Shown here: positions 1 through 64,000 of the stretch, piece by piece | How the letters are laid out: each line of letters starts with the position of its first letter | Position numbering within the stretch: the stretch's first letter is position 1 | Assembly: GCF_036208045.1 (NCBI RefSeq) | Contig: NZ_CP121472.1 | Coordinates: 4,909,531 to 4,973,530, forward strand | Source: Thiorhodovibrio winogradskyi | Lineage (GTDB): Bacteria > Pseudomonadota > Gammaproteobacteria > Chromatiales > Chromatiaceae | Direction of reading: 5' to 3' | DNA length: 64,000 nt | Notes under the pieces: model-generated | The model's database searches: none | What the model was told of the DNA's origin: nothing | Seen by the model: the letters and a program-made list of their open reading frames with translations, nothing else | Translations under genes and position numbers: made by a program

Positions 1-831
1 GATCACCCGCTCGGGGTCGATGCGTCCGGTTTTGAACAGCCGTCCGATACCGATGCAGTCCTGATAGCCGATATGCCACACGGGTTGCTCCAGACTGGCG
101 CCGTGCAGGAAATGAATATGGGTGCCGACCAAACCGGCTGGATGCGGGCCGTCAAACTCCACTTGCTGAACACGCGGCTCGGCGGGTAGTTCCAGCGCGA
201 TTCCGGGCGCGGTGCAGACATGGACAGGCCCGGCGGTGAGCTTGGAAAGCAGCAGCACGCCATCGGCAAAATCGCTTGCCGCCTCGGCAAGGAAGAGCCG
301 TGGATCGGGCGCCAGCGGCCGGGTATCCATGGCGGTGACAAAGAGCGCTGCCGGCTCCCCGTCCGGCGCGGGCACCCGACTGAAGGGACGGGTGCGCAAG
401 GACAGCCAGAAGCCGGACGCGAGCAGATTCTCGCGCACCTGCGCGGCGTTCAGGCCAGCCAGTTCTCCGCGCGGGTAGTGATTGAAGGTCTCGCACGCCT
501 CGCCCTCAAGCCGAATCACCACGGATTCCAGCAATCGGCGTGGACCGCGGTGGATGGCCTCGACCACCCCAGCACCAGGCGCTGCGCAGAGCACCTGCGG
601 GTAGGCCTTGCCGCGCGAGAGCGGCTGACCGAGTTTGACCCTGTCGCCCGGCTGCACCAGAACCTCGGGCATGCGCTTGGGCCGCAGCACGTCGAAGCCG
701 TTGACCGCGACTCTTGAGACCCAGGAGGTCCCGGCGGGAGCAGCTTCGATCTGGCGCTGATCCGGGGCGCCGGCGAGCGGCAGGTTAAGCCCCCGCTTGA
801 TGCGAATCCGTTTAAAGTCGCCGTTGGGCAT
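1..831 (-). CDS. nqrA: NqrA, Na+-translocating NADH:quinone oxidoreductase subunit A (3' part cut by window edge)
   Basis: This is the cytoplasmic, quinone-binding subunit of the sodium-pumping NADH dehydrogenase. Reading the reverse strand from the ATG at 829-831 gives an open frame to the window edge (277 codons). The start reads [20 protein letters not shown], matching the NqrA N-terminus. Further on are [20 protein letters not shown], a lipoyl-like barrel region ([34 protein letters not shown]) and the family signature [17 protein letters not shown] followed by [16 protein letters not shown] near residues 235-270. Because the frame runs off the window, no stop is seen. The remaining nqr genes would be expected to the left. 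It is divergent from the DedA gene, with a hairpin-forming sequence between them. The identification is firm; completeness cannot be judged. Confidence 0.93.
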
Positions 832-838
832 GATTTCA

Positions 839-885
839 AGGATACTCCGCCTTGCGATACTCTTCTTAGTATCGCGGAATACTGC
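839..885. promoter_or_regulatory. Nested inverted repeat in the nqrA/dedA divergent intergenic region
   Basis: GCGATACT (854-861) and AGTATCGC (868-875) form a perfect 8-bp inverted repeat with a 6-base spacer. Outer sequences (GATACTCCGC at 841-850, GCGGAATACT at 873-882) extend it imperfectly. It lies 8 bases upstream of the nqrA start, so it could be an operator or a 5' leader hairpin covering the nqrA ribosome-binding region. Function is inferred from position only. Confidence 0.45.
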
Positions 886-930
886 CCCAAGTCGCAAATC
901 AGGACAATTTTTGATGACTCAGAGGTCTTG

Positions 931-1800
931 ATGATTCAGATGTCTTACAGCCCAGCGGCCAGGCGGTGGCCGCAAGCCGCCGCGCCACGGCTCGGCCGTC
1001 CTGCCTGGGTCAGCGCAATCTTGCTGTTGCTCGTGCTGAGCCTGGTCACCCCTCTGGCATGGGCCGCTGGCGCTTCCGCCGAAAACTCCGCCGAAAGCTC
1101 CGCCGATAGCTCCACTGGCAGCGCATCGGGGCCTGGCCCGCATCCCTCGCTGATGCAGGATGTTGGCACGGGTGTGGTACATGAACTCAAGGCCGCGGTG
1201 CATCATGTGCGCCCCCTGGTCGACCGCTATGGTTATGCGGCCGCTTTTGCCGCCATGCTGGTCGAAGGCTTTGGGGTGCCGGCGCCAGGGCAAACGCTAA
1301 TGATGGCCTCGGCGTTGGAGGCCGCCGAGGGGCGGCTGAGCATCTACCTGGTGCTGGGTCTGGCCTTTCTGGCTGCCGTGCTGGGTAACACTCTGGGCTA
1401 CATGATCGGCCGTTATGGTGGCACGGCTCTGTTGCGTCGGCTGCACGTGAATGAAAAACACGAGGCCAGAATCGCGCGTTTGTTCGAGCGCTTTGGCGGC
1501 AGCCTGATCCTTTTTGCGCGCTTTTTTGACGGGCTGCGGCAGCTCAACGGCATTGTGGCGGGTGTGCTAAACATGCGCCTATCCGTGTTCATGGTCTTTA
1601 ATGTGCTTGGCGCTGTTCTGTATGTGACAGTCTGGGGCTTGGGGACTTTTTATTTGCGCGAGCATCTCCCGCGGATTTATGACTGGTCACAGCGGATCAA
1701 TCCCTGGATCGCGGCTCTGGCGGTGCTTGGGGTGCTGCTGTTGCTCATCTACCTGCTCCGCGGGCGCAACCGGGCCGGGGTTAAGAAGCCATCCGCTTAG
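931..1800 (+). CDS. DedA-family (SNARE-associated/VTT domain) inner membrane protein
   Basis: The product (289 aa) is a polytopic membrane protein of the DedA/VTT family; members act in envelope homeostasis and some as lipid flippases. An N-terminal hydrophobic segment (about residues 28-47) looks like a signal anchor. A Ser/Ala/Glu-rich low-complexity linker follows (about 48-72), encoded by imperfect GCCGAAAGCTCC-type repeats. The VTT domain runs from about residue 90, with the family-typical stretch around GYMIGRYGGTALLRRLHVNE and LILFARFFDGLRQLNGIVAG. A last membrane helix and a basic tail close the protein. The ATG at 931 follows AGAGG at a good distance and is preferred to the TTG just before it. 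The low-complexity linker is unusual for the family. Confidence 0.85.
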   Translation: MIQMSYSPAARRWPQAAAPRLGRPAWVSAILLLLVLSLVTPLAWAAGASAENSAESSADSSTGSASGPGPHPSLMQDVGTGVVHELKAAVHHVRPLVDRYGYAAAFAAMLVEGFGVPAPGQTLMMASALEAAEGRLSIYLVLGLAFLAAVLGNTLGYMIGRYGGTALLRRLHVNEKHEARIARLFERFGGSLILFARFFDGLRQLNGIVAGVLNMRLSVFMVFNVLGAVLYVTVWGLGTFYLREHLPRIYDWSQRINPWIAALAVLGVLLLLIYLLRGRNRAGVKKPSA

Positions 1801-1907
1801 AACTGAACCCCGCGTCGGAGTTGAACCGGGCCTGACAGTGGCGGCGGATTCACGCGATAATGGTGGCCTGCCTGTTTCAAACCGACAACCGCCCCCAGCC
1901 TGATCCC

Positions 1908-3299
1908 ATGTCCCTGCCCTTTCGCGACCATCCACTGCGCTATGCTCTGACCGATGAACTGCACGCGCGCACCTTCGAGCCATTGCACGCCCCAGCGCGG
2001 GTGGCCCATCTGGCGGTGCTTTGCGGGGAGCGTGGTAGCGGGCGCAATGACCAGCATCTGAAGCGACTGCTTGCTCATTTCGGCGCGCCCGTGCCGGAGA
2101 CTGCCGGACAGTATCATTACGCCCGACTTGGCCACCTGCATCTGCGCTGGGAGCGGCACACGGAGTTTGTCACCTACAGCTTCGCCAGCGAGGAAGACGT
2201 CAGCCAGCCCTTCGCCCGCAGTCCGCTCGAGGATCTCCCCGCAGACTGGCTGCGGGAGATGCCGGGCGAGGTGATTAGCTCGGTGCTGCTGGTGCTGGAA
2301 CCACGGGATGCACCTAAGCGTGATGCCCAGGCGCTCACGGCGTTGTTCAACGGCAATCCGGTGATCGGCTCGTTGGTGGTTGGGGGCGCCGGATTGGCTT
2401 ACTCCGACATGCGCATCCATGACGATGGCCATGGCCATTTGCTGCTGCGCGACATCGGCCTGTCCGAGGCGCAGGCGGGTCGTCTGGTCAAACGCGTGCT
2501 GGAAGTCAACGCCTACCGCACCATCGCATTGCTTGGTTTGCCCTTGGCGCGCCGGGCCAATGCTCTGCTAAGCGACGCCGACCAGCGCCTGACGCAGGTC
2601 GCCAAGGCCATTGCCCGCTCCAGTGCCAGTGGCGATGCCGGTGCCAGTGCTGGTGCTGATCGCGGCCGCCGGCCCGCCGATCTTGCAGCGGCGAAAGTCT
2701 CGCTCGAGCGCGAGTTGCTGGGCGAGCTGACCGCGCTCGCCACCGAGATCGAATCCGTCGCCGCCCAGACGACCTATCGCTTTGAGGCATCCAGTGCCTA
2801 TTACCGCATTGTCGAGCAACGCCTGAGGCAGTTGCGTCAGCAACGAATCGAGGGTCTGCAAACTTTCAATGAGTTCCTTGAGGCTCGCCTGGCCCCGGCA
2901 GTGGCCACCTGTGTCTCCACCGGCGAGCGTCAGCAACGCCTGGCTGAACGCGCCGGGCGGCTGATCGGGCTGCTGCGCGCACGCGTCGAGGTGAGCCTGC
3001 AGGAACAGAATCGCGGTCTGCTCGATTCCATGGACAGGCGCGCGCATCTGCAACTGCGTTTGCAGGAAACGGTCGAGGGGTTGTCGGTCATCGCCATCAG
3101 CTACTACGGCGCCGGGCTAGTGGGCTATCTGCTCAAGGGGCTGGAGGCCTCCGGTTACCCGATCAATCCAACCCTGGGTCTGGCTGTCGCCGTGCCCGCC
3201 ATTGCTGGGCTGACCTGGTTGTTGCTGCATCGCACCAAACGCCATTTACGGCGCGAGACCAAACCGGATGCATCGGCCAAGCCTGTCCGGTCAGGCTAA
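1908..3299 (+). CDS. DUF3422 family membrane protein
   Basis: This is a 463-aa protein starting MSLPFRDHPLRYALTDELHA, the characteristic opening of DUF3422 proteins, which have no established function. The middle is predominantly helical (about residues 220-380, many Gln/Arg/Glu and probable coiled coil). The C-terminal 60 residues hold two hydrophobic segments (VIAISYYGAGLVGYLLKGLE and LGLAVAVPAIAGLTWLLL) ending in a basic tail, so it is probably anchored in the inner membrane with a large soluble domain. The ATG at 1908 is preferred over an upstream in-frame start at 1860 because family homology begins there. It sits about 110 bp after the DedA gene and 90 bp before trkH. Confidence 0.85.
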   Translation: MSLPFRDHPLRYALTDELHARTFEPLHAPARVAHLAVLCGERGSGRNDQHLKRLLAHFGAPVPETAGQYHYARLGHLHLRWERHTEFVTYSFASEEDVSQPFARSPLEDLPADWLREMPGEVISSVLLVLEPRDAPKRDAQALTALFNGNPVIGSLVVGGAGLAYSDMRIHDDGHGHLLLRDIGLSEAQAGRLVKRVLEVNAYRTIALLGLPLARRANALLSDADQRLTQVAKAIARSSASGDAGASAGADRGRRPADLAAAKVSLERELLGELTALATEIESVAAQTTYRFEASSAYYRIVEQRLRQLRQQRIEGLQTFNEFLEARLAPAVATCVSTGERQQRLAERAGRLIGLLRARVEVSLQEQNRGLLDSMDRRAHLQLRLQETVEGLSVIAISYYGAGLVGYLLKGLEASGYPINPTLGLAVAVPAIAGLTWLLLHRTKRHLRRETKPDASAKPVRSG

Positions 3300-3389
3300 C
3301 TGGCGCGGCTGACTAGCAAGCCTGATCGGCCAAGACGAATCAGCCAAGACTGGCAGGCACCCGCGACCGGGCGAGCCGCCTGAATCAAT

Positions 3390-4847
3390 ATGGAGTCGCG
3401 GATGCACTGGCGCCCTATCATCCGGCTGTTCGGCGTCTTGCTGGCGCTCTACAGCCTAAGTTTCCTGCCCTCTCTGGGGGTCTCCCTGCTTTACGGCGAT
3501 GGCCAGTGGCAAGTGTTTGGCCTGTCGGTCTTGCTCAGTGCCGGAGTCGGTGGCGTGCTCTGGTTGACGAATCTGGGTGCCAAAAGCGGCCTGTCGGTAC
3601 GCGAGGGCTTTTTGATTGTCACCCTATTCTGGGTCGTGCTGGGTCTGGTCGGGGCCTTGCCCTTTTTGTTCGGTTTGCATTTGAGCCTGACCGACGCGGT
3701 GTTTGAGTCCATGTCGGGTTTTACCACCACGGGTGCGACCGTGATCATCGGACTCGATGACCTGCCCCGGTCAATTCTTTACCATCGTCAGCAAATTCAA
3801 TGGCTTGGTGGTATGGGGATCATCGTGCTGGCGGTTGCCATTCTGCCGCTGATGGGCGTTGGCGGCATGCAGCTTTATCGTGCGGAGGCATCGGGGGTGG
3901 CAAAGTATGAAAAACCCACCCCACGCATGGCCGAGACCGCGCGCGCCCTGTGGCTGCTGTATGTTGGACTCACACTGACCTGCGCCCTGCTCTACTGGCT
4001 TGCCGGCATGAGCCCCTTCGACGCCATTGGCCATGCCTTCTCCACGGTCGCCACCGGCGGTTTTTCCACCCACGATGCCAGTTACAGCTATTTCGACAGC
4101 GTCACCATCGAACTCATCGCCATCATCTTCATGCTGTTGGGTGGGGTGAACTTCGTTGTTCACTTCATCGCCTGGCGCAAACATGACCTAAAAATCTATC
4201 TCACCGACCCGGAAGTACGCGCTTATGGCCTAATCTTTTTCGGCGGCGCGACCATGGTGGCGCTTGGCCTCTGGTGGAGCGGTGTCTATGGCAACGGCTG
4301 GGAGGCCGCGCGCTTCGCGGCCTTTCAGTCGGCCTCGGTGCTGACCGGCACTGGATATAGCACCGCGATCTTTGCCACCTGGCCGCTGCATGTGCCCATG
4401 ATCCTAGTGATTCTGGCCTTTGTTGGTGGCTGTGGTGGCTCCACCGCGGGTGGGCTCAAGGTGCTGCGGGTGATGCTGCTGGCCAAACTCGGAGTGCGCC
4501 AGTTATTTCAGCTCGCGCATCCGCAGGCCATGGCCACCATAAAGATTGGCAAGCGCCCGGTGCGCGATGATGTGCTCTTTTCGGTCTGGGGCTTTTATGT
4601 GCTCTATATCGTCACGGCACTGCTGCTGACCGTCGCCATGATGGCCACGGGGCTGGATCTGGAGACGGCTTTCGGTGCCGTGGTGGCGACCATCAATCTG
4701 CTTGGCCCAGGGCTGGGCGAGGTGGCTGAGAGCTTCGCCAGCATGGACCCGGTGGTGAAATGGCTGGGGGTGTTCGGCATGCTTGCCGGGCGACTGGAAA
4801 TCTTTACCCTACTGATTTTGTTTTTGCCGGCTTATTGGCGGCATTGA
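3390..4847 (+). CDS. trkH: TrkH-family potassium uptake transporter, membrane subunit
   Basis: This 485-aa polytopic membrane protein is the ion-conducting subunit of the Trk K+ uptake system, which normally needs the NAD-binding TrkA in the cytoplasm. Four pore-loop selectivity motifs are visible: SGFTTTGATV, STVATGGFSTHD, GTGYST and a C-terminal ATINLLGPGLGEV. The segment MGIIVLAVAILPLMGVGGMQ and GGCGGSTAGGLKVLR are also family hallmarks. Length is normal for TrkH. The start at 3390 (MESRM) has an in-frame alternative at 3402. The gene converges with the next minus-strand gene 18 bp away. No trkA is present in the window. Confidence 0.93.
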   Translation: MESRMHWRPIIRLFGVLLALYSLSFLPSLGVSLLYGDGQWQVFGLSVLLSAGVGGVLWLTNLGAKSGLSVREGFLIVTLFWVVLGLVGALPFLFGLHLSLTDAVFESMSGFTTTGATVIIGLDDLPRSILYHRQQIQWLGGMGIIVLAVAILPLMGVGGMQLYRAEASGVAKYEKPTPRMAETARALWLLYVGLTLTCALLYWLAGMSPFDAIGHAFSTVATGGFSTHDASYSYFDSVTIELIAIIFMLLGGVNFVVHFIAWRKHDLKIYLTDPEVRAYGLIFFGGATMVALGLWWSGVYGNGWEAARFAAFQSASVLTGTGYSTAIFATWPLHVPMILVILAFVGGCGGSTAGGLKVLRVMLLAKLGVRQLFQLAHPQAMATIKIGKRPVRDDVLFSVWGFYVLYIVTALLLTVAMMATGLDLETAFGAVVATINLLGPGLGEVAESFASMDPVVKWLGVFGMLAGRLEIFTLLILFLPAYWRH

Positions 4848-4865
4848 GCAGGGGTTGGTCGCCGC

Positions 4866-5639
4866 TCAGTCCTCCTTGGGTTTATCCTCGGTCTGAACCG
4901 AATCGAAGAGATCGGCCAGCTCCTCGGTTTCGTCCTCTTCGTTGTTGGAGAAAATCAGAGGTTCCTCATTGTCGTCTTCCGAGGCACTGTCCTCTGCCGG
5001 CGCGTCAAGATCTTCGAAATTCATTTCGCCTTCCCGTGGCTCTGAAGATAGGATGTCGTTGATCTGATCTTCCAGACTCCCTTCATCCTCGGAGTCTTCG
5101 ATCACTGGGGTGGCCGCGCTCCCGTCATCCTGGTGCTGGAATTTATGAAAGGTGGCGTCGTACTCCTCCAGCAGGCGTTCGATAATCTCCTTGTTGTGCT
5201 GAAGCTGCTGGCTCAGTTCACTGTTCTCCGCCTGGAGGTTACCCATGGCCGCGCTCTCCTCGTTTGCGCTCTGCTGCAACTCCGCCCAGGGAGTGAGCAC
5301 CTTACGCAATTCGTCAGGGATGTCAGCGAGGGATTTGCCGTCCTGGTTGAGGTAGATGTTGAGCATCGCATCGTAGAAAGCCTGTTCGCGCGCCAAAAAC
5401 TGATCGACCGTGGTGGTGAGCTTGCGGCCCTTCAGCTGTGCATTGGCCTGAAACAAATTGGTCAGACTTTCACGACGCGAAGGCATTTCATTCTGCACGG
5501 ACCGCTGCAATTCAGAGCTCTGGGTTTGCTGGCTCTGGGCGGCTTGGCGCTGGCGCCGGCGCACGATGAACAGAATGACCGCCGCGGCTAGGGCAAACTC
5601 AGCGGACATGATCAGGCTGGCAAGCTCGAGCGTTGTCAT
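4866..5639 (-). CDS. Acidic protein with N-terminal membrane anchor (unknown function)
   Basis: I do not recognise this 257-aa family. One hydrophobic segment is near the N-terminus (about residues 7-26, SLIMSAEFALAAAVILFIVR), followed by a basic RRRQRQ stop-transfer stretch, so the bulk should be cytoplasmic. The middle contains a coiled-coil-like region (about 105-160, including ENSELSQQLQHNKEIIERLL). The last 90 residues are extremely acidic. It is the last gene of a four-gene minus-strand cluster, 46 bp after the von Willebrand A gene. Membership suggests it works with that signalling and VWA module, perhaps as a membrane scaffold; this is inference. Confidence 0.75.
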   Translation of the reverse strand: MTTLELASLIMSAEFALAAAVILFIVRRRQRQAAQSQQTQSSELQRSVQNEMPSRRESLTNLFQANAQLKGRKLTTTVDQFLAREQAFYDAMLNIYLNQDGKSLADIPDELRKVLTPWAELQQSANEESAAMGNLQAENSELSQQLQHNKEIIERLLEEYDATFHKFQHQDDGSAATPVIEDSEDEGSLEDQINDILSSEPREGEMNFEDLDAPAEDSASEDDNEEPLIFSNNEEDETEELADLFDSVQTEDKPKED

Positions 5640-5685
5640 CCTGTTGGCATCCTCCTGATCGTTTGTGGGTTGTGTTGTCGCCAGG

Positions 5686-7587
5686 TCATTCCGCGTCCTC
5701 CTTGCCCTTTCTCTTTTTATTCCTGCTGGCCTTGTTGGATGTCTTGGCTTTCTTGGTCTTTGCGGCGGCGGGCTTGTCGGAAGGTGCGCGGGTGATCATC
5801 AACACGAGGGTCATCAGCAGGGCGAAGGCCAGGGTTCCACCACCGACCACGGCCGCGAGCAGGGTCCAGGAAATGTTTGCCTCGTCGTTGGTGTCAGGGG
5901 GATCCTGTTGTTGTCCGTCGGCGAAATCGAAGACGAAAGTCTCCTCTGGGGGCTCAAGCAGCAGGGGCTCACCGGCGACTGTTTCAGCTTTCAGGCGCGC
6001 GTTGGCGCGATAGGTGCCTGCACGGGTAATCGGAAGATCGTAGATTGCCGAGCTGTTGGTCAGGGCGTTGAACTCAAGCACAGCTTCGGAGCCCTTGGGA
6101 CCGGTCAGGCGCAGATAGCCGAAGAGACTGCCGGGACGAATGAGGTCCGACTCGAATTGCAGACGAACATCCAAGCGGGCTTCCCCGGTTTGGCCTTCCG
6201 GGGGCATCTGGGGTTCATAAAGGAGCTTCAGGGGCGTGCCTATTACACGCAGGCTGCGGGTGAGCTGCCTCTTGAAGGTCGCGCTCTCAAGCAGAACTTG
6301 AAGTCTGTAAGTGCCGGTCTCGAGAGTGCCAGCCGCGACTTCCATCCGATAACTTTGGGATGCCTGGTCAAGTGGTAGGATCAGTGATAGGGCGGGGATG
6401 TTTGCAGCCTCGGATGTGGACGCGGAGAGACCAGGATCAGCGGCGTTCAGCGCTGGAGCCGGCGCTTCGGCATCCCCGGCACCAAGATCGAAAACGACTT
6501 TGGCGGTCGCCAGCTCAAGGAAGTCCAGAATCTTGATCGGGGCGCCTTTTTCCGTTGGCCAGACGTCGAGAATAAAACTCGCCTGGGCGGGAATAGTGTT
6601 TGGTAAGGGCTCCATGGCCAGGTTGAGGTCAGTCAGGACCGCAACTCGATTATCCGGATCCAGGCTGCCCTGCAGTTCCCACTCGCCGGATGAAGGAGCG
6701 GTGATTGTGACCAGATCGTAATCCAACGCGTCGTTCCAGCTGATCTTGGTTTTTCCATCCAGTGGAATACGCCCGGCGGTGATGGTCTCACCTGTTGGAG
6801 TGATCAGGGAAACAGGTGAGCCTGGGGCGCGGAAAGCCAAGAGTGTAAACTCGCGTACGCCCGAGTCAATCGTGAAACGATTACCTTCGATTGGAACTGT
6901 GGTGGGAGCGGCGGATTGCTCAAGCATGCGCAGGAAGGCGCGCTGCAGGGCCGCGGCGTTGTCGGCCACCTCGAGCCAGCCTCCAGTTTGCGCGGTGAGC
7001 GCCTCGACCAGTGCCGCGTCGACCTGATCGGACAAGGCCACCACATGGGTTTTTACCTTGAGGTTTTGCAACCGGGCAATGGTGGTGTCCATGATGCGCC
7101 GGCGCGAGGCGGCATCACTATCTTCACCAGAGGCATCTGGCTCGCCGTCGGGGACATCGACCAGGCCATCGGTGAGCAGGACCAAATGACGCTCTTGATT
7201 GGCCGCGGGCGGCTCGGACCAGCCCTCAAGCGCGGTATTGATGGCTGCCTCGATATCGGTGAAATTGCCGTTGGAGTGGATGCGTCGCAGGCGGCCGCGG
7301 GTCTGTGCCTTCCAGGCATCATCGACCGTGCCAGAAGCAACCAATGGCTCGGGGCGATTTGCGAACAGCCACACTCCAGCCTTGCTACCACCCGGCAGCA
7401 ACTCGCTGACCAGTCGCAGCGCGGGCACGCGCAGATTTTGCGGATCGTTTTCCCGCATGCTGCCAGAGACATCAATCAGGAAGCGCAAATCGCTGCTGGC
7501 TTGCAGCTCGGAAGCGGTTGTCAGCATAACTAGGCTGACAGCGACGATGCCGAAGGCGAGGCTCCTGAAGCGAAATAATCGAGGCAT
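5686..7587 (-). CDS. Secreted/membrane von Willebrand factor A domain protein (TIGR03503-like)
   Basis: The product (633 aa) has an N-terminal signal peptide (residues 1-30, basic MPRLFRFRS then a hydrophobic core). A VWA domain follows with the metal-binding MIDAS motif DVSGSM at about residue 39 and a conserved LTDGLVD near 140. After this come Ig-like/beta-rich regions (about 235-540), a transmembrane helix (about 572-600) and a very basic Lys-rich cytoplasmic tail. The layout resembles the gammaproteobacterial TIGR03503 family of VWA proteins; that match is from memory and moderately certain. The VWA domain would face the periplasm and bind a protein partner through a divalent cation. It is 38 bp downstream of a histidine kinase gene, apparently in one operon. 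Confidence 0.85.
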   Translation of the reverse strand: MPRLFRFRSLAFGIVAVSLVMLTTASELQASSDLRFLIDVSGSMRENDPQNLRVPALRLVSELLPGGSKAGVWLFANRPEPLVASGTVDDAWKAQTRGRLRRIHSNGNFTDIEAAINTALEGWSEPPAANQERHLVLLTDGLVDVPDGEPDASGEDSDAASRRRIMDTTIARLQNLKVKTHVVALSDQVDAALVEALTAQTGGWLEVADNAAALQRAFLRMLEQSAAPTTVPIEGNRFTIDSGVREFTLLAFRAPGSPVSLITPTGETITAGRIPLDGKTKISWNDALDYDLVTITAPSSGEWELQGSLDPDNRVAVLTDLNLAMEPLPNTIPAQASFILDVWPTEKGAPIKILDFLELATAKVVFDLGAGDAEAPAPALNAADPGLSASTSEAANIPALSLILPLDQASQSYRMEVAAGTLETGTYRLQVLLESATFKRQLTRSLRVIGTPLKLLYEPQMPPEGQTGEARLDVRLQFESDLIRPGSLFGYLRLTGPKGSEAVLEFNALTNSSAIYDLPITRAGTYRANARLKAETVAGEPLLLEPPEETFVFDFADGQQQDPPDTNDEANISWTLLAAVVGGGTLAFALLMTLVLMITRAPSDKPAAAKTKKAKTSNKASRNKKRKGKEDAE

Positions 7588-7625
7588 GACGGAAATTGTC
7601 CGGACGGTTCGGTGTTTGTGCTGGT

Positions 7626-8309
7626 CTAAGGCAACCAGAGTTCGAAACAGCCGCCGGGCAGGTTGCAGCCGTTCCTGACCTCAATGTGCCCTTTGCGTTC
7701 GCCAGAGCGGTGCAAGTCGCTAATCTTTTCCGCAAACAGCAAGCCTAGCCGGGTGCGGCCCGAGGCTCGCGGATTGCCCATCAGGAGTTGCTCGTTGGTG
7801 CCGCCGCGGTGGAGCAGCTCAGACGGGAAGCCCCGGCCGTCGTCCTCAATGCGGATCACCAGAAAGCCCGATTCCTCGCGTGCGGAAAGATGAATATTTT
7901 TACCCGCGTAACGTCTAGCATTGCCAATGGTGCTGTCGATGACGCTGCGAACCATTTCCAGATCAAAAAAACCGCTCAGCATGGGATCGCATTCATAGCT
8001 GAGCTCGATACCCAATGCGTGACAAACGGCTTGATTGTTCGCCATGCACTCGAGGAAAAGCTCCTCGAGATTATGCTCGTCGACATCGACCGTCAGGCCG
8101 TCATCGCCAAGCTTGTACAGCGACAGCAATTGCACCAGATTATGGTTCACGCGCTGTACTTCATGCTGGAGCAGGCTCGCCTGTCGCGGATCGGCAAAGG
8201 TGTTTTCCTCGTTGCCTATCATCTCGGCGAGGGTGGTCGATATCAGGCTCAAGGAGTTCTTGATGTCATGAATTGAGGACGCGAGCATGTCGGAAAAATC
8301 CATCGCCAT
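7626..8309 (-). CDS. Small soluble sensor histidine kinase
   Basis: The 227-aa protein consists of little more than a kinase core. The phosphoacceptor region is SSIHDIKNSLSLIS (His at about residue 14). The HATPase domain shows an N-box-like VRSVIDSTIGNARRYAG, the G1 box IEDDGRGFP and a G2-like RLGLLFAEKI. There is no membrane segment and no sensor domain, so input probably comes from a partner protein. The gene begins 13 bp after the receiver-TPR gene ends, so the two are very likely a cognate pair. Family knowledge: ATP-dependent autophosphorylation on His with transfer to a receiver Asp. Confidence 0.85.
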   Translation of the reverse strand: MAMDFSDMLASSIHDIKNSLSLISTTLAEMIGNEENTFADPRQASLLQHEVQRVNHNLVQLLSLYKLGDDGLTVDVDEHNLEELFLECMANNQAVCHALGIELSYECDPMLSGFFDLEMVRSVIDSTIGNARRYAGKNIHLSAREESGFLVIRIEDDGRGFPSELLHRGGTNEQLLMGNPRASGRTRLGLLFAEKISDLHRSGERKGHIEVRNGCNLPGGCFELWLP

Positions 8310-8322
8310 AGTGAACTCTCAC

Positions 8323-9933
8323 TTACCTTGTCATCAACCGCTGGAGGCGCGCAGAGATGTCGGTCAGACGCCAGTCATCAGGCGCCGCGGCACGGACATG
8401 CTCGACATAACCGCGAACCAAACGGATGTCTTCTGCCTGTGCGCCTTTCTGTTCGATTTTCATGATGATCGCCTTGGCCACATTGAGATTCAAGGTTTTG
8501 TTGCCAGGCATTTCATCGGCGGCCTTGCGCAACAGTTTGATGGCGGCGTCATATTCGCCCTGTTTAATCATGCGGACACCGGCATTGTTAACCTTGATGA
8601 TCTCCGCCTGGACTTTTTGGATGCTCTTGTCGGCGGCCTCGGCCATGCCAGCGCTCTTGCAGACTTGCTTGACCTGCGCGAGAAAAGCATCGTCATCATG
8701 ATTGTTAGCGATGGAACTCTGTAGCATGGCCTCTGCTTTGTCTTGTCGGCCGATTTTTACGTAGGCTTTAACCATCTCCAAACCAAGCTCGGAAGCTTGG
8801 GCCCCGCTGGCTTCTTCCATGGCTTTCTCGGCGATTGCCAGGGCCGCGGCAGCCTCTTTGAGTTTGCCTTGGTTGGCCTTGATCATGGCGTCAGCCGTTG
8901 CCTGAAAGAACTCAACTTCTTCATGATCGGAAAAATTGCGTCCAAGTTCGCTGACCACCTTGATAGCCTCAGTGTGTCGACCATTCGCGGTGAGTGACTT
9001 GGCCAAACCACTGTGGATGGAAGGATGGTTGTATCGGGAATACTTGGCCAGATTCACCGCGCGACCAAAAGCCTTTTCCGCTGTCTCGGTATTGCCAATG
9101 TTTAAGGCGACCTTGCCGAGTTTGATCTGACGCTTCAGTCCGCGGGGCGATAGCTGTGCGGCCTGTTCCAGCACCTTCTCGGACTCTTCCACCCGGCCCT
9201 GTGCCATTAGGGTGTTGGCCAGGACGTCGTAGGCTTGAATCATGTTGCGATCCGCGCTAATGAGCGCTCGCAGGGTGGATTCTGCCTGGGTATAGTTTTT
9301 TCTTAACAGTTGAACTCTGCCCGAGCCCAGTCGCGCCCAGCGGATGTCCCGGTCATTGAGAACACTTTGATAAACTTTAAGCGCATCCTCTAGCTGGTTG
9401 CTGCTAATCAAGGCTTCAGCCTTGATTTTGAGAAGTTCCAGGCGGTTTTTCGGCTCGTTGGCCAAAAGCGTGTTGATTTCATTGATGGCTTTCGTGTAAT
9501 CCTTGGCAGTCAACGCTTGATTCACCCCTGATAGCTGCGCCTTCTGCTGAAGGAGCTTTTCAAGCCGGGTTCTCAGGAGTTCGGAGGTAAAGGGCTTGGT
9601 CAGATAACTGTCGGGCACATATTCGATTGCAGCCATCACCATCTCGCGGGTGTTTTCCGCTGTCAGCATCACGTAAATGGTATCGACACCAATCAGGCCA
9701 AGCTCACGCGCCTCTTCCAGGATCTGCTGACCGTCCTTGCCTTCGCCCAGGTTGTAATCGCACAGGATGATATCGGGCCGGCGCTTCTGCAGGATGGCCA
9801 GCGCCTCGTTGCCCGTCGCGGCCAGGTCAAAGTTAGTGACCCCCAGAGATCGCAGAATGCCTCGCAGTACCGAGCGCATGTCAGCGAAATCATCGACCAC
9901 AAGAAAATGCTTTTGACTAAGGGTTGGTGCCAT
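8323..9933 (-). CDS. Response regulator receiver domain fused to TPR repeats
   Basis: A 536-aa protein with an N-terminal CheY-like receiver domain (about residues 8-130): acidic pair VVDDFADMR, phosphoacceptor Asp in IILCDYNLGEG, conserved Thr/Ser near VMLTAENT and Lys in LTKPFTSE. The remaining 400 residues are helical with repeated TPR-like units (for example YTKAINEINTLLANEPKN, NYTQAESTLRALISADRN, GRVEESEKVLEQAAQLSP). There is no DNA-binding or enzymatic output domain, so the output should be a protein interaction. It is the first gene of the four-gene cluster kinase-VWA-acidic protein. The architecture recalls VieB-like regulators, but I do not claim orthology. Confidence 0.9.
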   Translation of the reverse strand: MAPTLSQKHFLVVDDFADMRSVLRGILRSLGVTNFDLAATGNEALAILQKRRPDIILCDYNLGEGKDGQQILEEARELGLIGVDTIYVMLTAENTREMVMAAIEYVPDSYLTKPFTSELLRTRLEKLLQQKAQLSGVNQALTAKDYTKAINEINTLLANEPKNRLELLKIKAEALISSNQLEDALKVYQSVLNDRDIRWARLGSGRVQLLRKNYTQAESTLRALISADRNMIQAYDVLANTLMAQGRVEESEKVLEQAAQLSPRGLKRQIKLGKVALNIGNTETAEKAFGRAVNLAKYSRYNHPSIHSGLAKSLTANGRHTEAIKVVSELGRNFSDHEEVEFFQATADAMIKANQGKLKEAAAALAIAEKAMEEASGAQASELGLEMVKAYVKIGRQDKAEAMLQSSIANNHDDDAFLAQVKQVCKSAGMAEAADKSIQKVQAEIIKVNNAGVRMIKQGEYDAAIKLLRKAADEMPGNKTLNLNVAKAIIMKIEQKGAQAEDIRLVRGYVEHVRAAAPDDWRLTDISARLQRLMTR

Positions 9934-10012
9934 TCCGAGTCATGTCCAATGGCTGAGTCGGCAGGCCTGATTGCGCTGCGACAATATCTTAATGGAGCCG
10001 GGAAAGGAAAAA

Positions 10013-10037
10013 TAGCTTAAGAATAAACCCTAAGCTA
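10013..10037. promoter_or_regulatory. Inverted repeat upstream of the receiver-TPR operon
   Basis: TAGCTTA (10013-10019) and TAAGCTA (10031-10037) form a perfect 7-bp inverted repeat with an 11-base spacer. It lies about 80 bp upstream of the minus-strand operon start (9933), in an AT-richer intergenic region of about 350 bp that otherwise holds no gene I can support. The spacing is typical of an operator for a dimeric regulator; no regulator can be named. Confidence 0.3.
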
Positions 10038-10290
10038 CCGTAGCGCGAGCCAGAATCCCTTTACTGGGCAGATCTTGTTCCAATTGTATTCGCCTGGCTT
10101 GCGCCTTGCGTGTACATAGACGTTTTTGACAAAAACCAAACCGATGTGAAGGTGCGCGAAAATGACCCAAGGCAGGCCATGTTGCAGATAGTTTAACGAT
10201 TTCCTCTTGGTTCGTGGCCTGGTTGAATGCTTGGGTTTGGCCCGCATGCTCGCATCATAGAGGATTGGAAATTAACAAGAGGACATGCCG

Positions 10291-11676
10291 ATGACTAGGG
10301 GATTCAAAACCCGATATCCTGCTTCCAGGGACGGCAGAGGACTGTTAGCTCGGATCGCCTTGCCGGGCGGCGGCCTCCTCTTGGGCGCCACGCTCTTGGT
10401 TTCGGGACTCATCTTCGCGCAATCGCCGGGGAAAACCTTGCCCGTGGCTGAACCCGTGGCTGAAAAGGCTGAACAAATTACCCTGGGCATGGGCTGCTTC
10501 TGGGGTGCCGAGAAACGCATGTCCGAGCTGCCTGGTGTCATCGATGTTGTCAGCGGCTTCGCCGGTGGCGAGCGGTCCAACCCAAGTTATCGGCAAATAT
10601 TGGCCGATGAACGACGCGGGAGGCAGAAAAATCATGCCGAGGTGGTTCGGGTGACCTTCGACACGGGCCAAACCAGTCTTGAGCGGGTTTTGGCGGGGTT
10701 TTGGGAACACCATGATCCAACTCAGGGCAACCGTCAAGGCAATGATATTGGCTCGAATTATCGCAGCGCCATCTATTTCGTCACGCCCGCGCAGGAAGCT
10801 GTCGCGCAGCGCACCAAAGCGCGGTATCAGCTTGCCTTGAGCGCGGCCGGTTACGGTGCCATTACCACCGAGATCCGGCCGCTTGCAACCTTTTATCCCG
10901 CCGAGGAAGAGCATCAGGACTACCTCAGAAAGAATCCCGATGGCTACTGCGGTCTCGGCGGTACGGGCATCCGCTATCCCATGGAGACCGGGGCCGCTGC
11001 GGAGGCGACGGTCGAACCTAAGCAGGGCGAGCCGCCTCTGAGTGGCGGCGATCTAGAGGCCGAACGCCAACTGATCGTTTTCGAGGCCGAGGGTTGTGGC
11101 TACTGCGCGCTTTTTCAGACAGAGGTGCTTGCCCACTGGGAGTCTCCGGTGCCCGTGCGCAGCACCCGGTCCGCCCGGCCGCCAACTGGTTGGAAACTGG
11201 CTGAACCGCTTTGGGCTACCCCCACCATGGTGCTGTTCGAGAATGGCCATGAAAGAGCACGCTATACCGGCTATAGTGGCGATGCCGCCGGCTTTTGGCG
11301 TTGGCTCGCGCAGCTGACTCTCAGCCCGGAGACATTTGACATTGCCTACGCGCAAGCCACCGAGGCGCCCTATACCGGTGCGCTGCTCGACAACCGCCGC
11401 CCCGGTACTTACGTGGACCCGGTGACTGGCGTCGCGCTGTTTCGCAGCGATGCCAAGTACAAAAGCGGTACCGGGTGGCCGAGTTTTTTTCAGCCTATTG
11501 ATGGGGCGGTGACCATGCATCAGGATTCCAGCCACGGCATGCGCCGTGTCGAGGTACGGAGCGCCAGCTCTGGTATCCACCTGGGTCATGTGTTTGATGA
11601 TGGCCCGCCACCTACGGGGAAACGCTATTGCATCAATAGCGGTGTGCTGCGCTTTGTGCCCGACCAAGAACTGTAG
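10291..11676 (+). CDS. msrAB: MsrA - thioredoxin-like - MsrB fusion, membrane-anchored methionine sulfoxide reductase
   Basis: This multidomain enzyme repairs both methionine sulfoxide stereoisomers. An N-terminal hydrophobic segment (about residues 19-44) should anchor or export it, so it probably acts in the periplasm. MsrA follows with catalytic GCFWGAEK (Cys near residue 69) and the family EHHDPTQGNRQGNDIGSNYR. A short thioredoxin-like segment with a CGYC redox motif sits at about 265-345. MsrB comes last with SGTGWPSFF, GIHLGHVF and the catalytic RYCINSGVLRF. The two CxxC zinc-binding pairs of many MsrBs are absent, so this is a zinc-free type. The ATG at 10291 is chosen because AGAGGA lies 7 bases upstream; the ATG at 10285 would be too close. 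PilB-type fusions place the thioredoxin domain first; here it lies between the Msr domains. Confidence 0.92.
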   Translation: MTRGFKTRYPASRDGRGLLARIALPGGGLLLGATLLVSGLIFAQSPGKTLPVAEPVAEKAEQITLGMGCFWGAEKRMSELPGVIDVVSGFAGGERSNPSYRQILADERRGRQKNHAEVVRVTFDTGQTSLERVLAGFWEHHDPTQGNRQGNDIGSNYRSAIYFVTPAQEAVAQRTKARYQLALSAAGYGAITTEIRPLATFYPAEEEHQDYLRKNPDGYCGLGGTGIRYPMETGAAAEATVEPKQGEPPLSGGDLEAERQLIVFEAEGCGYCALFQTEVLAHWESPVPVRSTRSARPPTGWKLAEPLWATPTMVLFENGHERARYTGYSGDAAGFWRWLAQLTLSPETFDIAYAQATEAPYTGALLDNRRPGTYVDPVTGVALFRSDAKYKSGTGWPSFFQPIDGAVTMHQDSSHGMRRVEVRSASSGIHLGHVFDDGPPPTGKRYCINSGVLRFVPDQEL

Positions 11677-11828
11677 CAACCTCCTGCCAAAACCGGGCGC
11701 GATGAGATACGCTAAGACGTTCGCAGCCTAGGAGTCAGTTGCATTCTACTGGCTGCGTTCATATCAGTCATTCTCATCAAATCATCGGTGCCGGCTGTTC
11801 TGGGCGCCGTTTAGCGAAGGTTCCCGCA

Positions 11829-12053
11829 ATGCCCAAACATCGTATCGGCTGCAAGACCATGCACGACGCCGTCGTGGTTGGCAGCATTTTCATGGCCGCC
11901 GGCGTCATTATGATGGTTGTCGGCAAGACGCTGGTGCCCCAGGTTGCTTTTCTGGATATTCTTGTACAGGTACTTGGTGGTCTCTTGTTGCTTTTTGTGC
12001 CCTTTATTCTGATCGCAACCTTCTTGCGTACCTCGGCGGAGCGCAATGAGTAA
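11829..12053 (+). CDS. Small two-helix membrane protein
   Basis: A 74-aa protein starting MPKHRIGCKTMHDAVVVG. It contains two hydrophobic helices (about residues 14-34, VVVGSIFMAAGVIMMVVG, and 42-66, ILVQVLGGLLLLFVPFILIA). No family is recognised. The ATG at 11829 follows a GAAGG-like site; a longer frame upstream has no good initiation signal. It is downstream of the msrAB fusion by about 150 bp and converges with the porin gene. Confidence 0.6.
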   Translation: MPKHRIGCKTMHDAVVVGSIFMAAGVIMMVVGKTLVPQVAFLDILVQVLGGLLLLFVPFILIATFLRTSAERNE

Positions 12054-12080
12054 CATGATCCGCGCTCGTGAACCTCACGC

Positions 12081-12132
12081 CTTCAACGCCGGATGGGCGC
12101 GCTTGCTCCGAGGTTGTTGAAGCCGCCCATCC
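12081..12132. terminator. Interlocked inverted repeats between convergent genes
   Basis: GGATGGGCG (12091-12099) pairs perfectly with CGCCCATCC (12124-12132), and CTTCAAC (12081-12087) pairs with GTTGAAG (12116-12122). The order is A-B-A'-B', so the two helices would interlock as a pseudoknot or be mutually exclusive. It lies between two convergent genes, where a bidirectional terminator is expected. There is no clear U-tract. Confidence 0.35.
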
Positions 12133-12156
12133 CTGGCGGCATCGGGTGAGCGGATT

Positions 12157-13623
12157 TTAAAAGTAATAGCCGAAATTGATATTGAAGCGATAGTTCCAGT
12201 GGTCGTTGGCATTGACGCCGAAGTCGCCCGCGCCCAGAGTCGGTGAGTAGATGTTGCTATAGGCTTCGGCATTGCCATCCTTGTTCTCGCTACCGACAAA
12301 GTAATTGCCGTCGGAGAAGGCAAGATCGGTGTAGATGTACCAGTTTCGACGTGCCCAGGCGGCTCCCAGAGTGACCAGTTGGCTGTCGTTGAAGTGACTG
12401 CCTTCCTTCACGATGCTGCTGTACTCGACATAGGGACGGACGTAATCGAGCCAGGGGATGTGACCCGTGGTGTGCTTGTAGCTTAGTGAAATTGCCGGTA
12501 TCCAGGCATCGCTCGCCACCGGCCAGGCGAAGTCATAGGCGCCCATGGGAACCAATTCGTCGGTGCCAAGCAGGTTGCTATTGTCAACATGGATCCGATA
12601 ACGGGTGATTTGGCTTGCCAGCAGCCAGTTCTTCCAACTGTTGGTCATATGCGCGGATGCCGCCCAATGGTGACCGTCATCGGCGCGCCGGCCTTTGATC
12701 TGTCCGTATTGCAGTGAAACGCCGATCTTGGTAGCGACGGCGCCCTCAATACCATAGATGGCGCGAATATTGAATTGATTGCGTTCTTCATACCCGTTTG
12801 GTGATGCACTGATCACATCGCCCTTGAGGTCGATGGCCGAGTCCCAGGTCAGGATGTCATAGCTGTAGCGCGCGCTATCCTGGCTGGTGCCGTTGCCATT
12901 CCATTCACTGCGCGCATAGTAGGCAAGATCCAGCGCCCAATCACCCAGGCTGGTACTGTATTTGATGCCGAGATCCATGTCATCGCTCAGACCAACGTAG
13001 TAGTGCTGGTCGAAAAACCAACTCTGAGAGACGCCATAAGGGCCGGGACCGAAGGGTACGCGGTTCACGCCCACTTGCACCTGACTGCCGTCGTCGAAAT
13101 CCCATCCAAGCCAGCCGGTGTGCAAAAAGTTGTAGCCGTCATACCAGCGGTATTCAAGCTTTCCGACCAACTGGTTGTATTTCAAATCCATGTTGATACG
13201 GAAAGTGTCCAGCGTCATGTTGCCCGCATTGCCGCCGCGCGACGGACCGTCACCGCCGCCAGGGTAGCTGCCAAGAGTGTAGTTAGCGCGAATGGCCCCC
13301 CCGACCGTCAAGGGTCCCAGGGTGATCTTCTCGGCCGGCGCCGGCGTTGCAGTCGCTGTTGGGCTTGTTTGGATCGCGGCCAGTTCGGCTTGCGCCTCGG
13401 TAGCCTCGCTGGTGGCGGCTGACAGGGCTTGCTGGGCCTCGGCAAGTTGGCGCTGCAACTCGGCAACGCGTCGCTCAAGCTCGGCGGTGGAGGTGCTGGC
13501 GAGGGCGCCAGTGGCGGTAAGCAGCAGCGTCAGGCCGGTCGCGCCCAAGGCTAGTTGCTGCCGGGAGCGGCGGCCCACCATGGGCACTGCCGGGGTGGCA
13601 GGAGTTTGCAGGAAAAAAGTCAT
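12157..13623 (-). CDS. Outer membrane porin with N-terminal coiled coil
   Basis: The 488-aa product has a signal peptide (hydrophobic LALGATGLTLLLTATGALAS, about residues 24-43). A heptad-rich coiled coil follows (about 45-85, ELERRVAELQRQLAEAQQAL), then a Pro/Thr/Ala linker and a beta-barrel domain from about residue 100. Barrel strands alternate aromatic and polar residues (VGKLEYRWYDGYNFLHTGWL, KNWLLASQITRYRIHVDNSN). The chain ends NYRFNINFGYYF, with the terminal aromatic typical of Bam-assembled barrels. Substrate is unknown; the barrel resembles generic porins rather than a gated transporter. An alternative start is Met15. It is a single gene between convergent neighbours and the ATPase operon. 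Confidence 0.82.
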   Translation of the reverse strand: MTFFLQTPATPAVPMVGRRSRQQLALGATGLTLLLTATGALASTSTAELERRVAELQRQLAEAQQALSAATSEATEAQAELAAIQTSPTATATPAPAEKITLGPLTVGGAIRANYTLGSYPGGGDGPSRGGNAGNMTLDTFRINMDLKYNQLVGKLEYRWYDGYNFLHTGWLGWDFDDGSQVQVGVNRVPFGPGPYGVSQSWFFDQHYYVGLSDDMDLGIKYSTSLGDWALDLAYYARSEWNGNGTSQDSARYSYDILTWDSAIDLKGDVISASPNGYEERNQFNIRAIYGIEGAVATKIGVSLQYGQIKGRRADDGHHWAASAHMTNSWKNWLLASQITRYRIHVDNSNLLGTDELVPMGAYDFAWPVASDAWIPAISLSYKHTTGHIPWLDYVRPYVEYSSIVKEGSHFNDSQLVTLGAAWARRNWYIYTDLAFSDGNYFVGSENKDGNAEAYSNIYSPTLGAGDFGVNANDHWNYRFNINFGYYF

Positions 13624-13718
13624 AAGCGTTCAGGTTGGGTAAATATCGTCGCGGAATTACAACGATACCACCAAACCTACTACGCCTTGTTGCTTGGATG
13701 CAACCGCCAGGACTGGAT

Positions 13719-14339
13719 TTAATCCGCTTGCTCGCGCAGAATCTTTACTTGAAACAGGGTGTTGCGCTCTTCTTCCTCGAGTGTCGATTGAATGAAATGC
13801 AGCGTGCGCCGATAGAGCGGGATAATGTTGTATTTGAGAGCGTTCACGCGCTTCTGTGCCTTGCGCTGCTCTTCCATCAGGCGGTGGAGAGCGATTTCCA
13901 CCTCGGCCAGATTGGCCAGCACAGCAGCTGCTTCGGCGAGTTCCCGACAGGTGGCATCGAAGCTGGCATCCGTACCCAACAGCCCAGCCGGCTTCAGGGG
14001 TAGTGGCGAGGCCTGAACCGATGGATATTCCACGCCCAGACTGCGGCGTGGCAATATGTTGACTTCCAGTGCCGGACTCGCCCCAAGCGCGGCTTGGTGC
14101 ATGGCGCGGCTGCCCATGCGCAGATGGGTGATACCAAGAAAGCGATAGGCCTCCTTGAGCTTGGCCTCGGACTCCGCGCGCAAGCGCCTGTATTCGCCAA
14201 TGCGCTCATAAACCAGACGCGTTAAAAGCTCGCGCTTGCGCTCAAGCAGATCATGGCCATCTTCCAGGAACCGGGTCTGCTTTTTGAGTGCAAGCAGAGT
14301 GTTCTTGGTGGGCGGAACCCGGAGAAGTTGTTGAGCCAT
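13719..14339 (-). CDS. atpD: V/A-type ATPase subunit D
   Basis: Subunit D (206 aa) is the long antiparallel coiled-coil rotor shaft inside the A3B3 head. The N-terminus (LLRVPPTKNTLLALKKQTRF, then LERKRELLTRLVYERI) and the C-terminal helix (INTLKYN-like VNALKYNIIPLYRRTLHFIQ) match the family. The protein is helical throughout with a small central beta/loop insertion. It is the last gene of the operon, 4 bp after subunit B ends. Confidence 0.93.
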   Translation of the reverse strand: MAQQLLRVPPTKNTLLALKKQTRFLEDGHDLLERKRELLTRLVYERIGEYRRLRAESEAKLKEAYRFLGITHLRMGSRAMHQAALGASPALEVNILPRRSLGVEYPSVQASPLPLKPAGLLGTDASFDATCRELAEAAAVLANLAEVEIALHRLMEEQRKAQKRVNALKYNIIPLYRRTLHFIQSTLEEEERNTLFQVKILREQAD

Positions 14340-14343
14340 GGTG

Positions 14344-15719
14344 TTAGGCCGAGCCCTGATAGTACTTGGCGACCTCGGTCTCGGACAGGCGCGTGAGCAT
14401 GTCGCGCGGGAACTTGCTCATCAGCTCCCAGGCGAGGTTCAAGGTGGCCTCGATCGAACGGTCTTCGGATTCACCCTGACCGACAAACTGCTTGTCAAAA
14501 TCATCAGCGAATTTCAAATACCGCCGGTCCCGTTCGGAGAGTTCATCGGCGCCGATGATAGAGGCCAGATTACGGGTCTCAAGCGCCCGGGCGTAAAGGG
14601 CGTAGAGTTGCGCGGCGACATGGGGATGATCCTCGCGGGTGTCGTCCTTGCCGATGCCGTCCTTCATCAGACGTGACAGGCTGGGCGAGATGTGCACCGG
14701 TGGGTAGACGCCCTGATTGTGCAGTTCGCGCGAAAGCACGATCTGACCCTCGGTGATGTAGCCGGTCAGGTCAGGAATCGGGTGGGTGATGTCATCCGAG
14801 GGCATGGACACCACCGGCACCATGGTGATGGAGCCGTGGCGATTGTGGATGCGCCCGCAGCGTTCGTAGATCTCGGCCAGATCCGAGTACAGATAACCGG
14901 GATAACCCTTGCGCGCCGGTACATCGCCCTTGGCGGTCGCCACTTCGCGCAGTGCCTCGGCGTAGTAGGTCATGTCGGTCATCACCACCAGAACGTGGCG
15001 GTCAAGTTCGTAGGCGAGATACTCGGCCGCGGTCAGCGCGGTGCGCGGCAAGGTCAGGCGCTCGACCGGCGGGTCGTCGGCAAGATTGACGAACATCACC
15101 ACATTGCGCAGCACGCCAGAGCTGGCAAACTCATCGCGGAAGAACTTGGCGTCGGCGTAGGATACGCCCATGGCCGCGAACACAACCGAGAAGCTTGAGT
15201 CTTCGTCCTTGAGCCTGGCCTGACGCACGATCTGCGCCGCGAGCCGGTTGTGCGGCAGACCAGAACCTGAAAAAATCGGCAGCTTCTGGCCGCGCACCAA
15301 GGAGTTCAGCCCATCAATCGTTGAGATACCGGTCTGGATGAACTCGCGCGGATAGGTGCGCGCCGCCGGATTGATGGCCGAGCCACTCACCGCGCGTCGC
15401 AGGTTTGACAGGACCGGCGGGCGCCCGTCGCGCGGCTCGCCCAAGCCATTGAACTCGCGCCCGAGCAGCTCAGGGGACAAGGCGATTTCCACTGGCTGGT
15501 CGAGAAAGCGCACCCAAATGCCGGATAGGTCCAGATCGTCCGTGCCTTCAAACACCAGAATCAGGACTTCGTCATCCGCCGCCCGAATCACTTGGCCATC
15601 GCGGGTTGCGCCGCGATCATCGGTAATGCGCACCCGATCACCAAAGGCAACCCCGGGGGTGTCGCGCACGACGATCAGTCCGCCGCGCGCTTCGCTGGCA
15701 GTGCGGTATTCCTTGATGC

Positions 15720-15723
<4 letters not shown>
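14344..15723 (-). CDS. atpB: V/A-type ATPase subunit B (non-catalytic)
   Basis: Subunit B (459 aa) is the regulatory nucleotide-binding-like partner of subunit A in the hexameric head. The beta-barrel N-terminus is followed by the degenerate P-loop typical of B subunits (PIFSGSGLPHNRLAAQIVRQ) and by VVFAAMGVSYADAKFFRDEF. Other family blocks are MTDMTYYAEALREVATAKGD and ITMVPVVSMPSDDITHPIPD. The start codon overlaps the stop of subunit A by 4 bp (ATGA), implying translational coupling. Length is normal. Confidence 0.96.
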
Positions 15724-17534
<1,811 letters not shown>

Positions 17535-17538
17535 GGTA

Positions 17539-18180
17539 TCAGCCACCGAAGATGTTGCCGGTATCGAAGCCGCTCGGCAGCAGACGTTCGAGAATGGTCT
17601 GCTGGACGCGGGTGCCAAGGCGCGCGAGTCGGCCCTCGAAAGTATTGTCCACCCGGATGCGTTGATCGGCGCTAACGATCAGCACTCCGGCCAGAGTATC
17701 GATGGGATCGCTCGCGAGGCGCACCGCGGTGCCCTCGGGAAATGCGCCGGTGATGCGCTCCCAGTGTGCCTTGAGTTGCTTGAGGTCGCGTGCATTGGCA
17801 TGGACTTCCAGCTCCTGCTGTTCAATCTCGCGCGCGGCGGTGCTGATGAATCCGCTCAGGGTCTCGAGATAGATGTTTTCATCATCGGCGTGAGCGAGCA
17901 TGCGCTCGGTTAGTCGCGCCTCGACATTGCGCACCAGATTCCAGCGCGTGCGATCGAGGTCGCTCTGCATTTTGAGCTCCTGCGCCTGCACCTGCTGGCG
18001 GAAGCTGCGCTCGCCGAGAGACTTGGCGATACTGTCCTCACGCTCCTCGCGCAGGCGTAGCTTCTCTGCCGCCTCGCGAAGAATGGCATCGCGACTGCGC
18101 TCGCCGCGATCACGGTATTCCCGCGCCAGGCGCTCGGCGCGCGCGAGTATGGCTTGTTCGAGGTCTTGTGCTTGATTCAC
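17539..18180 (-). CDS. atpE: V/A-type ATPase subunit E (peripheral stalk)
   Basis: The 213-aa product has a long charged N-terminal helix (about residues 1-110, for example EQAILARAERLAREYRDRGE) and a compact C-terminal domain ending with TFEGRLARLGTRVQQTILER. This is the layout of the peripheral stalk subunit E, which dimerises with subunit G/H and binds the top of the head. The segment VLIVSADQRIRVDNTFEGRL matches the family C-terminal signature. It sits between the F and A genes as in other bacterial V/A-ATPase operons. Confidence 0.88.
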   Translation of the reverse strand: MNQAQDLEQAILARAERLAREYRDRGERSRDAILREAAEKLRLREEREDSIAKSLGERSFRQQVQAQELKMQSDLDRTRWNLVRNVEARLTERMLAHADDENIYLETLSGFISTAAREIEQQELEVHANARDLKQLKAHWERITGAFPEGTAVRLASDPIDTLAGVLIVSADQRIRVDNTFEGRLARLGTRVQQTILERLLPSGFDTGNIFGG

Positions 18181-18200
18181 GGTCGAGCCTGTGTGGGGCA

Positions 18201-18230
18201 GTGGCCAGTGGTTAGTGGCCAGTGGTTAGT
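18201..18230. repeat. 14-bp tandem repeat between subunit F and E genes
   Basis: GTGGCCAGTGGTTA occurs twice head to tail (18201-18214 and 18215-18228), followed by GT and preceded by a partial unit. It fills most of the 50-bp gap between the two genes. It is non-coding and of a type different from the octamer repeat further upstream in the same operon. Confidence 0.8.
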
Positions 18231-18575
18231 CTATTGTTGCAGGTTCGAGCCGCCGAACATGGCGCTCAGGCGCGCGGCGACATCGCTGTACAGCCGCGGG
18301 TCGGCCTGCAGGCGTGGCACGGAGATGACCACAATGCGCCCGCCCTCGCGTCGTACCTGTTGCAGGCCCGGTATATCGGCCCGCATCAGATCATCATCGA
18401 CGATCACGTAGGCACGGGCGCGCTCGCGCTGTAATTCCCGCAGACGCTTATCGACCTCCTCGGGCGTGGGATCGGGATGGGTCTCAAAGCCGATCAGCCG
18501 AAACCCATCCGCCAACGCCTGCTCGCCAAGGAAAAGCATGCGTGTCTGCGCATTGAGTGACAGTATCTCACTCAT
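18231..18575 (-). CDS. atpF: V/A-type ATPase subunit F
   Basis: This 114-aa alpha/beta protein is the small central-stalk subunit F. The opening MSEILSLNAQTRMLFLGEQA gives the first strand, a GFRLIGFETHP block follows, and the middle AYVIVDDDLM and later GGRIVVISVP are the alternating strands seen in the family. Length is near the usual 100-115 residues. The ATG at 18575 is preferred to an upstream in-frame TTG. It lies 45 bp after subunit K. Confidence 0.82.
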   Translation of the reverse strand: MSEILSLNAQTRMLFLGEQALADGFRLIGFETHPDPTPEEVDKRLRELQRERARAYVIVDDDLMRADIPGLQQVRREGGRIVVISVPRLQADPRLYSDVAARLSAMFGGSNLQQ

Positions 18576-18620
18576 GCGATCAAACCGGGCCAAAAAAGCG
18601 TAGTGATCATTGGCAGGCTA

Positions 18621-19067
18621 TCAGATGCGGTTCAGCAACAGGATACTCATGACCAGCCCGTAGATGGCGATACCCTCGGCCAGACCAAGGAAGATCAGAC
18701 TGCGACCGAGGGCTTCGGGACGTTCCATGACCGCGGCCAGGGAGGCAGCGCCGATGGGGCCAACCGCGATGCCCGCGCCGATGGTCGAAAGCCCGGTGGG
18801 GATGCCGACACCAAGAATAGCCAAACCCATGCCGGTGGAGATCTCGACCGCCTGAGTCGCGGCCTCGCCGGCCTCGGCCATGACATCACCGATGCCCAGT
18901 ACCAGAATGCCGATCAGGGCGCCAAAAAAACCGAGCAGTTGGGTGCTGAGCACAGGCTTGAACCAGGTTCGGGTGCGCGCCGCCTGTGCCGGTCGGAACT
19001 CCAGATAGAGGCCGCTCGCCACCAGCGAGAAGATGGCCAGGGACATCAGAACAACGAGCCAGTACAT
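18621..19067 (-). CDS. atpK: V/A-type ATPase subunit K (membrane rotor ring)
   Basis: This 148-aa proteolipid has four hydrophobic segments (about residues 1-22, 40-62, 80-113 and 123-145). The ion-carrying carboxylate is probably Glu131 in FLGLAEGIAIYG of the last helix. The third segment is Gly-rich (GLAILGVGIPTGLSTIGAGI). A Thr-Gln pair (residues 42-43) in the second segment recalls the Na+-binding K rings. With NqrA in the window this hints at sodium coupling, but the other ligands are not secure. The first hairpin is not an obvious copy of the second, and only one ion-binding Glu is seen. Confidence 0.88.
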   Translation of the reverse strand: MYWLVVLMSLAIFSLVASGLYLEFRPAQAARTRTWFKPVLSTQLLGFFGALIGILVLGIGDVMAEAGEAATQAVEISTGMGLAILGVGIPTGLSTIGAGIAVGPIGAASLAAVMERPEALGRSLIFLGLAEGIAIYGLVMSILLLNRI

Positions 19068-19079
19068 GTGAGCGACTCC

Positions 19080-19330
19080 TTAAAGTCAGAGTGAAGAAGT
19101 TAGGAAGATGAAGAAGTTAAGAAGAGAAATGGCAACAGCCTTCAGACATCGCCGCTCGTGGCATATCCTCAACTTTCTCGTCTTAGCTTCCTCGCCGATG
19201 GCGCTAAATATTGCCGGGCCACCTCCGTCGTGCTGTTACTGACTGACCGAATGATTAACTCATCACGCTTTACTTTCTTCAGCTGTGCTAACCACCTCTT
19301 AACTTCTTAACTTCTTAACTTCTTAACTTC
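19080..19330. repeat. Octamer-repeat element inserted between subunits I and K
   Basis: A region of about 250 bp within the ATPase operon is bounded by GAAGTTAAGAAG-type sequence on the left (19089-19122) and by four tandem copies of CTTAACTT on the right (about 19300-19330), the reverse complement of the left side. The ends therefore form an inverted repeat, as in a MITE-like element. The last codons of subunit I are encoded by the right repeat. No open frame of note lies inside. Confidence 0.6.
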
Positions 19331-21352
19331 CCCAAACCGCAGCGGGGCAAATTCATGACCATCACCCGAGAAATAGCGTGAAAATCCTTCGTAATACTGC
19401 AACCGCATCACCTGGATCATCACAATGCCGCCTTCAAGCACCAGGATAAAGAGGTTGCCAAGGATCAGGGTCACTATGGTACCAAAGGTGCCGAGCATGT
19501 CGGCGAGCGTGAAAATGGCAATGGCCAGGGCTGCATGGTTGAGGCTGAACGCGGAGACGCGCAGAAAGGACAGGGTATTGGACAGGTAGACGATCACAGT
19601 GTCCAGGGTCTCGATGAAAACCACCAGCATTTTCTCACCGACCGGCCCGGACAGGTGTCGCCATTGATGCACCGCCAGGGTCGCGAGCGAACCCAGGACG
19701 ATCACCCCTGGCCAGAGGCCAAAGCCGCCACGGGTTGCCAGGTTCCAACCGCCGGTCAGAAAACCTAAATAGAACAGCAGATTGACCAGGCCATGTGGCG
19801 CCAGTAGAGCACCCTGAATGTTGCCGACGGCAAAGCGGTTGTAAATACCGAGCGAACAGGCGGCGATGATAAAGACTATGCCCCAGACCAGCGCGACCTT
19901 GAGCAGGGTGATGGGATCTTGCAGGGGAGGCATCCACAGCGCCGGCAGCCAATGCTCGACGCCAAAGATGCTGCCGAAGACAAAGCCGAACAGCATTGAG
20001 GAGACACCGGCGGCCATGCCAAAGGCCGCGAAATTTTTGAGCTTGGCGCGCGCCAGATAAGCCGCCAGCGCGATCACTGCGCCATGGCCGACATCACCAA
20101 ACATCATGCCGAACATGAGTAGAAAGGTCACCGCGAACAGCGGCGTGGGGTCGATCTCGCCGTATTGCGGGATGCCATACTGCTTGACCAGGGTCGAGAA
20201 GGGGGCAAGTAGTCGATTGTGTGTGGGCACCGTGGGCACCAGCGGGCGCTCGGCGGCGGTAGGGCGGCGGGTCTCAAGGGCGAAAGGCAGCTGCAGATGG
20301 GCGCCTAGGTTCTCTCGCAGTCGCTCGATGGCGCGTGTTGGCACCCAGCCACAGAGCACCGCCAGGCTTTTTACCCCATGAATGGACGGGTCCAGGGTCA
20401 CCAGCGGTTCGGCCAGCAACAGCATCCGGCGCGCGTCGAGCAGTTGCTCGCAATGTTTGGTTCGCAAGTCGACGAGTCTTTGTTTGAGTGCGCCCCGGCG
20501 TGCTTCAAGTGCTTGGTGGCGAGCGCGGAAATCGGCTTCCAACTGCTCCGGAGTCTTATCGGTAATGCCCTCGGGAATCGGCAGCGCCTGAAAGCCGGCG
20601 GAACTCAGCACCGAGGCCAGTTGCTTCTCGCGCTCGCCGCTAGGGCCGATGATGACCACATGGGCGTGATTATCGCGTTGTAGGAAATGTAGCAGCAGAT
20701 GTCCGGCCAAAGCCACCGCGCCCTCGAGTCGGCTGACATTTTCGCGCGGCACCAGACCAATGTAGAAATCAAGAAAGCGGGTCTTGCGCTTGAGCGCCCC
20801 TAGGTCGACATTGAGATTGGCGAAGTTCTCGAGCGCTGCCTCCTGTTCGCGCAGCACCCGTTCTTCCTCGTCAAGGCGGCGGAAGTCCTCCTCCAGACGC
20901 GAAGCGTCTTCCCACAGGGTGCCGAGCTGCTGATTGAGTGCCGCGAGGTCGTCATGATCGATCACCCGTGTCTGGCCCGGCTCAGGACTGTCCTCAAGCT
21001 CAAGGATGCGGGCGATCTTGTCCAGGCGCGAGCGCGCCATGGCAAAGGTCTCGCGATAGTCACGGCCTGGCGGGTTTGCCAGCGCTTGTTCCTCTGGCGG
21101 ACGGGTGTCGGGATGAAACTGTGCGGTCTCAGCCAGCGCCAGGGATGCGCGTGGCAGATCCTCGGCCATCAGCATCAGGCGCACATGCTGCATCGGCAGC
21201 GGCAACAGGCGCGGGCGGGTATCGTCCTCGACCTCCCCGCGGATGAGTTGCCACAGCCAGGAGAGTCCGGCGCCCAAATGGCAGGCGAGATCGTTGGCCA
21301 AGCGAGCGGCCTGTCTGGCGGCGACGGCAGAGGCGGAGTTCAGGCGCATCAT
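19307..21352 (-). CDS. atpI: V/A-type ATPase subunit I (membrane stator)
   Basis: Subunit I (681 aa) is the membrane stator that forms the ion half-channels and joins the peripheral stalks. The N-terminal half (about residues 50-380) is cytosolic and helical, with long charged segments. The C-terminal half has seven or eight membrane segments, including the family block LFAVTFLLMFGMMFGDVGHG (about residues 405-425) and VYLSNTLSFLRVSAFSLNHA with the conserved channel Arg. The last residues (VKKLRS) are translated from the adjacent octamer repeat, so the natural C-terminus may have been altered. An unusual 239-bp gap separates it from subunit K. Confidence 0.93.
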   Translation of the reverse strand: MMRLNSASAVAARQAARLANDLACHLGAGLSWLWQLIRGEVEDDTRPRLLPLPMQHVRLMLMAEDLPRASLALAETAQFHPDTRPPEEQALANPPGRDYRETFAMARSRLDKIARILELEDSPEPGQTRVIDHDDLAALNQQLGTLWEDASRLEEDFRRLDEEERVLREQEAALENFANLNVDLGALKRKTRFLDFYIGLVPRENVSRLEGAVALAGHLLLHFLQRDNHAHVVIIGPSGEREKQLASVLSSAGFQALPIPEGITDKTPEQLEADFRARHQALEARRGALKQRLVDLRTKHCEQLLDARRMLLLAEPLVTLDPSIHGVKSLAVLCGWVPTRAIERLRENLGAHLQLPFALETRRPTAAERPLVPTVPTHNRLLAPFSTLVKQYGIPQYGEIDPTPLFAVTFLLMFGMMFGDVGHGAVIALAAYLARAKLKNFAAFGMAAGVSSMLFGFVFGSIFGVEHWLPALWMPPLQDPITLLKVALVWGIVFIIAACSLGIYNRFAVGNIQGALLAPHGLVNLLFYLGFLTGGWNLATRGGFGLWPGVIVLGSLATLAVHQWRHLSGPVGEKMLVVFIETLDTVIVYLSNTLSFLRVSAFSLNHAALAIAIFTLADMLGTFGTIVTLILGNLFILVLEGGIVMIQVMRLQYYEGFSRYFSGDGHEFAPLRFGEVKKLRS

Positions 21353-21421
21353 GGGTGGTTCGCGCGGGCGGGATTAAAAAAACGAGAAGTCATGGGCGAT
21401 CACTTGAGGTTGGTGCCAGCA

Positions 21422-22489
21422 TCAGGCCGCTGCCGCCAGAGCGCCACCCCCATTGGCTGCTCCAAAAGCGTGCGGATCAACCGCGCTTTTAATCACATCC
21501 GGCGGCAACCCGAGGAGTCCACCCTGCAGGAGCGCAAAGAGTAACATCAGATCCATTTCGCGCAGCATCAAATAGGCCAAGGCGCGGGCCACGCCGGAGG
21601 CGCTTTGGGTCAGGATATGGCGCGTTTCCTCGGCCTGATGGGCAACGGCACGACGCTGAACCTCCAGGAGATCCCCGGCATCGGCCATGCGCGCGGCCAG
21701 CGGCTCCGGCAGGGCGTCGAGCAGTTGACGCAGGTTCTCATGGTTGACCAACGCGAGCAGGCGCTCGCGATGCAGCAGGCGCGGCGAGGGCACCAGCTGA
21801 TAGAAGGTCTCGCTTGGTGAGAAGCCATAGGCAAAGCGAAAGCGTAGCATCCACATCAGATCGACACGGTCAAGCAACGCGCCCATGAGCCGCCGCAGAG
21901 GTTGCAGACTGGCACCCTGAAACCGCATGGTCTGGCGTACCAGATCGTTGTAGTACTGCTGATCGATGGCGGCTTCCAAGGCGAAGGGCTCGCGCTTTTG
22001 CTCATAGACCTCGCGCGCCTGGCGGGCGAGCAGACTGAAGGGGCCGCGTTCAAGCACGCGCAGCAGCTCCAGCACATTCTCGGTTCGGAAGAGCTCATCA
22101 CGTGCCAGGCGCAGGCCAGGTGGCAGGTCGTAGAGATCCTTGCGTATCTCGCCAGGGTCGAGATGGTAGAGTTTGCCGCGGATTAGGGTTTTTAGGTTAA
22201 AGAGCGCATAACGCCGTGCCCAACTCAGCAGCAGGGCGCGCTCGGCCGGATTCATCGGGCGGATCAGCACGGCGACATCGGCGAGCAAGGTCTGCATCAG
22301 CGCCTGCTCGACCGCGCGCGCCTTGGCGTGGGCGGAGAGCTGATCCTCGATCACCGACTGCAGCCCCAGGCGCTCGGCCAGTTCCGGCAGTGCGAGTCCC
22401 AGCAGGGCATTGGCCCGATCAGGATTCAGCAGCCGGGCGCTCATGACCGAGACCCGAGTGTTGAGATAGGCGTGCGCGGCGGCGCTCAT
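21422..22489 (-). CDS. atpC: V/A-type ATPase subunit C (rotor funnel)
   Basis: The 355-aa, almost wholly helical protein matches subunit C/d, which sits on the K ring and receives the D/F shaft. The N-terminus AYLNTRVSVMSARLLNPDRA, the middle ARRYALFNLKTLIRGKLYHL and the block AAIDQQYYNDLVRQTMRF are family-like. Its position between G/H and I is usual for bacterial V/A operons. The C-terminal 20 residues are Ala/Gly-rich and probably disordered. Confidence 0.85.
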   Translation of the reverse strand: MSAAAHAYLNTRVSVMSARLLNPDRANALLGLALPELAERLGLQSVIEDQLSAHAKARAVEQALMQTLLADVAVLIRPMNPAERALLLSWARRYALFNLKTLIRGKLYHLDPGEIRKDLYDLPPGLRLARDELFRTENVLELLRVLERGPFSLLARQAREVYEQKREPFALEAAIDQQYYNDLVRQTMRFQGASLQPLRRLMGALLDRVDLMWMLRFRFAYGFSPSETFYQLVPSPRLLHRERLLALVNHENLRQLLDALPEPLAARMADAGDLLEVQRRAVAHQAEETRHILTQSASGVARALAYLMLREMDLMLLFALLQGGLLGLPPDVIKSAVDPHAFGAANGGGALAAAA

Positions 22490-22520
22490 GCGAGTGGCGG
22501 CGGTGCGAGAGGTGATGTGC

Positions 22521-22838
22521 TCACAGGCGGGTGTCTATGAGCAGCGCGAAAGCCGCTTCCAGCGCTTCGTCCTCGCGCTGCTCGGCCATGTCGCGTAATT
22601 GGATGTGGCGTTCGTCGTAGCGGCGGCGCAGTTCCGCCACCGTTTGTCCGGCGCGCTCATCGGCTTTGTCGATCTGACCGCGGTGGAGTTCGGGAATGGA
22701 GGCGCGGAAACGCTCCTCGGCGAGACGAGCGTCCTGCATCGCCCGCTGGATCACGCGCTCTTGTTCGCGCTCGGCGTCCTGGGCGATTTTCTCGGCGCGC
22801 ACTTCGGCGTCGAGCAAGCGTTTGAGGGTGTCGTCCAT
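22521..22838 (-). CDS. V/A-type ATPase subunit G/H (peripheral stalk coiled coil)
   Basis: The 105-aa product is one long charged helix (KRLLDAEVRAEKIAQDAERE and following heptads), as in the G/H subunit that pairs with subunit E. The ATG at 22838 gives MDDTLKRLLDAEVRAEKI. An upstream in-frame start at 22919 would overlap mlaA and lacks family support. It is the first gene of the nine-gene operon, 31 bp before subunit C, and the promoter should lie between it and mlaA or further upstream. Confidence 0.8.
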   Translation of the reverse strand: MDDTLKRLLDAEVRAEKIAQDAEREQERVIQRAMQDARLAEERFRASIPELHRGQIDKADERAGQTVAELRRRYDERHIQLRDMAEQREDEALEAAFALLIDTRL

Positions 22839-22908
22839 TGCTATTGGTTCTCGTTGGAGATCGCGCGCGTACTCTATAAGGCTAATCGGTTGGGCTGGTC
22901 GCGTGGCC

Positions 22909-23676
22909 CTAGTCGGCAAAGTCCAAATCCCAGGCCTCTGGGTCGATCACGTCATCGCTCGGATCACCGTCCCTGACCTGGTTGGCGCGGCGTTGCAGGT
23001 AGGCGTCGCGAACAAAGCTGTAGCGGTCGATGGCTGCTTCATTGAAAATCGCGCTTGCGGTCAGTAACCCTGCCCGTTTGTCGATGACTCGCACCGCGAT
23101 AAAGCCCCAGTAAATCTCGTTTTTGTTGATGCTGTAGAAAGGATCGACGGCCACATCGCCAGCAAAGCCAAGGGTGTCGCGCACTGTGCTGGGCCCTATG
23201 ATTGGCATGACGAAATAGGGTCCATTGGCAAAGCCCCAGTAGCCGAGCGTCTGGCCGAAGTCCTCCTTGTAGCTGGGGATGCCAAGGTTGGTGGCGACAT
23301 CGAAGATGCCAAGCACGCCAACAGTGGAATTGACCAGAATCCGGCCCACATCGCTGCCGGTGCGCGAAACCTTGAACTGCAGCAGATTGTTCACTGCCGA
23401 GGTGAGGTCGGCGATGTTGTCGAAAAAGTTGGTCACGCCGCGGTTGACAGGCTCCGGAGTGACCTTCTGGTAGGCCTGCGCCGTGGGTTTGATGAAGGCG
23501 TTGTCAAAGTCGGTATTGAACTTGAACATGGCTCGGTTGTAGGGCTGCCAGGGGTCGCGCGGGTCGCCGTATTCCTGAGGCATGGTGGCGCAGCCGGTAG
23601 CGGCCAAGGCGGCCAGGATCACGCCCAGCTTGACGATGGGCTTGATGGTGGCCGATTGGTATCTGCTCTGTTTCAT
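22909..23676 (-). CDS. mlaA: MlaA (VacJ) outer membrane lipoprotein
   Basis: MlaA removes mislocalised phospholipids from the outer leaflet of the outer membrane and passes them to the Mla pathway. The 255-aa precursor has a signal peptide ending in the lipobox LAATGC (Cys near residue 29). Family blocks follow: DPWQPYNRAMFKFNTDFDNA, PVNRGVTNFFDNIADLTSAV, GRILVNSTVGVLGIFDVAT, EDFGQTLGYWG and GPYFVMPIIGPSTVRDTLG. Length is normal. The other mla genes are not in the window. It lies just upstream of the ATPase operon on the same strand, 70 bp from the subunit G/H start. Confidence 0.95.
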   Translation of the reverse strand: MKQSRYQSATIKPIVKLGVILAALAATGCATMPQEYGDPRDPWQPYNRAMFKFNTDFDNAFIKPTAQAYQKVTPEPVNRGVTNFFDNIADLTSAVNNLLQFKVSRTGSDVGRILVNSTVGVLGIFDVATNLGIPSYKEDFGQTLGYWGFANGPYFVMPIIGPSTVRDTLGFAGDVAVDPFYSINKNEIYWGFIAVRVIDKRAGLLTASAIFNEAAIDRYSFVRDAYLQRRANQVRDGDPSDDVIDPEAWDLDFAD

Positions 23677-23857
23677 ACCCTAGGATCCCCGAGTCCATCG
23701 CGCGCGGTCGACGGTGTCGCCACGGTTTTTCAATGCGGGCATATTAGCACAGCTCCCACTCGGGCCAAGACGCTCGTGCATTGCGGTTGCCACCTGTCGT
23801 GACTGCCAGCCATGCTTGCATGCTGTGTTCACCAAGTCCAATTCATCCTGTGCTGAA

Positions 23858-24448
23858 CTACCAGCTCACTGCTTGCTCGGCAATCTCCTGAAGCATCTGG
23901 GCCACCTCGGGCATGACCTCGCTGTTGGCCAGTTCATCGGCGCCAAAGCGGCGGTGCGCAACCAGGGTCTTGTCGGGTTCATCGGGCAAGCTGTATACCG
24001 CGATGATGAAGGGACAGTTGACGATGCGCGAGGGATCCTCGGCGATCATCCGCCGCGACAGCACCGCGCTGCAGAACTCAACCGACCGCGCCTCGCCGAA
24101 CAGTGCCCCATCCATGGCGAGGTCGGCGCCGGTGCGCTCGAGCATCTCGTTCATGTGCATGATGTTGTTAATCACAAGTCCGCGTTCCTCGATCGCCAGG
24201 CGCAGACCGTCCATCACCTCGGCAAAGGTGTTGTCGCTGACGTAAACCGCCGCCGCATCCTGCCTGGCAGGATCAGCTTGGGCATCATCCTCCGCCTGCG
24301 CTCCGACGCCAACCAGCATGAGCCCCATCACCACCAGGGCCGCCAGGGACAACCCCGGGTGCAGTACCACAGGCGACCTCGGCTTTGCGGCAAGTCCTCC
24401 CAAGCGCGATACCAGCGACGCGAACGCGATTAACTTTGCATTAGTCAT
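23858..24448 (-). CDS. DUF302 domain protein, membrane-anchored or secreted
   Basis: A 196-aa protein with a hydrophobic segment (about residues 32-52, LSLAALVVMGLMLVGVGAQA), probably a signal peptide, followed by a DUF302 domain (about 70-175). Recognisable are the early SDNTFAEVMDGLRLAIEERG, GLVINNIMHMNEML and the later FCSAVLSRRMIAEDP, NCPFIIAVYSLPDEP. DUF302 proteins have no settled function. Its ATG lies inside the last codons of hypB (8-bp overlap, ATGACTAA), so the two genes are translationally coupled, a possible sign of a shared role. Confidence 0.82.
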   Translation of the reverse strand: MTNAKLIAFASLVSRLGGLAAKPRSPVVLHPGLSLAALVVMGLMLVGVGAQAEDDAQADPARQDAAAVYVSDNTFAEVMDGLRLAIEERGLVINNIMHMNEMLERTGADLAMDGALFGEARSVEFCSAVLSRRMIAEDPSRIVNCPFIIAVYSLPDEPDKTLVAHRRFGADELANSEVMPEVAQMLQEIAEQAVSW

Positions 24449-25355
24449 GGTGCGAATGTCCCTGTGCATGATGGTGGGCCTGCCGATGGACCCCTTGATG
24501 CATCGGCCCCTGGTGATGCGGATCTTGATGCTGTCCGTGGTGATGGTGATGGTGATGGTGATGATGATCCGGGAGTTCGTTGGTCTCCTCCAGTGCTTGG
24601 GCCCGCGCCTGAACCAGCGCCAGTTCCGCGCGCAGCCAGTCGAGCCAGGCGGAGATGCCGGCTCCCGCGCCGCGTGCCGCCGTGTGCAGGAATGGCGCCT
24701 CGCTGGCGAGTTGGCGCAGATAACGCTCGGCCCGTTCCGGCGAGAAATCCGTCAGTACCGGCAGCAGGTCGGTCTTGGTCAGCAGCACCAGCTCGGCTGC
24801 GCGGAACATGACCGGATATTTTGCCGGCTTGTCATCGCCCTCGGGCACGGACAGCAGCGCGACTTGCCGATGCTGCCCCAGATCAAAGCTGGCCGGGCAA
24901 ACCAGATTGCCGACGTTCTCGATAAACAGCAGATCAAGTTGCTCGAGGTCGAGCCGGTGCAGGGCATCGTGCACCAGATGGGCATCGAGATGGCAGGCAC
25001 TGCCGGTGGCGATCTGCACCGCCGGCACGCCATGAGCGCGAATCCGCTCGGCGTCGTTTTCGGTCTCCAGATCGCCCTCGATCACGGCGATGCGCGCCTC
25101 TTTGGCGAGCGCATCGATGGTGGCCTCGAGCAGGCTGGTTTTGCCGGCGCCGGGCGAGGACATCAGATTGATGGCCAGGACCCCATGGGCATTGAAGTGC
25201 TGGCGGTTGTGCGCGGCCTGATGATTATTCTCGCCAAGCAGATTGCGCAGCACCTCGACGCTGGCCTGGCCATTGGACGCGTGCGCATGGCGACCTTCGC
25301 CGATCACCAGATGCGCGTTGCCGGGTGTGATGTTACAGCCGCAGGTATTGCACAT
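24441..25355 (-). CDS. hypB: HypB, hydrogenase nickel incorporation GTPase, with C-terminal His-rich tail
   Basis: HypB delivers Ni to [NiFe]-hydrogenase with GTP hydrolysis. The start MCNTCGCNI carries the N-terminal CxxCGC nickel site. The G domain shows Walker A SSPGAGKTSLLEATIDAL, VIEGDLETENDAERI, ENVGNLVCPASFDLG and VLLTKTDLLP. The ATG at 25355 gives this classic N-terminus; 13 extra upstream codons are rejected. The odd feature is the C-terminus: after the G domain a stretch of ten His and many further His/Gln residues forms a nickel-storage-like tail, whereas in known His-rich HypBs this lies near the N-terminus. No hydrogenase or other hyp genes are seen nearby, and a DUF302 gene overlaps the 3' end. 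Confidence 0.93.
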   Translation of the reverse strand: MCNTCGCNITPGNAHLVIGEGRHAHASNGQASVEVLRNLLGENNHQAAHNRQHFNAHGVLAINLMSSPGAGKTSLLEATIDALAKEARIAVIEGDLETENDAERIRAHGVPAVQIATGSACHLDAHLVHDALHRLDLEQLDLLFIENVGNLVCPASFDLGQHRQVALLSVPEGDDKPAKYPVMFRAAELVLLTKTDLLPVLTDFSPERAERYLRQLASEAPFLHTAARGAGAGISAWLDWLRAELALVQARAQALEETNELPDHHHHHHHHHHGQHQDPHHQGPMHQGVHRQAHHHAQGHSHHD

Positions 25356-25504
25356 GGTCTTTCGGGCCTCCGCGAGTGGTGGTCGCCCGCGCACTTGTCG
25401 CGAGAGACCGAAATGGGTGAAGCCTATTGGCTAGGCTAGAAGCTTAGTATAGCAGCCCAATCTCCGGGGCCGAGCCCCAACCGCGGCGACCGGGTCGATG
25501 GCGC

Positions 25505-25864
25505 CTAGGGCGTCTTGGTGCGGTCGAGCGCGCCGAGAAGATACACAATGACTCCGGGATGGGCGCGTCCCTGGGCGTCCCGGCGCACGTCCTGCACGCC
25601 AAAAGGAGGCGCCAGGCTAGCAATCACCGGCGGATGTTCGGGATCGAGCGCCGCGCCGATGCACTCAACGCCGTGCGGCTGGCGGGCGGCAAAGTCGATG
25701 CGATTGCAGTCGGTGATGGTCAATGCGATGCAGCGGCCCTCGGCATTCAGCCGCTTGTCCAGGGCGAGCATGGAGGTGTTCTTGCCGGTCTGGCGCGGGG
25801 CGCGCAGGAGGAAGTAGTACGCACCGCCGCAGACCGCACTGTGGACATCACCGCGCCAAGTCAA
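25505..25864 (-). pseudogene. Chimeric AAA-ATPase remnant (two ATPase families joined)
   Basis: This 119-codon frame joins pieces of two ATPase genes that occur elsewhere in the window. The first part, FLLRAPRQTGKNTSMLAL, is the P-loop region of the type found intact at 49,446-51,047 (there FVLHAPRQTGKTSTLLAM). The second, NRIDFAARQPHGVECIGAAL, then EHPPVIASLA and YLLGAL, matches the middle of the type found intact at 53,460-55,256. All domains needed for function are missing, so it is a decayed junction product. It abuts the Rpn-like gene (4-bp overlap). Confidence 0.75.
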
Positions 25865-26922
25865 CCGCCGCGGCTGTCCTCCGGATCAATCCCCGCCTGT
25901 TGCAGCAGGGCGCGTAAGTGGTCGTTCTGGGCCTGCTGCTGCTCGGCCCGGGCTTGGGCTTCGTTGGCTTGCTCGCGCGCTTGTTCCTTTTCCAAGCGCT
26001 CCAGCTCCGCCTGAGCCCGAGCCTGCTCCGCCTGAGCCCGAGCCTGCTCCGTCTGAGCCCGAGCCTGCTCCGCCTGAGCCCGAGCCTGCTCCGTCTGAGC
26101 CCGAGCCTGCTCCGCCTGAGCCCGAGCCTGCTCGGCGTGTCGTCGCAGTCGCTCCTGGGCGCGCTCATGCTCTTGCAGTTCCTGCAAAATTTCATCCTCC
26201 AATTCCATCACCTCGGCAATCTCCGGTTCGGCGCGCGCGCGTTGCAGGCGTCGAACGAGCGGGCGATAGCGGGGCGGCACCTCGGCCTCGTCGAGTGCGA
26301 GTACGTGCTTGTCACCAATGATTAACCCCTGATCAAAGATTTGCAGCATGCGTTCAACCTCGGTGCGCCGCTCGCGGTGTAGCTCCGGGATCTGAATGAT
26401 GTAGCTGTCGTGGGTCAGCCCTTCGATGAAGGGTTCTTTCTCCGCGAGTGGCTCGCCGGTGGTGAGATCGACGATATCGCGGCGCACGCGAATCACCGGG
26501 GCGCGACTGTGTTCCAGGCGATGTCCGAGGAAATAGATGGTCAGCAGGGGCAGACCCTGGCGTACCTTGCGGTCCTGGATCTGATCGAGGGTGACCAGGC
26601 GGGTGTTGTCGGGATCGCTGTACTGGCTACCAAGGTAACGGCGAAAGCGCATGATGTCGGTCGGGAACTTGGCCTTTTGCAGCTCGATCAGCACCTGGCG
26701 CTCCTCGCCTTCGGTATTGCGAATGCGCGCGGCGAAGTCCATGCGATAGACGGTCAGAAAGCGCTCGCCACCGACGTCGATCTTGTGACTGCGCTCTTGC
26801 GGGCGAAACTCGAGCGCGAGAATGTCCTCGCCAATAATGGTGCCTATCAACAGCTTTGCGCTCTCATTGTCCTCAAGCAAGAACTTAAAGACCACATCGT
26901 AAATGGGATTGGCAATCTGCAT
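25861..26922 (-). CDS. Rpn/PD-(D/E)XK nuclease family transposase-like protein with coiled-coil tail
   Basis: This 353-aa protein belongs to the PD-(D/E)XK family annotated as recombination-promoting nuclease/putative transposase. The start MQIANPIYDVVFKFLLEDNE is typical. Catalytic-type residues appear in YRMDFAARI (Asp) and VLIELQKAKF (Glu with Gln in place of Lys, as in many members), near residues 70-95. After about residue 240 a long coiled coil begins, containing six or seven near-identical heptads EQARAQA/T. The ATG at 26922 matches the family N-terminus; the open extension to 27072 has no support. Family knowledge: E. coli Rpn proteins raise recombination in the absence of RecA. It borders a strongly rearranged region. 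Confidence 0.85.
   Translation of the reverse strand: MQIANPIYDVVFKFLLEDNESAKLLIGTIIGEDILALEFRPQERSHKIDVGGERFLTVYRMDFAARIRNTEGEERQVLIELQKAKFPTDIMRFRRYLGSQYSDPDNTRLVTLDQIQDRKVRQGLPLLTIYFLGHRLEHSRAPVIRVRRDIVDLTTGEPLAEKEPFIEGLTHDSYIIQIPELHRERRTEVERMLQIFDQGLIIGDKHVLALDEAEVPPRYRPLVRRLQRARAEPEIAEVMELEDEILQELQEHERAQERLRRHAEQARAQAEQARAQTEQARAQAEQARAQTEQARAQAEQARAQAELERLEKEQAREQANEAQARAEQQQAQNDHLRALLQQAGIDPEDSRGG
26005..26140. repeat. 21-bp in-frame tandem repeats encoding coiled-coil heptads
   Basis: About six tandem units of GCCTGAGCCCGAGCCTGCTCC (21 bp, C/T alternations inside) encode the heptad EQARAQA/T on the minus strand. Units of exactly one heptad allow copy-number change without breaking frame or coiled-coil register. 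Units alternate between two variants, which suggests pairwise duplication. Confidence 0.85.
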
Positions 26923-27182
26923 GACGGGGACGACTCCCTGTTGAGAAAGGCGGTGTGCGACAGTGGGCGAATAATAAATCAACGCGCGCCGCAAATGCTC
27001 CAACCCAGGCGAAGATCGGGCGCGGTCACGTTTTCCCACCCGGTTTTCCCCACCCGGCTTCCCATGGCCCAAGCAAAGGGGTCGCTCCCCTTGTCAGCTT
27101 GGCACCAGGCTGTCAGTCGGTTGAATTAGTCTGACTTTCTTTTTACAGACCGACCGAAATCCCCCGCCACTACTGGGCTGGA

Positions 27183-28818
27183 TGGCAATTTCGGATTTCA
27201 CGCGGGTGGCTACATCGTGACTTGCAGGAGCTCCAGGATCTGTTCTTGCTCGGGTGTTGGAATGCTATTTTGATCGAACTCAGCGCCGTTGACCGCAATG
27301 CGATTGCACGTGATCTGCGCCAAGCTATCAATCACCCCACGGAATGTCCAGCGTCTGTCTTCGCCCTTGCCATCATTGGCAAATAACGGCGCGAGCCGTT
27401 GCTCCATGTGCCATTGCAGATAATAGGCCAGCATACAGAGAAAGACATGACTGCGAATCCGGTCATCGGTCTTGTGATAAACCGGGCGAATCTCCAGCTG
27501 CACGGTCTTGAGATTGCGAAAGGCGCGTTCGACAAAGGTGAGGCTCTTATAGGCGCGCACCACGTCCAAGGTCTTCATCTGCTCCTTGTCAACATCGCTT
27601 GTGATGACATAGCAGCCGTCGAAGCGCTTCTCGTGCTCCACCTTCTCGGTTTTAATCGACCAGGTCAGACGATGCTGGCAAGATTTTTCCTGTTGCGGGT
27701 CGGCCTCGATCGCCCATTGGATGAACTTTCCCATCTTGTATTTGGCCAGAACCTTGCCGACACGCGCACCGAGCTTCTCAACGGTTGTGGCACGCTTGTA
27801 GGCCGCGATCTCCGTCAGGGTCTTAGTGGTGAGATCGAGCAGCCGTTGGCGCGTCTGCGACTCGCGTACAGCCGTCTGCGGGTTGCGACAGAGGCAGTAG
27901 CGGCGGGTCGGATCCTCAGGGTCACTGACCTCATGGATAGTGCGCTCATCGAACAGATCAAGGGTGATCACCTTGTTCTTCAGCAGCGTCATCATCTCAC
28001 CGTGGGTCAGCGCGCCGATGGTTTGCAAGTCCTTCTCATCTTTGAGCTTGTCAATCGTGCCGCGGGTGACCATCCCGCGATCACCGACAAAGATGACCTT
28101 CTCAATGCCCCATGATCTTTTAAGGCAGGCTTTGATCTCATGCACTTTATCGACCACGGTGGTTTCATCCTTGGTATTGCCCGCGTAGACTTCCACGCCA
28201 ACCGGGCAACCTTGGTCATTACAAATGAGCCCGACGACAATCTGCTCACGGCTTTTCTTGCCATCGCGGTGATAGCCAAAGGCGACCAGTTCGCTGTCTT
28301 TGTCGTCGCCTTCAAAATAAACGCTGGTGATATCGTAGAGGATCACCTGTCCATTGCGCAGATGACGCCCGGCCAGGGTTTTCTGAATGGCCTTTTGACG
28401 CTGTAACAGCCGGTCCATGGGTTCATAGCAGTGCGTATCAACCTTGGGGGCGTCATTAATTCCGCACAGTTCCCACAGGCAGGTATTGGGATGATGGTTG
28501 CATAAGGCGAGCTTGCTTCCGGCATGGACCAAGCGACCGACGATCATTGCCAGTGCGCTGCTGACCCAGGGTTCGCCACGCGAGTAGAGAATACGGTGCA
28601 AGCCCAGTTGTTTGGCAATGGCCAGGATGGCGTAGCTGGCGCCGTATTCGCGGCTGTTGAGAATCTGGAAGGCCTGCGGGTCATCGACGGGAACCACGCG
28701 CTCGCGGAACGCCAACTGCAGGAGTTTGAGTTGCTCCAGTGAACAACCGGTAATGCGCCCATGCTGGGTATGGCACATCTTGCCATGATCGCGAAAGGAG
28801 GTACGCAAAATGCCCACC
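27183..28818 (-). mobile_element. IS1634-type insertion sequence
   Basis: One transposase gene fills the element. On the right the element ends at about 28,815, because homology to the intact TIGR03032-acetyltransferase gene (37,319-39,370) resumes at CCACCGACA. A possible terminal inverted repeat is GGCAATTTCGG near 27,184 against GGCATTTTGCG read inward from the right end (8 of 11 match). Borders are therefore approximate and no target duplication was identified. The 260 bp to its left (26,923-27,182) hold no gene that I can see. Confidence 0.65.
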
Positions 28819-28823
28819 GACAT
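27210..28823 (-). CDS. IS1634-family DDE transposase
   Basis: The transposase (about 537 aa from the ATG at 28,823) matches IS1634-type enzymes: an early HGRITGCSLEQLKLLQLAFR, VILYDITSVYFEGDD carrying the first catalytic Asp, VEVYAGNTKDETTVVDKV, VIFVGDRGMVTRG with the second Asp, and a C-terminal SLTFVERAFRNLKTVQLEIR with the Glu. HVFLCMLAYYLQWHMEQRL is a conserved C-terminal block. The frame looks intact, so the enzyme may be active. The exact start is unclear because the frame continues into the neighbouring host gene; the first codons overlap the presumed element border. Confidence 0.88.
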   Translation of the reverse strand: MSVGILRTSFRDHGKMCHTQHGRITGCSLEQLKLLQLAFRERVVPVDDPQAFQILNSREYGASYAILAIAKQLGLHRILYSRGEPWVSSALAMIVGRLVHAGSKLALCNHHPNTCLWELCGINDAPKVDTHCYEPMDRLLQRQKAIQKTLAGRHLRNGQVILYDITSVYFEGDDKDSELVAFGYHRDGKKSREQIVVGLICNDQGCPVGVEVYAGNTKDETTVVDKVHEIKACLKRSWGIEKVIFVGDRGMVTRGTIDKLKDEKDLQTIGALTHGEMMTLLKNKVITLDLFDERTIHEVSDPEDPTRRYCLCRNPQTAVRESQTRQRLLDLTTKTLTEIAAYKRATTVEKLGARVGKVLAKYKMGKFIQWAIEADPQQEKSCQHRLTWSIKTEKVEHEKRFDGCYVITSDVDKEQMKTLDVVRAYKSLTFVERAFRNLKTVQLEIRPVYHKTDDRIRSHVFLCMLAYYLQWHMEQRLAPLFANDGKGEDRRWTFRGVIDSLAQITCNRIAVNGAEFDQNSIPTPEQEQILELLQVTM

Positions 28824-29962
28824 CCCCGCCGGCTGGCGCCAGCATCGCCAGGAGGGCGGGGTGGTGCTGCACCTGCCGAGCAACAGCATCGCCGCCAGCG
28901 GGCTATCGATGCCCCACTCGCCGCGCTGGTACCGCGAGCGCCTCTGGCTGCTCAACTCCGGCAGCGGCGAGCTGGGTTATCTGGATGGCGAACGCTTCGT
29001 CCCTGTCGCCTACGGCCCTGGCTTCGTGCGTGGTCTGGCCTTTCATGACCGCTTTGCCCTCATCGGCCTGTCGCAACTGCGCTCCACCAGCTTCGGCGGC
29101 CTGGCCCTGGAGCAGCGCCTGGCCGCCGACGGCCAGCAGGCCCAGTGCGGGCTGATGGTGGTGGATCTCGACCGCGGTGCGGTCATCCACTGGCTGCGTT
29201 TCGGCAATCTGGTCGAAGAGCTGTTCGATCTGGTGGTCATCCCCGCCGCCCGCCGCCCGCGCGCCCTCGGCCTGCAGGAGGATGACATCGAGCGCTTGGT
29301 CAGCTTCCCCGGCAGTAACGGCTTGGTCATCACCAAGCCCACCGTCAGGCGCCCCGGTCACACCCGAGCGCCGGTGGCCGGCCTGCCGCGCCCCGAGCCA
29401 GGCGCCCACCCCCGCCCCGGCCACCGAACTGTTCACCCATGCCGGCTATCGCGTGCTCGATGTCTATCAGCGCCAGAGCGCGCCGGAGCAAGCCGAGATC
29501 GTCGCCTTCTGGCTGGAGCAGCAACTGCTGCCGCCTGCGGAAGCGCAACGGCGTGTCGATGAGGTCTGCTTTCTGGTGCGTGCCGGCAGCGACGCCCTGG
29601 TGGGCATCGGCAGCCTCTACCCCGGCGAGCTGGCGGATAACGGGCAGGAGCGCCGCGTGCTCTATTACCGCAGCCATCTGCACCCGAGCGCCCGTGGTCA
29701 TGTCCGCCTGGCGGTCGGCCTGCTGCAAGCCATGCGCGCGCTGCTCGCCGACCCTCGGTTAGGCCGCGGCGGCGCGACCGCCATCGCCTTTGAAACCGAA
29801 AATCCCCGTTTGATGAGCCGCGCCTGGCGGCGCCTCTTTACTCGGCAGGGTTGGCGGCGAGTGGGCGCCAGCGCCTGCGGGCGCGACCTGTGGATATCAG
29901 AAAACATCCCGGGCGAGACGCCCGATCGCCGACCTTCGTCACGAATGAATCATGATTGCTAA
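28816..29962 (+). pseudogene. Broken copy of the TIGR03032-acetyltransferase fusion gene
   Basis: This is a close copy of the intact gene at 37,319-39,370 but lacks its first 180 codons (removed at the IS1634 border) and an internal part covering the first acetyltransferase domain. The internal junction is in CCGAGCCAGGCGCCCACC near 29,400. There the frame changes: the first piece reads through SGSGELGYLDGERFVPVAYG to RPGHTRAPVAGLPRPEPG, and the second resumes at GYRVLDVYQRQSAPEQAEI and continues to 29,962. Since the N-terminal half is not found left of the IS, the loss came from deletion or IS-linked rearrangement rather than simple insertion. Confidence 0.85.
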
Positions 29963-29983
29963 CTGAAGCCCAAGGGGATTCCC

Positions 29984-30307
29984 ATGTCAACGCCCAACTT
30001 CCTCACTCCAACCACCAACCACTTCTTGCTGGAGCTGGCCAACAGTGCCGAATACCAGGCCATCAGTGCCGAGGCGGTGATGCTGGATCTGTTCTACGTC
30101 GGGCTGCTCAATCGCGCCCCGGGTGCCGAGGGCTACGCCTATTGGCAGGAGGAACTGGCTGATGCCGACACGCCGCTGACCTATTTCGATGTGTTCCTGT
30201 CCAGCCAGGAGTACCAGGATCGGTTCTTGCCGACGGATGAGGAGACAGCCGCCCTGAATTTGGTCGGCGTTGCAGCGGCGCATGGCGGGGATTGGGGAGG
30301 GAGCTAA
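29984..30307 (+). CDS. Miniature adhesin: leader fused to one DUF4214 repeat
   Basis: A 107-aa frame starting MSTPNFLTPTTNHF, the same leader as the adhesin copy at 59,424 and close to the giant adhesin start. Immediately after it comes LLELANSAEYQ, then a single DUF4214 repeat (DLFYVGLLNRAPGAEGYAYW, SSQEYQDRF), and the tail AAAHGGDWGGS. All FG-GAP and cadherin-type repeats are missing yet the frame is intact, so it looks like an in-frame deletion product of a large adhesin. An AAGGGGA-like ribosome site precedes the ATG. Its stop codon overlaps the ancestral stop of the opposing ATPase pseudogene. Whether the product is made is unknown. Confidence 0.7.
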   Translation: MSTPNFLTPTTNHFLLELANSAEYQAISAEAVMLDLFYVGLLNRAPGAEGYAYWQEELADADTPLTYFDVFLSSQEYQDRFLPTDEETAALNLVGVAAAHGGDWGGS

Positions 30308-32119
30308 TCGCCATCAGGCGGTGGGGCGGTTTGGGGTGCTGCGCCACACCAAGCGCTCAAATCCCAGCGCCACCACCGCATGGGTGTGCAGGCGCAGGCG
30401 CACGCCATAGGCCTGTTCCAGCCCCTGGCGGTAGCGGGTCAGTTGGGCTTCGGCAGTGTTCAGGGCGGCAGCGACAGCGGCAGAGCGGCCAGTTCTTCCC
30501 GCGACTGTTCCCGCAGCCGCTCCGCCGCTTGTCCGAGGTCGTGCAGGCTCAGATACTTGAACTCCAGCAGATGATCCAGCAGCGCGAAGCGGCGCATTTC
30601 TTCCCGCACCATCAGGGATAAATCAGCATGACCGCGATGGATCGCCGTTTCTGAGTCCATCACATAGAAAATATCGGCGAACAGGGCGACCAGGAACACG
30701 GTCTTCACCGTCAGCTCATTCGACCAGCGATAATCCCGATTGTCGAAGACCCGCAGGTGATGCGTCTCCAGCACTTCAATCAGCGGGGCGAGGTCGCCAT
30801 TGGTGTAAAAGCCCTCAGCAGCGGCGCGCAGGCTTTCGCGATCGGGGTACTCAGGGAAAAGCTGATCGCGAAACTTCTCGACATAGAGCTTGCGGATGAC
30901 CAGGTTGGGAATCCCCAGCACCAGCCGCCCCATGGCATCCTGATCCTTGAGCGTGAGCGCGCCGAGAAAATACAGCAGCGATCCCAGAAAAGGCGCGTCC
31001 TTCGGCGCCCGGCGCATGTCATCGACGCCAAAGCGATGGGCGAGACTCGCAATCAGCGGCGGATGCTCGGGATCCAGTGCGGCGCCGATCAGCTCGGCCC
31101 CAGGCGGCTGGTGGGCAACGAAGTCGATGCGATTGCGATCCATCGCCAGGTTACTGTCGAGCATCTCGCGTGGGGGTGCTTCGGTGGTGGCCAGATGCTT
31201 GAAGAAGTAGAGCGCGAGCGTTGGATTGTAGAGCCCCGGCACGGGCTCGTAGCCGAAGCGATAGCCGTTGTACCAGGTACGCATGGTCTGCAACATGCGC
31301 ACCGACCAGTCATGGTGGCATTGTCGCTCGGCGGCCAATTGTTCGAGCACGGCGGCGACTTCCGTCTCGGTAAAGCCGCACAGGTCGATAAAGCGCGCAT
31401 CCAGGCTGATGTCTTCCGAGACGTTGTAGCCACTGGAGATATCCGCCAACACCACTGGAGATACCCCGGTGATGAACACCCGATCAATGCCCGCGCCCGA
31501 GGCGAGGGATTTGACCGCCTTGAACACGGTTTTGAGCAGCCCTTCCCCGGAAACCAAAGCCGCATAATCGGCCCGGCGTCCCTGCATGAGTTTCGTTGGC
31601 GAAGTTGTCGTATTCGTCGATCAGCAGATAGAGATCATGGCCTTGGGCGCGGGCGGCGTTGACCGCCGAGACCAGGGCAATGAGACCGTTGTCTTTGGAG
31701 AATCCAAATCCCGGGCTGTCGAGTGCGATAGCGCCAAGGTGCTTGGCGTAATGCAGAAAGAAACTTTTAACCTGGTGATTGAGATGATCGTGCAAGGCTT
31801 GGCGGATCTCAGCTAAATTGCCGCTGGCATCGACCATGGAAAAATCCCAGCGCAGCACGAAATAGCTGTTGCGGTGCGCGGTCGGCTCACAGCCAATGGC
31901 AAGCGACCCAAACAGCGCTTCGAATTCCCCGGCCCGCGCCAGGTCGTAGTAATTCTCCAGGGTGGTCAGCCAAGCGGTTTTGCCGAAACGCCGGGGGCGC
32001 AGGAACAGAATCTGATCGCCGACATTTTCGAGCGTGCGAATGCGCGCCGTGCGATCCGCATAATTGTAGCCATTGGTAATGATTTTGTGAAAATCCGCGG
32101 TACCGTAGGGAAATTTCAT
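30304..32119 (-). pseudogene. AAA-ATPase-like/PD-(D/E)XK gene, frameshifted copy A
   Basis: This is a near full-length copy of the intact gene at 53,460-55,256. It starts MKFPYGTADFHKIITNGYNY at 32,119 and keeps the P-loop-like RPRRFGKTAWLTTLENYYD and Walker B YLLIDEYDNFANE. A one-base change near 31,583 breaks the frame; the sequence resumes as GRRADYAALVSGEGLLKTVF in the next frame. A second shift near 30,468 and a third near 30,325 alter the C-terminus, so three lesions are visible. With frame restored it would end on the CTAA shared with the opposing mini-adhesin. Confidence 0.85.
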
Positions 32120-32132
32120 GGCCAATCCTGTG

Positions 32133-32160
32133 AACGGACAATCTCTGCGAACGGACAATC
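32133..32160. promoter_or_regulatory. Direct repeats upstream of the 7TM sensor kinase gene
   Basis: AACGGACAATC occurs at 32,133-32,143 and 32,150-32,160, 17 bp apart centre to centre, between the divergent ATPase pseudogene and the kinase gene. Tandem direct repeats of this size suit a winged-helix response regulator, and one is encoded two genes downstream. The link is inference. Confidence 0.4.
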
Positions 32161-32210
32161 AAGTCATTTGTATAAACAAGCCTGCAATCCAGGGCCGAAC
32201 CACCAACCCA

Positions 32211-34247
32211 ATGTCTGATGCCTACAACGACAGTCCCCGCAAATCCGCGGCGGCGCGGCTGCTGTTTGTTCTGATCGGTCTGCTGCTGACCGCACCGGTG
32301 CAGGCGCGGGCGCAACCCCAGCACCAGTTCGCCATCAACCTCGCCACCCTGCCGCAATCGCTCGCCGGTCACCTGCACTTCCTCGATGACCCCGAGGGCA
32401 CGCAGACCTTCGCCGCGGTCCTGCGCGCCTGGCAGCAGGGGCAATTCCAATCCCTCCCCGGTCATCTCGGGCGGGGCTATACCGACGGGGTCAGTTGGCT
32501 CGCCTTGCGCTTGACCAACCCCAGCGAGACGCCCCAGGACGCGGAACTCCGCCTCAATCCGTCGTACCTCAATGAGGTCGATATCTACGTTCAGCAGGGC
32601 GGCGATGATCAGCGGCCTGCTGACTATCGGACGGTGTCTCTCGGCGATCATGCCCCGGTGTTGGAGATGCCGCTGATCGCGCCGGCCATGCGCCTGCCCC
32701 TGCACCTGCCGCCCCATGGCCAGCAGCTGATTTTCATCCGGGTGCGCACCACCAGCAGCCACAGCCTGCACGGGGACGTGCTGAGCGTGCGGGATGCCAA
32801 CCGCGCCAGCCAACAGCACATTGCCATACACAGTGCCTACCTGGGCGTGGCCATCAGCCTGGCGATTATCAACCTGCTGCTGGCTAAGCGGCTGCGCAGC
32901 TGGGTGCATCTGCTCTACGGCAGTTATCTGTTGAGCCTGTTTCTCAGTTCCTTCGGTCATTTCGGCCTGTTGCGGCTGTTCTGGCCTGCACAGACCCATC
33001 ACCTGTCTGACGTGCTGGTCGGCTCGAGTTTTGGGCTGGGGGTGACCCTGATCAGCGGTTTTGGCATCGCCTTGTTCGACACCCGTCGCTTTCATCCCTG
33101 GGTACACCGCTTCCTGCACTTGGAGATCGCGCTGGGGCTGGTCACGGTGCTGGTGTCCGCCTCCCGTTTCTATGGCCAGGTGGCGCAGGTGCTGGTGCTC
33201 ACCGGGCTGGTCTTGGTTCTGATGCTGCCCTGGCTGGCCTGGCAGATGATTCGCCGGGGTGAAGTCGCCCAGGGGCGGCTGTTTCTGTTGGCCTTCAGCA
33301 TGAGTGTCCTGGGCGCCGTCATCACCTTCGCCGGGTTGCTGGGGTTGATGCCGAGCGGGGCTGTCACCCACTATGCGCTCCATGCCACCTCGGTCATCCA
33401 CATGATTGTGATGATGCGCGGGCTCTCCGAGCGCATTCTGGCGGCGGAAGCGGCCTTGCGCCTGGCGGCCCAACACGCCGAGTCCGATGCCTTGCGCCTG
33501 GCCGCGCGCATGACCGAGGATCTGGCGGAAAACCAGCGGGCGCTGGAGCAGGCGCTGGCCGCCGAGCGCCGCATTCGCGCCGAGCAGGCGCGCTTTATCG
33601 ACACCATCAGCCACGAATACCGCACCCCGCTGTCGATCATCCGCACCCATCTCGATGTCCTCCATGCCAAGGGCGTGATTGGCGCACCACGCATGCAGGC
33701 GCTGGCCAACGCCTTAAAGCGGCTGAATGCCATCTTCGATCAAGCCCCGCAGGCGCACCGCTCCGGGCGCCCCCCGGAGCCCCAGATCCAGCCGGTGGCG
33801 CTGCCCCCGATCATCGAGGCGCTGCTCGGCGAACTGCGCCAACTGCATCCCAACCACCCGGTCGATGTCCAACCGGCCCCCGGTCCCGCGGTGGTGTTGG
33901 GGGATCCGACCCTCATTCGGATTGCGCTGCGCAATCTGCTCGAAAATGCGGCGAAATACCAGGTCCCCCAGCCGCAAGCCCCATTGATTCGTCTGCGGAT
34001 CACCACCGACGCCCACCAGCTGATGCTGAGCCTGGGCAACCCCTGCGACCCGCACCTGCTGCCGCCGCGCGATCAGTTGTTTGAGCGTTTCGTGCGCGGG
34101 CGTTCGCGCACCCAGGGCGGCATCGGGCTGGGGCTATCGATCACCCGCGACCTGGTTGAGAACATGGGCGGCGAGATCCGCCTCCAGGACAGCCCGCCGG
34201 ACTGGTTCGAGATCGCCCTGCGCCTGCCGCTGGCCGACAGCGGATAG
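32211..34247 (+). CDS. 7TMR-DISM sensor histidine kinase
   Basis: This 678-aa membrane kinase begins with a signal peptide (about residues 14-34). An extracellular 7TMR-DISMED2-like sensor follows (about 40-190, with GVSWLALRLTNPSETPQDAE and LNPSYLNEVDIYVQ). Seven membrane helices occupy about 205-400. After a coiled coil the HisKA domain carries FIDTISHEYRTPLSIIRTH (His near residue 468). The HATPase domain shows the N box LRNLLENAAKYQ and the G2 box GIGLGLSITRDLVENMGG; the G1 box is poorly conserved. The ATG at 32,211 opens MSDAYNDSPRKSAAARLL. The response regulator begins 15 bp downstream, so the pair should be cognate. Family knowledge: such sensors often bind carbohydrates. Confidence 0.9.
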   Translation: MSDAYNDSPRKSAAARLLFVLIGLLLTAPVQARAQPQHQFAINLATLPQSLAGHLHFLDDPEGTQTFAAVLRAWQQGQFQSLPGHLGRGYTDGVSWLALRLTNPSETPQDAELRLNPSYLNEVDIYVQQGGDDQRPADYRTVSLGDHAPVLEMPLIAPAMRLPLHLPPHGQQLIFIRVRTTSSHSLHGDVLSVRDANRASQQHIAIHSAYLGVAISLAIINLLLAKRLRSWVHLLYGSYLLSLFLSSFGHFGLLRLFWPAQTHHLSDVLVGSSFGLGVTLISGFGIALFDTRRFHPWVHRFLHLEIALGLVTVLVSASRFYGQVAQVLVLTGLVLVLMLPWLAWQMIRRGEVAQGRLFLLAFSMSVLGAVITFAGLLGLMPSGAVTHYALHATSVIHMIVMMRGLSERILAAEAALRLAAQHAESDALRLAARMTEDLAENQRALEQALAAERRIRAEQARFIDTISHEYRTPLSIIRTHLDVLHAKGVIGAPRMQALANALKRLNAIFDQAPQAHRSGRPPEPQIQPVALPPIIEALLGELRQLHPNHPVDVQPAPGPAVVLGDPTLIRIALRNLLENAAKYQVPQPQAPLIRLRITTDAHQLMLSLGNPCDPHLLPPRDQLFERFVRGRSRTQGGIGLGLSITRDLVENMGGEIRLQDSPPDWFEIALRLPLADSG

Positions 34248-34262
34248 ATTTTGGAGACTTTT

Positions 34263-35009
34263 GTGGCGCACGCACCCATGCCTGACATTCCCATCCTGCT
34301 GGTCGAGGACGACCTTGACCTCTGCGAAGTGCTCTCTGAGTACCTGGAACTCCACGGTTACCAGGTCACCACCGCCAACAGTGGCCGCGACTTTTACCGC
34401 GCCCTCGATCTGGGTCACGCCTTCCAGGTCGCCATCATCGACCTGGGTCTGCCGGATCAACCCGGACAGGTGCTGGCCGAGTATGCGCGCCAGAACACCG
34501 CGATGTCGGTGGTGATCATCACCGCCAATGATGCGCTGGACAACCGCATCGGCGCCTTTCAGAGCGGGGTTGATCTGTTCATCGCCAAGCCCCTCGACAC
34601 CCGCGAACTCCTCGCCGCCGTCAGTGCCATGGCCGCCCGCTACAGCGAGCGCCAGGCGTTGCAACCGGCCAACCCTCCGGCGCTTCCCGGCACCGGGGTC
34701 TGGCGCCTGAAACGCCCGCCGCGACAGTTGATCTCGCCCGCCGGCGGCGTGATGACGCTCACTCAGCGCGAAAGCGATATTGTCGCGCTGTTTGCGCGGG
34801 TCAAGGACGGCCATGTGGAGCGCCAGGCCATGCTGCAAGCCATCTACAACCGGGAAGACCGCGCTGCCCAGCGCGCCCTCGATAACCTCATCCGCCGTCT
34901 GCGCGTCAAGCTCGAAGCCGCCACCGGCCATCCCGCCCCCATCGTCACCGCCTATGGCCAGGGACACACCTTTAGTGAGCCACTGGTCATGGACTCAGCG
35001 GCGAAATGA
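34263..35009 (+). CDS. OmpR-type response regulator
   Basis: A 248-aa regulator. The receiver domain contains ILLVEDDLDLCEVLSEYL, the phosphoacceptor in AIIDLGLPDQPG (Asp near residue 60), VVIITANDA and IAKPLDTRE. The winged-helix DNA-binding domain spans about 160-245, with MTLTQRESDIVALFARV, ALDNLIRRLRVKLE and VTAYGQGHTF. I chose the GTG at 34,263 because TTGGAG lies 6 bases upstream; an in-frame ATG at 34,278 is the alternative. The gene follows its kinase by 15 bp and precedes the glycosyltransferase by 112 bp, so it may control the surface-protein genes downstream. Confidence 0.9.
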   Translation: MAHAPMPDIPILLVEDDLDLCEVLSEYLELHGYQVTTANSGRDFYRALDLGHAFQVAIIDLGLPDQPGQVLAEYARQNTAMSVVIITANDALDNRIGAFQSGVDLFIAKPLDTRELLAAVSAMAARYSERQALQPANPPALPGTGVWRLKRPPRQLISPAGGVMTLTQRESDIVALFARVKDGHVERQAMLQAIYNREDRAAQRALDNLIRRLRVKLEAATGHPAPIVTAYGQGHTFSEPLVMDSAAK

Positions 35010-35076
35010 TAGAATTTGTGACATTTTTGCGGCTTTTTTGAGGGGTGACAGGACGGGAAATTCTGGCCAATACTCC

Positions 35077-35106
35077 GAGAGCAAGTGCGAGAGCCAGTGC
35101 GAGAGG
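35077..35106. repeat. 12-bp tandem repeat upstream of the GT41 gene
   Basis: GAGAGCAAGTGC (35,077-35,088) and GAGAGCCAGTGC (35,089-35,100) lie head to tail, followed by a partial GAGAGG, ending 16 bp before the glycosyltransferase start. They could be an operator or part of the leader; no function can be assigned. Confidence 0.6.
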
Positions 35107-35121
35107 CCACCCGCTTCTTAA

Positions 35122-37296
35122 ATGCTGAACCAAACTGGACGCAGTTTACGCATGCCAACCGACTCATTGCCAAACACCTCTGTCGCCGTTGCTGACGCGC
35201 CACCATGGCCAGCGCCCGCTGAGGAGGCATTCCAAGCCGGTCGCCAAGCCCGTCAACGCGGCGATCAGGCTGCCGCGATCAAGCACTTCCGTGCGGTGCT
35301 TCGCGAGCAACCAGATCACATCCCGGCCCAGACGAATCTCGCCAATGCCCTGCAATCCATGGGCGAGATCGACGAGGCGCTGGTCATCGCGCAACAGACC
35401 ATCGCCTTGGCCCCCAACAAAGCGGTGTTGCATTCCAACCTCGGTGGCCTCTGGCAGATCAAGGGCGATGTGGAGCAGGCCATCGCCGCCTACCAGCGCG
35501 CCATCGCACTCGACCCAAAGCTCCACCTCGCTCACGCCAACCTCGCCAAGGCGCTCACCGCCCAGGGCCAATTCCAGTCGGCGCAAGACGCCTACCAAGA
35601 CGCCCTGCGTCTCAAGCCGTATCAGCCCGAATTGCATCTGGAGCTGGGGCAGCTCTATCAACGCTACGGTTTCGTGCCCCAGGCGGTCGAGCACTACCGG
35701 GTCTCGCTGCGCCTCGCCCCTAGCGCCCAGGCTTACAATGCCTTGGGCGCCGCGTTGCAGGATTGGGGCAACCTCAAGCAAGCCCAGCCGTGTTATCGCC
35801 GCGCCCTCAAGCTCAAGCCCGACTTCGACCTCCCCGCCCTCAACCTCGCCCAGATGCAGGAAAATCTCGGCGATTTGGAGGGTGCCAGTCGCTATTACCA
35901 GCACGCCCTGGCCACCGCGTCCGCGGACGCGCCCAACCGCACCAAGCTGCGCCTGCTGCTGGAGACCGTGCGCCGCAAGCAGGCCGATTGGGACGACTAT
36001 CCTCAGCGTCTCGCCGCCCTGCGCGAAGCGCTGCAGCGCCACCTGCAACGCGAGCACGGCGAGCCCTTGCCCCTGGGCAACACGCTGGCCTTCGCGCTGC
36101 CGCCCGCCTGGCGGCGTGATCTAGCGGTCCAGTTCGCCCGTCAACAGGCCCAGCTGGCCGAGGCGCTGGCCACCCCGTTGCGCCATCCGCGCGAGCCGCG
36201 GCCCGCGCGGCTGCGCATCGGCTACCTATCGCCGGACTTCCGCTGCCACGCCGTCGGCACCCTGATCGCCGGGCTGTTCCAGTATCACCAGCGCCCCGAC
36301 TTCGAGATCTTCGCCTACAGCCTGACCGCGGCGCAGGACGACTGGACCACACAGATCCGCCAGGGCTGCGACCACTTCCTGGATGTCTCCCAGCAGCCGG
36401 ATCTGAGCATTGCCCAGCGCATCCACGCCGACGGCATCCACATTCTGATTGACCTGGCCGGCTACACCACGTACTGCCGTCCCTTGGTGCTTGCCCTGCG
36501 CCCGGCCCCGGTGCAGATCCAGTGGCTCGGCTACCCCGGCACCCTGGGCGCTGAGCATATCCCCTATCTTCTGGCCGATCGCCACCTGATCCCGGAGGAA
36601 CAGGCCGCTCAGTATTCCGAAACCCTGCTCGAACTGCCCCACGCCTGGGGCACCACCCCCTGGACCAGTGACGCGCCGACGCCAGCGCGCGCCGCCTGCG
36701 GTCTGCCGGAGTCGGGCATGGTCTACTGCTGCTTCAACGGCGTGCACAAGATCGACCCTGAGGTGTTCGCGCTCTGGATGCGCATTCTCGCCCATGTGCC
36801 CGACAGTGTGCTCTGGCTGCTCGATGGCGGCGCGGGCGGCAGCAGCGCCCGCCTGCGCCAAGCCGCCGCTGCGGCCGGCATCGCCCCCGAGCGCCTGATC
36901 TTCGCCGACAAACGCCCGCACGCCGAGTATCTGGCCCGCTACCGCCTGGCCGATCTCTTTCTCGACACCCTGGCCTACAACGCCGGCGCCACCGCCGTCG
37001 GCGCCCTGGCCATGGGCCTGCCCCTGCTGACCTGTCCCGGCGCGCACTATGCCACCCGCATGGGCGCCAGCCTGTGCCACGCCGTGGGGCTGCCCGAGCT
37101 GATCTGCGCAACGCCCGAGGCCTACGTCGAGCAAGCCGTCGCCCTGGGGCGCGATCCCGAGCGGCTGGCCGCGCTCAAGGCGCGGCTGCAAGACCATCTG
37201 GCCAGCGCCCCGCTGTTCCAGCCCCAGGTCTTTGTCGCCAGCCTGGAGGGCGTCTATCGCAATCTCTGGCAGCGGCATGCGGCCATGACGGCCTGA
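35122..37296 (+). CDS. TPR-containing O-GlcNAc transferase-like glycosyltransferase (GT41/SPINDLY type)
   Basis: The 724-aa protein has an N-terminal set of about seven TPR units (residues 35-275; for example NLANALQSMGEIDEALVIAQ and HANLAKALTAQGQFQSAQDA). A GT41 catalytic region of two Rossmann-like halves follows (about 370-715). Signature blocks are LRIGYLSPDFRCHAVGTLIA, IHILIDLAGYTTYCRP, PAPVQIQWLGYPGTLG, CCFNGVHKIDPEVFALWMRI and FLDTLAYNAGATAVGALAMG. Family knowledge: these cytoplasmic enzymes add a sugar from a UDP- or GDP-donor to Ser/Thr of proteins. It lies 22 bp before a TIGR03032 gene and upstream of a giant Ser/Thr-rich adhesin, a plausible substrate. Start uncertain: no good ribosome site precedes 35,122, and Met11 (35,152) is possible. 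Confidence 0.9.
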   Translation: MLNQTGRSLRMPTDSLPNTSVAVADAPPWPAPAEEAFQAGRQARQRGDQAAAIKHFRAVLREQPDHIPAQTNLANALQSMGEIDEALVIAQQTIALAPNKAVLHSNLGGLWQIKGDVEQAIAAYQRAIALDPKLHLAHANLAKALTAQGQFQSAQDAYQDALRLKPYQPELHLELGQLYQRYGFVPQAVEHYRVSLRLAPSAQAYNALGAALQDWGNLKQAQPCYRRALKLKPDFDLPALNLAQMQENLGDLEGASRYYQHALATASADAPNRTKLRLLLETVRRKQADWDDYPQRLAALREALQRHLQREHGEPLPLGNTLAFALPPAWRRDLAVQFARQQAQLAEALATPLRHPREPRPARLRIGYLSPDFRCHAVGTLIAGLFQYHQRPDFEIFAYSLTAAQDDWTTQIRQGCDHFLDVSQQPDLSIAQRIHADGIHILIDLAGYTTYCRPLVLALRPAPVQIQWLGYPGTLGAEHIPYLLADRHLIPEEQAAQYSETLLELPHAWGTTPWTSDAPTPARAACGLPESGMVYCCFNGVHKIDPEVFALWMRILAHVPDSVLWLLDGGAGGSSARLRQAAAAAGIAPERLIFADKRPHAEYLARYRLADLFLDTLAYNAGATAVGALAMGLPLLTCPGAHYATRMGASLCHAVGLPELICATPEAYVEQAVALGRDPERLAALKARLQDHLASAPLFQPQVFVASLEGVYRNLWQRHAAMTA

Positions 37297-37318
37297 ACCC
37301 ACCCGGAACCACCGCCCG

Positions 37319-39370
37319 ATGAACGACAGCACGCCAACAACAGGCCCGGCCCTCGCCATCCACGCCGACGATGGCCTCTGGCACTGGCTCGCCGAGCAGA
37401 ACATCAGCCTGGCGCTCACCACCTATCAGAGCAATCGGCTGTTCTTCATCGGCCGCAGTCAGGAGCCGGGTCGGCTGGCCGTCCAGGAGCGGCTGTTCGA
37501 CAAGCCCATGGGGCTCGCCTGGCAGCCGGAGAGCGATAGCCTGACCCTGGGCTGTCGCTACCAGATTTGGCAACTCGCCAACCGCCTGCCCGCTGGCCAG
37601 ACCCACGAGGACGGCGACCGCCTCTATGTGCCGCGCCAAGCCTGGATCACCGGCGATCTCAACGCCCACGACCTGGCCTTGGATGCCGAGGGCCGGCTGC
37701 TGTTTGTCAACACCGACTTCAGCTGTCTCGCCACCCTCGATCCCGACCACAGCTTCCGCCCCCTCTGGCAACCGCCCTTCATCAGCAAACTGGTGGCCGA
37801 AGACCGCTGCCACTTAAACGGCCTGGCGCTGCAAGACGGCGTTGCCACCTGGATGAGTGCGTGCAGCGCCACCGACACCCCCGCCGGCTGGCGCCAGCAT
37901 CGCCACGACGGCGGGGTGGTGCTGCACCTGCCGAGCAACAGCATCGCCGCCAGCGGGCTATCGATGCCCCATTCGCCGCGCTGGTACCGCGACACCCTCT
38001 GGCTGCTCAACTCCGGCAGCGGCGAGCTGGGTTATCTCGACGGCGAACGCTTCGTCCCCGTCGCCTATGGCCCCGGCTTTGTGCGTGGTCTGGCCTTTCA
38101 CGACCGCTTTGCCCTCATCGGCCTGTCGCAACTGCGCTCGACCAGCTTCGGCGGCTTGGCGCTGGAGCAGCGTCTGGCGGCCGACGGCCAACAGGCCCAG
38201 TGCGGGCTGATGGTGGTGGATCTCGACCGCGGTGAGGTCATCCACTGGCTGCGTTTCGGCAATCTGGTCGAAGAGCTGTTCGATCTGGTGGTCATCCCCG
38301 GCGCCCGCCGCCCGCGCGCCCTCGGCCTGCAGGAGGATGACATCGAACGCCTGGTGAGCTTTCCCGGAAGCGACGGCCTGGTCATCACCAAGCCCACCGT
38401 CAGGCGCCCCGGTCACACCCGAGCGCCGGTGGCCGGCCTGCCGCGCCCCGAGCCGGGCGGCCAGCCGGTGCTCTACCAAAGCGTCCACAACCTCACCCCC
38501 GACAACCTGCTGCCCTACGACCGCATGACCGCGCCGCCGCTGAGCCAACGCTGGGCCAGCCAGCCGCCGCGCGGCGAGCTGTTGGGGCTGTCCGCCGCCA
38601 TTGCCGGCGAGCTGGTCGGCTTCGCCATCGCCGAGCGCTTTCAAGCCGCGGACGGCAGCCCTCAGGCCGAACTCATCTCCCTGTTCGTCGCCCCCGCTCA
38701 GCGGCGGCGCGGCATCGGCACCCGCCTGGTCGCCCGCCTGCGCCAACAGCTCGATGTGGCGCTCACCACCCCCTTGCTCCGCGCCCACCACGGCCAGGCC
38801 GTCGGCCAGCAGGCTGATCAGGCGCCCACCCCCGCCCCGGCCACCGAGCTGTTCACCCATGCCGGCTATCGCGTGCTCGATGTCTATCAGCGCCTGAGCG
38901 CGCCGGAGCAAGCCGAGAGCATCGCCTTCTGGCTGGAGCAGCAACTGCTGCCGCCTGCGGAAGCGCAACGGCGTGTCGGCGAGGTCTGCTTTCTGGTGCG
39001 TGCCGGCAGCGACGCCCTGGTGGGCATCGGCAGCCTCTACCCCGGCGAGCTGGCGGATAACGGGCAGGAGCGCCGCGTGCTCTACGGTCGAACCTATCTG
39101 CACCCGAGCGCCCGTGGTCATGTCCGCTTGTATCTCGGCCTGCTGCAAGCCGCACGTACACTGATAGCCGACCCTCGGCTGTGCCGCAGCGGCGCGACCG
39201 CCATCGCCTTCGAGACCGAAAACCCCCGTTTGATGAGCCGCGCCTGGCGGCGCTTCTTTACCCGGCAGGGTTGGCGGCGAGTGGGCGCCAGCGCCTGCGG
39301 TTGCGACCTCTGGATCGCCGAAGAGCGCGCGCGCGACGCCCCATCGCCAGCCCTCGTCATGGGTATATAA
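37319..39370 (+). CDS. TIGR03032 protein fused to two acetyltransferase-like (GNAT) domains
   Basis: This 683-aa protein has three parts. Residues about 25-355 are a TIGR03032 domain, a family known to accompany TPR glycosyltransferases; examples are FFIGRSQEPGRLAVQERLFD, HLNGLALQDGVATWMSA and WLLNSGSGELGYLDG. Residues about 380-490 form a GNAT domain with the acetyl-CoA signature ELISLFVAPAQRRRGIGTRL. Residues about 510-670 form a second, divergent GNAT-like unit (HAGYRVLDVYQRLSAPEQAE, LYPGELADNGQERRVL, RRFFTRQGWRRVGA). It starts 22 bp after the GT41 gene and ends 41 bp before the giant adhesin. A protein-modification role on that adhesin is inferred. It is the parent form of two broken copies in the window. 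Confidence 0.85.
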   Translation: MNDSTPTTGPALAIHADDGLWHWLAEQNISLALTTYQSNRLFFIGRSQEPGRLAVQERLFDKPMGLAWQPESDSLTLGCRYQIWQLANRLPAGQTHEDGDRLYVPRQAWITGDLNAHDLALDAEGRLLFVNTDFSCLATLDPDHSFRPLWQPPFISKLVAEDRCHLNGLALQDGVATWMSACSATDTPAGWRQHRHDGGVVLHLPSNSIAASGLSMPHSPRWYRDTLWLLNSGSGELGYLDGERFVPVAYGPGFVRGLAFHDRFALIGLSQLRSTSFGGLALEQRLAADGQQAQCGLMVVDLDRGEVIHWLRFGNLVEELFDLVVIPGARRPRALGLQEDDIERLVSFPGSDGLVITKPTVRRPGHTRAPVAGLPRPEPGGQPVLYQSVHNLTPDNLLPYDRMTAPPLSQRWASQPPRGELLGLSAAIAGELVGFAIAERFQAADGSPQAELISLFVAPAQRRRGIGTRLVARLRQQLDVALTTPLLRAHHGQAVGQQADQAPTPAPATELFTHAGYRVLDVYQRLSAPEQAESIAFWLEQQLLPPAEAQRRVGEVCFLVRAGSDALVGIGSLYPGELADNGQERRVLYGRTYLHPSARGHVRLYLGLLQAARTLIADPRLCRSGATAIAFETENPRLMSRAWRRFFTRQGWRRVGASACGCDLWIAEERARDAPSPALVMGI

Positions 39371-39411
39371 CGAATCCGAATGATCGTTCGCTGAAATCTA
39401 AGGAAACTGCC

Positions 39412-49140
<9,729 letters not shown>

Positions 49141-49157
49141 GCCGCCGGGCTTGCTTG

Positions 49158-49182
49158 GGCGCTGCCGCACAGTGGCAGCGCC
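49158..49182 (+). terminator. Strong hairpin after the giant adhesin
   Basis: GGCGCTGCC (49,158-49,166) and GGCAGCGCC (49,174-49,182) form a perfect 9-bp GC-rich stem with a 7-base loop, starting 17 bp after the adhesin stop. No T-run follows, so termination may be weak or Rho-assisted. The remaining sequence to 49,445 holds no gene that I can support. Confidence 0.6.
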
Positions 49183-49445
49183 TGGGCAACGACACCTCCC
49201 GGATCCCCGCTTCGTGCAAGCCGGTGGCACCATCAACATCTGGTTTTCTCGGATCTCCTGGGGCGCAAAAGCCCGGCGCATCAGCACCGGGCGGCCCGAC
49301 CGCGCTGCCCATGGGCGCAAGCCCGGTGCGATTGCTATGATGGCCCTTGGCAACGCAAAACGCCGCGCTGGCCGCTCCAGCCACCGCAGGATTCTCAAGG
49401 ATGGCGCTCTTGCCCTGCTCTCCTGCCAACGCACCGAGCACCACC

Positions 49446-51047
49446 ATGCAGCGATTCTTCAACAACGCCGGCCCCATTAAGCCGGAGATGCACTACCACC
49501 TGCCGCTGTTGCAGCGGCTGGACTGGGAAGAGGTTCAGCAGCTGATTCGCGAGCAGCGCTACTTCGTGCTCCACGCCCCGCGCCAGACCGGCAAGACCAG
49601 CACCCTACTGGCGATGATGCAGGCGCTCAACGGCTCTGGTGACTACGCCTGCGCCTACGCCAACATCGAAGGCGCTCAGGCCGCTCGCGGGGATGAAACC
49701 CAGGGCATACCGGCGGCCTGTGATGCCTTGGTCAATGCGATCGACCTCTATCTCAATCAACAGGATCTGCTGGAGTGGTACGAAAGTAAAAAACAGCGTT
49801 TGGCCCCCCAACACCTGCTCACCCAGGTGCTACAGCAATGGGCAAAGCTGCAAGGCAAGCCCACCATCCTGCTGCTCGACGAGGTCGACGCCCTGGTGGG
49901 CGACACCCTGATCTCCTTGCTGCGCCAGATCCGCGCCGGCTACGCCCAGCGCCCCGAGTACTTTCCTCAATCCATCGTCCTCTGTGGCGTGCGCGACGTG
50001 CGCGACTACCGCCTAGAGCAGGACGGCGCCCAGGTCATCACCGGCGGCAGCGCGTTCAACATCAAAGCTGAATCACTGCGCATGGGGAATTTCACCGAAG
50101 CTGAGACGCGCTCGCTTTGGCTCCAGCATACGGAGGCCACCGGTCAGCGGTTCGATGAAGCCATCTTCGCCGAGCTATGGGAAGACAGCCGCGGCCAGCC
50201 CTGGCTGGTCAATGCCCTAGGTTACGAGGTGACCTGGAAGAACAGGGCCGCACGAGACCGCACCCAGCCGATCGGCCTGATCGACTACCAGACCGCCCGC
50301 GAGCGACTGATTCAATCGCGCGCCACCCATCTGGATCAGCTCAGCGATAAGCTCAAGGAACCCCGGGTGCATAGCGTGATCTCTCGCATCCTCAGCACTG
50401 AAGAGGAGGAGAGTGAAGGTCTCAAGGTGGACGACCTGCAATACGTCGCGGATCTAGGTTTGATTACCCTGAGCCCCTCGGTGCGAATCAGTAACCGCAT
50501 CTATCAGGAAGTCTTGCCCCGCGAGCTGACTTGGCCGACGCAGGTCATGATCGCCAACCAGGACACCCTCTGGTACATCGACCCCGACCACCGCCTGAAC
50601 ATGCCCAAGCTGCTGGCCGCCTTCCAGCAATTCTTCCGCGAACACTCGGACAGCTGGAGTGAGGGCTTTGATTACAAGGAAGCGGCCCCGCAGCTGCTGA
50701 TGCAAGCCTTTTTGCAGCGCATCATCAACGGCGGAGGTCGTCTCACCAGAGAATATGGCCTTGGCCGCAAGCGCACCGATCTGCTGATCGAATGGCCGCT
50801 AGACCCCGAGCAGGGCCTGTACGGCCCGCTGCAACGGGTCGTCATCGAACTCAAGCTGCTGCGCGGCAAGCTCGATGCGGTGATCCAGACCGGCCTGGAG
50901 CAAACCCTGGACTACTGCCGGCGTGTCGGTGCCGACGAGGCCCATCTGGTCATCTTTAACCGCAATCCCAAGGTGAGCTGGAATAAGAAGATCTGGCATA
51001 AGCCAGCCAGCCATGAAGGGCTCAGCATCGGGGTTTGGGGCGCGTAG
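49446..51047 (+). CDS. AAA ATPase with C-terminal PD-(D/E)XK-like domain
   Basis: The 533-aa protein has an N-terminal ATPase domain: Walker A LHAPRQTGKTSTLLAMMQAL (near residues 38-56), Walker B TILLLDEVDALVGD, sensor-like SIVLCGVRDVRDYRL. The middle contains a helical lid and winged-helix-like region (QPWLVNALGYEV). The C-terminal part has a PD-(D/E)XK-like pattern: RKRTDLLIEW (Asp) and RVVIELKLLRGK (Glu, Lys). It resembles the AAA-ATPase/DUF1703-type families frequent in large bacterial genomes; function is not established. The ATG at 49,446 opens MQRFFNNAGPIKPEMHYHLP; the upstream extension to 49,347 is rejected. A piece of a similar gene is found at 25,505-25,864. Confidence 0.88.
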   Translation: MQRFFNNAGPIKPEMHYHLPLLQRLDWEEVQQLIREQRYFVLHAPRQTGKTSTLLAMMQALNGSGDYACAYANIEGAQAARGDETQGIPAACDALVNAIDLYLNQQDLLEWYESKKQRLAPQHLLTQVLQQWAKLQGKPTILLLDEVDALVGDTLISLLRQIRAGYAQRPEYFPQSIVLCGVRDVRDYRLEQDGAQVITGGSAFNIKAESLRMGNFTEAETRSLWLQHTEATGQRFDEAIFAELWEDSRGQPWLVNALGYEVTWKNRAARDRTQPIGLIDYQTARERLIQSRATHLDQLSDKLKEPRVHSVISRILSTEEEESEGLKVDDLQYVADLGLITLSPSVRISNRIYQEVLPRELTWPTQVMIANQDTLWYIDPDHRLNMPKLLAAFQQFFREHSDSWSEGFDYKEAAPQLLMQAFLQRIINGGGRLTREYGLGRKRTDLLIEWPLDPEQGLYGPLQRVVIELKLLRGKLDAVIQTGLEQTLDYCRRVGADEAHLVIFNRNPKVSWNKKIWHKPASHEGLSIGVWGA

Positions 51048-51169
51048 CTCGATCAGTTCGATCAGCGCCATCGGGTGGTACAGAGACGGGCTCAAGGTGG
51101 ATGCCGGGGACCAAACGCTGTCGAATTGGGTTAGCCGTCACCCTGACCGCCATCTCTGGCGACGCATCT

Positions 51170-51331
51170 CACGGCGAAAGAGTTGGTCCTGGAACATCTT
51201 GACGTAGAGCTTGCGGATAACCAGATTCGGAATCCCCAGCACCAGCTCACTAAACGGCGTCTGATCCTTGAGCGTGAGTGCACCGAGGAAATACAGCAGT
51301 GAGCCGAGAAAGGGCGCGTCCTTGGGCGCAC
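51170..51331 (-). pseudogene. Fragment of AAA-ATPase-like gene
   Basis: On the minus strand this stretch encodes KDAPFLGSLLYFLGALTLKD, then LVLGIPNLVIRKLYV and FQDQLF, matching the middle of the intact gene at 53,460-55,256. Both ends are missing and there is no start. The homology breaks just after the AAGGACGCGCCC equivalent at about 51,331. It marks a further former copy of the ATPase gene between the giant adhesin locus and the next regulator. Confidence 0.75.
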
Positions 51332-51401
51332 CCGCAATAACGGCAAGCGTTAACAGAGCCCATCTTGCAACAGCTGAGCTTTGCGCGTCAGCTGGCTTGC
51401 T

Positions 51402-52175
51402 TCAAGAGCCCACGCGGATATCCGCGGTAAAGGCATAACCGACGCCGTGCACGGTTTCCAGGGGCAGGCGTTCGTCGGTCTGCTCGCTGACCTTGGTGCG
51501 CAGTCGGCGGATGAGAATCTCCATGCGGCGCGGATCGTAGTTTTCCGGCTGATGTCCCAGGGCGCGCACCAGGGCTTCGCGCGGCAGCGGCTTTCCTGGT
51601 GAGCGCGCCAAGGCTTCCAACACCTGGGTTTCGGAGCGGGTCAGTCGGACCGACTGCCCCTTGGCCGTGAGCAGTTGCCAGCGGATCGGGTTCAGCTGCC
51701 AGCTGACCTTGGCAGCATCACCGCAGCAGCCCAGGCGTGCCGCCACATTGAGGATGATCAGGCGCAGTTCCTCCAGCTCCACCGGCTTCACCAGATAGGC
51801 ATCGGCGCCGGCACTGTGGCCGCGGATGCGGTCGGTCAGCTCGCCGCGCGCGGTGGTGAGAATCAGCCCGAGACTGCGATTATCCTGCAACTGACTCAGC
51901 CAGCTGATGCCATCCTGATCTGGCAGCCCCACGTCCATGATCAACAGATCCACCGGTTGCTCCCGCAGCATGGCCTCGGCCTCAAGGGCAGTGCCGGCCC
52001 CGATGACATTGAAGCCTTCCAACTGCAAAAAGCTGACCATCGCCTCGCACAGGTCCGGTTCGTCCTCCAGCACCAGCAGTTTGATCTGTTCGGGGTTGAT
52101 CTCATTCGTTTCGGGGTTCAAAAATCGCGCCCCTATTGAATCAAGTCTTTGTTTAGTAATTAAAAGCGGCCTCAT
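51402..52175 (-). CDS. OmpR-type response regulator (orphan)
   Basis: A regulator of about 240-257 aa: receiver domain with LLVLEDEPDLCEAMVSFL, the phosphoacceptor in LLIMDVGLPDQDG, LILTTARGE and LVKPVELEE; then a winged-helix domain with SVRLTRSETQVLEALARSPG, RRMEILIRRLRTKV and VHGVGYAFTADIR. The start is unsure: the ATG at 52,175 lies in sequence that may belong to the adjacent IS4-type remnant, while a TTG at 52,122 has AGGGG 8 bases upstream. The frame continues to 52,730 only as antisense of the transposase. No kinase gene is adjacent, so it is orphaned, perhaps by rearrangement. Confidence 0.85.
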   Translation of the reverse strand: MRPLLITKQRLDSIGARFLNPETNEINPEQIKLLVLEDEPDLCEAMVSFLQLEGFNVIGAGTALEAEAMLREQPVDLLIMDVGLPDQDGISWLSQLQDNRSLGLILTTARGELTDRIRGHSAGADAYLVKPVELEELRLIILNVAARLGCCGDAAKVSWQLNPIRWQLLTAKGQSVRLTRSETQVLEALARSPGKPLPREALVRALGHQPENYDPRRMEILIRRLRTKVSEQTDERLPLETVHGVGYAFTADIRVGS

Positions 52176-52179
52176 GGAT

Positions 52180-52921
52180 GGTAGAATGTCAAGCAGTTGA
52201 AACAAGACACCCACCCAAGAAGCCGCTGATGAAGACTCCCACATCCGACGTATCCTTGCCTTTTCATCAGCAATGTCGGGGCGCATCCGCTGAAGGCGGA
52301 CTTTCACGATGGCCGCAGCATCGAGGCGCGCCGCTATGCGCAGGCACGTGATCGCACCAAGCCCGAATTGGCGGCGGGCATGTTGCGCCGCGCGCTGCGT
52401 CAGGGCCTCGAGGCCGATGTCCTGCTCGCCGATGCCTGGTTTGGCACCAAGACCATGATCGCCACCGCCTTGGATCTCAACCTCACGGCGATCTTGCGCA
52501 TGAAGAAAAACGCCATGAAGTACCGCCTGAGGACCTGGAACAACGGCTCGGCGCACACCGAGCTGCTCGATGCGAATGGCTTGTATCAGACGAGCGTGCG
52601 CAAGCACTGGCAGCGCCTCAGCGGCTTGCCCTACCGGTGCCAGTGTTTGGACGTGGAGCTGAGCCTCGAGAGCGACGGCGAGGAGCAGTGGATTCCAGTG
52701 CGTCTGCTCTTTGTCCGTGGCGTCAGCCAAGACGCCGACAGTCCGGCGGGGGCGAAATCCTGGGCGCTGTTTCTAAGCACCGACCGCAGTCTCTCCCCGG
52801 CGGCGATTTTGGAGATCGATGCCTTGCGCTGGAGCATTGAGGTGTACTTCAATGAAGCCAAGCAGTACCTGGGCTTGCTCTGGGAGCAGACTGAAACCTT
52901 TGCCTCGCATCTGGCTTCAAT
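52180..52921 (+). mobile_element. IS4-type transposase remnant, internally deleted and 3'-truncated
   Basis: The start (about 52,230, ATGAAGACTCCCACATC) looks like an IS4-type transposase beginning, but after some 15 codons the sequence jumps to NVGAHPLKADFHDGRS and continues, in another frame, through EADVLLADAWFGTKTMIATA to the conserved IDALRWSIEVYFNEAKQYLG (catalytic Glu region). It stops abruptly at HLASI, at 52,921, where adhesin sequence begins. Much of the N-terminal half and the C-terminus are absent, so it is inactive. The left boundary is approximate. Confidence 0.8.
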
Positions 52922-53463
52922 CTGTGCCCGATGCGGTTGAAGATCTCGCTCCGCCAATGGAAGAAGGCGGCATCCAGGGCGATGGCAACGACGACGGCAC
53001 CCCCGACAGTGAGCAGGCCGACGTGATTTCGGTGCCCATCCGCGACACCGAAACTGTCTCTGTCGATCCCAACGCCCCGGTGGTCTGGGCCACCCTAGTC
53101 GGCAACAGCGCCAACGGCGCTGACAGCTCGCCCACCCCCGGCGGCGGTGTCATCGTCACCACCCTGACCCAAAGCGACGCGCCCGCCGCCGAGGAACGCG
53201 ACGGCATCGCCATGCCGCTCGGGCTGATCGCCTTCGCAGCCCAGGCCGAGGTTGAGGACGGTGCCGAAGATGCCGGAGACATTCCCTTCAGCCTGCTGAT
53301 CGAAGGCGACATCCAAGTCAACGACTTCTGGAAGCAGAACGGCGATGGCGATTGGGTCAACCTCGCCAGCCCCGAGTACGGCGGGCAAGTCACCCAAATT
53401 GGCAGCATGATGGTCGGCGTGCCGAACGCTGCGGCGCATGGCGGGAATTGGGGAGGGAGCTAA
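52922..53463 (+). pseudogene. C-terminal fragment of a small adhesin
   Basis: Starting directly at the IS4 remnant, this frame encodes PDAVEDLAPPMEEGGIQ, DGTPDSEQADVISVPIRDTE, a choice-of-anchor-U-like part (FSLLIEGDIQVNDFWKQNGD) and the tail AAAHGGNWGGS. It corresponds to about 2,690 nt downstream of the Pro-Glu linker region in the giant adhesin and directly continues the gene broken at 60,150. The first 122 bp are identical to 60,027-60,148. There is no start codon of its own. Its stop (TAA, 53,461-53,463) overlaps the stop of the opposing ATPase gene. Confidence 0.85.
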
Positions 53464-55256
53464 TCGCCATCAGGCGATGGGCGGTCTGGGGTGCTGCGCC
53501 ACACCAGCCGCTCAAAGCCCAAGGCCACTACCGCATGGGTGTGCAGGCGCAGGCGCACGCCATAGGTCTGTTCCAGCCCCTGGCGGTAATGGGCCAATTG
53601 GGTTTCAGCGGCCTCCAGACTGGCCGCCACCTGGGGCAGACTGGCCAGTTCCTCACGCGACTGGGTGCGCACGTCCTGGCCGCTTTGCCCGATCTCTTGC
53701 AGGCTCAGATACTTGAACTCCAGCAGATGATCCAGCAGCGCGAAGCGGCGCATCTCCTCACGCACGATCAGCGACAGATCGGCATAGCCGCGATCAATCG
53801 CCGTTTCTGAATCCATCACATAGAAAATATCGGCAAACAGGGCGACCAGAAAGACGGTTTTCACCGTCAGCTCATTGGACCAGCGATAGTCGCGATTGTC
53901 GAACACTCGCAGGTGATGCGTCTCCAGCACTTCAATCAGCGGGCTGAGATCGCCCTGGGTATAGAGCACCTTGGCTGCCTCGCGCAGGCTTTCGCGCTCC
54001 GGATATTCGGGGAACAACTGGTCATGGATACGCTCGACATAGAGCTTGCGAATCACCAGATTGGGAATGCCCAGCACCAATTCACCGAAAGCCGTCTGAT
54101 CTTTGAGCGTTAAAGCGCCAAGAAAATACAACAGCGACCCCAGAAAAGGCGCGTCCTTGGGCGCGCGGCGCATATCCTCCACCCCAAAGCGATGTGCGAG
54201 ACTCGCAATCACCGGCGGATGTTCGGGATCGAGCGCGGCACCGATCAGTTCAGCGCCATGCGGCTGGCGGGCGACAAAGTCGATGCGATTGCGATCCATC
54301 GCCAGGTTGCTGTCAAGCATTTCTCGGGGTGGTTGACCAGTGGTGGCCAGGGCATCGAAGAAGTACAGCGCGAGCGTTGGGTTGTAGAGCCCCGGCCCCG
54401 GCTCGTAGCCGAAGCGATAGCCGTTGTACCAGGTGCGCATGGTCGCCAGCATCCGTGCCGACCAGTTTCGGTCGCGCCCTTGCTCTACGGTCAGCTGATC
54501 CAGCACAGCAGCGACTTCCGCCTCGCTAAAGCCGCACAGATCAACGAAACGCGCATCCAGGCTGATATCCTTGGAGACATTGTAGCCACTGGAAATATCG
54601 GCCAGCACCACCGGTGAGACTCCAGTAATGAAGACCCGATCAATGCCCGCACCCGATGCGAGGGACTTGACCGCCTTAAACACCGTTTTGAGCAGCCCCT
54701 CGCCTGACACCAGCGCATCGTAATCCGCCCGGCTGCGGTGCATCAGTTCATTGGCGAAGTTGTCGTATTCATCGATGAGCAGATAGAGATCATGGCCCTG
54801 GGCGCGCGCGGAGCTCACTGCGGCACGAAAAGCGACCAAGCCATCGCTCGGATGCGCCTGCAGATCGCCGCCGAGCCGGTCAGCATAGCGAACCCCAAAA
54901 TCCGCAACCTGGGCATTGATGTGGTTGTGCAAGGCTTGGCGGATTTCGGCGAGATTGCCACTGGCATCCACCATGGAGAAATCCCAGCGCAGTACAAAGT
55001 AACGGTTGCGGCGCGCGGTCGGCTCGCGACCAATGGCGAGCGCGCCGAACAGGGCGTCGAATTCATCGGCCCGTGCCAGATCGTAGTAATTCTCCAGCGT
55101 CGTCAGCCAGGCCGTCTTACCAAAACGGCGTGGGCGCAGAAAGAGCAGCTGATCGCCCGCTTTCTCCAACACCCGGATGCGATCAGTGCGATCGGCGTAG
55201 TAGTAACCTTCGACGATGATTTTGTGAAAATCAGCGGTGCCGTAGGGGAATTTCAT
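53460..55256 (-). CDS. AAA-ATPase-like/PD-(D/E)XK nuclease-domain protein, intact copy B
   Basis: The 598-aa protein starts MKFPYGTADFHKIIVEGYYY. The AAA-ATPase-like domain (about residues 1-330) shows a P-loop RPRRFGKTAWLTTLENYYD (near 40), Walker B YLLIDEYDNFANELM and VFITGVSPVVLADISSGYNV. The C-terminal PD-(D/E)XK domain (about 480-560) has GYADLSLIVREEMRR (Asp) and LLEFKYLSL (Glu, Lys). This is the AAA-ATPase_like (PF09820) plus PDDEXK_9 layout, common in gammaproteobacteria and anaerobes without assigned function. The ATG at 55,256 is shared by all copies. It is the only undamaged copy of at least four in this window and converges on an adhesin fragment. Confidence 0.92.
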   Translation of the reverse strand: MKFPYGTADFHKIIVEGYYYADRTDRIRVLEKAGDQLLFLRPRRFGKTAWLTTLENYYDLARADEFDALFGALAIGREPTARRNRYFVLRWDFSMVDASGNLAEIRQALHNHINAQVADFGVRYADRLGGDLQAHPSDGLVAFRAAVSSARAQGHDLYLLIDEYDNFANELMHRSRADYDALVSGEGLLKTVFKAVKSLASGAGIDRVFITGVSPVVLADISSGYNVSKDISLDARFVDLCGFSEAEVAAVLDQLTVEQGRDRNWSARMLATMRTWYNGYRFGYEPGPGLYNPTLALYFFDALATTGQPPREMLDSNLAMDRNRIDFVARQPHGAELIGAALDPEHPPVIASLAHRFGVEDMRRAPKDAPFLGSLLYFLGALTLKDQTAFGELVLGIPNLVIRKLYVERIHDQLFPEYPERESLREAAKVLYTQGDLSPLIEVLETHHLRVFDNRDYRWSNELTVKTVFLVALFADIFYVMDSETAIDRGYADLSLIVREEMRRFALLDHLLEFKYLSLQEIGQSGQDVRTQSREELASLPQVAASLEAAETQLAHYRQGLEQTYGVRLRLHTHAVVALGFERLVWRSTPDRPSPDGD

Positions 55257-55385
55257 GGTGGATGACCTGCAAAATTTGAGCACGGGGCAAGTATAAGGGA
55301 GTCGCCACTCGAAAAGCTGAAGCGCCGCAACGCCAAGAAGATAGGTCAAAGAACAACCTGATGCGCCCCCGTTCCGTTCCTTTTT
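55257..55385. other. Upstream remnant shared with the LicD-like gene locus
   Basis: The sequence upstream of ATPase copy B (GTATAAGGGAGTCG, CCGCCAAGAAG-like, then GATGCGCCCCC near 55,371) matches that upstream of copy C (GTATAATGGAGTCG near 61,105, CCGCCAAGAAG, GATGCGCCCCCC at 61,171), which leads into the intact LicD-like gene. Here the similarity ends a few bases past the LicD-like start. It is a trace of the same gene neighbourhood. The 90 bp after it hold nothing recognised. Confidence 0.6.
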
Positions 55386-55474
55386 TCGCTTTCCCGATTT
55401 TGCTCGCCATTCACATTAGAGTCCTGGCCATGGTCTATCGCCGAACCCACCTATTACACGTCTAGAAAGCCGCT

Positions 55475-56491
55475 CTACCGGCCTCGCCTCAGACTGCCTG
55501 GGGTATAGCCGAACTTGCGCTTGAACGCCGTGATGAAATGATTGACATGCGAGTAGCCCAGTCGCGCCGCGAGCACTTTCAAAGGGATGGGATCTGCCTG
55601 CAACAGCGCATGAGCTTGGGTCAAGCGGTAATCGGTGAGGAAGCTGAAGATCGACTGCCCGTACTCTGCCACGAAATCATCATTTAGGCGTCGCGCTGAA
55701 AGTCCGAAATCTGTCGAAAGCTGACTCGGGGTAGGCGTATGCCCCTCAAGGTTTCGGAGGTAGTCATGTAGCTCCCGGATGCGTGCGGAATGCCGCCGTT
55801 CTTTGGTCGGCGCCTCTTCCCGTGAAACAAACTCATACAACCCCGCCAGATACTCCAGAACCTTCCCCTGCGCATAGAGCCTGCGTGCCGGGCCCTGATG
55901 CCTTGAGTCCAGCGCCATGCGCAGTGGTGAAGACACATAATTCGGCATCGAATGGACTGACGTTGGCGTCTGGTGACCAATCCTCAATCGATCTAACAAG
56001 GCGCTGACAGGCTCATCTCCCAGCATCATCAGCAGGCTTTGCTCGGGAATGACGATCGACCTCATTTCGGAATACACGCCACCTTCGATCATTATCGTGG
56101 CATGCCATTCCCGATGAAAACGAAAAGTATCCCGCCCCGACCTAGCGAGAATATCGACAGGCGGGTGATCTCTTCCGTTCCAATACTCTCGATGGCAGGC
56201 GGTACCGGAGATCCAGATCTGCGCATTAAATAGTGGCTCGATAGGCGAAATATCAACCTCAAACAACGACAACAGCCGGCTCGGCGCCTTTTCGAACTGG
56301 TGGCAGGCGTGAAAAAGGCAGACGTCATCACCGAGTTGCAACTTATTCACCCAAGCCTGCCCAATCTCTTGCGGTAGGGGATAGTCAACGCGCTCGACCT
56401 GAAAACGCTCTTGCCCCGCCGAGGCACCGGGCGGCCCTTCCGGCACAAGCAGCCAGTGAAGCCGATATTCGATCGCGGTTCGAGATTTCAT
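55475..56491 (-). CDS. AraC-family transcriptional regulator
   Basis: The 338-aa protein ends with an AraC-type double helix-turn-helix domain (about residues 235-335): HTPTPSQLSTDFGLSARRLN, FLTDYRLTQAHALLQ and PLKVLAARLGYSHVNHFITA, then FKRKFGYTPGSLRRG. The N-terminal part is a cupin-less, unknown sensing region with IWISGTACHREYW. The ATG at 56,491 (MKSRTAIEYRLHWLLVPEG) seems best, though no strong ribosome site is seen and frames open to 56,581. It is divergent from the DUF4347 adhesin gene, so it could control it; the inducer is unknown. Confidence 0.88.
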   Translation of the reverse strand: MKSRTAIEYRLHWLLVPEGPPGASAGQERFQVERVDYPLPQEIGQAWVNKLQLGDDVCLFHACHQFEKAPSRLLSLFEVDISPIEPLFNAQIWISGTACHREYWNGRDHPPVDILARSGRDTFRFHREWHATIMIEGGVYSEMRSIVIPEQSLLMMLGDEPVSALLDRLRIGHQTPTSVHSMPNYVSSPLRMALDSRHQGPARRLYAQGKVLEYLAGLYEFVSREEAPTKERRHSARIRELHDYLRNLEGHTPTPSQLSTDFGLSARRLNDDFVAEYGQSIFSFLTDYRLTQAHALLQADPIPLKVLAARLGYSHVNHFITAFKRKFGYTPGSLRRGR

Positions 56492-56602
56492 ACCGTGGAG
56501 TCTACGCAAATTTCCTCCCGCCAGCATCACCAATACAGAAATTCGTAGAACTTGAGGCATTTTGCGTAGAAAACGCAACATCCGCCTCAGGAAATCCGGT
56601 GC

Positions 56603-56710
56603 ATGATCACCTCAACAAAAAAACTCTGGGTAGTCATCGGTGCAATGCCGATTCAATTCTTCCAACTTGCCGCCGAGGCCGCCACAATTTTTTTTGAGCA
56701 AAAGCCATGA
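56603..56710 (+). CDS. Possible 35-aa leader peptide coupled to the DUF4347 gene
   Basis: A short frame begins at an ATG with AGGAA 9 bases upstream and encodes MITSTKKLWVVIGAMPIQFF plus a further 15 residues. Its TGA overlaps the ATG of the DUF4347 gene (ATGA), a layout typical of translational coupling. It lies in the region divergent to the AraC regulator. No family is recognised, and coding is suggested only by this arrangement. Confidence 0.35.
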   Translation: MITSTKKLWVVIGAMPIQFFQLAAEAATIFFEQKP

Positions 56711-58917
56711 ATCAAGCCAATAAGATTGCCTTCATCGACACCCGTGTTGCTGACTACTCAACCCTCATCGCCGGTTTACCGGCCGATATTGAAGTCGTCC
56801 TCATCGATGGCGGTAACGGCCTGCAGCAAATGGCCGATGCGCTGGCGGGGCGCAGCGGTATGGCCGCCATCCATGTCTTCAGCCACGGCAGCACCGGTGC
56901 GCTGCAACTGGGCGATACCTGGCTCACTGGCGACAACCTCAACAGCTACGCCCCGCTGCTGGCCCAGATCGGCCAGAGCCTCACGGCCGACGGCGATTTG
57001 CTGCTCTACGGCTGCAATGTCGGCGCTGGCGAGACGGGGCAGGCGTTTGTCGAATCCATCGCGAGGATTGCGCAGGCTGATGTGGCGGCTTCGGATGATT
57101 TAACAGGAAATGCTGCGCTTGGCGGGGATTGGGTGCTGGAGGTGCAGCAAGGTTTCATCGAAGCGAATGAACTCAGCTCCAAAGAATACGGCGGAACTCT
57201 GGAATATACCAATGTGAATTTTACCACGACCGCTATTATCACCGGATACGCGGTAGCTGGAGAGTACGGTAGTGTCGCGGTGACAGACATACCGCTTATT
57301 ATTTTCGGAGGTGTAAACGGTACTAATGAAAATGTTGGAATATTCAGTGTAGGCGACGCAACAGGTATTTCTCACAAAATTCCATCGCAAATAGATCATC
57401 TTTTTATAAATAACAGTAACGGAACAGATTTTGATATATCTCAATTCAAGGTTTATAACCCAGGAGGTTCTGCGGTATCTCTCACTATTACGGGGTACGC
57501 GGATAAATGGCTTGGAGGTGCAACAGTAATAACTGATTCAACAAAAACCGCTGCAGCATCAGGTTGGTCAACCATAGATCTAACCGACTTCACGGGTATT
57601 ACTAGTCTGAAAATTGATTTTTCCGACGATACCGAGTTGTATTTCAACGAGTTTTATATTCAAAACACCAACACCAACACCAACACCAACACCAACACCA
57701 ACACCAACACCAACACCGCTCCGAGCGTAAACACACCAACCGCTATCTCGCTGACCGACACCACAGCAGCGGATACTTTCAGCAACACCACCGGCACCCT
57801 GGGTGCCACCGACTCTGACGGCATTGCCAGCTACGGCATCAGCGACCCGACCAGCACCAGCGCCAACTTCACCGACAACAGCATCACCTACGACGTCTCC
57901 AAGACCGGCACATACGGCACGCTGTATGTAGTGAGCACCGGCACGGACAAGGGCAAATACATTTACGTCCCCAACGCCAGCGCCATCAACGCGGTAGCTG
58001 CGGGCGCCACGCCCTCCGAAACCTTCACCGTTACCGCCACCGACAGTAACGCCACTCCAGCTACTGGTAACGCGACGCTAACGATCAACGTGACCGGGGC
58101 CAACGACACCCCCACCGACATCACCCTGTCAAGCGCTACGGTTACAACATACGATGCCGCCGACGCAACGGTAGGCGCACTGTCTTCGACTGACCCGGAC
58201 GCCGGCGATACCTTCACCTACAGCCTGGTGAGTGGCACGGGCGATACCAACAATGGGTTGTTCAACATCTCCGGCAACAATTTGCGGGCGACCAATCCTT
58301 CCGCGCTGACGGCCGGCACCTACAGCGTGCTCGTTCGCACCACCGATGCCAACTCGGCTACCTACGACAAGGCATTTTCAGTCACCGTCACCGATGCACT
58401 GGTGGTCACCACGCTTTCTGATACCGGAGCTGATGCCACCACAGGCGGAAGCTATGCAGACGAACTGGCCGACGGTGACGGTTTGAGCCTGCATGAAGCG
58501 GCTGCGCTGGCATCAGCAGGTGGCAAGACCATCGGGTTTGTGGTCGAGCTGAACGGCCAGACAATTACGCTGAGCACTAGCACGATCATCCTGGCGGCGG
58601 GTACCACCATGGATGCCGATGCGGCAGGAACGCTCACCATTGCCGACAATACGCTGGAGCTGACCAGTGGCGACATGACGCTCAACAATGGCGCGGGCGA
58701 CATGCTGAACATCAACAGTTCGATTGTAAGCACGGGTGGCGGCATCACCACAACCGGCGCTGGCACGGTTCAGCTTGGCGGCGCGGCCAGCTACACCGAT
58801 CCCACGGCCGTAAACGGGACGAGCACCTTGCTGGTGAATGGCGCCCACCCCCCGCCCCGGCCACCGAGCTGTTCACCCATGCCGGCTATCGCGTGCTCGA
58901 TGTCTATCAGCGCCTGA
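56707..58917 (+). CDS. DUF4347-domain repeat adhesin, 3'-truncated and fused to foreign sequence
   Basis: The frame begins MNQANKIAFIDTRVADYSTL, a DUF4347 domain (about residues 1-165; IHVFSHGSTGALQLGDTWL, LLLYGCNVGAGETGQ), a module placed at the N-terminus of very large secreted adhesins. A markedly AT-rich stretch follows (about 57,190-57,660), then an Asn-Thr dipeptide run, then cadherin/VCBS-like repeats (PSETFTVTATDSNATPATGN, DPDAGDTFTYSLVSGTGD) and the start of a beta-helix-like region. At about 58,841 the sequence switches to the end of the TIGR03032-acetyltransferase gene, read out of frame to the stop at 58,917. The usual long repeat part and secretion signal are missing, so function is doubtful. 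Confidence 0.88.
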   Translation: MNQANKIAFIDTRVADYSTLIAGLPADIEVVLIDGGNGLQQMADALAGRSGMAAIHVFSHGSTGALQLGDTWLTGDNLNSYAPLLAQIGQSLTADGDLLLYGCNVGAGETGQAFVESIARIAQADVAASDDLTGNAALGGDWVLEVQQGFIEANELSSKEYGGTLEYTNVNFTTTAIITGYAVAGEYGSVAVTDIPLIIFGGVNGTNENVGIFSVGDATGISHKIPSQIDHLFINNSNGTDFDISQFKVYNPGGSAVSLTITGYADKWLGGATVITDSTKTAAASGWSTIDLTDFTGITSLKIDFSDDTELYFNEFYIQNTNTNTNTNTNTNTNTNTAPSVNTPTAISLTDTTAADTFSNTTGTLGATDSDGIASYGISDPTSTSANFTDNSITYDVSKTGTYGTLYVVSTGTDKGKYIYVPNASAINAVAAGATPSETFTVTATDSNATPATGNATLTINVTGANDTPTDITLSSATVTTYDAADATVGALSSTDPDAGDTFTYSLVSGTGDTNNGLFNISGNNLRATNPSALTAGTYSVLVRTTDANSATYDKAFSVTVTDALVVTTLSDTGADATTGGSYADELADGDGLSLHEAAALASAGGKTIGFVVELNGQTITLSTSTIILAAGTTMDADAAGTLTIADNTLELTSGDMTLNNGAGDMLNINSSIVSTGGGITTTGAGTVQLGGAASYTDPTAVNGTSTLLVNGAHPPPRPPSCSPMPAIACSMSISA
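57664..57717 (+). repeat. Hexanucleotide repeat (AACACC) x9
   Basis: Nine perfect copies of AACACC encode a run of Asn-Thr dipeptides between the AT-rich part and the cadherin-like repeats of the DUF4347 adhesin. A 6-bp unit lets slippage change linker length without shifting frame. Confidence 0.95.
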
Positions 58918-59402
58918 GCGCGCCGGAGCAAGCCGAGATCGCCGCCTTCTGGCTGGAGCAGCAACTGCTGCCGCCTGCGGAAGCGCAACGGCGTGTCGGC
59001 GAGGTCTGCTTTCTGGTGCGTGCCGGCAGCGACGCCCTGGTGGGCATCGGCAGCCTCTACCCCGGCGAGCTGTCCGACAACGGGCAAGAGCGCCGCGTGC
59101 TCTACGGTCGAACCTATCTGCACCCGAGCGCCCGTGGTCATGTCCGCTTGTATCTCGGCTTGCTGCAAGCCGAACGTACACTTATCGCCGACCCTCGGCT
59201 AGGCCGCAGCGGCGCGACCGCCACCGCCTTTGAAACCGAAAATCCCCGTTTGATGAGCCGCGCCTGGCGGCGCCTCTTTACCCGGCAGGGTTGGCGGCGA
59301 GTGGGTGCCAGCGCCTGCGGGCGCGACCTGTGGATATCAGAAAACATCCCGGGCGATACGCCCGATCGCCGACCTTCGTCACGAATGAATCATGATTGCT
59401 AA
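58842..59402 (+). pseudogene. 3' fragment of the TIGR03032-acetyltransferase gene (second GNAT unit)
   Basis: From GGCGCCCACC onward this matches the last 185 codons of the intact gene at 37,319-39,370: AGYRVLDVYQRLSAPEQAEI, EVCFLVRAGSDALVGIG and RRLFTRQGWRRVGA, to a stop at 59,402. An additional C early in the fragment shifts it against the upstream DUF4347 frame. It has no start codon of its own. The breakpoint is the same as in the broken copy at 28,816-29,962, and the 3' flank is almost identical to that copy. Confidence 0.85.
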
Positions 59403-59423
59403 CTGAAGCCCAAGGGGATTCCC

Positions 59424-60150
59424 ATGTCAACGCCCAACTTCCTCACTCCAACCACCAACCACTTCGGCCTGGCCAACGTGGGCACCTATTCCGCCCCGAC
59501 CTTCGCCGACCTCGACGGCGACGGTGACCTGGATGCCTTGATCGGCAATTACGATGGCAACACGCTGTTTTTCGAGAATGAACTGCCCAATGCCGCGCCC
59601 ACCATCACCTCCGATGGCGGTGGTGCCACGGCGGCGATCAGCGTGGCCGAGAATCAAACGACCGTGACGACTGTCACCGCCACCGATGCCGATAACGACC
59701 CCATCACTTACAGCATCAGCGGCGGCGCCGATGCGGGTAAGTTCAGCATCGTCGGCGCAACCGGCGCCCTCACCTTTGCCTCGGCCCCCGACTTCGAGAA
59801 CCCGACCGACACCGGCAGCGATAACACCTACGAAGTCATTGTCCAGGTCAGCGACGGCAACGGCGGCACTGACACGCAAACCCTTGCTGTGACGTTGACC
59901 GATGTTGCGGAAGGTGGTGGCGGTGGCGACCCCACGCCAGAACCCGAGCCGGAACCGGAACCGGAACCGGAACCCATCATCCCACCCCGAGGACTGGGAC
60001 GAGCTACCCAACGACAACGGGGACAATGTGCCCGATGCGGTTGAAGATCTCGCTCCGCCAATGGAAGAAGGCGGCATCCAGGGCGATGGCAACGACGACG
60101 GCACCCCCGACAGTGAGCAGGCCGACGTGATTTCGGTGCCCATCCGCGGC
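59424..60150 (+). pseudogene. Small adhesin, frameshifted and 3'-truncated
   Basis: It starts MSTPNFLTPTTNHFGLANVG with AAGGGGA upstream. One FG-GAP repeat (DLDGDGDLDALIGNYDG) and one cadherin repeat (TATDADNDPITYSISGGADA) are followed by a Pro-Glu linker. A lost base after EPIIPP near 59,985 shifts the frame; the continuing sequence EDWDELPNDNGDNVPDAVED runs in the next frame up to VPIRG at 60,150. There it joins the truncated end of the opposing ATPase gene. The natural C-terminal continuation survives at 53,043-53,463. Confidence 0.85.
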
Positions 60151-61071
60151 ATCGAAGAAGTACAGCGCCAGGGTGGGATTGTAGAGACCGGGCCCTGGCT
60201 CATAACCGAAACGATAGCCGTTGTACCAGGTGCGCATGGTCGCGAGCATCCGCGCTGACCAGTCTTGATCACGCCCCTGTTCGCTGGCCAGCGTATCCAG
60301 CACACCCGCGACTTCCGCCTCAGTGAAGCCGCACAGATCGACAAAACGCGCATCCAGGCTGACATCCTTGGAGACGTTGTAGCCACTGGAAATATCGGCC
60401 AACACCACCGGCGACACCCCAGTGATGAACACCCGATCAATGCCGGCGCCCGAGGCGAGGGATTTCACCGCCTTGAACACGGTTTTGAGTAAGCCTTCCC
60501 CTGAGACCAAGGCATCGTAATCCGCCCGCCGCCCGTGTAGCAGTTCATTGGCGAAGTTGTCGTATTCATCGATCAGCAAATATAGATCATGGCCTTGGGC
60601 GCGGGCGGCGTTGACCGCCGAGACCAGGGCAATAAGACCGTTGTCTTTGGATAACCCAAATCCTGGGCTGTCGAGCGCGATAGCGCCAAGGTGCTTGGCG
60701 TAATGCAGAAAGAAACCCTTGACCTGGTTATTGAGATGATCGTGCAAGGCCTGGCGGATCTCCGCCAAATTGCCGCTGGCATCGACCATGGAGAAATCCC
60801 AGCGCAGCACAAAGTAACGGTTGCGGCGCACGGTAGGGTTTTGACCAATGGTGAGCGCTCCAAACAGCGCGTCGAATTCATCGGCCCGGGCCAGATCGTA
60901 GTAGTTCTCCAGCGTCGTTAGCCAGGCGGTTTTGCCGAAGCGGCGTGGACGTAGAAACAACAGTTGCTTGCCGGTATCTTCCAGCGCACGGATGCATGCA
61001 GTGTGATCGGCGTAGTAGTAGCCTTCGTTGCGAATCGCGTGAAAGTCAGCGGTGCCGTAGGGGAATTTCAT
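60004..61071 (-). pseudogene. AAA-ATPase-like gene, 3'-truncated copy C
   Basis: Copy C starts MKFPYGTADFHAIRNEGYYY and is well preserved for about 307 residues, including RPRRFGKTAWLTTLENYYD and LIDEYDNFANELLHGRRADY. After PTLALYFFDA, at about 60,150, homology ends; the frame continues for about 48 codons as antisense of the adhesin fragment before a stop at 60,004. The whole C-terminal PD-(D/E)XK domain is missing. The N-terminal ATPase half could still be produced, but I regard it as a pseudogene. Confidence 0.85.
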
Positions 61072-61171
61072 GGCGGATGACCGAAAAGCGGAGCCTGGGG
61101 GAAGTATAATGGAGTCGGCATGGTCACATCGGCATGGCTTGCAACCGCAACACCGCCAAGAAGAGGATCCG

Positions 61172-62035
61172 ATGCGCCCCCCTATGACAGCGACTGTCAG
61201 TCTGCGCGACCCGGACGCCCTGTGGCGAGCGGCCCATCAGTTGCTCGCTAGCCGTGCCGATGCCGCCGAACTCTTCGCCCGCGCGCTGGCATTGCTGGAG
61301 CCCAAGCCAGCCCATGATGGGCACTGTCTGCGCCTGGGACTCTGTCTGGCGCTGGCGCAATTCTCCACCAACCGCATCGCCGCCTGCCTAGCCAGTCAGA
61401 ACATTGTCGCCTTCGCCTCCAGTGGCGTGTTGCTCGGTCTGGTGCGCGACGGTCGGCTGCTGCCGCACGATAAGGATCTCGATATCGTCGTGCCCATGGC
61501 GTTTTTTCCAGCCGCCCTGAGCGCCTTGCAGCGTCTTGGTTGGCGCCCGGCCTGGACGGCGGTGAACGCGGTCAACTTCCGCTGCCTCATCCACAGTGGC
61601 GCGACGCCCGGGTCGGGCATGACACTGGATCTGTTCGGCTACGCCTTCGACCCCGAGCGGCAGCGCATTCTCGGTGGCTGGTGGCCGAGCGAGCGCGCGC
61701 CTGAGCAGGGGCGTCTGTTGCAGTTCAGTCCCTTTCAACTCGCGCTAGTCGATCACCCCCACGGCCGCCATTGGGATCTGCCGCGGCCCGAGACCCTGCT
61801 CGCTGAACTCTATGGACCCGACTGGCGCACCCCGGATAGCGAATTCGACACCACCCTGGAGACCCCGGCCCTGGTTGCTTACAACGACTACACCCGCGCC
61901 TGGGGTCGGTTGAAACTGCTGGAGGCCTGGGTGCAAGGCCGACCGGCGCGCTTCGCCCGTTTTTTGCACGTGCTAGGCCGGCTTGACCCCGCCGACCCGG
62001 TGTTGGCGCTGTTCAGATCCAGCGTTCCATGCTGA
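61172..62035 (+). CDS. LicD-like nucleotidyltransferase
   Basis: The 287-aa protein has the LicD/fukutin-type pattern: FASSGVLLGLVRDGRLLPHD, then KDLDIVVPMAFFPAALSAL (metal-binding Asp pair), typical of enzymes that transfer phosphocholine or related phospho-groups to surface glycans. Later blocks are GMTLDLFGYAFDPERQRILG and PHGRHWDLPRPETLLAELYG. The ATG at 61,172 follows AGAGG by 5 bases and is preferred over frames open from 61,070. It is the first gene of a three-gene overlapping operon and divergent from ATPase copy C. Confidence 0.85.
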   Translation: MRPPMTATVSLRDPDALWRAAHQLLASRADAAELFARALALLEPKPAHDGHCLRLGLCLALAQFSTNRIAACLASQNIVAFASSGVLLGLVRDGRLLPHDKDLDIVVPMAFFPAALSALQRLGWRPAWTAVNAVNFRCLIHSGATPGSGMTLDLFGYAFDPERQRILGGWWPSERAPEQGRLLQFSPFQLALVDHPHGRHWDLPRPETLLAELYGPDWRTPDSEFDTTLETPALVAYNDYTRAWGRLKLLEAWVQGRPARFARFLHVLGRLDPADPVLALFRSSVPC

Positions 62036-62466
62036 TCGGCGGCACCATTGGCGTGTTTGACCTGCTGCATGTCGGCCACCTGCGCTTTCTCCAGGCCGCC
62101 CGCCAGCGCTGTGATCGGCTCCAGGTCGGGGTCGGCGCTGACGATCTGCTGGCGCGCACCAAGCGCCGACCGGTAATCGATGAGCATCAGCGCTTGGAAC
62201 TCCTCGCCGGCTTGCGTTGCGTCGATGCGGTGTGCCGTTTTGACATCGGCCTGGATCAAACCGCCGCCAGCGCCGAGTGGATCGCCGCCTGGGGCATCGA
62301 GCGCCTGTTCGTCAGTGACGACTGGCGCGGCTCGGCGCGCTGGCAGCGACTCGAACCCCTGTTGGCGCAGCGCGGCATCGGCTGCCTCTGGTTGCCTTAC
62401 ACCGCTGGGATTTCCACCAGCCTGATCCGCCAGCGCATCGCGGAGCCTGAACCAGATGCCCGCTGA
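62029..62466 (+). CDS. TagD-like cytidylyltransferase
   Basis: This 145-aa enzyme belongs to the small nucleotidyltransferase superfamily: IGVFDLLHVGHLRFLQAARQ has the HxGH motif, followed by LQVGVGADDLLARTKRRPVI and a C-terminal YTAGISTSLIRQRI with the ISTS/T motif. Such enzymes make CDP-activated alcohols (for example CDP-glycerol) from CTP. The ATG overlaps the previous stop by 7 bp. With the LicD-like gene upstream it suggests synthesis and transfer of a phospho-alcohol decoration; the substrate is not deducible. Confidence 0.9.
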   Translation: MLIGGTIGVFDLLHVGHLRFLQAARQRCDRLQVGVGADDLLARTKRRPVIDEHQRLELLAGLRCVDAVCRFDIGLDQTAASAEWIAAWGIERLFVSDDWRGSARWQRLEPLLAQRGIGCLWLPYTAGISTSLIRQRIAEPEPDAR

Positions 62467-63391
62467 GACCGAACCATCCCTCCTGCCCAACGAACCGCGT
62501 GTGCTCGATGTCCCGAGACAGCAGGCGCTCACCGAGCGCTATCTGCTACCGGCGCGGAATCAACTTGACGCCCTGTTTCGCGATCTGCGTGCCCGGTTGG
62601 ACCCGCGGCTATCCCAGGCGCAGCCAAGCAAATGGGGCAAGCCCTATCCTCTGGGTCAGTGTCTGGAACTCTCCCTGGCCGTCAAACGGGCTCTGCGTCA
62701 GCTCGATCCCCGGCACCTCAGCGGCGCTGCGGCCCAGGGGCACGCCGCCCTCGCCAGCTTCTTGCAGCAGGGCGGCCAGATGCACCAGGTCTGGGGCGAT
62801 CTGCGCGGCAACTACTTCCAAAACGCCTTCCTCGCCGGCACCCTCTACATCGATGTCGCCAACGACAGCGTCGATGCCAGCAAACCGCCGGTTGAAATCC
62901 TGCCGCTGAGCGAGGCACGTTTGATGCCGTTGCAGGATTTTCAGCACTTCGCCCGCATCGCCAGCCGCTACTGGCAGGCCGAGCTGCACCCCAACCACTT
63001 GCTGCCCGCGCTCGCGCCCTACTACCCCTTTGTTGCCTGCATTCCCGGCTGTGGCATCCGCCTCGAAGCCGATTCCGGCTACATGGTGCTGCTGGCGCAA
63101 CGCCAGTGTTTTCGCTCCAGCCAGCGGATTCTTGAGGCCGTGCCCTTGGATGCAGGGCTATTCCATCGGCTTAAGCCCGCCTTGGCCCATACACCCTTGG
63201 AATTGGCCGGCGACCCCATTGCTGGTCGCACCGCGGCCCTGACCGCTTGCCGGAATTTTGCCAAAGCGGATGTCTTGTCCGATGCCCGCCGCGCCGCCCT
63301 TGGGGCTGCCATCGCCGAGGTTAATCGCTGTTGGGCAAGGCTTGAGGCCGCGCGCGCTGCCAGGGAAGGCGCCAATGAACCCCGTTGTTAA
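62456..63391 (+). CDS. Unknown protein in the LicD/TagD-like operon
   Basis: I do not recognise this 311-aa protein. It starts MPAETEPSLLPNEPRVLDVP, has no signal peptide or membrane helix and is rich in Ala, Leu and Arg. Segments with conserved-looking aromatic and Asp residues are LRGNYFQNAFLAGTLYIDVA and HFARIASRYWQAELHPNHLL; ACIPGCGIRLEADSGYMVLL may form a buried beta region. Its ATG overlaps the previous gene by 11 bp, so it is probably co-translated and works in the same pathway, perhaps as a cytoplasmic enzyme. Confidence 0.75.
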   Translation: MPAETEPSLLPNEPRVLDVPRQQALTERYLLPARNQLDALFRDLRARLDPRLSQAQPSKWGKPYPLGQCLELSLAVKRALRQLDPRHLSGAAAQGHAALASFLQQGGQMHQVWGDLRGNYFQNAFLAGTLYIDVANDSVDASKPPVEILPLSEARLMPLQDFQHFARIASRYWQAELHPNHLLPALAPYYPFVACIPGCGIRLEADSGYMVLLAQRQCFRSSQRILEAVPLDAGLFHRLKPALAHTPLELAGDPIAGRTAALTACRNFAKADVLSDARRAALGAAIAEVNRCWARLEAARAAREGANEPRC

Positions 63392-63395
63392 CGGG
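63381..63395 (+). terminator. Short hairpin over the operon's stop codon
   Basis: CCCGTT (63,381-63,386) and AACGGG (63,390-63,395) form a perfect 6-bp stem with a 3-base loop that contains the start of the TAA stop. No T-run follows, so it is only a possible terminator. Confidence 0.35.
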
Positions 63396-64000
63396 CATTG
63401 CGGCGCTGTGTCGGAGAAACCTTGCTTGTGATCGGCGGTGCGCGGAAATTCCGCGCGCGTTTTGGAATGGCTCAGCGCCATCGCGACTCCGGGCGCCCCA
63501 AAAAGCCAAGTCCTGTTCCGCCCGGATTTCTGCCAGTTTGGACGGATAGCCACAACAATTTTGACTTGCGCCAATGAATGCCCTGAACCTCAACGATTGG
63601 ACCTCCGCCGACTTGGCGCGCAGCGGTTTTGATGCTCGGCAGCCTGTCTGACTGAGGGAGGGGGTGACCGCGGCGATCAGCGCTTACCAAGTGGCCAATG
63701 CTTTGGATCAGGCGAATTATCCCACCCAAAGAGCACGGAAACCTGGGTTAATACTGCATAAAGCAGTAAATAATCGGGAAAAATCTTAATAAAAGCAACA
63801 GATGCGTGTTCAAAAAGGGTTTTAAGCTTCAACCGCGACCGCGCACCTTAAATGGCGACTGGAATCAGTTGTGACTTTGTTAGTGGCAAACTTGGCTATT
63901 TAGGACTATATAGCGGAGACACTCGCGCGCTCTTTCGCTGTCCGAAGCGGCCCGCAAAGGCGTGATCGAATTATCCTCATCTTTGTTCCGGAGATCTTGG
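63396..64000. other. Non-coding region with AT-rich promoter-like stretch
   Basis: No convincing gene is seen in these 600 bases. A 25-codon frame (63,574-63,651, MNALNLNDWTSADLARSGFD) may be a chance frame. From about 63,710 the sequence becomes AT-rich and includes the inverted repeat TACTGC/GCAGTA (63,752-63,757 and 63,763-63,768), suggestive of an operator or promoter for a gene beyond the window edge. Confidence 0.4.

Follow-up and report, generated by a model that had tools for sequence, protein, structure and literature searches.

The window analyzed here, a stretch of 64,000 nt from Thiorhodovibrio winogradskyi (genome of 5.48 Mb, one contig), contains four co-directed minus-strand ORFs that fill positions 9933 to 4866. 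The four-gene operon that an initial annotation of this DNA had placed at 4866-9933 is therefore real. Its genes, together with a short motif that is discussed below, are as follows:

8323..9933, minus strand: RR-TPR, 536 aa, a CheY-like receiver followed by TPR repeats only
7626..8309, minus strand: HK, 227 aa, a soluble histidine kinase core
5686..7587, minus strand: VWA protein, 633 aa, related to TIGR03503
4866..5639, minus strand: ACID, 257 aa, an acidic-tailed membrane protein
4905..4919, minus strand: LADLF motif, ACID residues 241-245, close to the ACID C-terminus

The four genes form an isolated unit: they are separated by small gaps (13, 38 and 46 nt) and flanked by an msrA/B fusion gene upstream, which is divergent, and by trkH downstream, which is convergent. 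The fusion gene (10285-11676, divergent from the operon) joins MsrA, a thioredoxin-like part and MsrB. Further minus-strand genes at 13719-17618 encode subunits D, B and A of a V/A-type ATPase; the last two were identified from gene size and gene order. The closest named locus (L021) belongs to Rhabdochromatium marinum, with values of 66-76% for the four proteins, which points to a purple sulfur bacterium as the host. The VWA gene is single-copy in the host genome, which also encodes a second, shorter RR-TPR of 425 aa with its own HK (L026, 1453-3416; contig C1 near 1198926); no VWA gene was found near it in the 4 kb fetched. A reading of the operon as anti-phage defence was dropped, as PADLOC gave no convincing match (best E-value 0.0022, unrelated).

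In Pfam searches, RR-TPR yielded a receiver match (E 6.6e-19) and many TPR matches. The receiver spans residues ~8-130, its key residues are D14, D15, D59, T91 and K113, and its top matches in a PDB search are CheY. The phosphorylation residues are kept in all 41 distinct RR-TPR receivers (D/E at 14, D15, D59, T/S at 91 and K113), and the receiver is followed by TPR repeats alone, in line with the TPR-only output originally described. HATPase_c (E 1.1e-8) was the sole Pfam match of HK above cut-off; HisKA was not matched by Pfam and neither a transmembrane nor a sensor domain was found, which bears out the earlier description of a kinase without a sensor. The protein has an H-box (IHDIKNSL, with H14), an N-box and the motifs DDGRGF and GRTRLGL, and residues H14, N130, D157, G158, G160 and G189 are invariant in 20/20 sequences. 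RR-TPR and HK thus carry the receiver and kinase residues expected of a two-component system, and phosphotransfer between the two is predicted. Vibrio cholerae VC1155 (PMC4441509) was considered and set aside, its identity as an RR-TPR not being established in the accessible text of that source.

The VWA protein matched VWA_2 of Pfam (E 3.6e-10) and, among NCBIfam models, TIGR03503 (E 1.1e-30) with 106.8 bits, which is under the cut-off of 305.6 bits; matches in 77 of the 78 class genomes with TIGR03503 are likewise under it. NCBIfam lists TIGR03503 as a hypothetical equivalog, and no paper on it was found in the open-access literature. The best-matching stretch comes after the VWA domain, and the presence of this N-terminal domain ahead of it is a difference from the family. 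A hydropathy scan revealed hydrophobic segments at 10-28 (N-terminal) and 580-598 (C-terminal), the latter followed by a 35-residue tail of net charge +9, which gives a layout of N-terminal hydrophobic segment, VWA domain, beta-rich domains, C-terminal transmembrane helix and short Lys-rich tail. From these segments, the VWA part is predicted to be periplasmic. The MIDAS residues (DVSGS, T110 and D140) are invariant in 15/15 aligned sequences, and DxSxS is present in 44/48 wider VWA relatives (not in L096, L117, L122 and L132 as called). A fold search with a structural model (mean pLDDT 72.7) gave mostly VWA-bearing chains as its leading matches, together with some fibronectin- and Ig-like ones; the VWA alignment gave zero sequence matches to solved structures at E 0.001.

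No Pfam or NCBIfam family above cut-off was found for ACID. Hydropathy indicates one segment (8-26), after which the net charge is -35, and the layout comprises an N-terminal transmembrane helix, a conserved helical part up to about residue 173 and a disordered acidic tail; the structural model is helical and partly disordered. The tail is unalignable except for L241-x-D243-L244-F245, kept in 14/14 sequences, and LADLF ends a short helix that is predicted, with low confidence and within the disordered part, at 236-245. We propose LADLF as a docking peptide.

It had originally been suggested that the oppositely charged tails of the last two proteins interact in the cytoplasm. The charges are as described in the window (VWA +9, ACID -35) and the acidic tail of ACID is kept in its relatives, but the basic tail of VWA is not: it is marked only in the window and in L022 (+12), with -4 in R. 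marinum, the nearest relative. The Lys-rich tail of the window protein therefore appears exceptional. Long VWA tails (at least 80 residues), present in 9/40 class loci, are all net acidic (-10 to -86). Taken together, a pathway in which RR-TPR controls contact between a basic tail on VWA and an acidic one on ACID accords with the window charges and is otherwise very improbable. Where the VWA tail is long, ACID is short, weakly charged or missing in several loci, as if the acidic segment had been switched between the two partners. The loci with a long acidic tail on VWA and a short or missing ACID are L104, L114, L117, L119, L120, L123 and L128.

Gene order was considered in 23 loci found to have RR-TPR. 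HK directly follows RR-TPR in 21 of them (L002-L022), L023 is cut within RR-TPR, and L024 has a weak receiver match only. All four genes, with VWA and ACID after RR-TPR and HK, were seen in 13 loci. In one of these, L009, a gene (11360-12703) for a protein with an RRXRR and an HNH domain, the domain pair of IscB-type nucleases, is inserted between VWA and ACID, and ACID follows after 1.6 kb. L022 has VWA without ACID, the next gene (5759-6544) encoding an HD-domain protein (HD_5). In L251, the corresponding gene has the same length as in L022 and no transmembrane helix. Neither VWA nor ACID is present in L014-L020, apart from a weak ACID-like ORF (35 bits) after HK in L014.

Order-level searches were made in 210 genomes, all of the window's own family. 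Using profiles (VWA alignment A2 of 15 sequences; RR-TPR alignment A1 of 14 sequences), VWA was detected in 118 and RR-TPR in 86 of these genomes. With adjacency judged by eye from coordinates, in assemblies of which many are drafts, RR-TPR adjoins VWA in 34/34 family genomes whose VWA exceeds 650 bits (the close form), and the two are on separate contigs or far apart in the other 49 genomes with both. Thus, the gene order put forward by the initial annotation is conserved in other genomes, and this conservation exceeds chance. No system of such composition was described in the open-access papers searched, in agreement with what that annotation had stated.

At the class level (274 genomes), RR-TPR was found in 37 genomes, VWA/TIGR03503 in 78 and both in 27, and the two are adjacent in four (the window, G036, G064 and G197). 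The latter three have the opposite joining order, VWA-(ACID)-RR-TPR-HK, and the existence of two orders suggests that RR-TPR and VWA were joined at least twice. We fetched 40 VWA regions (from the 78 genomes) and 20 RR-TPR regions (from the 37 genomes). HK follows RR-TPR in 21/23 class loci, the exceptions being L149 and L152, the latter with 0.4 kb left on its contig; in L033-L035 (Aeromonas, Vibrio and Photobacterium), which have distant RR-TPR matches, no co-directed HK adjoins. In 35/40 class loci (not L096, L104, L114, L124 and L134), the product of the gene after VWA starts with a hydrophobic N-terminal helix, and the charge after the helix is net negative in 32 of these 35. Outside linked loci, the genes occur as two pairs, RR-TPR with HK and VWA with ACID, which are mostly unlinked. 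This two-module structure, the conserved tail motif and the flagellar link presented below were all missed by the initial annotation.

Both gene pairs track the flagellum, a link that is correlative, and all co-occurrence counts given here ignore phylogeny. FliM is present in 141 and CheZ in 121 of the 210 family genomes. VWA and FliM occur together in 117 genomes, VWA alone in 1, FliM alone in 24 and neither in 68; the sole VWA genome without FliM (G345) is 83% complete and has CheZ. The corresponding numbers for VWA and CheZ are 111, 7, 10 and 82, and those for RR-TPR and VWA are 83 (both), 3 (RR-TPR only), 35 (VWA only) and 89 (neither). CheZ, FliM and VWA are all missing from G410 and G254, most congeners of which have them, and G410 keeps a partial RR-TPR match despite these absences. 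In the class, CheZ is present in 117/274 genomes and, from lists compiled by eye, in 68/78 VWA genomes and 35/37 RR-TPR genomes; when the class is restricted to genomes with CheZ, the association between RR-TPR and VWA is only weak (25 with both, p 0.067). In L099, VWA-ACID lies beside convergent PilZ, MotB and MotA genes, and in L137, RR-TPR-HK comes after cheA, cheB, a ParA-like gene and cheW as assigned by Pfam, which was run on this locus only; the same cheA-to-cheW run precedes RR-TPR-HK in L138 by similarity.

An alternative is that the operon serves an envelope-stress or surface-adhesion pathway and that flagellar co-occurrence reflects nothing beyond a free-living lifestyle. The accessible text of PMC9210963 deals with VWA domains, such as that of PilY1, in the context of surface sensing. 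By hand count, however, the 30 FliM-free genomes that measure 4 Mb or more and are at least 90% complete all lack VWA, and genome size is therefore no explanation of the link between VWA and FliM. The type IV pilus protein PilM is present in 201/210 family genomes; being nearly universal, it is a weak control, the pilus does not track VWA, and a type IV pilus link was rejected on this ground.

FliA-type promoters bear on the same alternative. Sites were scored with a FliA consensus over up to 150 nt upstream (family) or 300 nt (class). At a threshold of 14.5, picked after the scores were seen, FliA-type sites precede 28/39 unlinked family VWA genes (13/19 in RR-TPR-free and 15/20 in unlinked RR-TPR genomes), compared with 21 of 472 control genes. 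These controls stem from class loci, and hence from genomes that differ from those of the family loci; the 39 upstream regions were therefore also shuffled, and 11/780 shuffles reached 14.5. Over 300 nt, such sites were found before 19/38 class VWA genes and 9/27 unlinked RR-TPR genes versus 22/300 controls. The positives include L104 and L132, two joined operons with VWA as the first gene. Linked loci rarely reach 14.5 (1/20 VWA upstreams and 1/16 RR-TPR upstreams). The window operon itself has no FliA-type site, its best site being at chance level, which would suit an envelope or adhesion role; sigma54 and sigma70 sites before RR-TPR were also at chance. With FliA-type sites before VWA relatives and the large FliM-free genomes against it, we consider such a role unlikely.

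The receiver of RR-TPR offers a possible point of contact with the flagellar system. The alpha4-beta5-alpha5 face is the CheY surface for FliM and CheZ, according to the accessible text of PMC3774744. Among the 41 distinct RR-TPR receivers, the residues of this face are kept as V99 in 41, Y/F110 in 41, R123 in 40 and K/R126 in 38, and all four occur together in 38. Among the other host receivers, 27 distinct ones from the 30 best Pfam hits, all four are present in one (1/27, or 1/20 of those ungapped there), and its gene lies beside cheZ. The counterpart of CheY K92 is less well kept, with R96 in 20/41 RR-TPR receivers.

A further survey of ACID tails covered 60 family loci, in organisms that partly overlap the earlier set: 20 linked, 20 unlinked RR-TPR-positive and 20 RR-TPR-free. 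All linked ACID proteins (19/19, as ACID is missing from L251) have L[AST]DLF with its first residue 9-22 positions before the C-terminus, and the motif is present in 0/20 unlinked RR-TPR-positive loci, two of which (L214 and L218) are truncated; L222, one of these loci, has LEDLF far upstream in the tail. Some RR-TPR-free loci carry variants only (LAELF, IDELF or IDDLF). The linked genomes look like one clade, judged without a tree, and L[AST]DLF could therefore be due to shared ancestry. In two genomes with unlinked RR-TPR, L231 and L232, the tails have LSDEDIDSLLQG and SSDDIDSLLQG near the end; these are close to the FliM motif, which the accessible text of PMC5677366 gives as LSQxEIDxLL. 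The C-terminal end of the host CheZ is DDVDALLSSLGF. A reduced-alphabet word scan of 43 tails, with boundaries partly set by hand, had the class of IDALLE as its strongest frequent six-letter word (13 loci versus 1.6 expected), and rare basic words seen 1-2 times reached comparable z-scores. Looser IDxLL-type motifs occur in 13 class genomes, of which 5 have RR-TPR; they are thus present in tails of genomes without RR-TPR (e.g., L102, L129 and L130). RR-TPR as a general cause of tail motifs was rejected, since the motifs do not track it across the class.

CheY itself could be the partner of the ACID tail. In a corresponding alternative, VWA-ACID is flagellar and has ordinary CheY (or FliM/CheZ) as its partner, with a tail that acts as a CheY sink at the membrane. 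RR-TPR-HK would then be a second, independent pair with a flagellar link, simply joined to VWA-ACID in the window's relatives. The 35 of 118 family VWA genomes that have no RR-TPR, the IDxLL-type motifs in RR-TPR-free class genomes and the FliM-like ends in L231 and L232 all fit this arrangement. On the other hand, RR-TPR is rarely without VWA in the family (83/86 with it, and 82/83 within the 141 FliM genomes), and operons that join the two pairs are known in two arrangements. We regard a CheY sink as possible and somewhat doubtful.

We instead favor, with a probability of about one half, the reading that the operon encodes a CheY-like branch of phosphosignalling that is linked to the membrane and belongs to the flagellar/chemotaxis network. 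On this view, two pairs with a flagellar link have been brought together in a single pathway, where a CheY-like switch with TPR output meets a membrane complex that bears VWA. In this branch, VWA and ACID would form an inner-membrane complex, whose periplasmic integrin-like MIDAS head may read a ligand or a mechanical state and whose cytoplasmic acidic tail, on ACID, would display a short docking helix. HK, without a sensor of its own, would set the phosphorylation of RR-TPR, and phospho-RR-TPR may bind the ACID tail via its alpha4-beta5-alpha5 face. The TPR array could then recruit or block further partners, so that the proposed output is protein recruitment rather than transcription. Signalling in this direction, and an influence on swimming or on contact with surfaces, are likewise inferred. 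A more tentative extension is that VWA-ACID might be an integrin-like receptor of the flagellar regulon, with an acidic tail that captures CheY-like proteins by mimicry of the FliM/CheZ peptide, and that RR-TPR and its kinase serve as a dedicated switch in the window's relatives.

The favored branch resembles known systems in part. Like CheY, RR-TPR keeps V99, Y110, R123 and K126, and the tail motifs resemble the FliM N-terminal and CheZ C-terminal peptides; unlike CheY, it has a long TPR output and an adjoining soluble kinase, and the candidate docking peptide sits on a membrane protein. Cle proteins are also CheY-like, have no CheA input and act at the flagellar motor, but they are driven by c-di-GMP and bind FliM, whereas RR-TPR keeps phosphorylation residues and has its own kinase. 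PilY1-type surface sensors share an outward VWA domain linked to signalling; in the accessible text of PMC9210963 PilY1 is discussed with type IV pili, whereas the window-type VWA protein is membrane-anchored beside ACID and tracks flagella rather than pili.

If this reading is true, a widespread undescribed gene pair joins the flagellar regulon of many Gammaproteobacteria (VWA family in 78/274 class genomes), and a periplasmic VWA head couples to CheY-type signalling. It would also suggest a role for response regulators with TPR repeats as sole output, and open to genetic study the route from envelope or surface contact to the flagellar switch; the accessible text of PMC9210963 calls this route unresolved. 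If CheY-like proteins are indeed captured, the envelope could, beside chemoreceptors, talk to the CheY network in flagellated Gammaproteobacteria.

Several minor features were also recorded. Beta-clamp-type peptides (QADMF/QLxLF) have a key Gln, which is missing from LADLF, and this assignment was rejected. A ParA/MinD-type ATPase gene lies directly before VWA in L099 (5573-6364) and L107 (5476-6351), and 16 of the 34 linked family genomes have a second VWA match of 144-183 bits (e.g., G373, G452, G371, G281 and G277). The motif IAEIPxDL[LI] is present in the acidic tails of L098, L104 and L132, the three class genomes with a VWA module adjoining RR-TPR, where ACID carries it in two cases and VWA in the third, and is absent from the other 40 tails scanned. 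Finally, GSLE[DE]EWAKLLEE was observed near the ACID C-terminus in genera g256 and g267 (L204-L207 and L226-L230), with and without a genomic RR-TPR.
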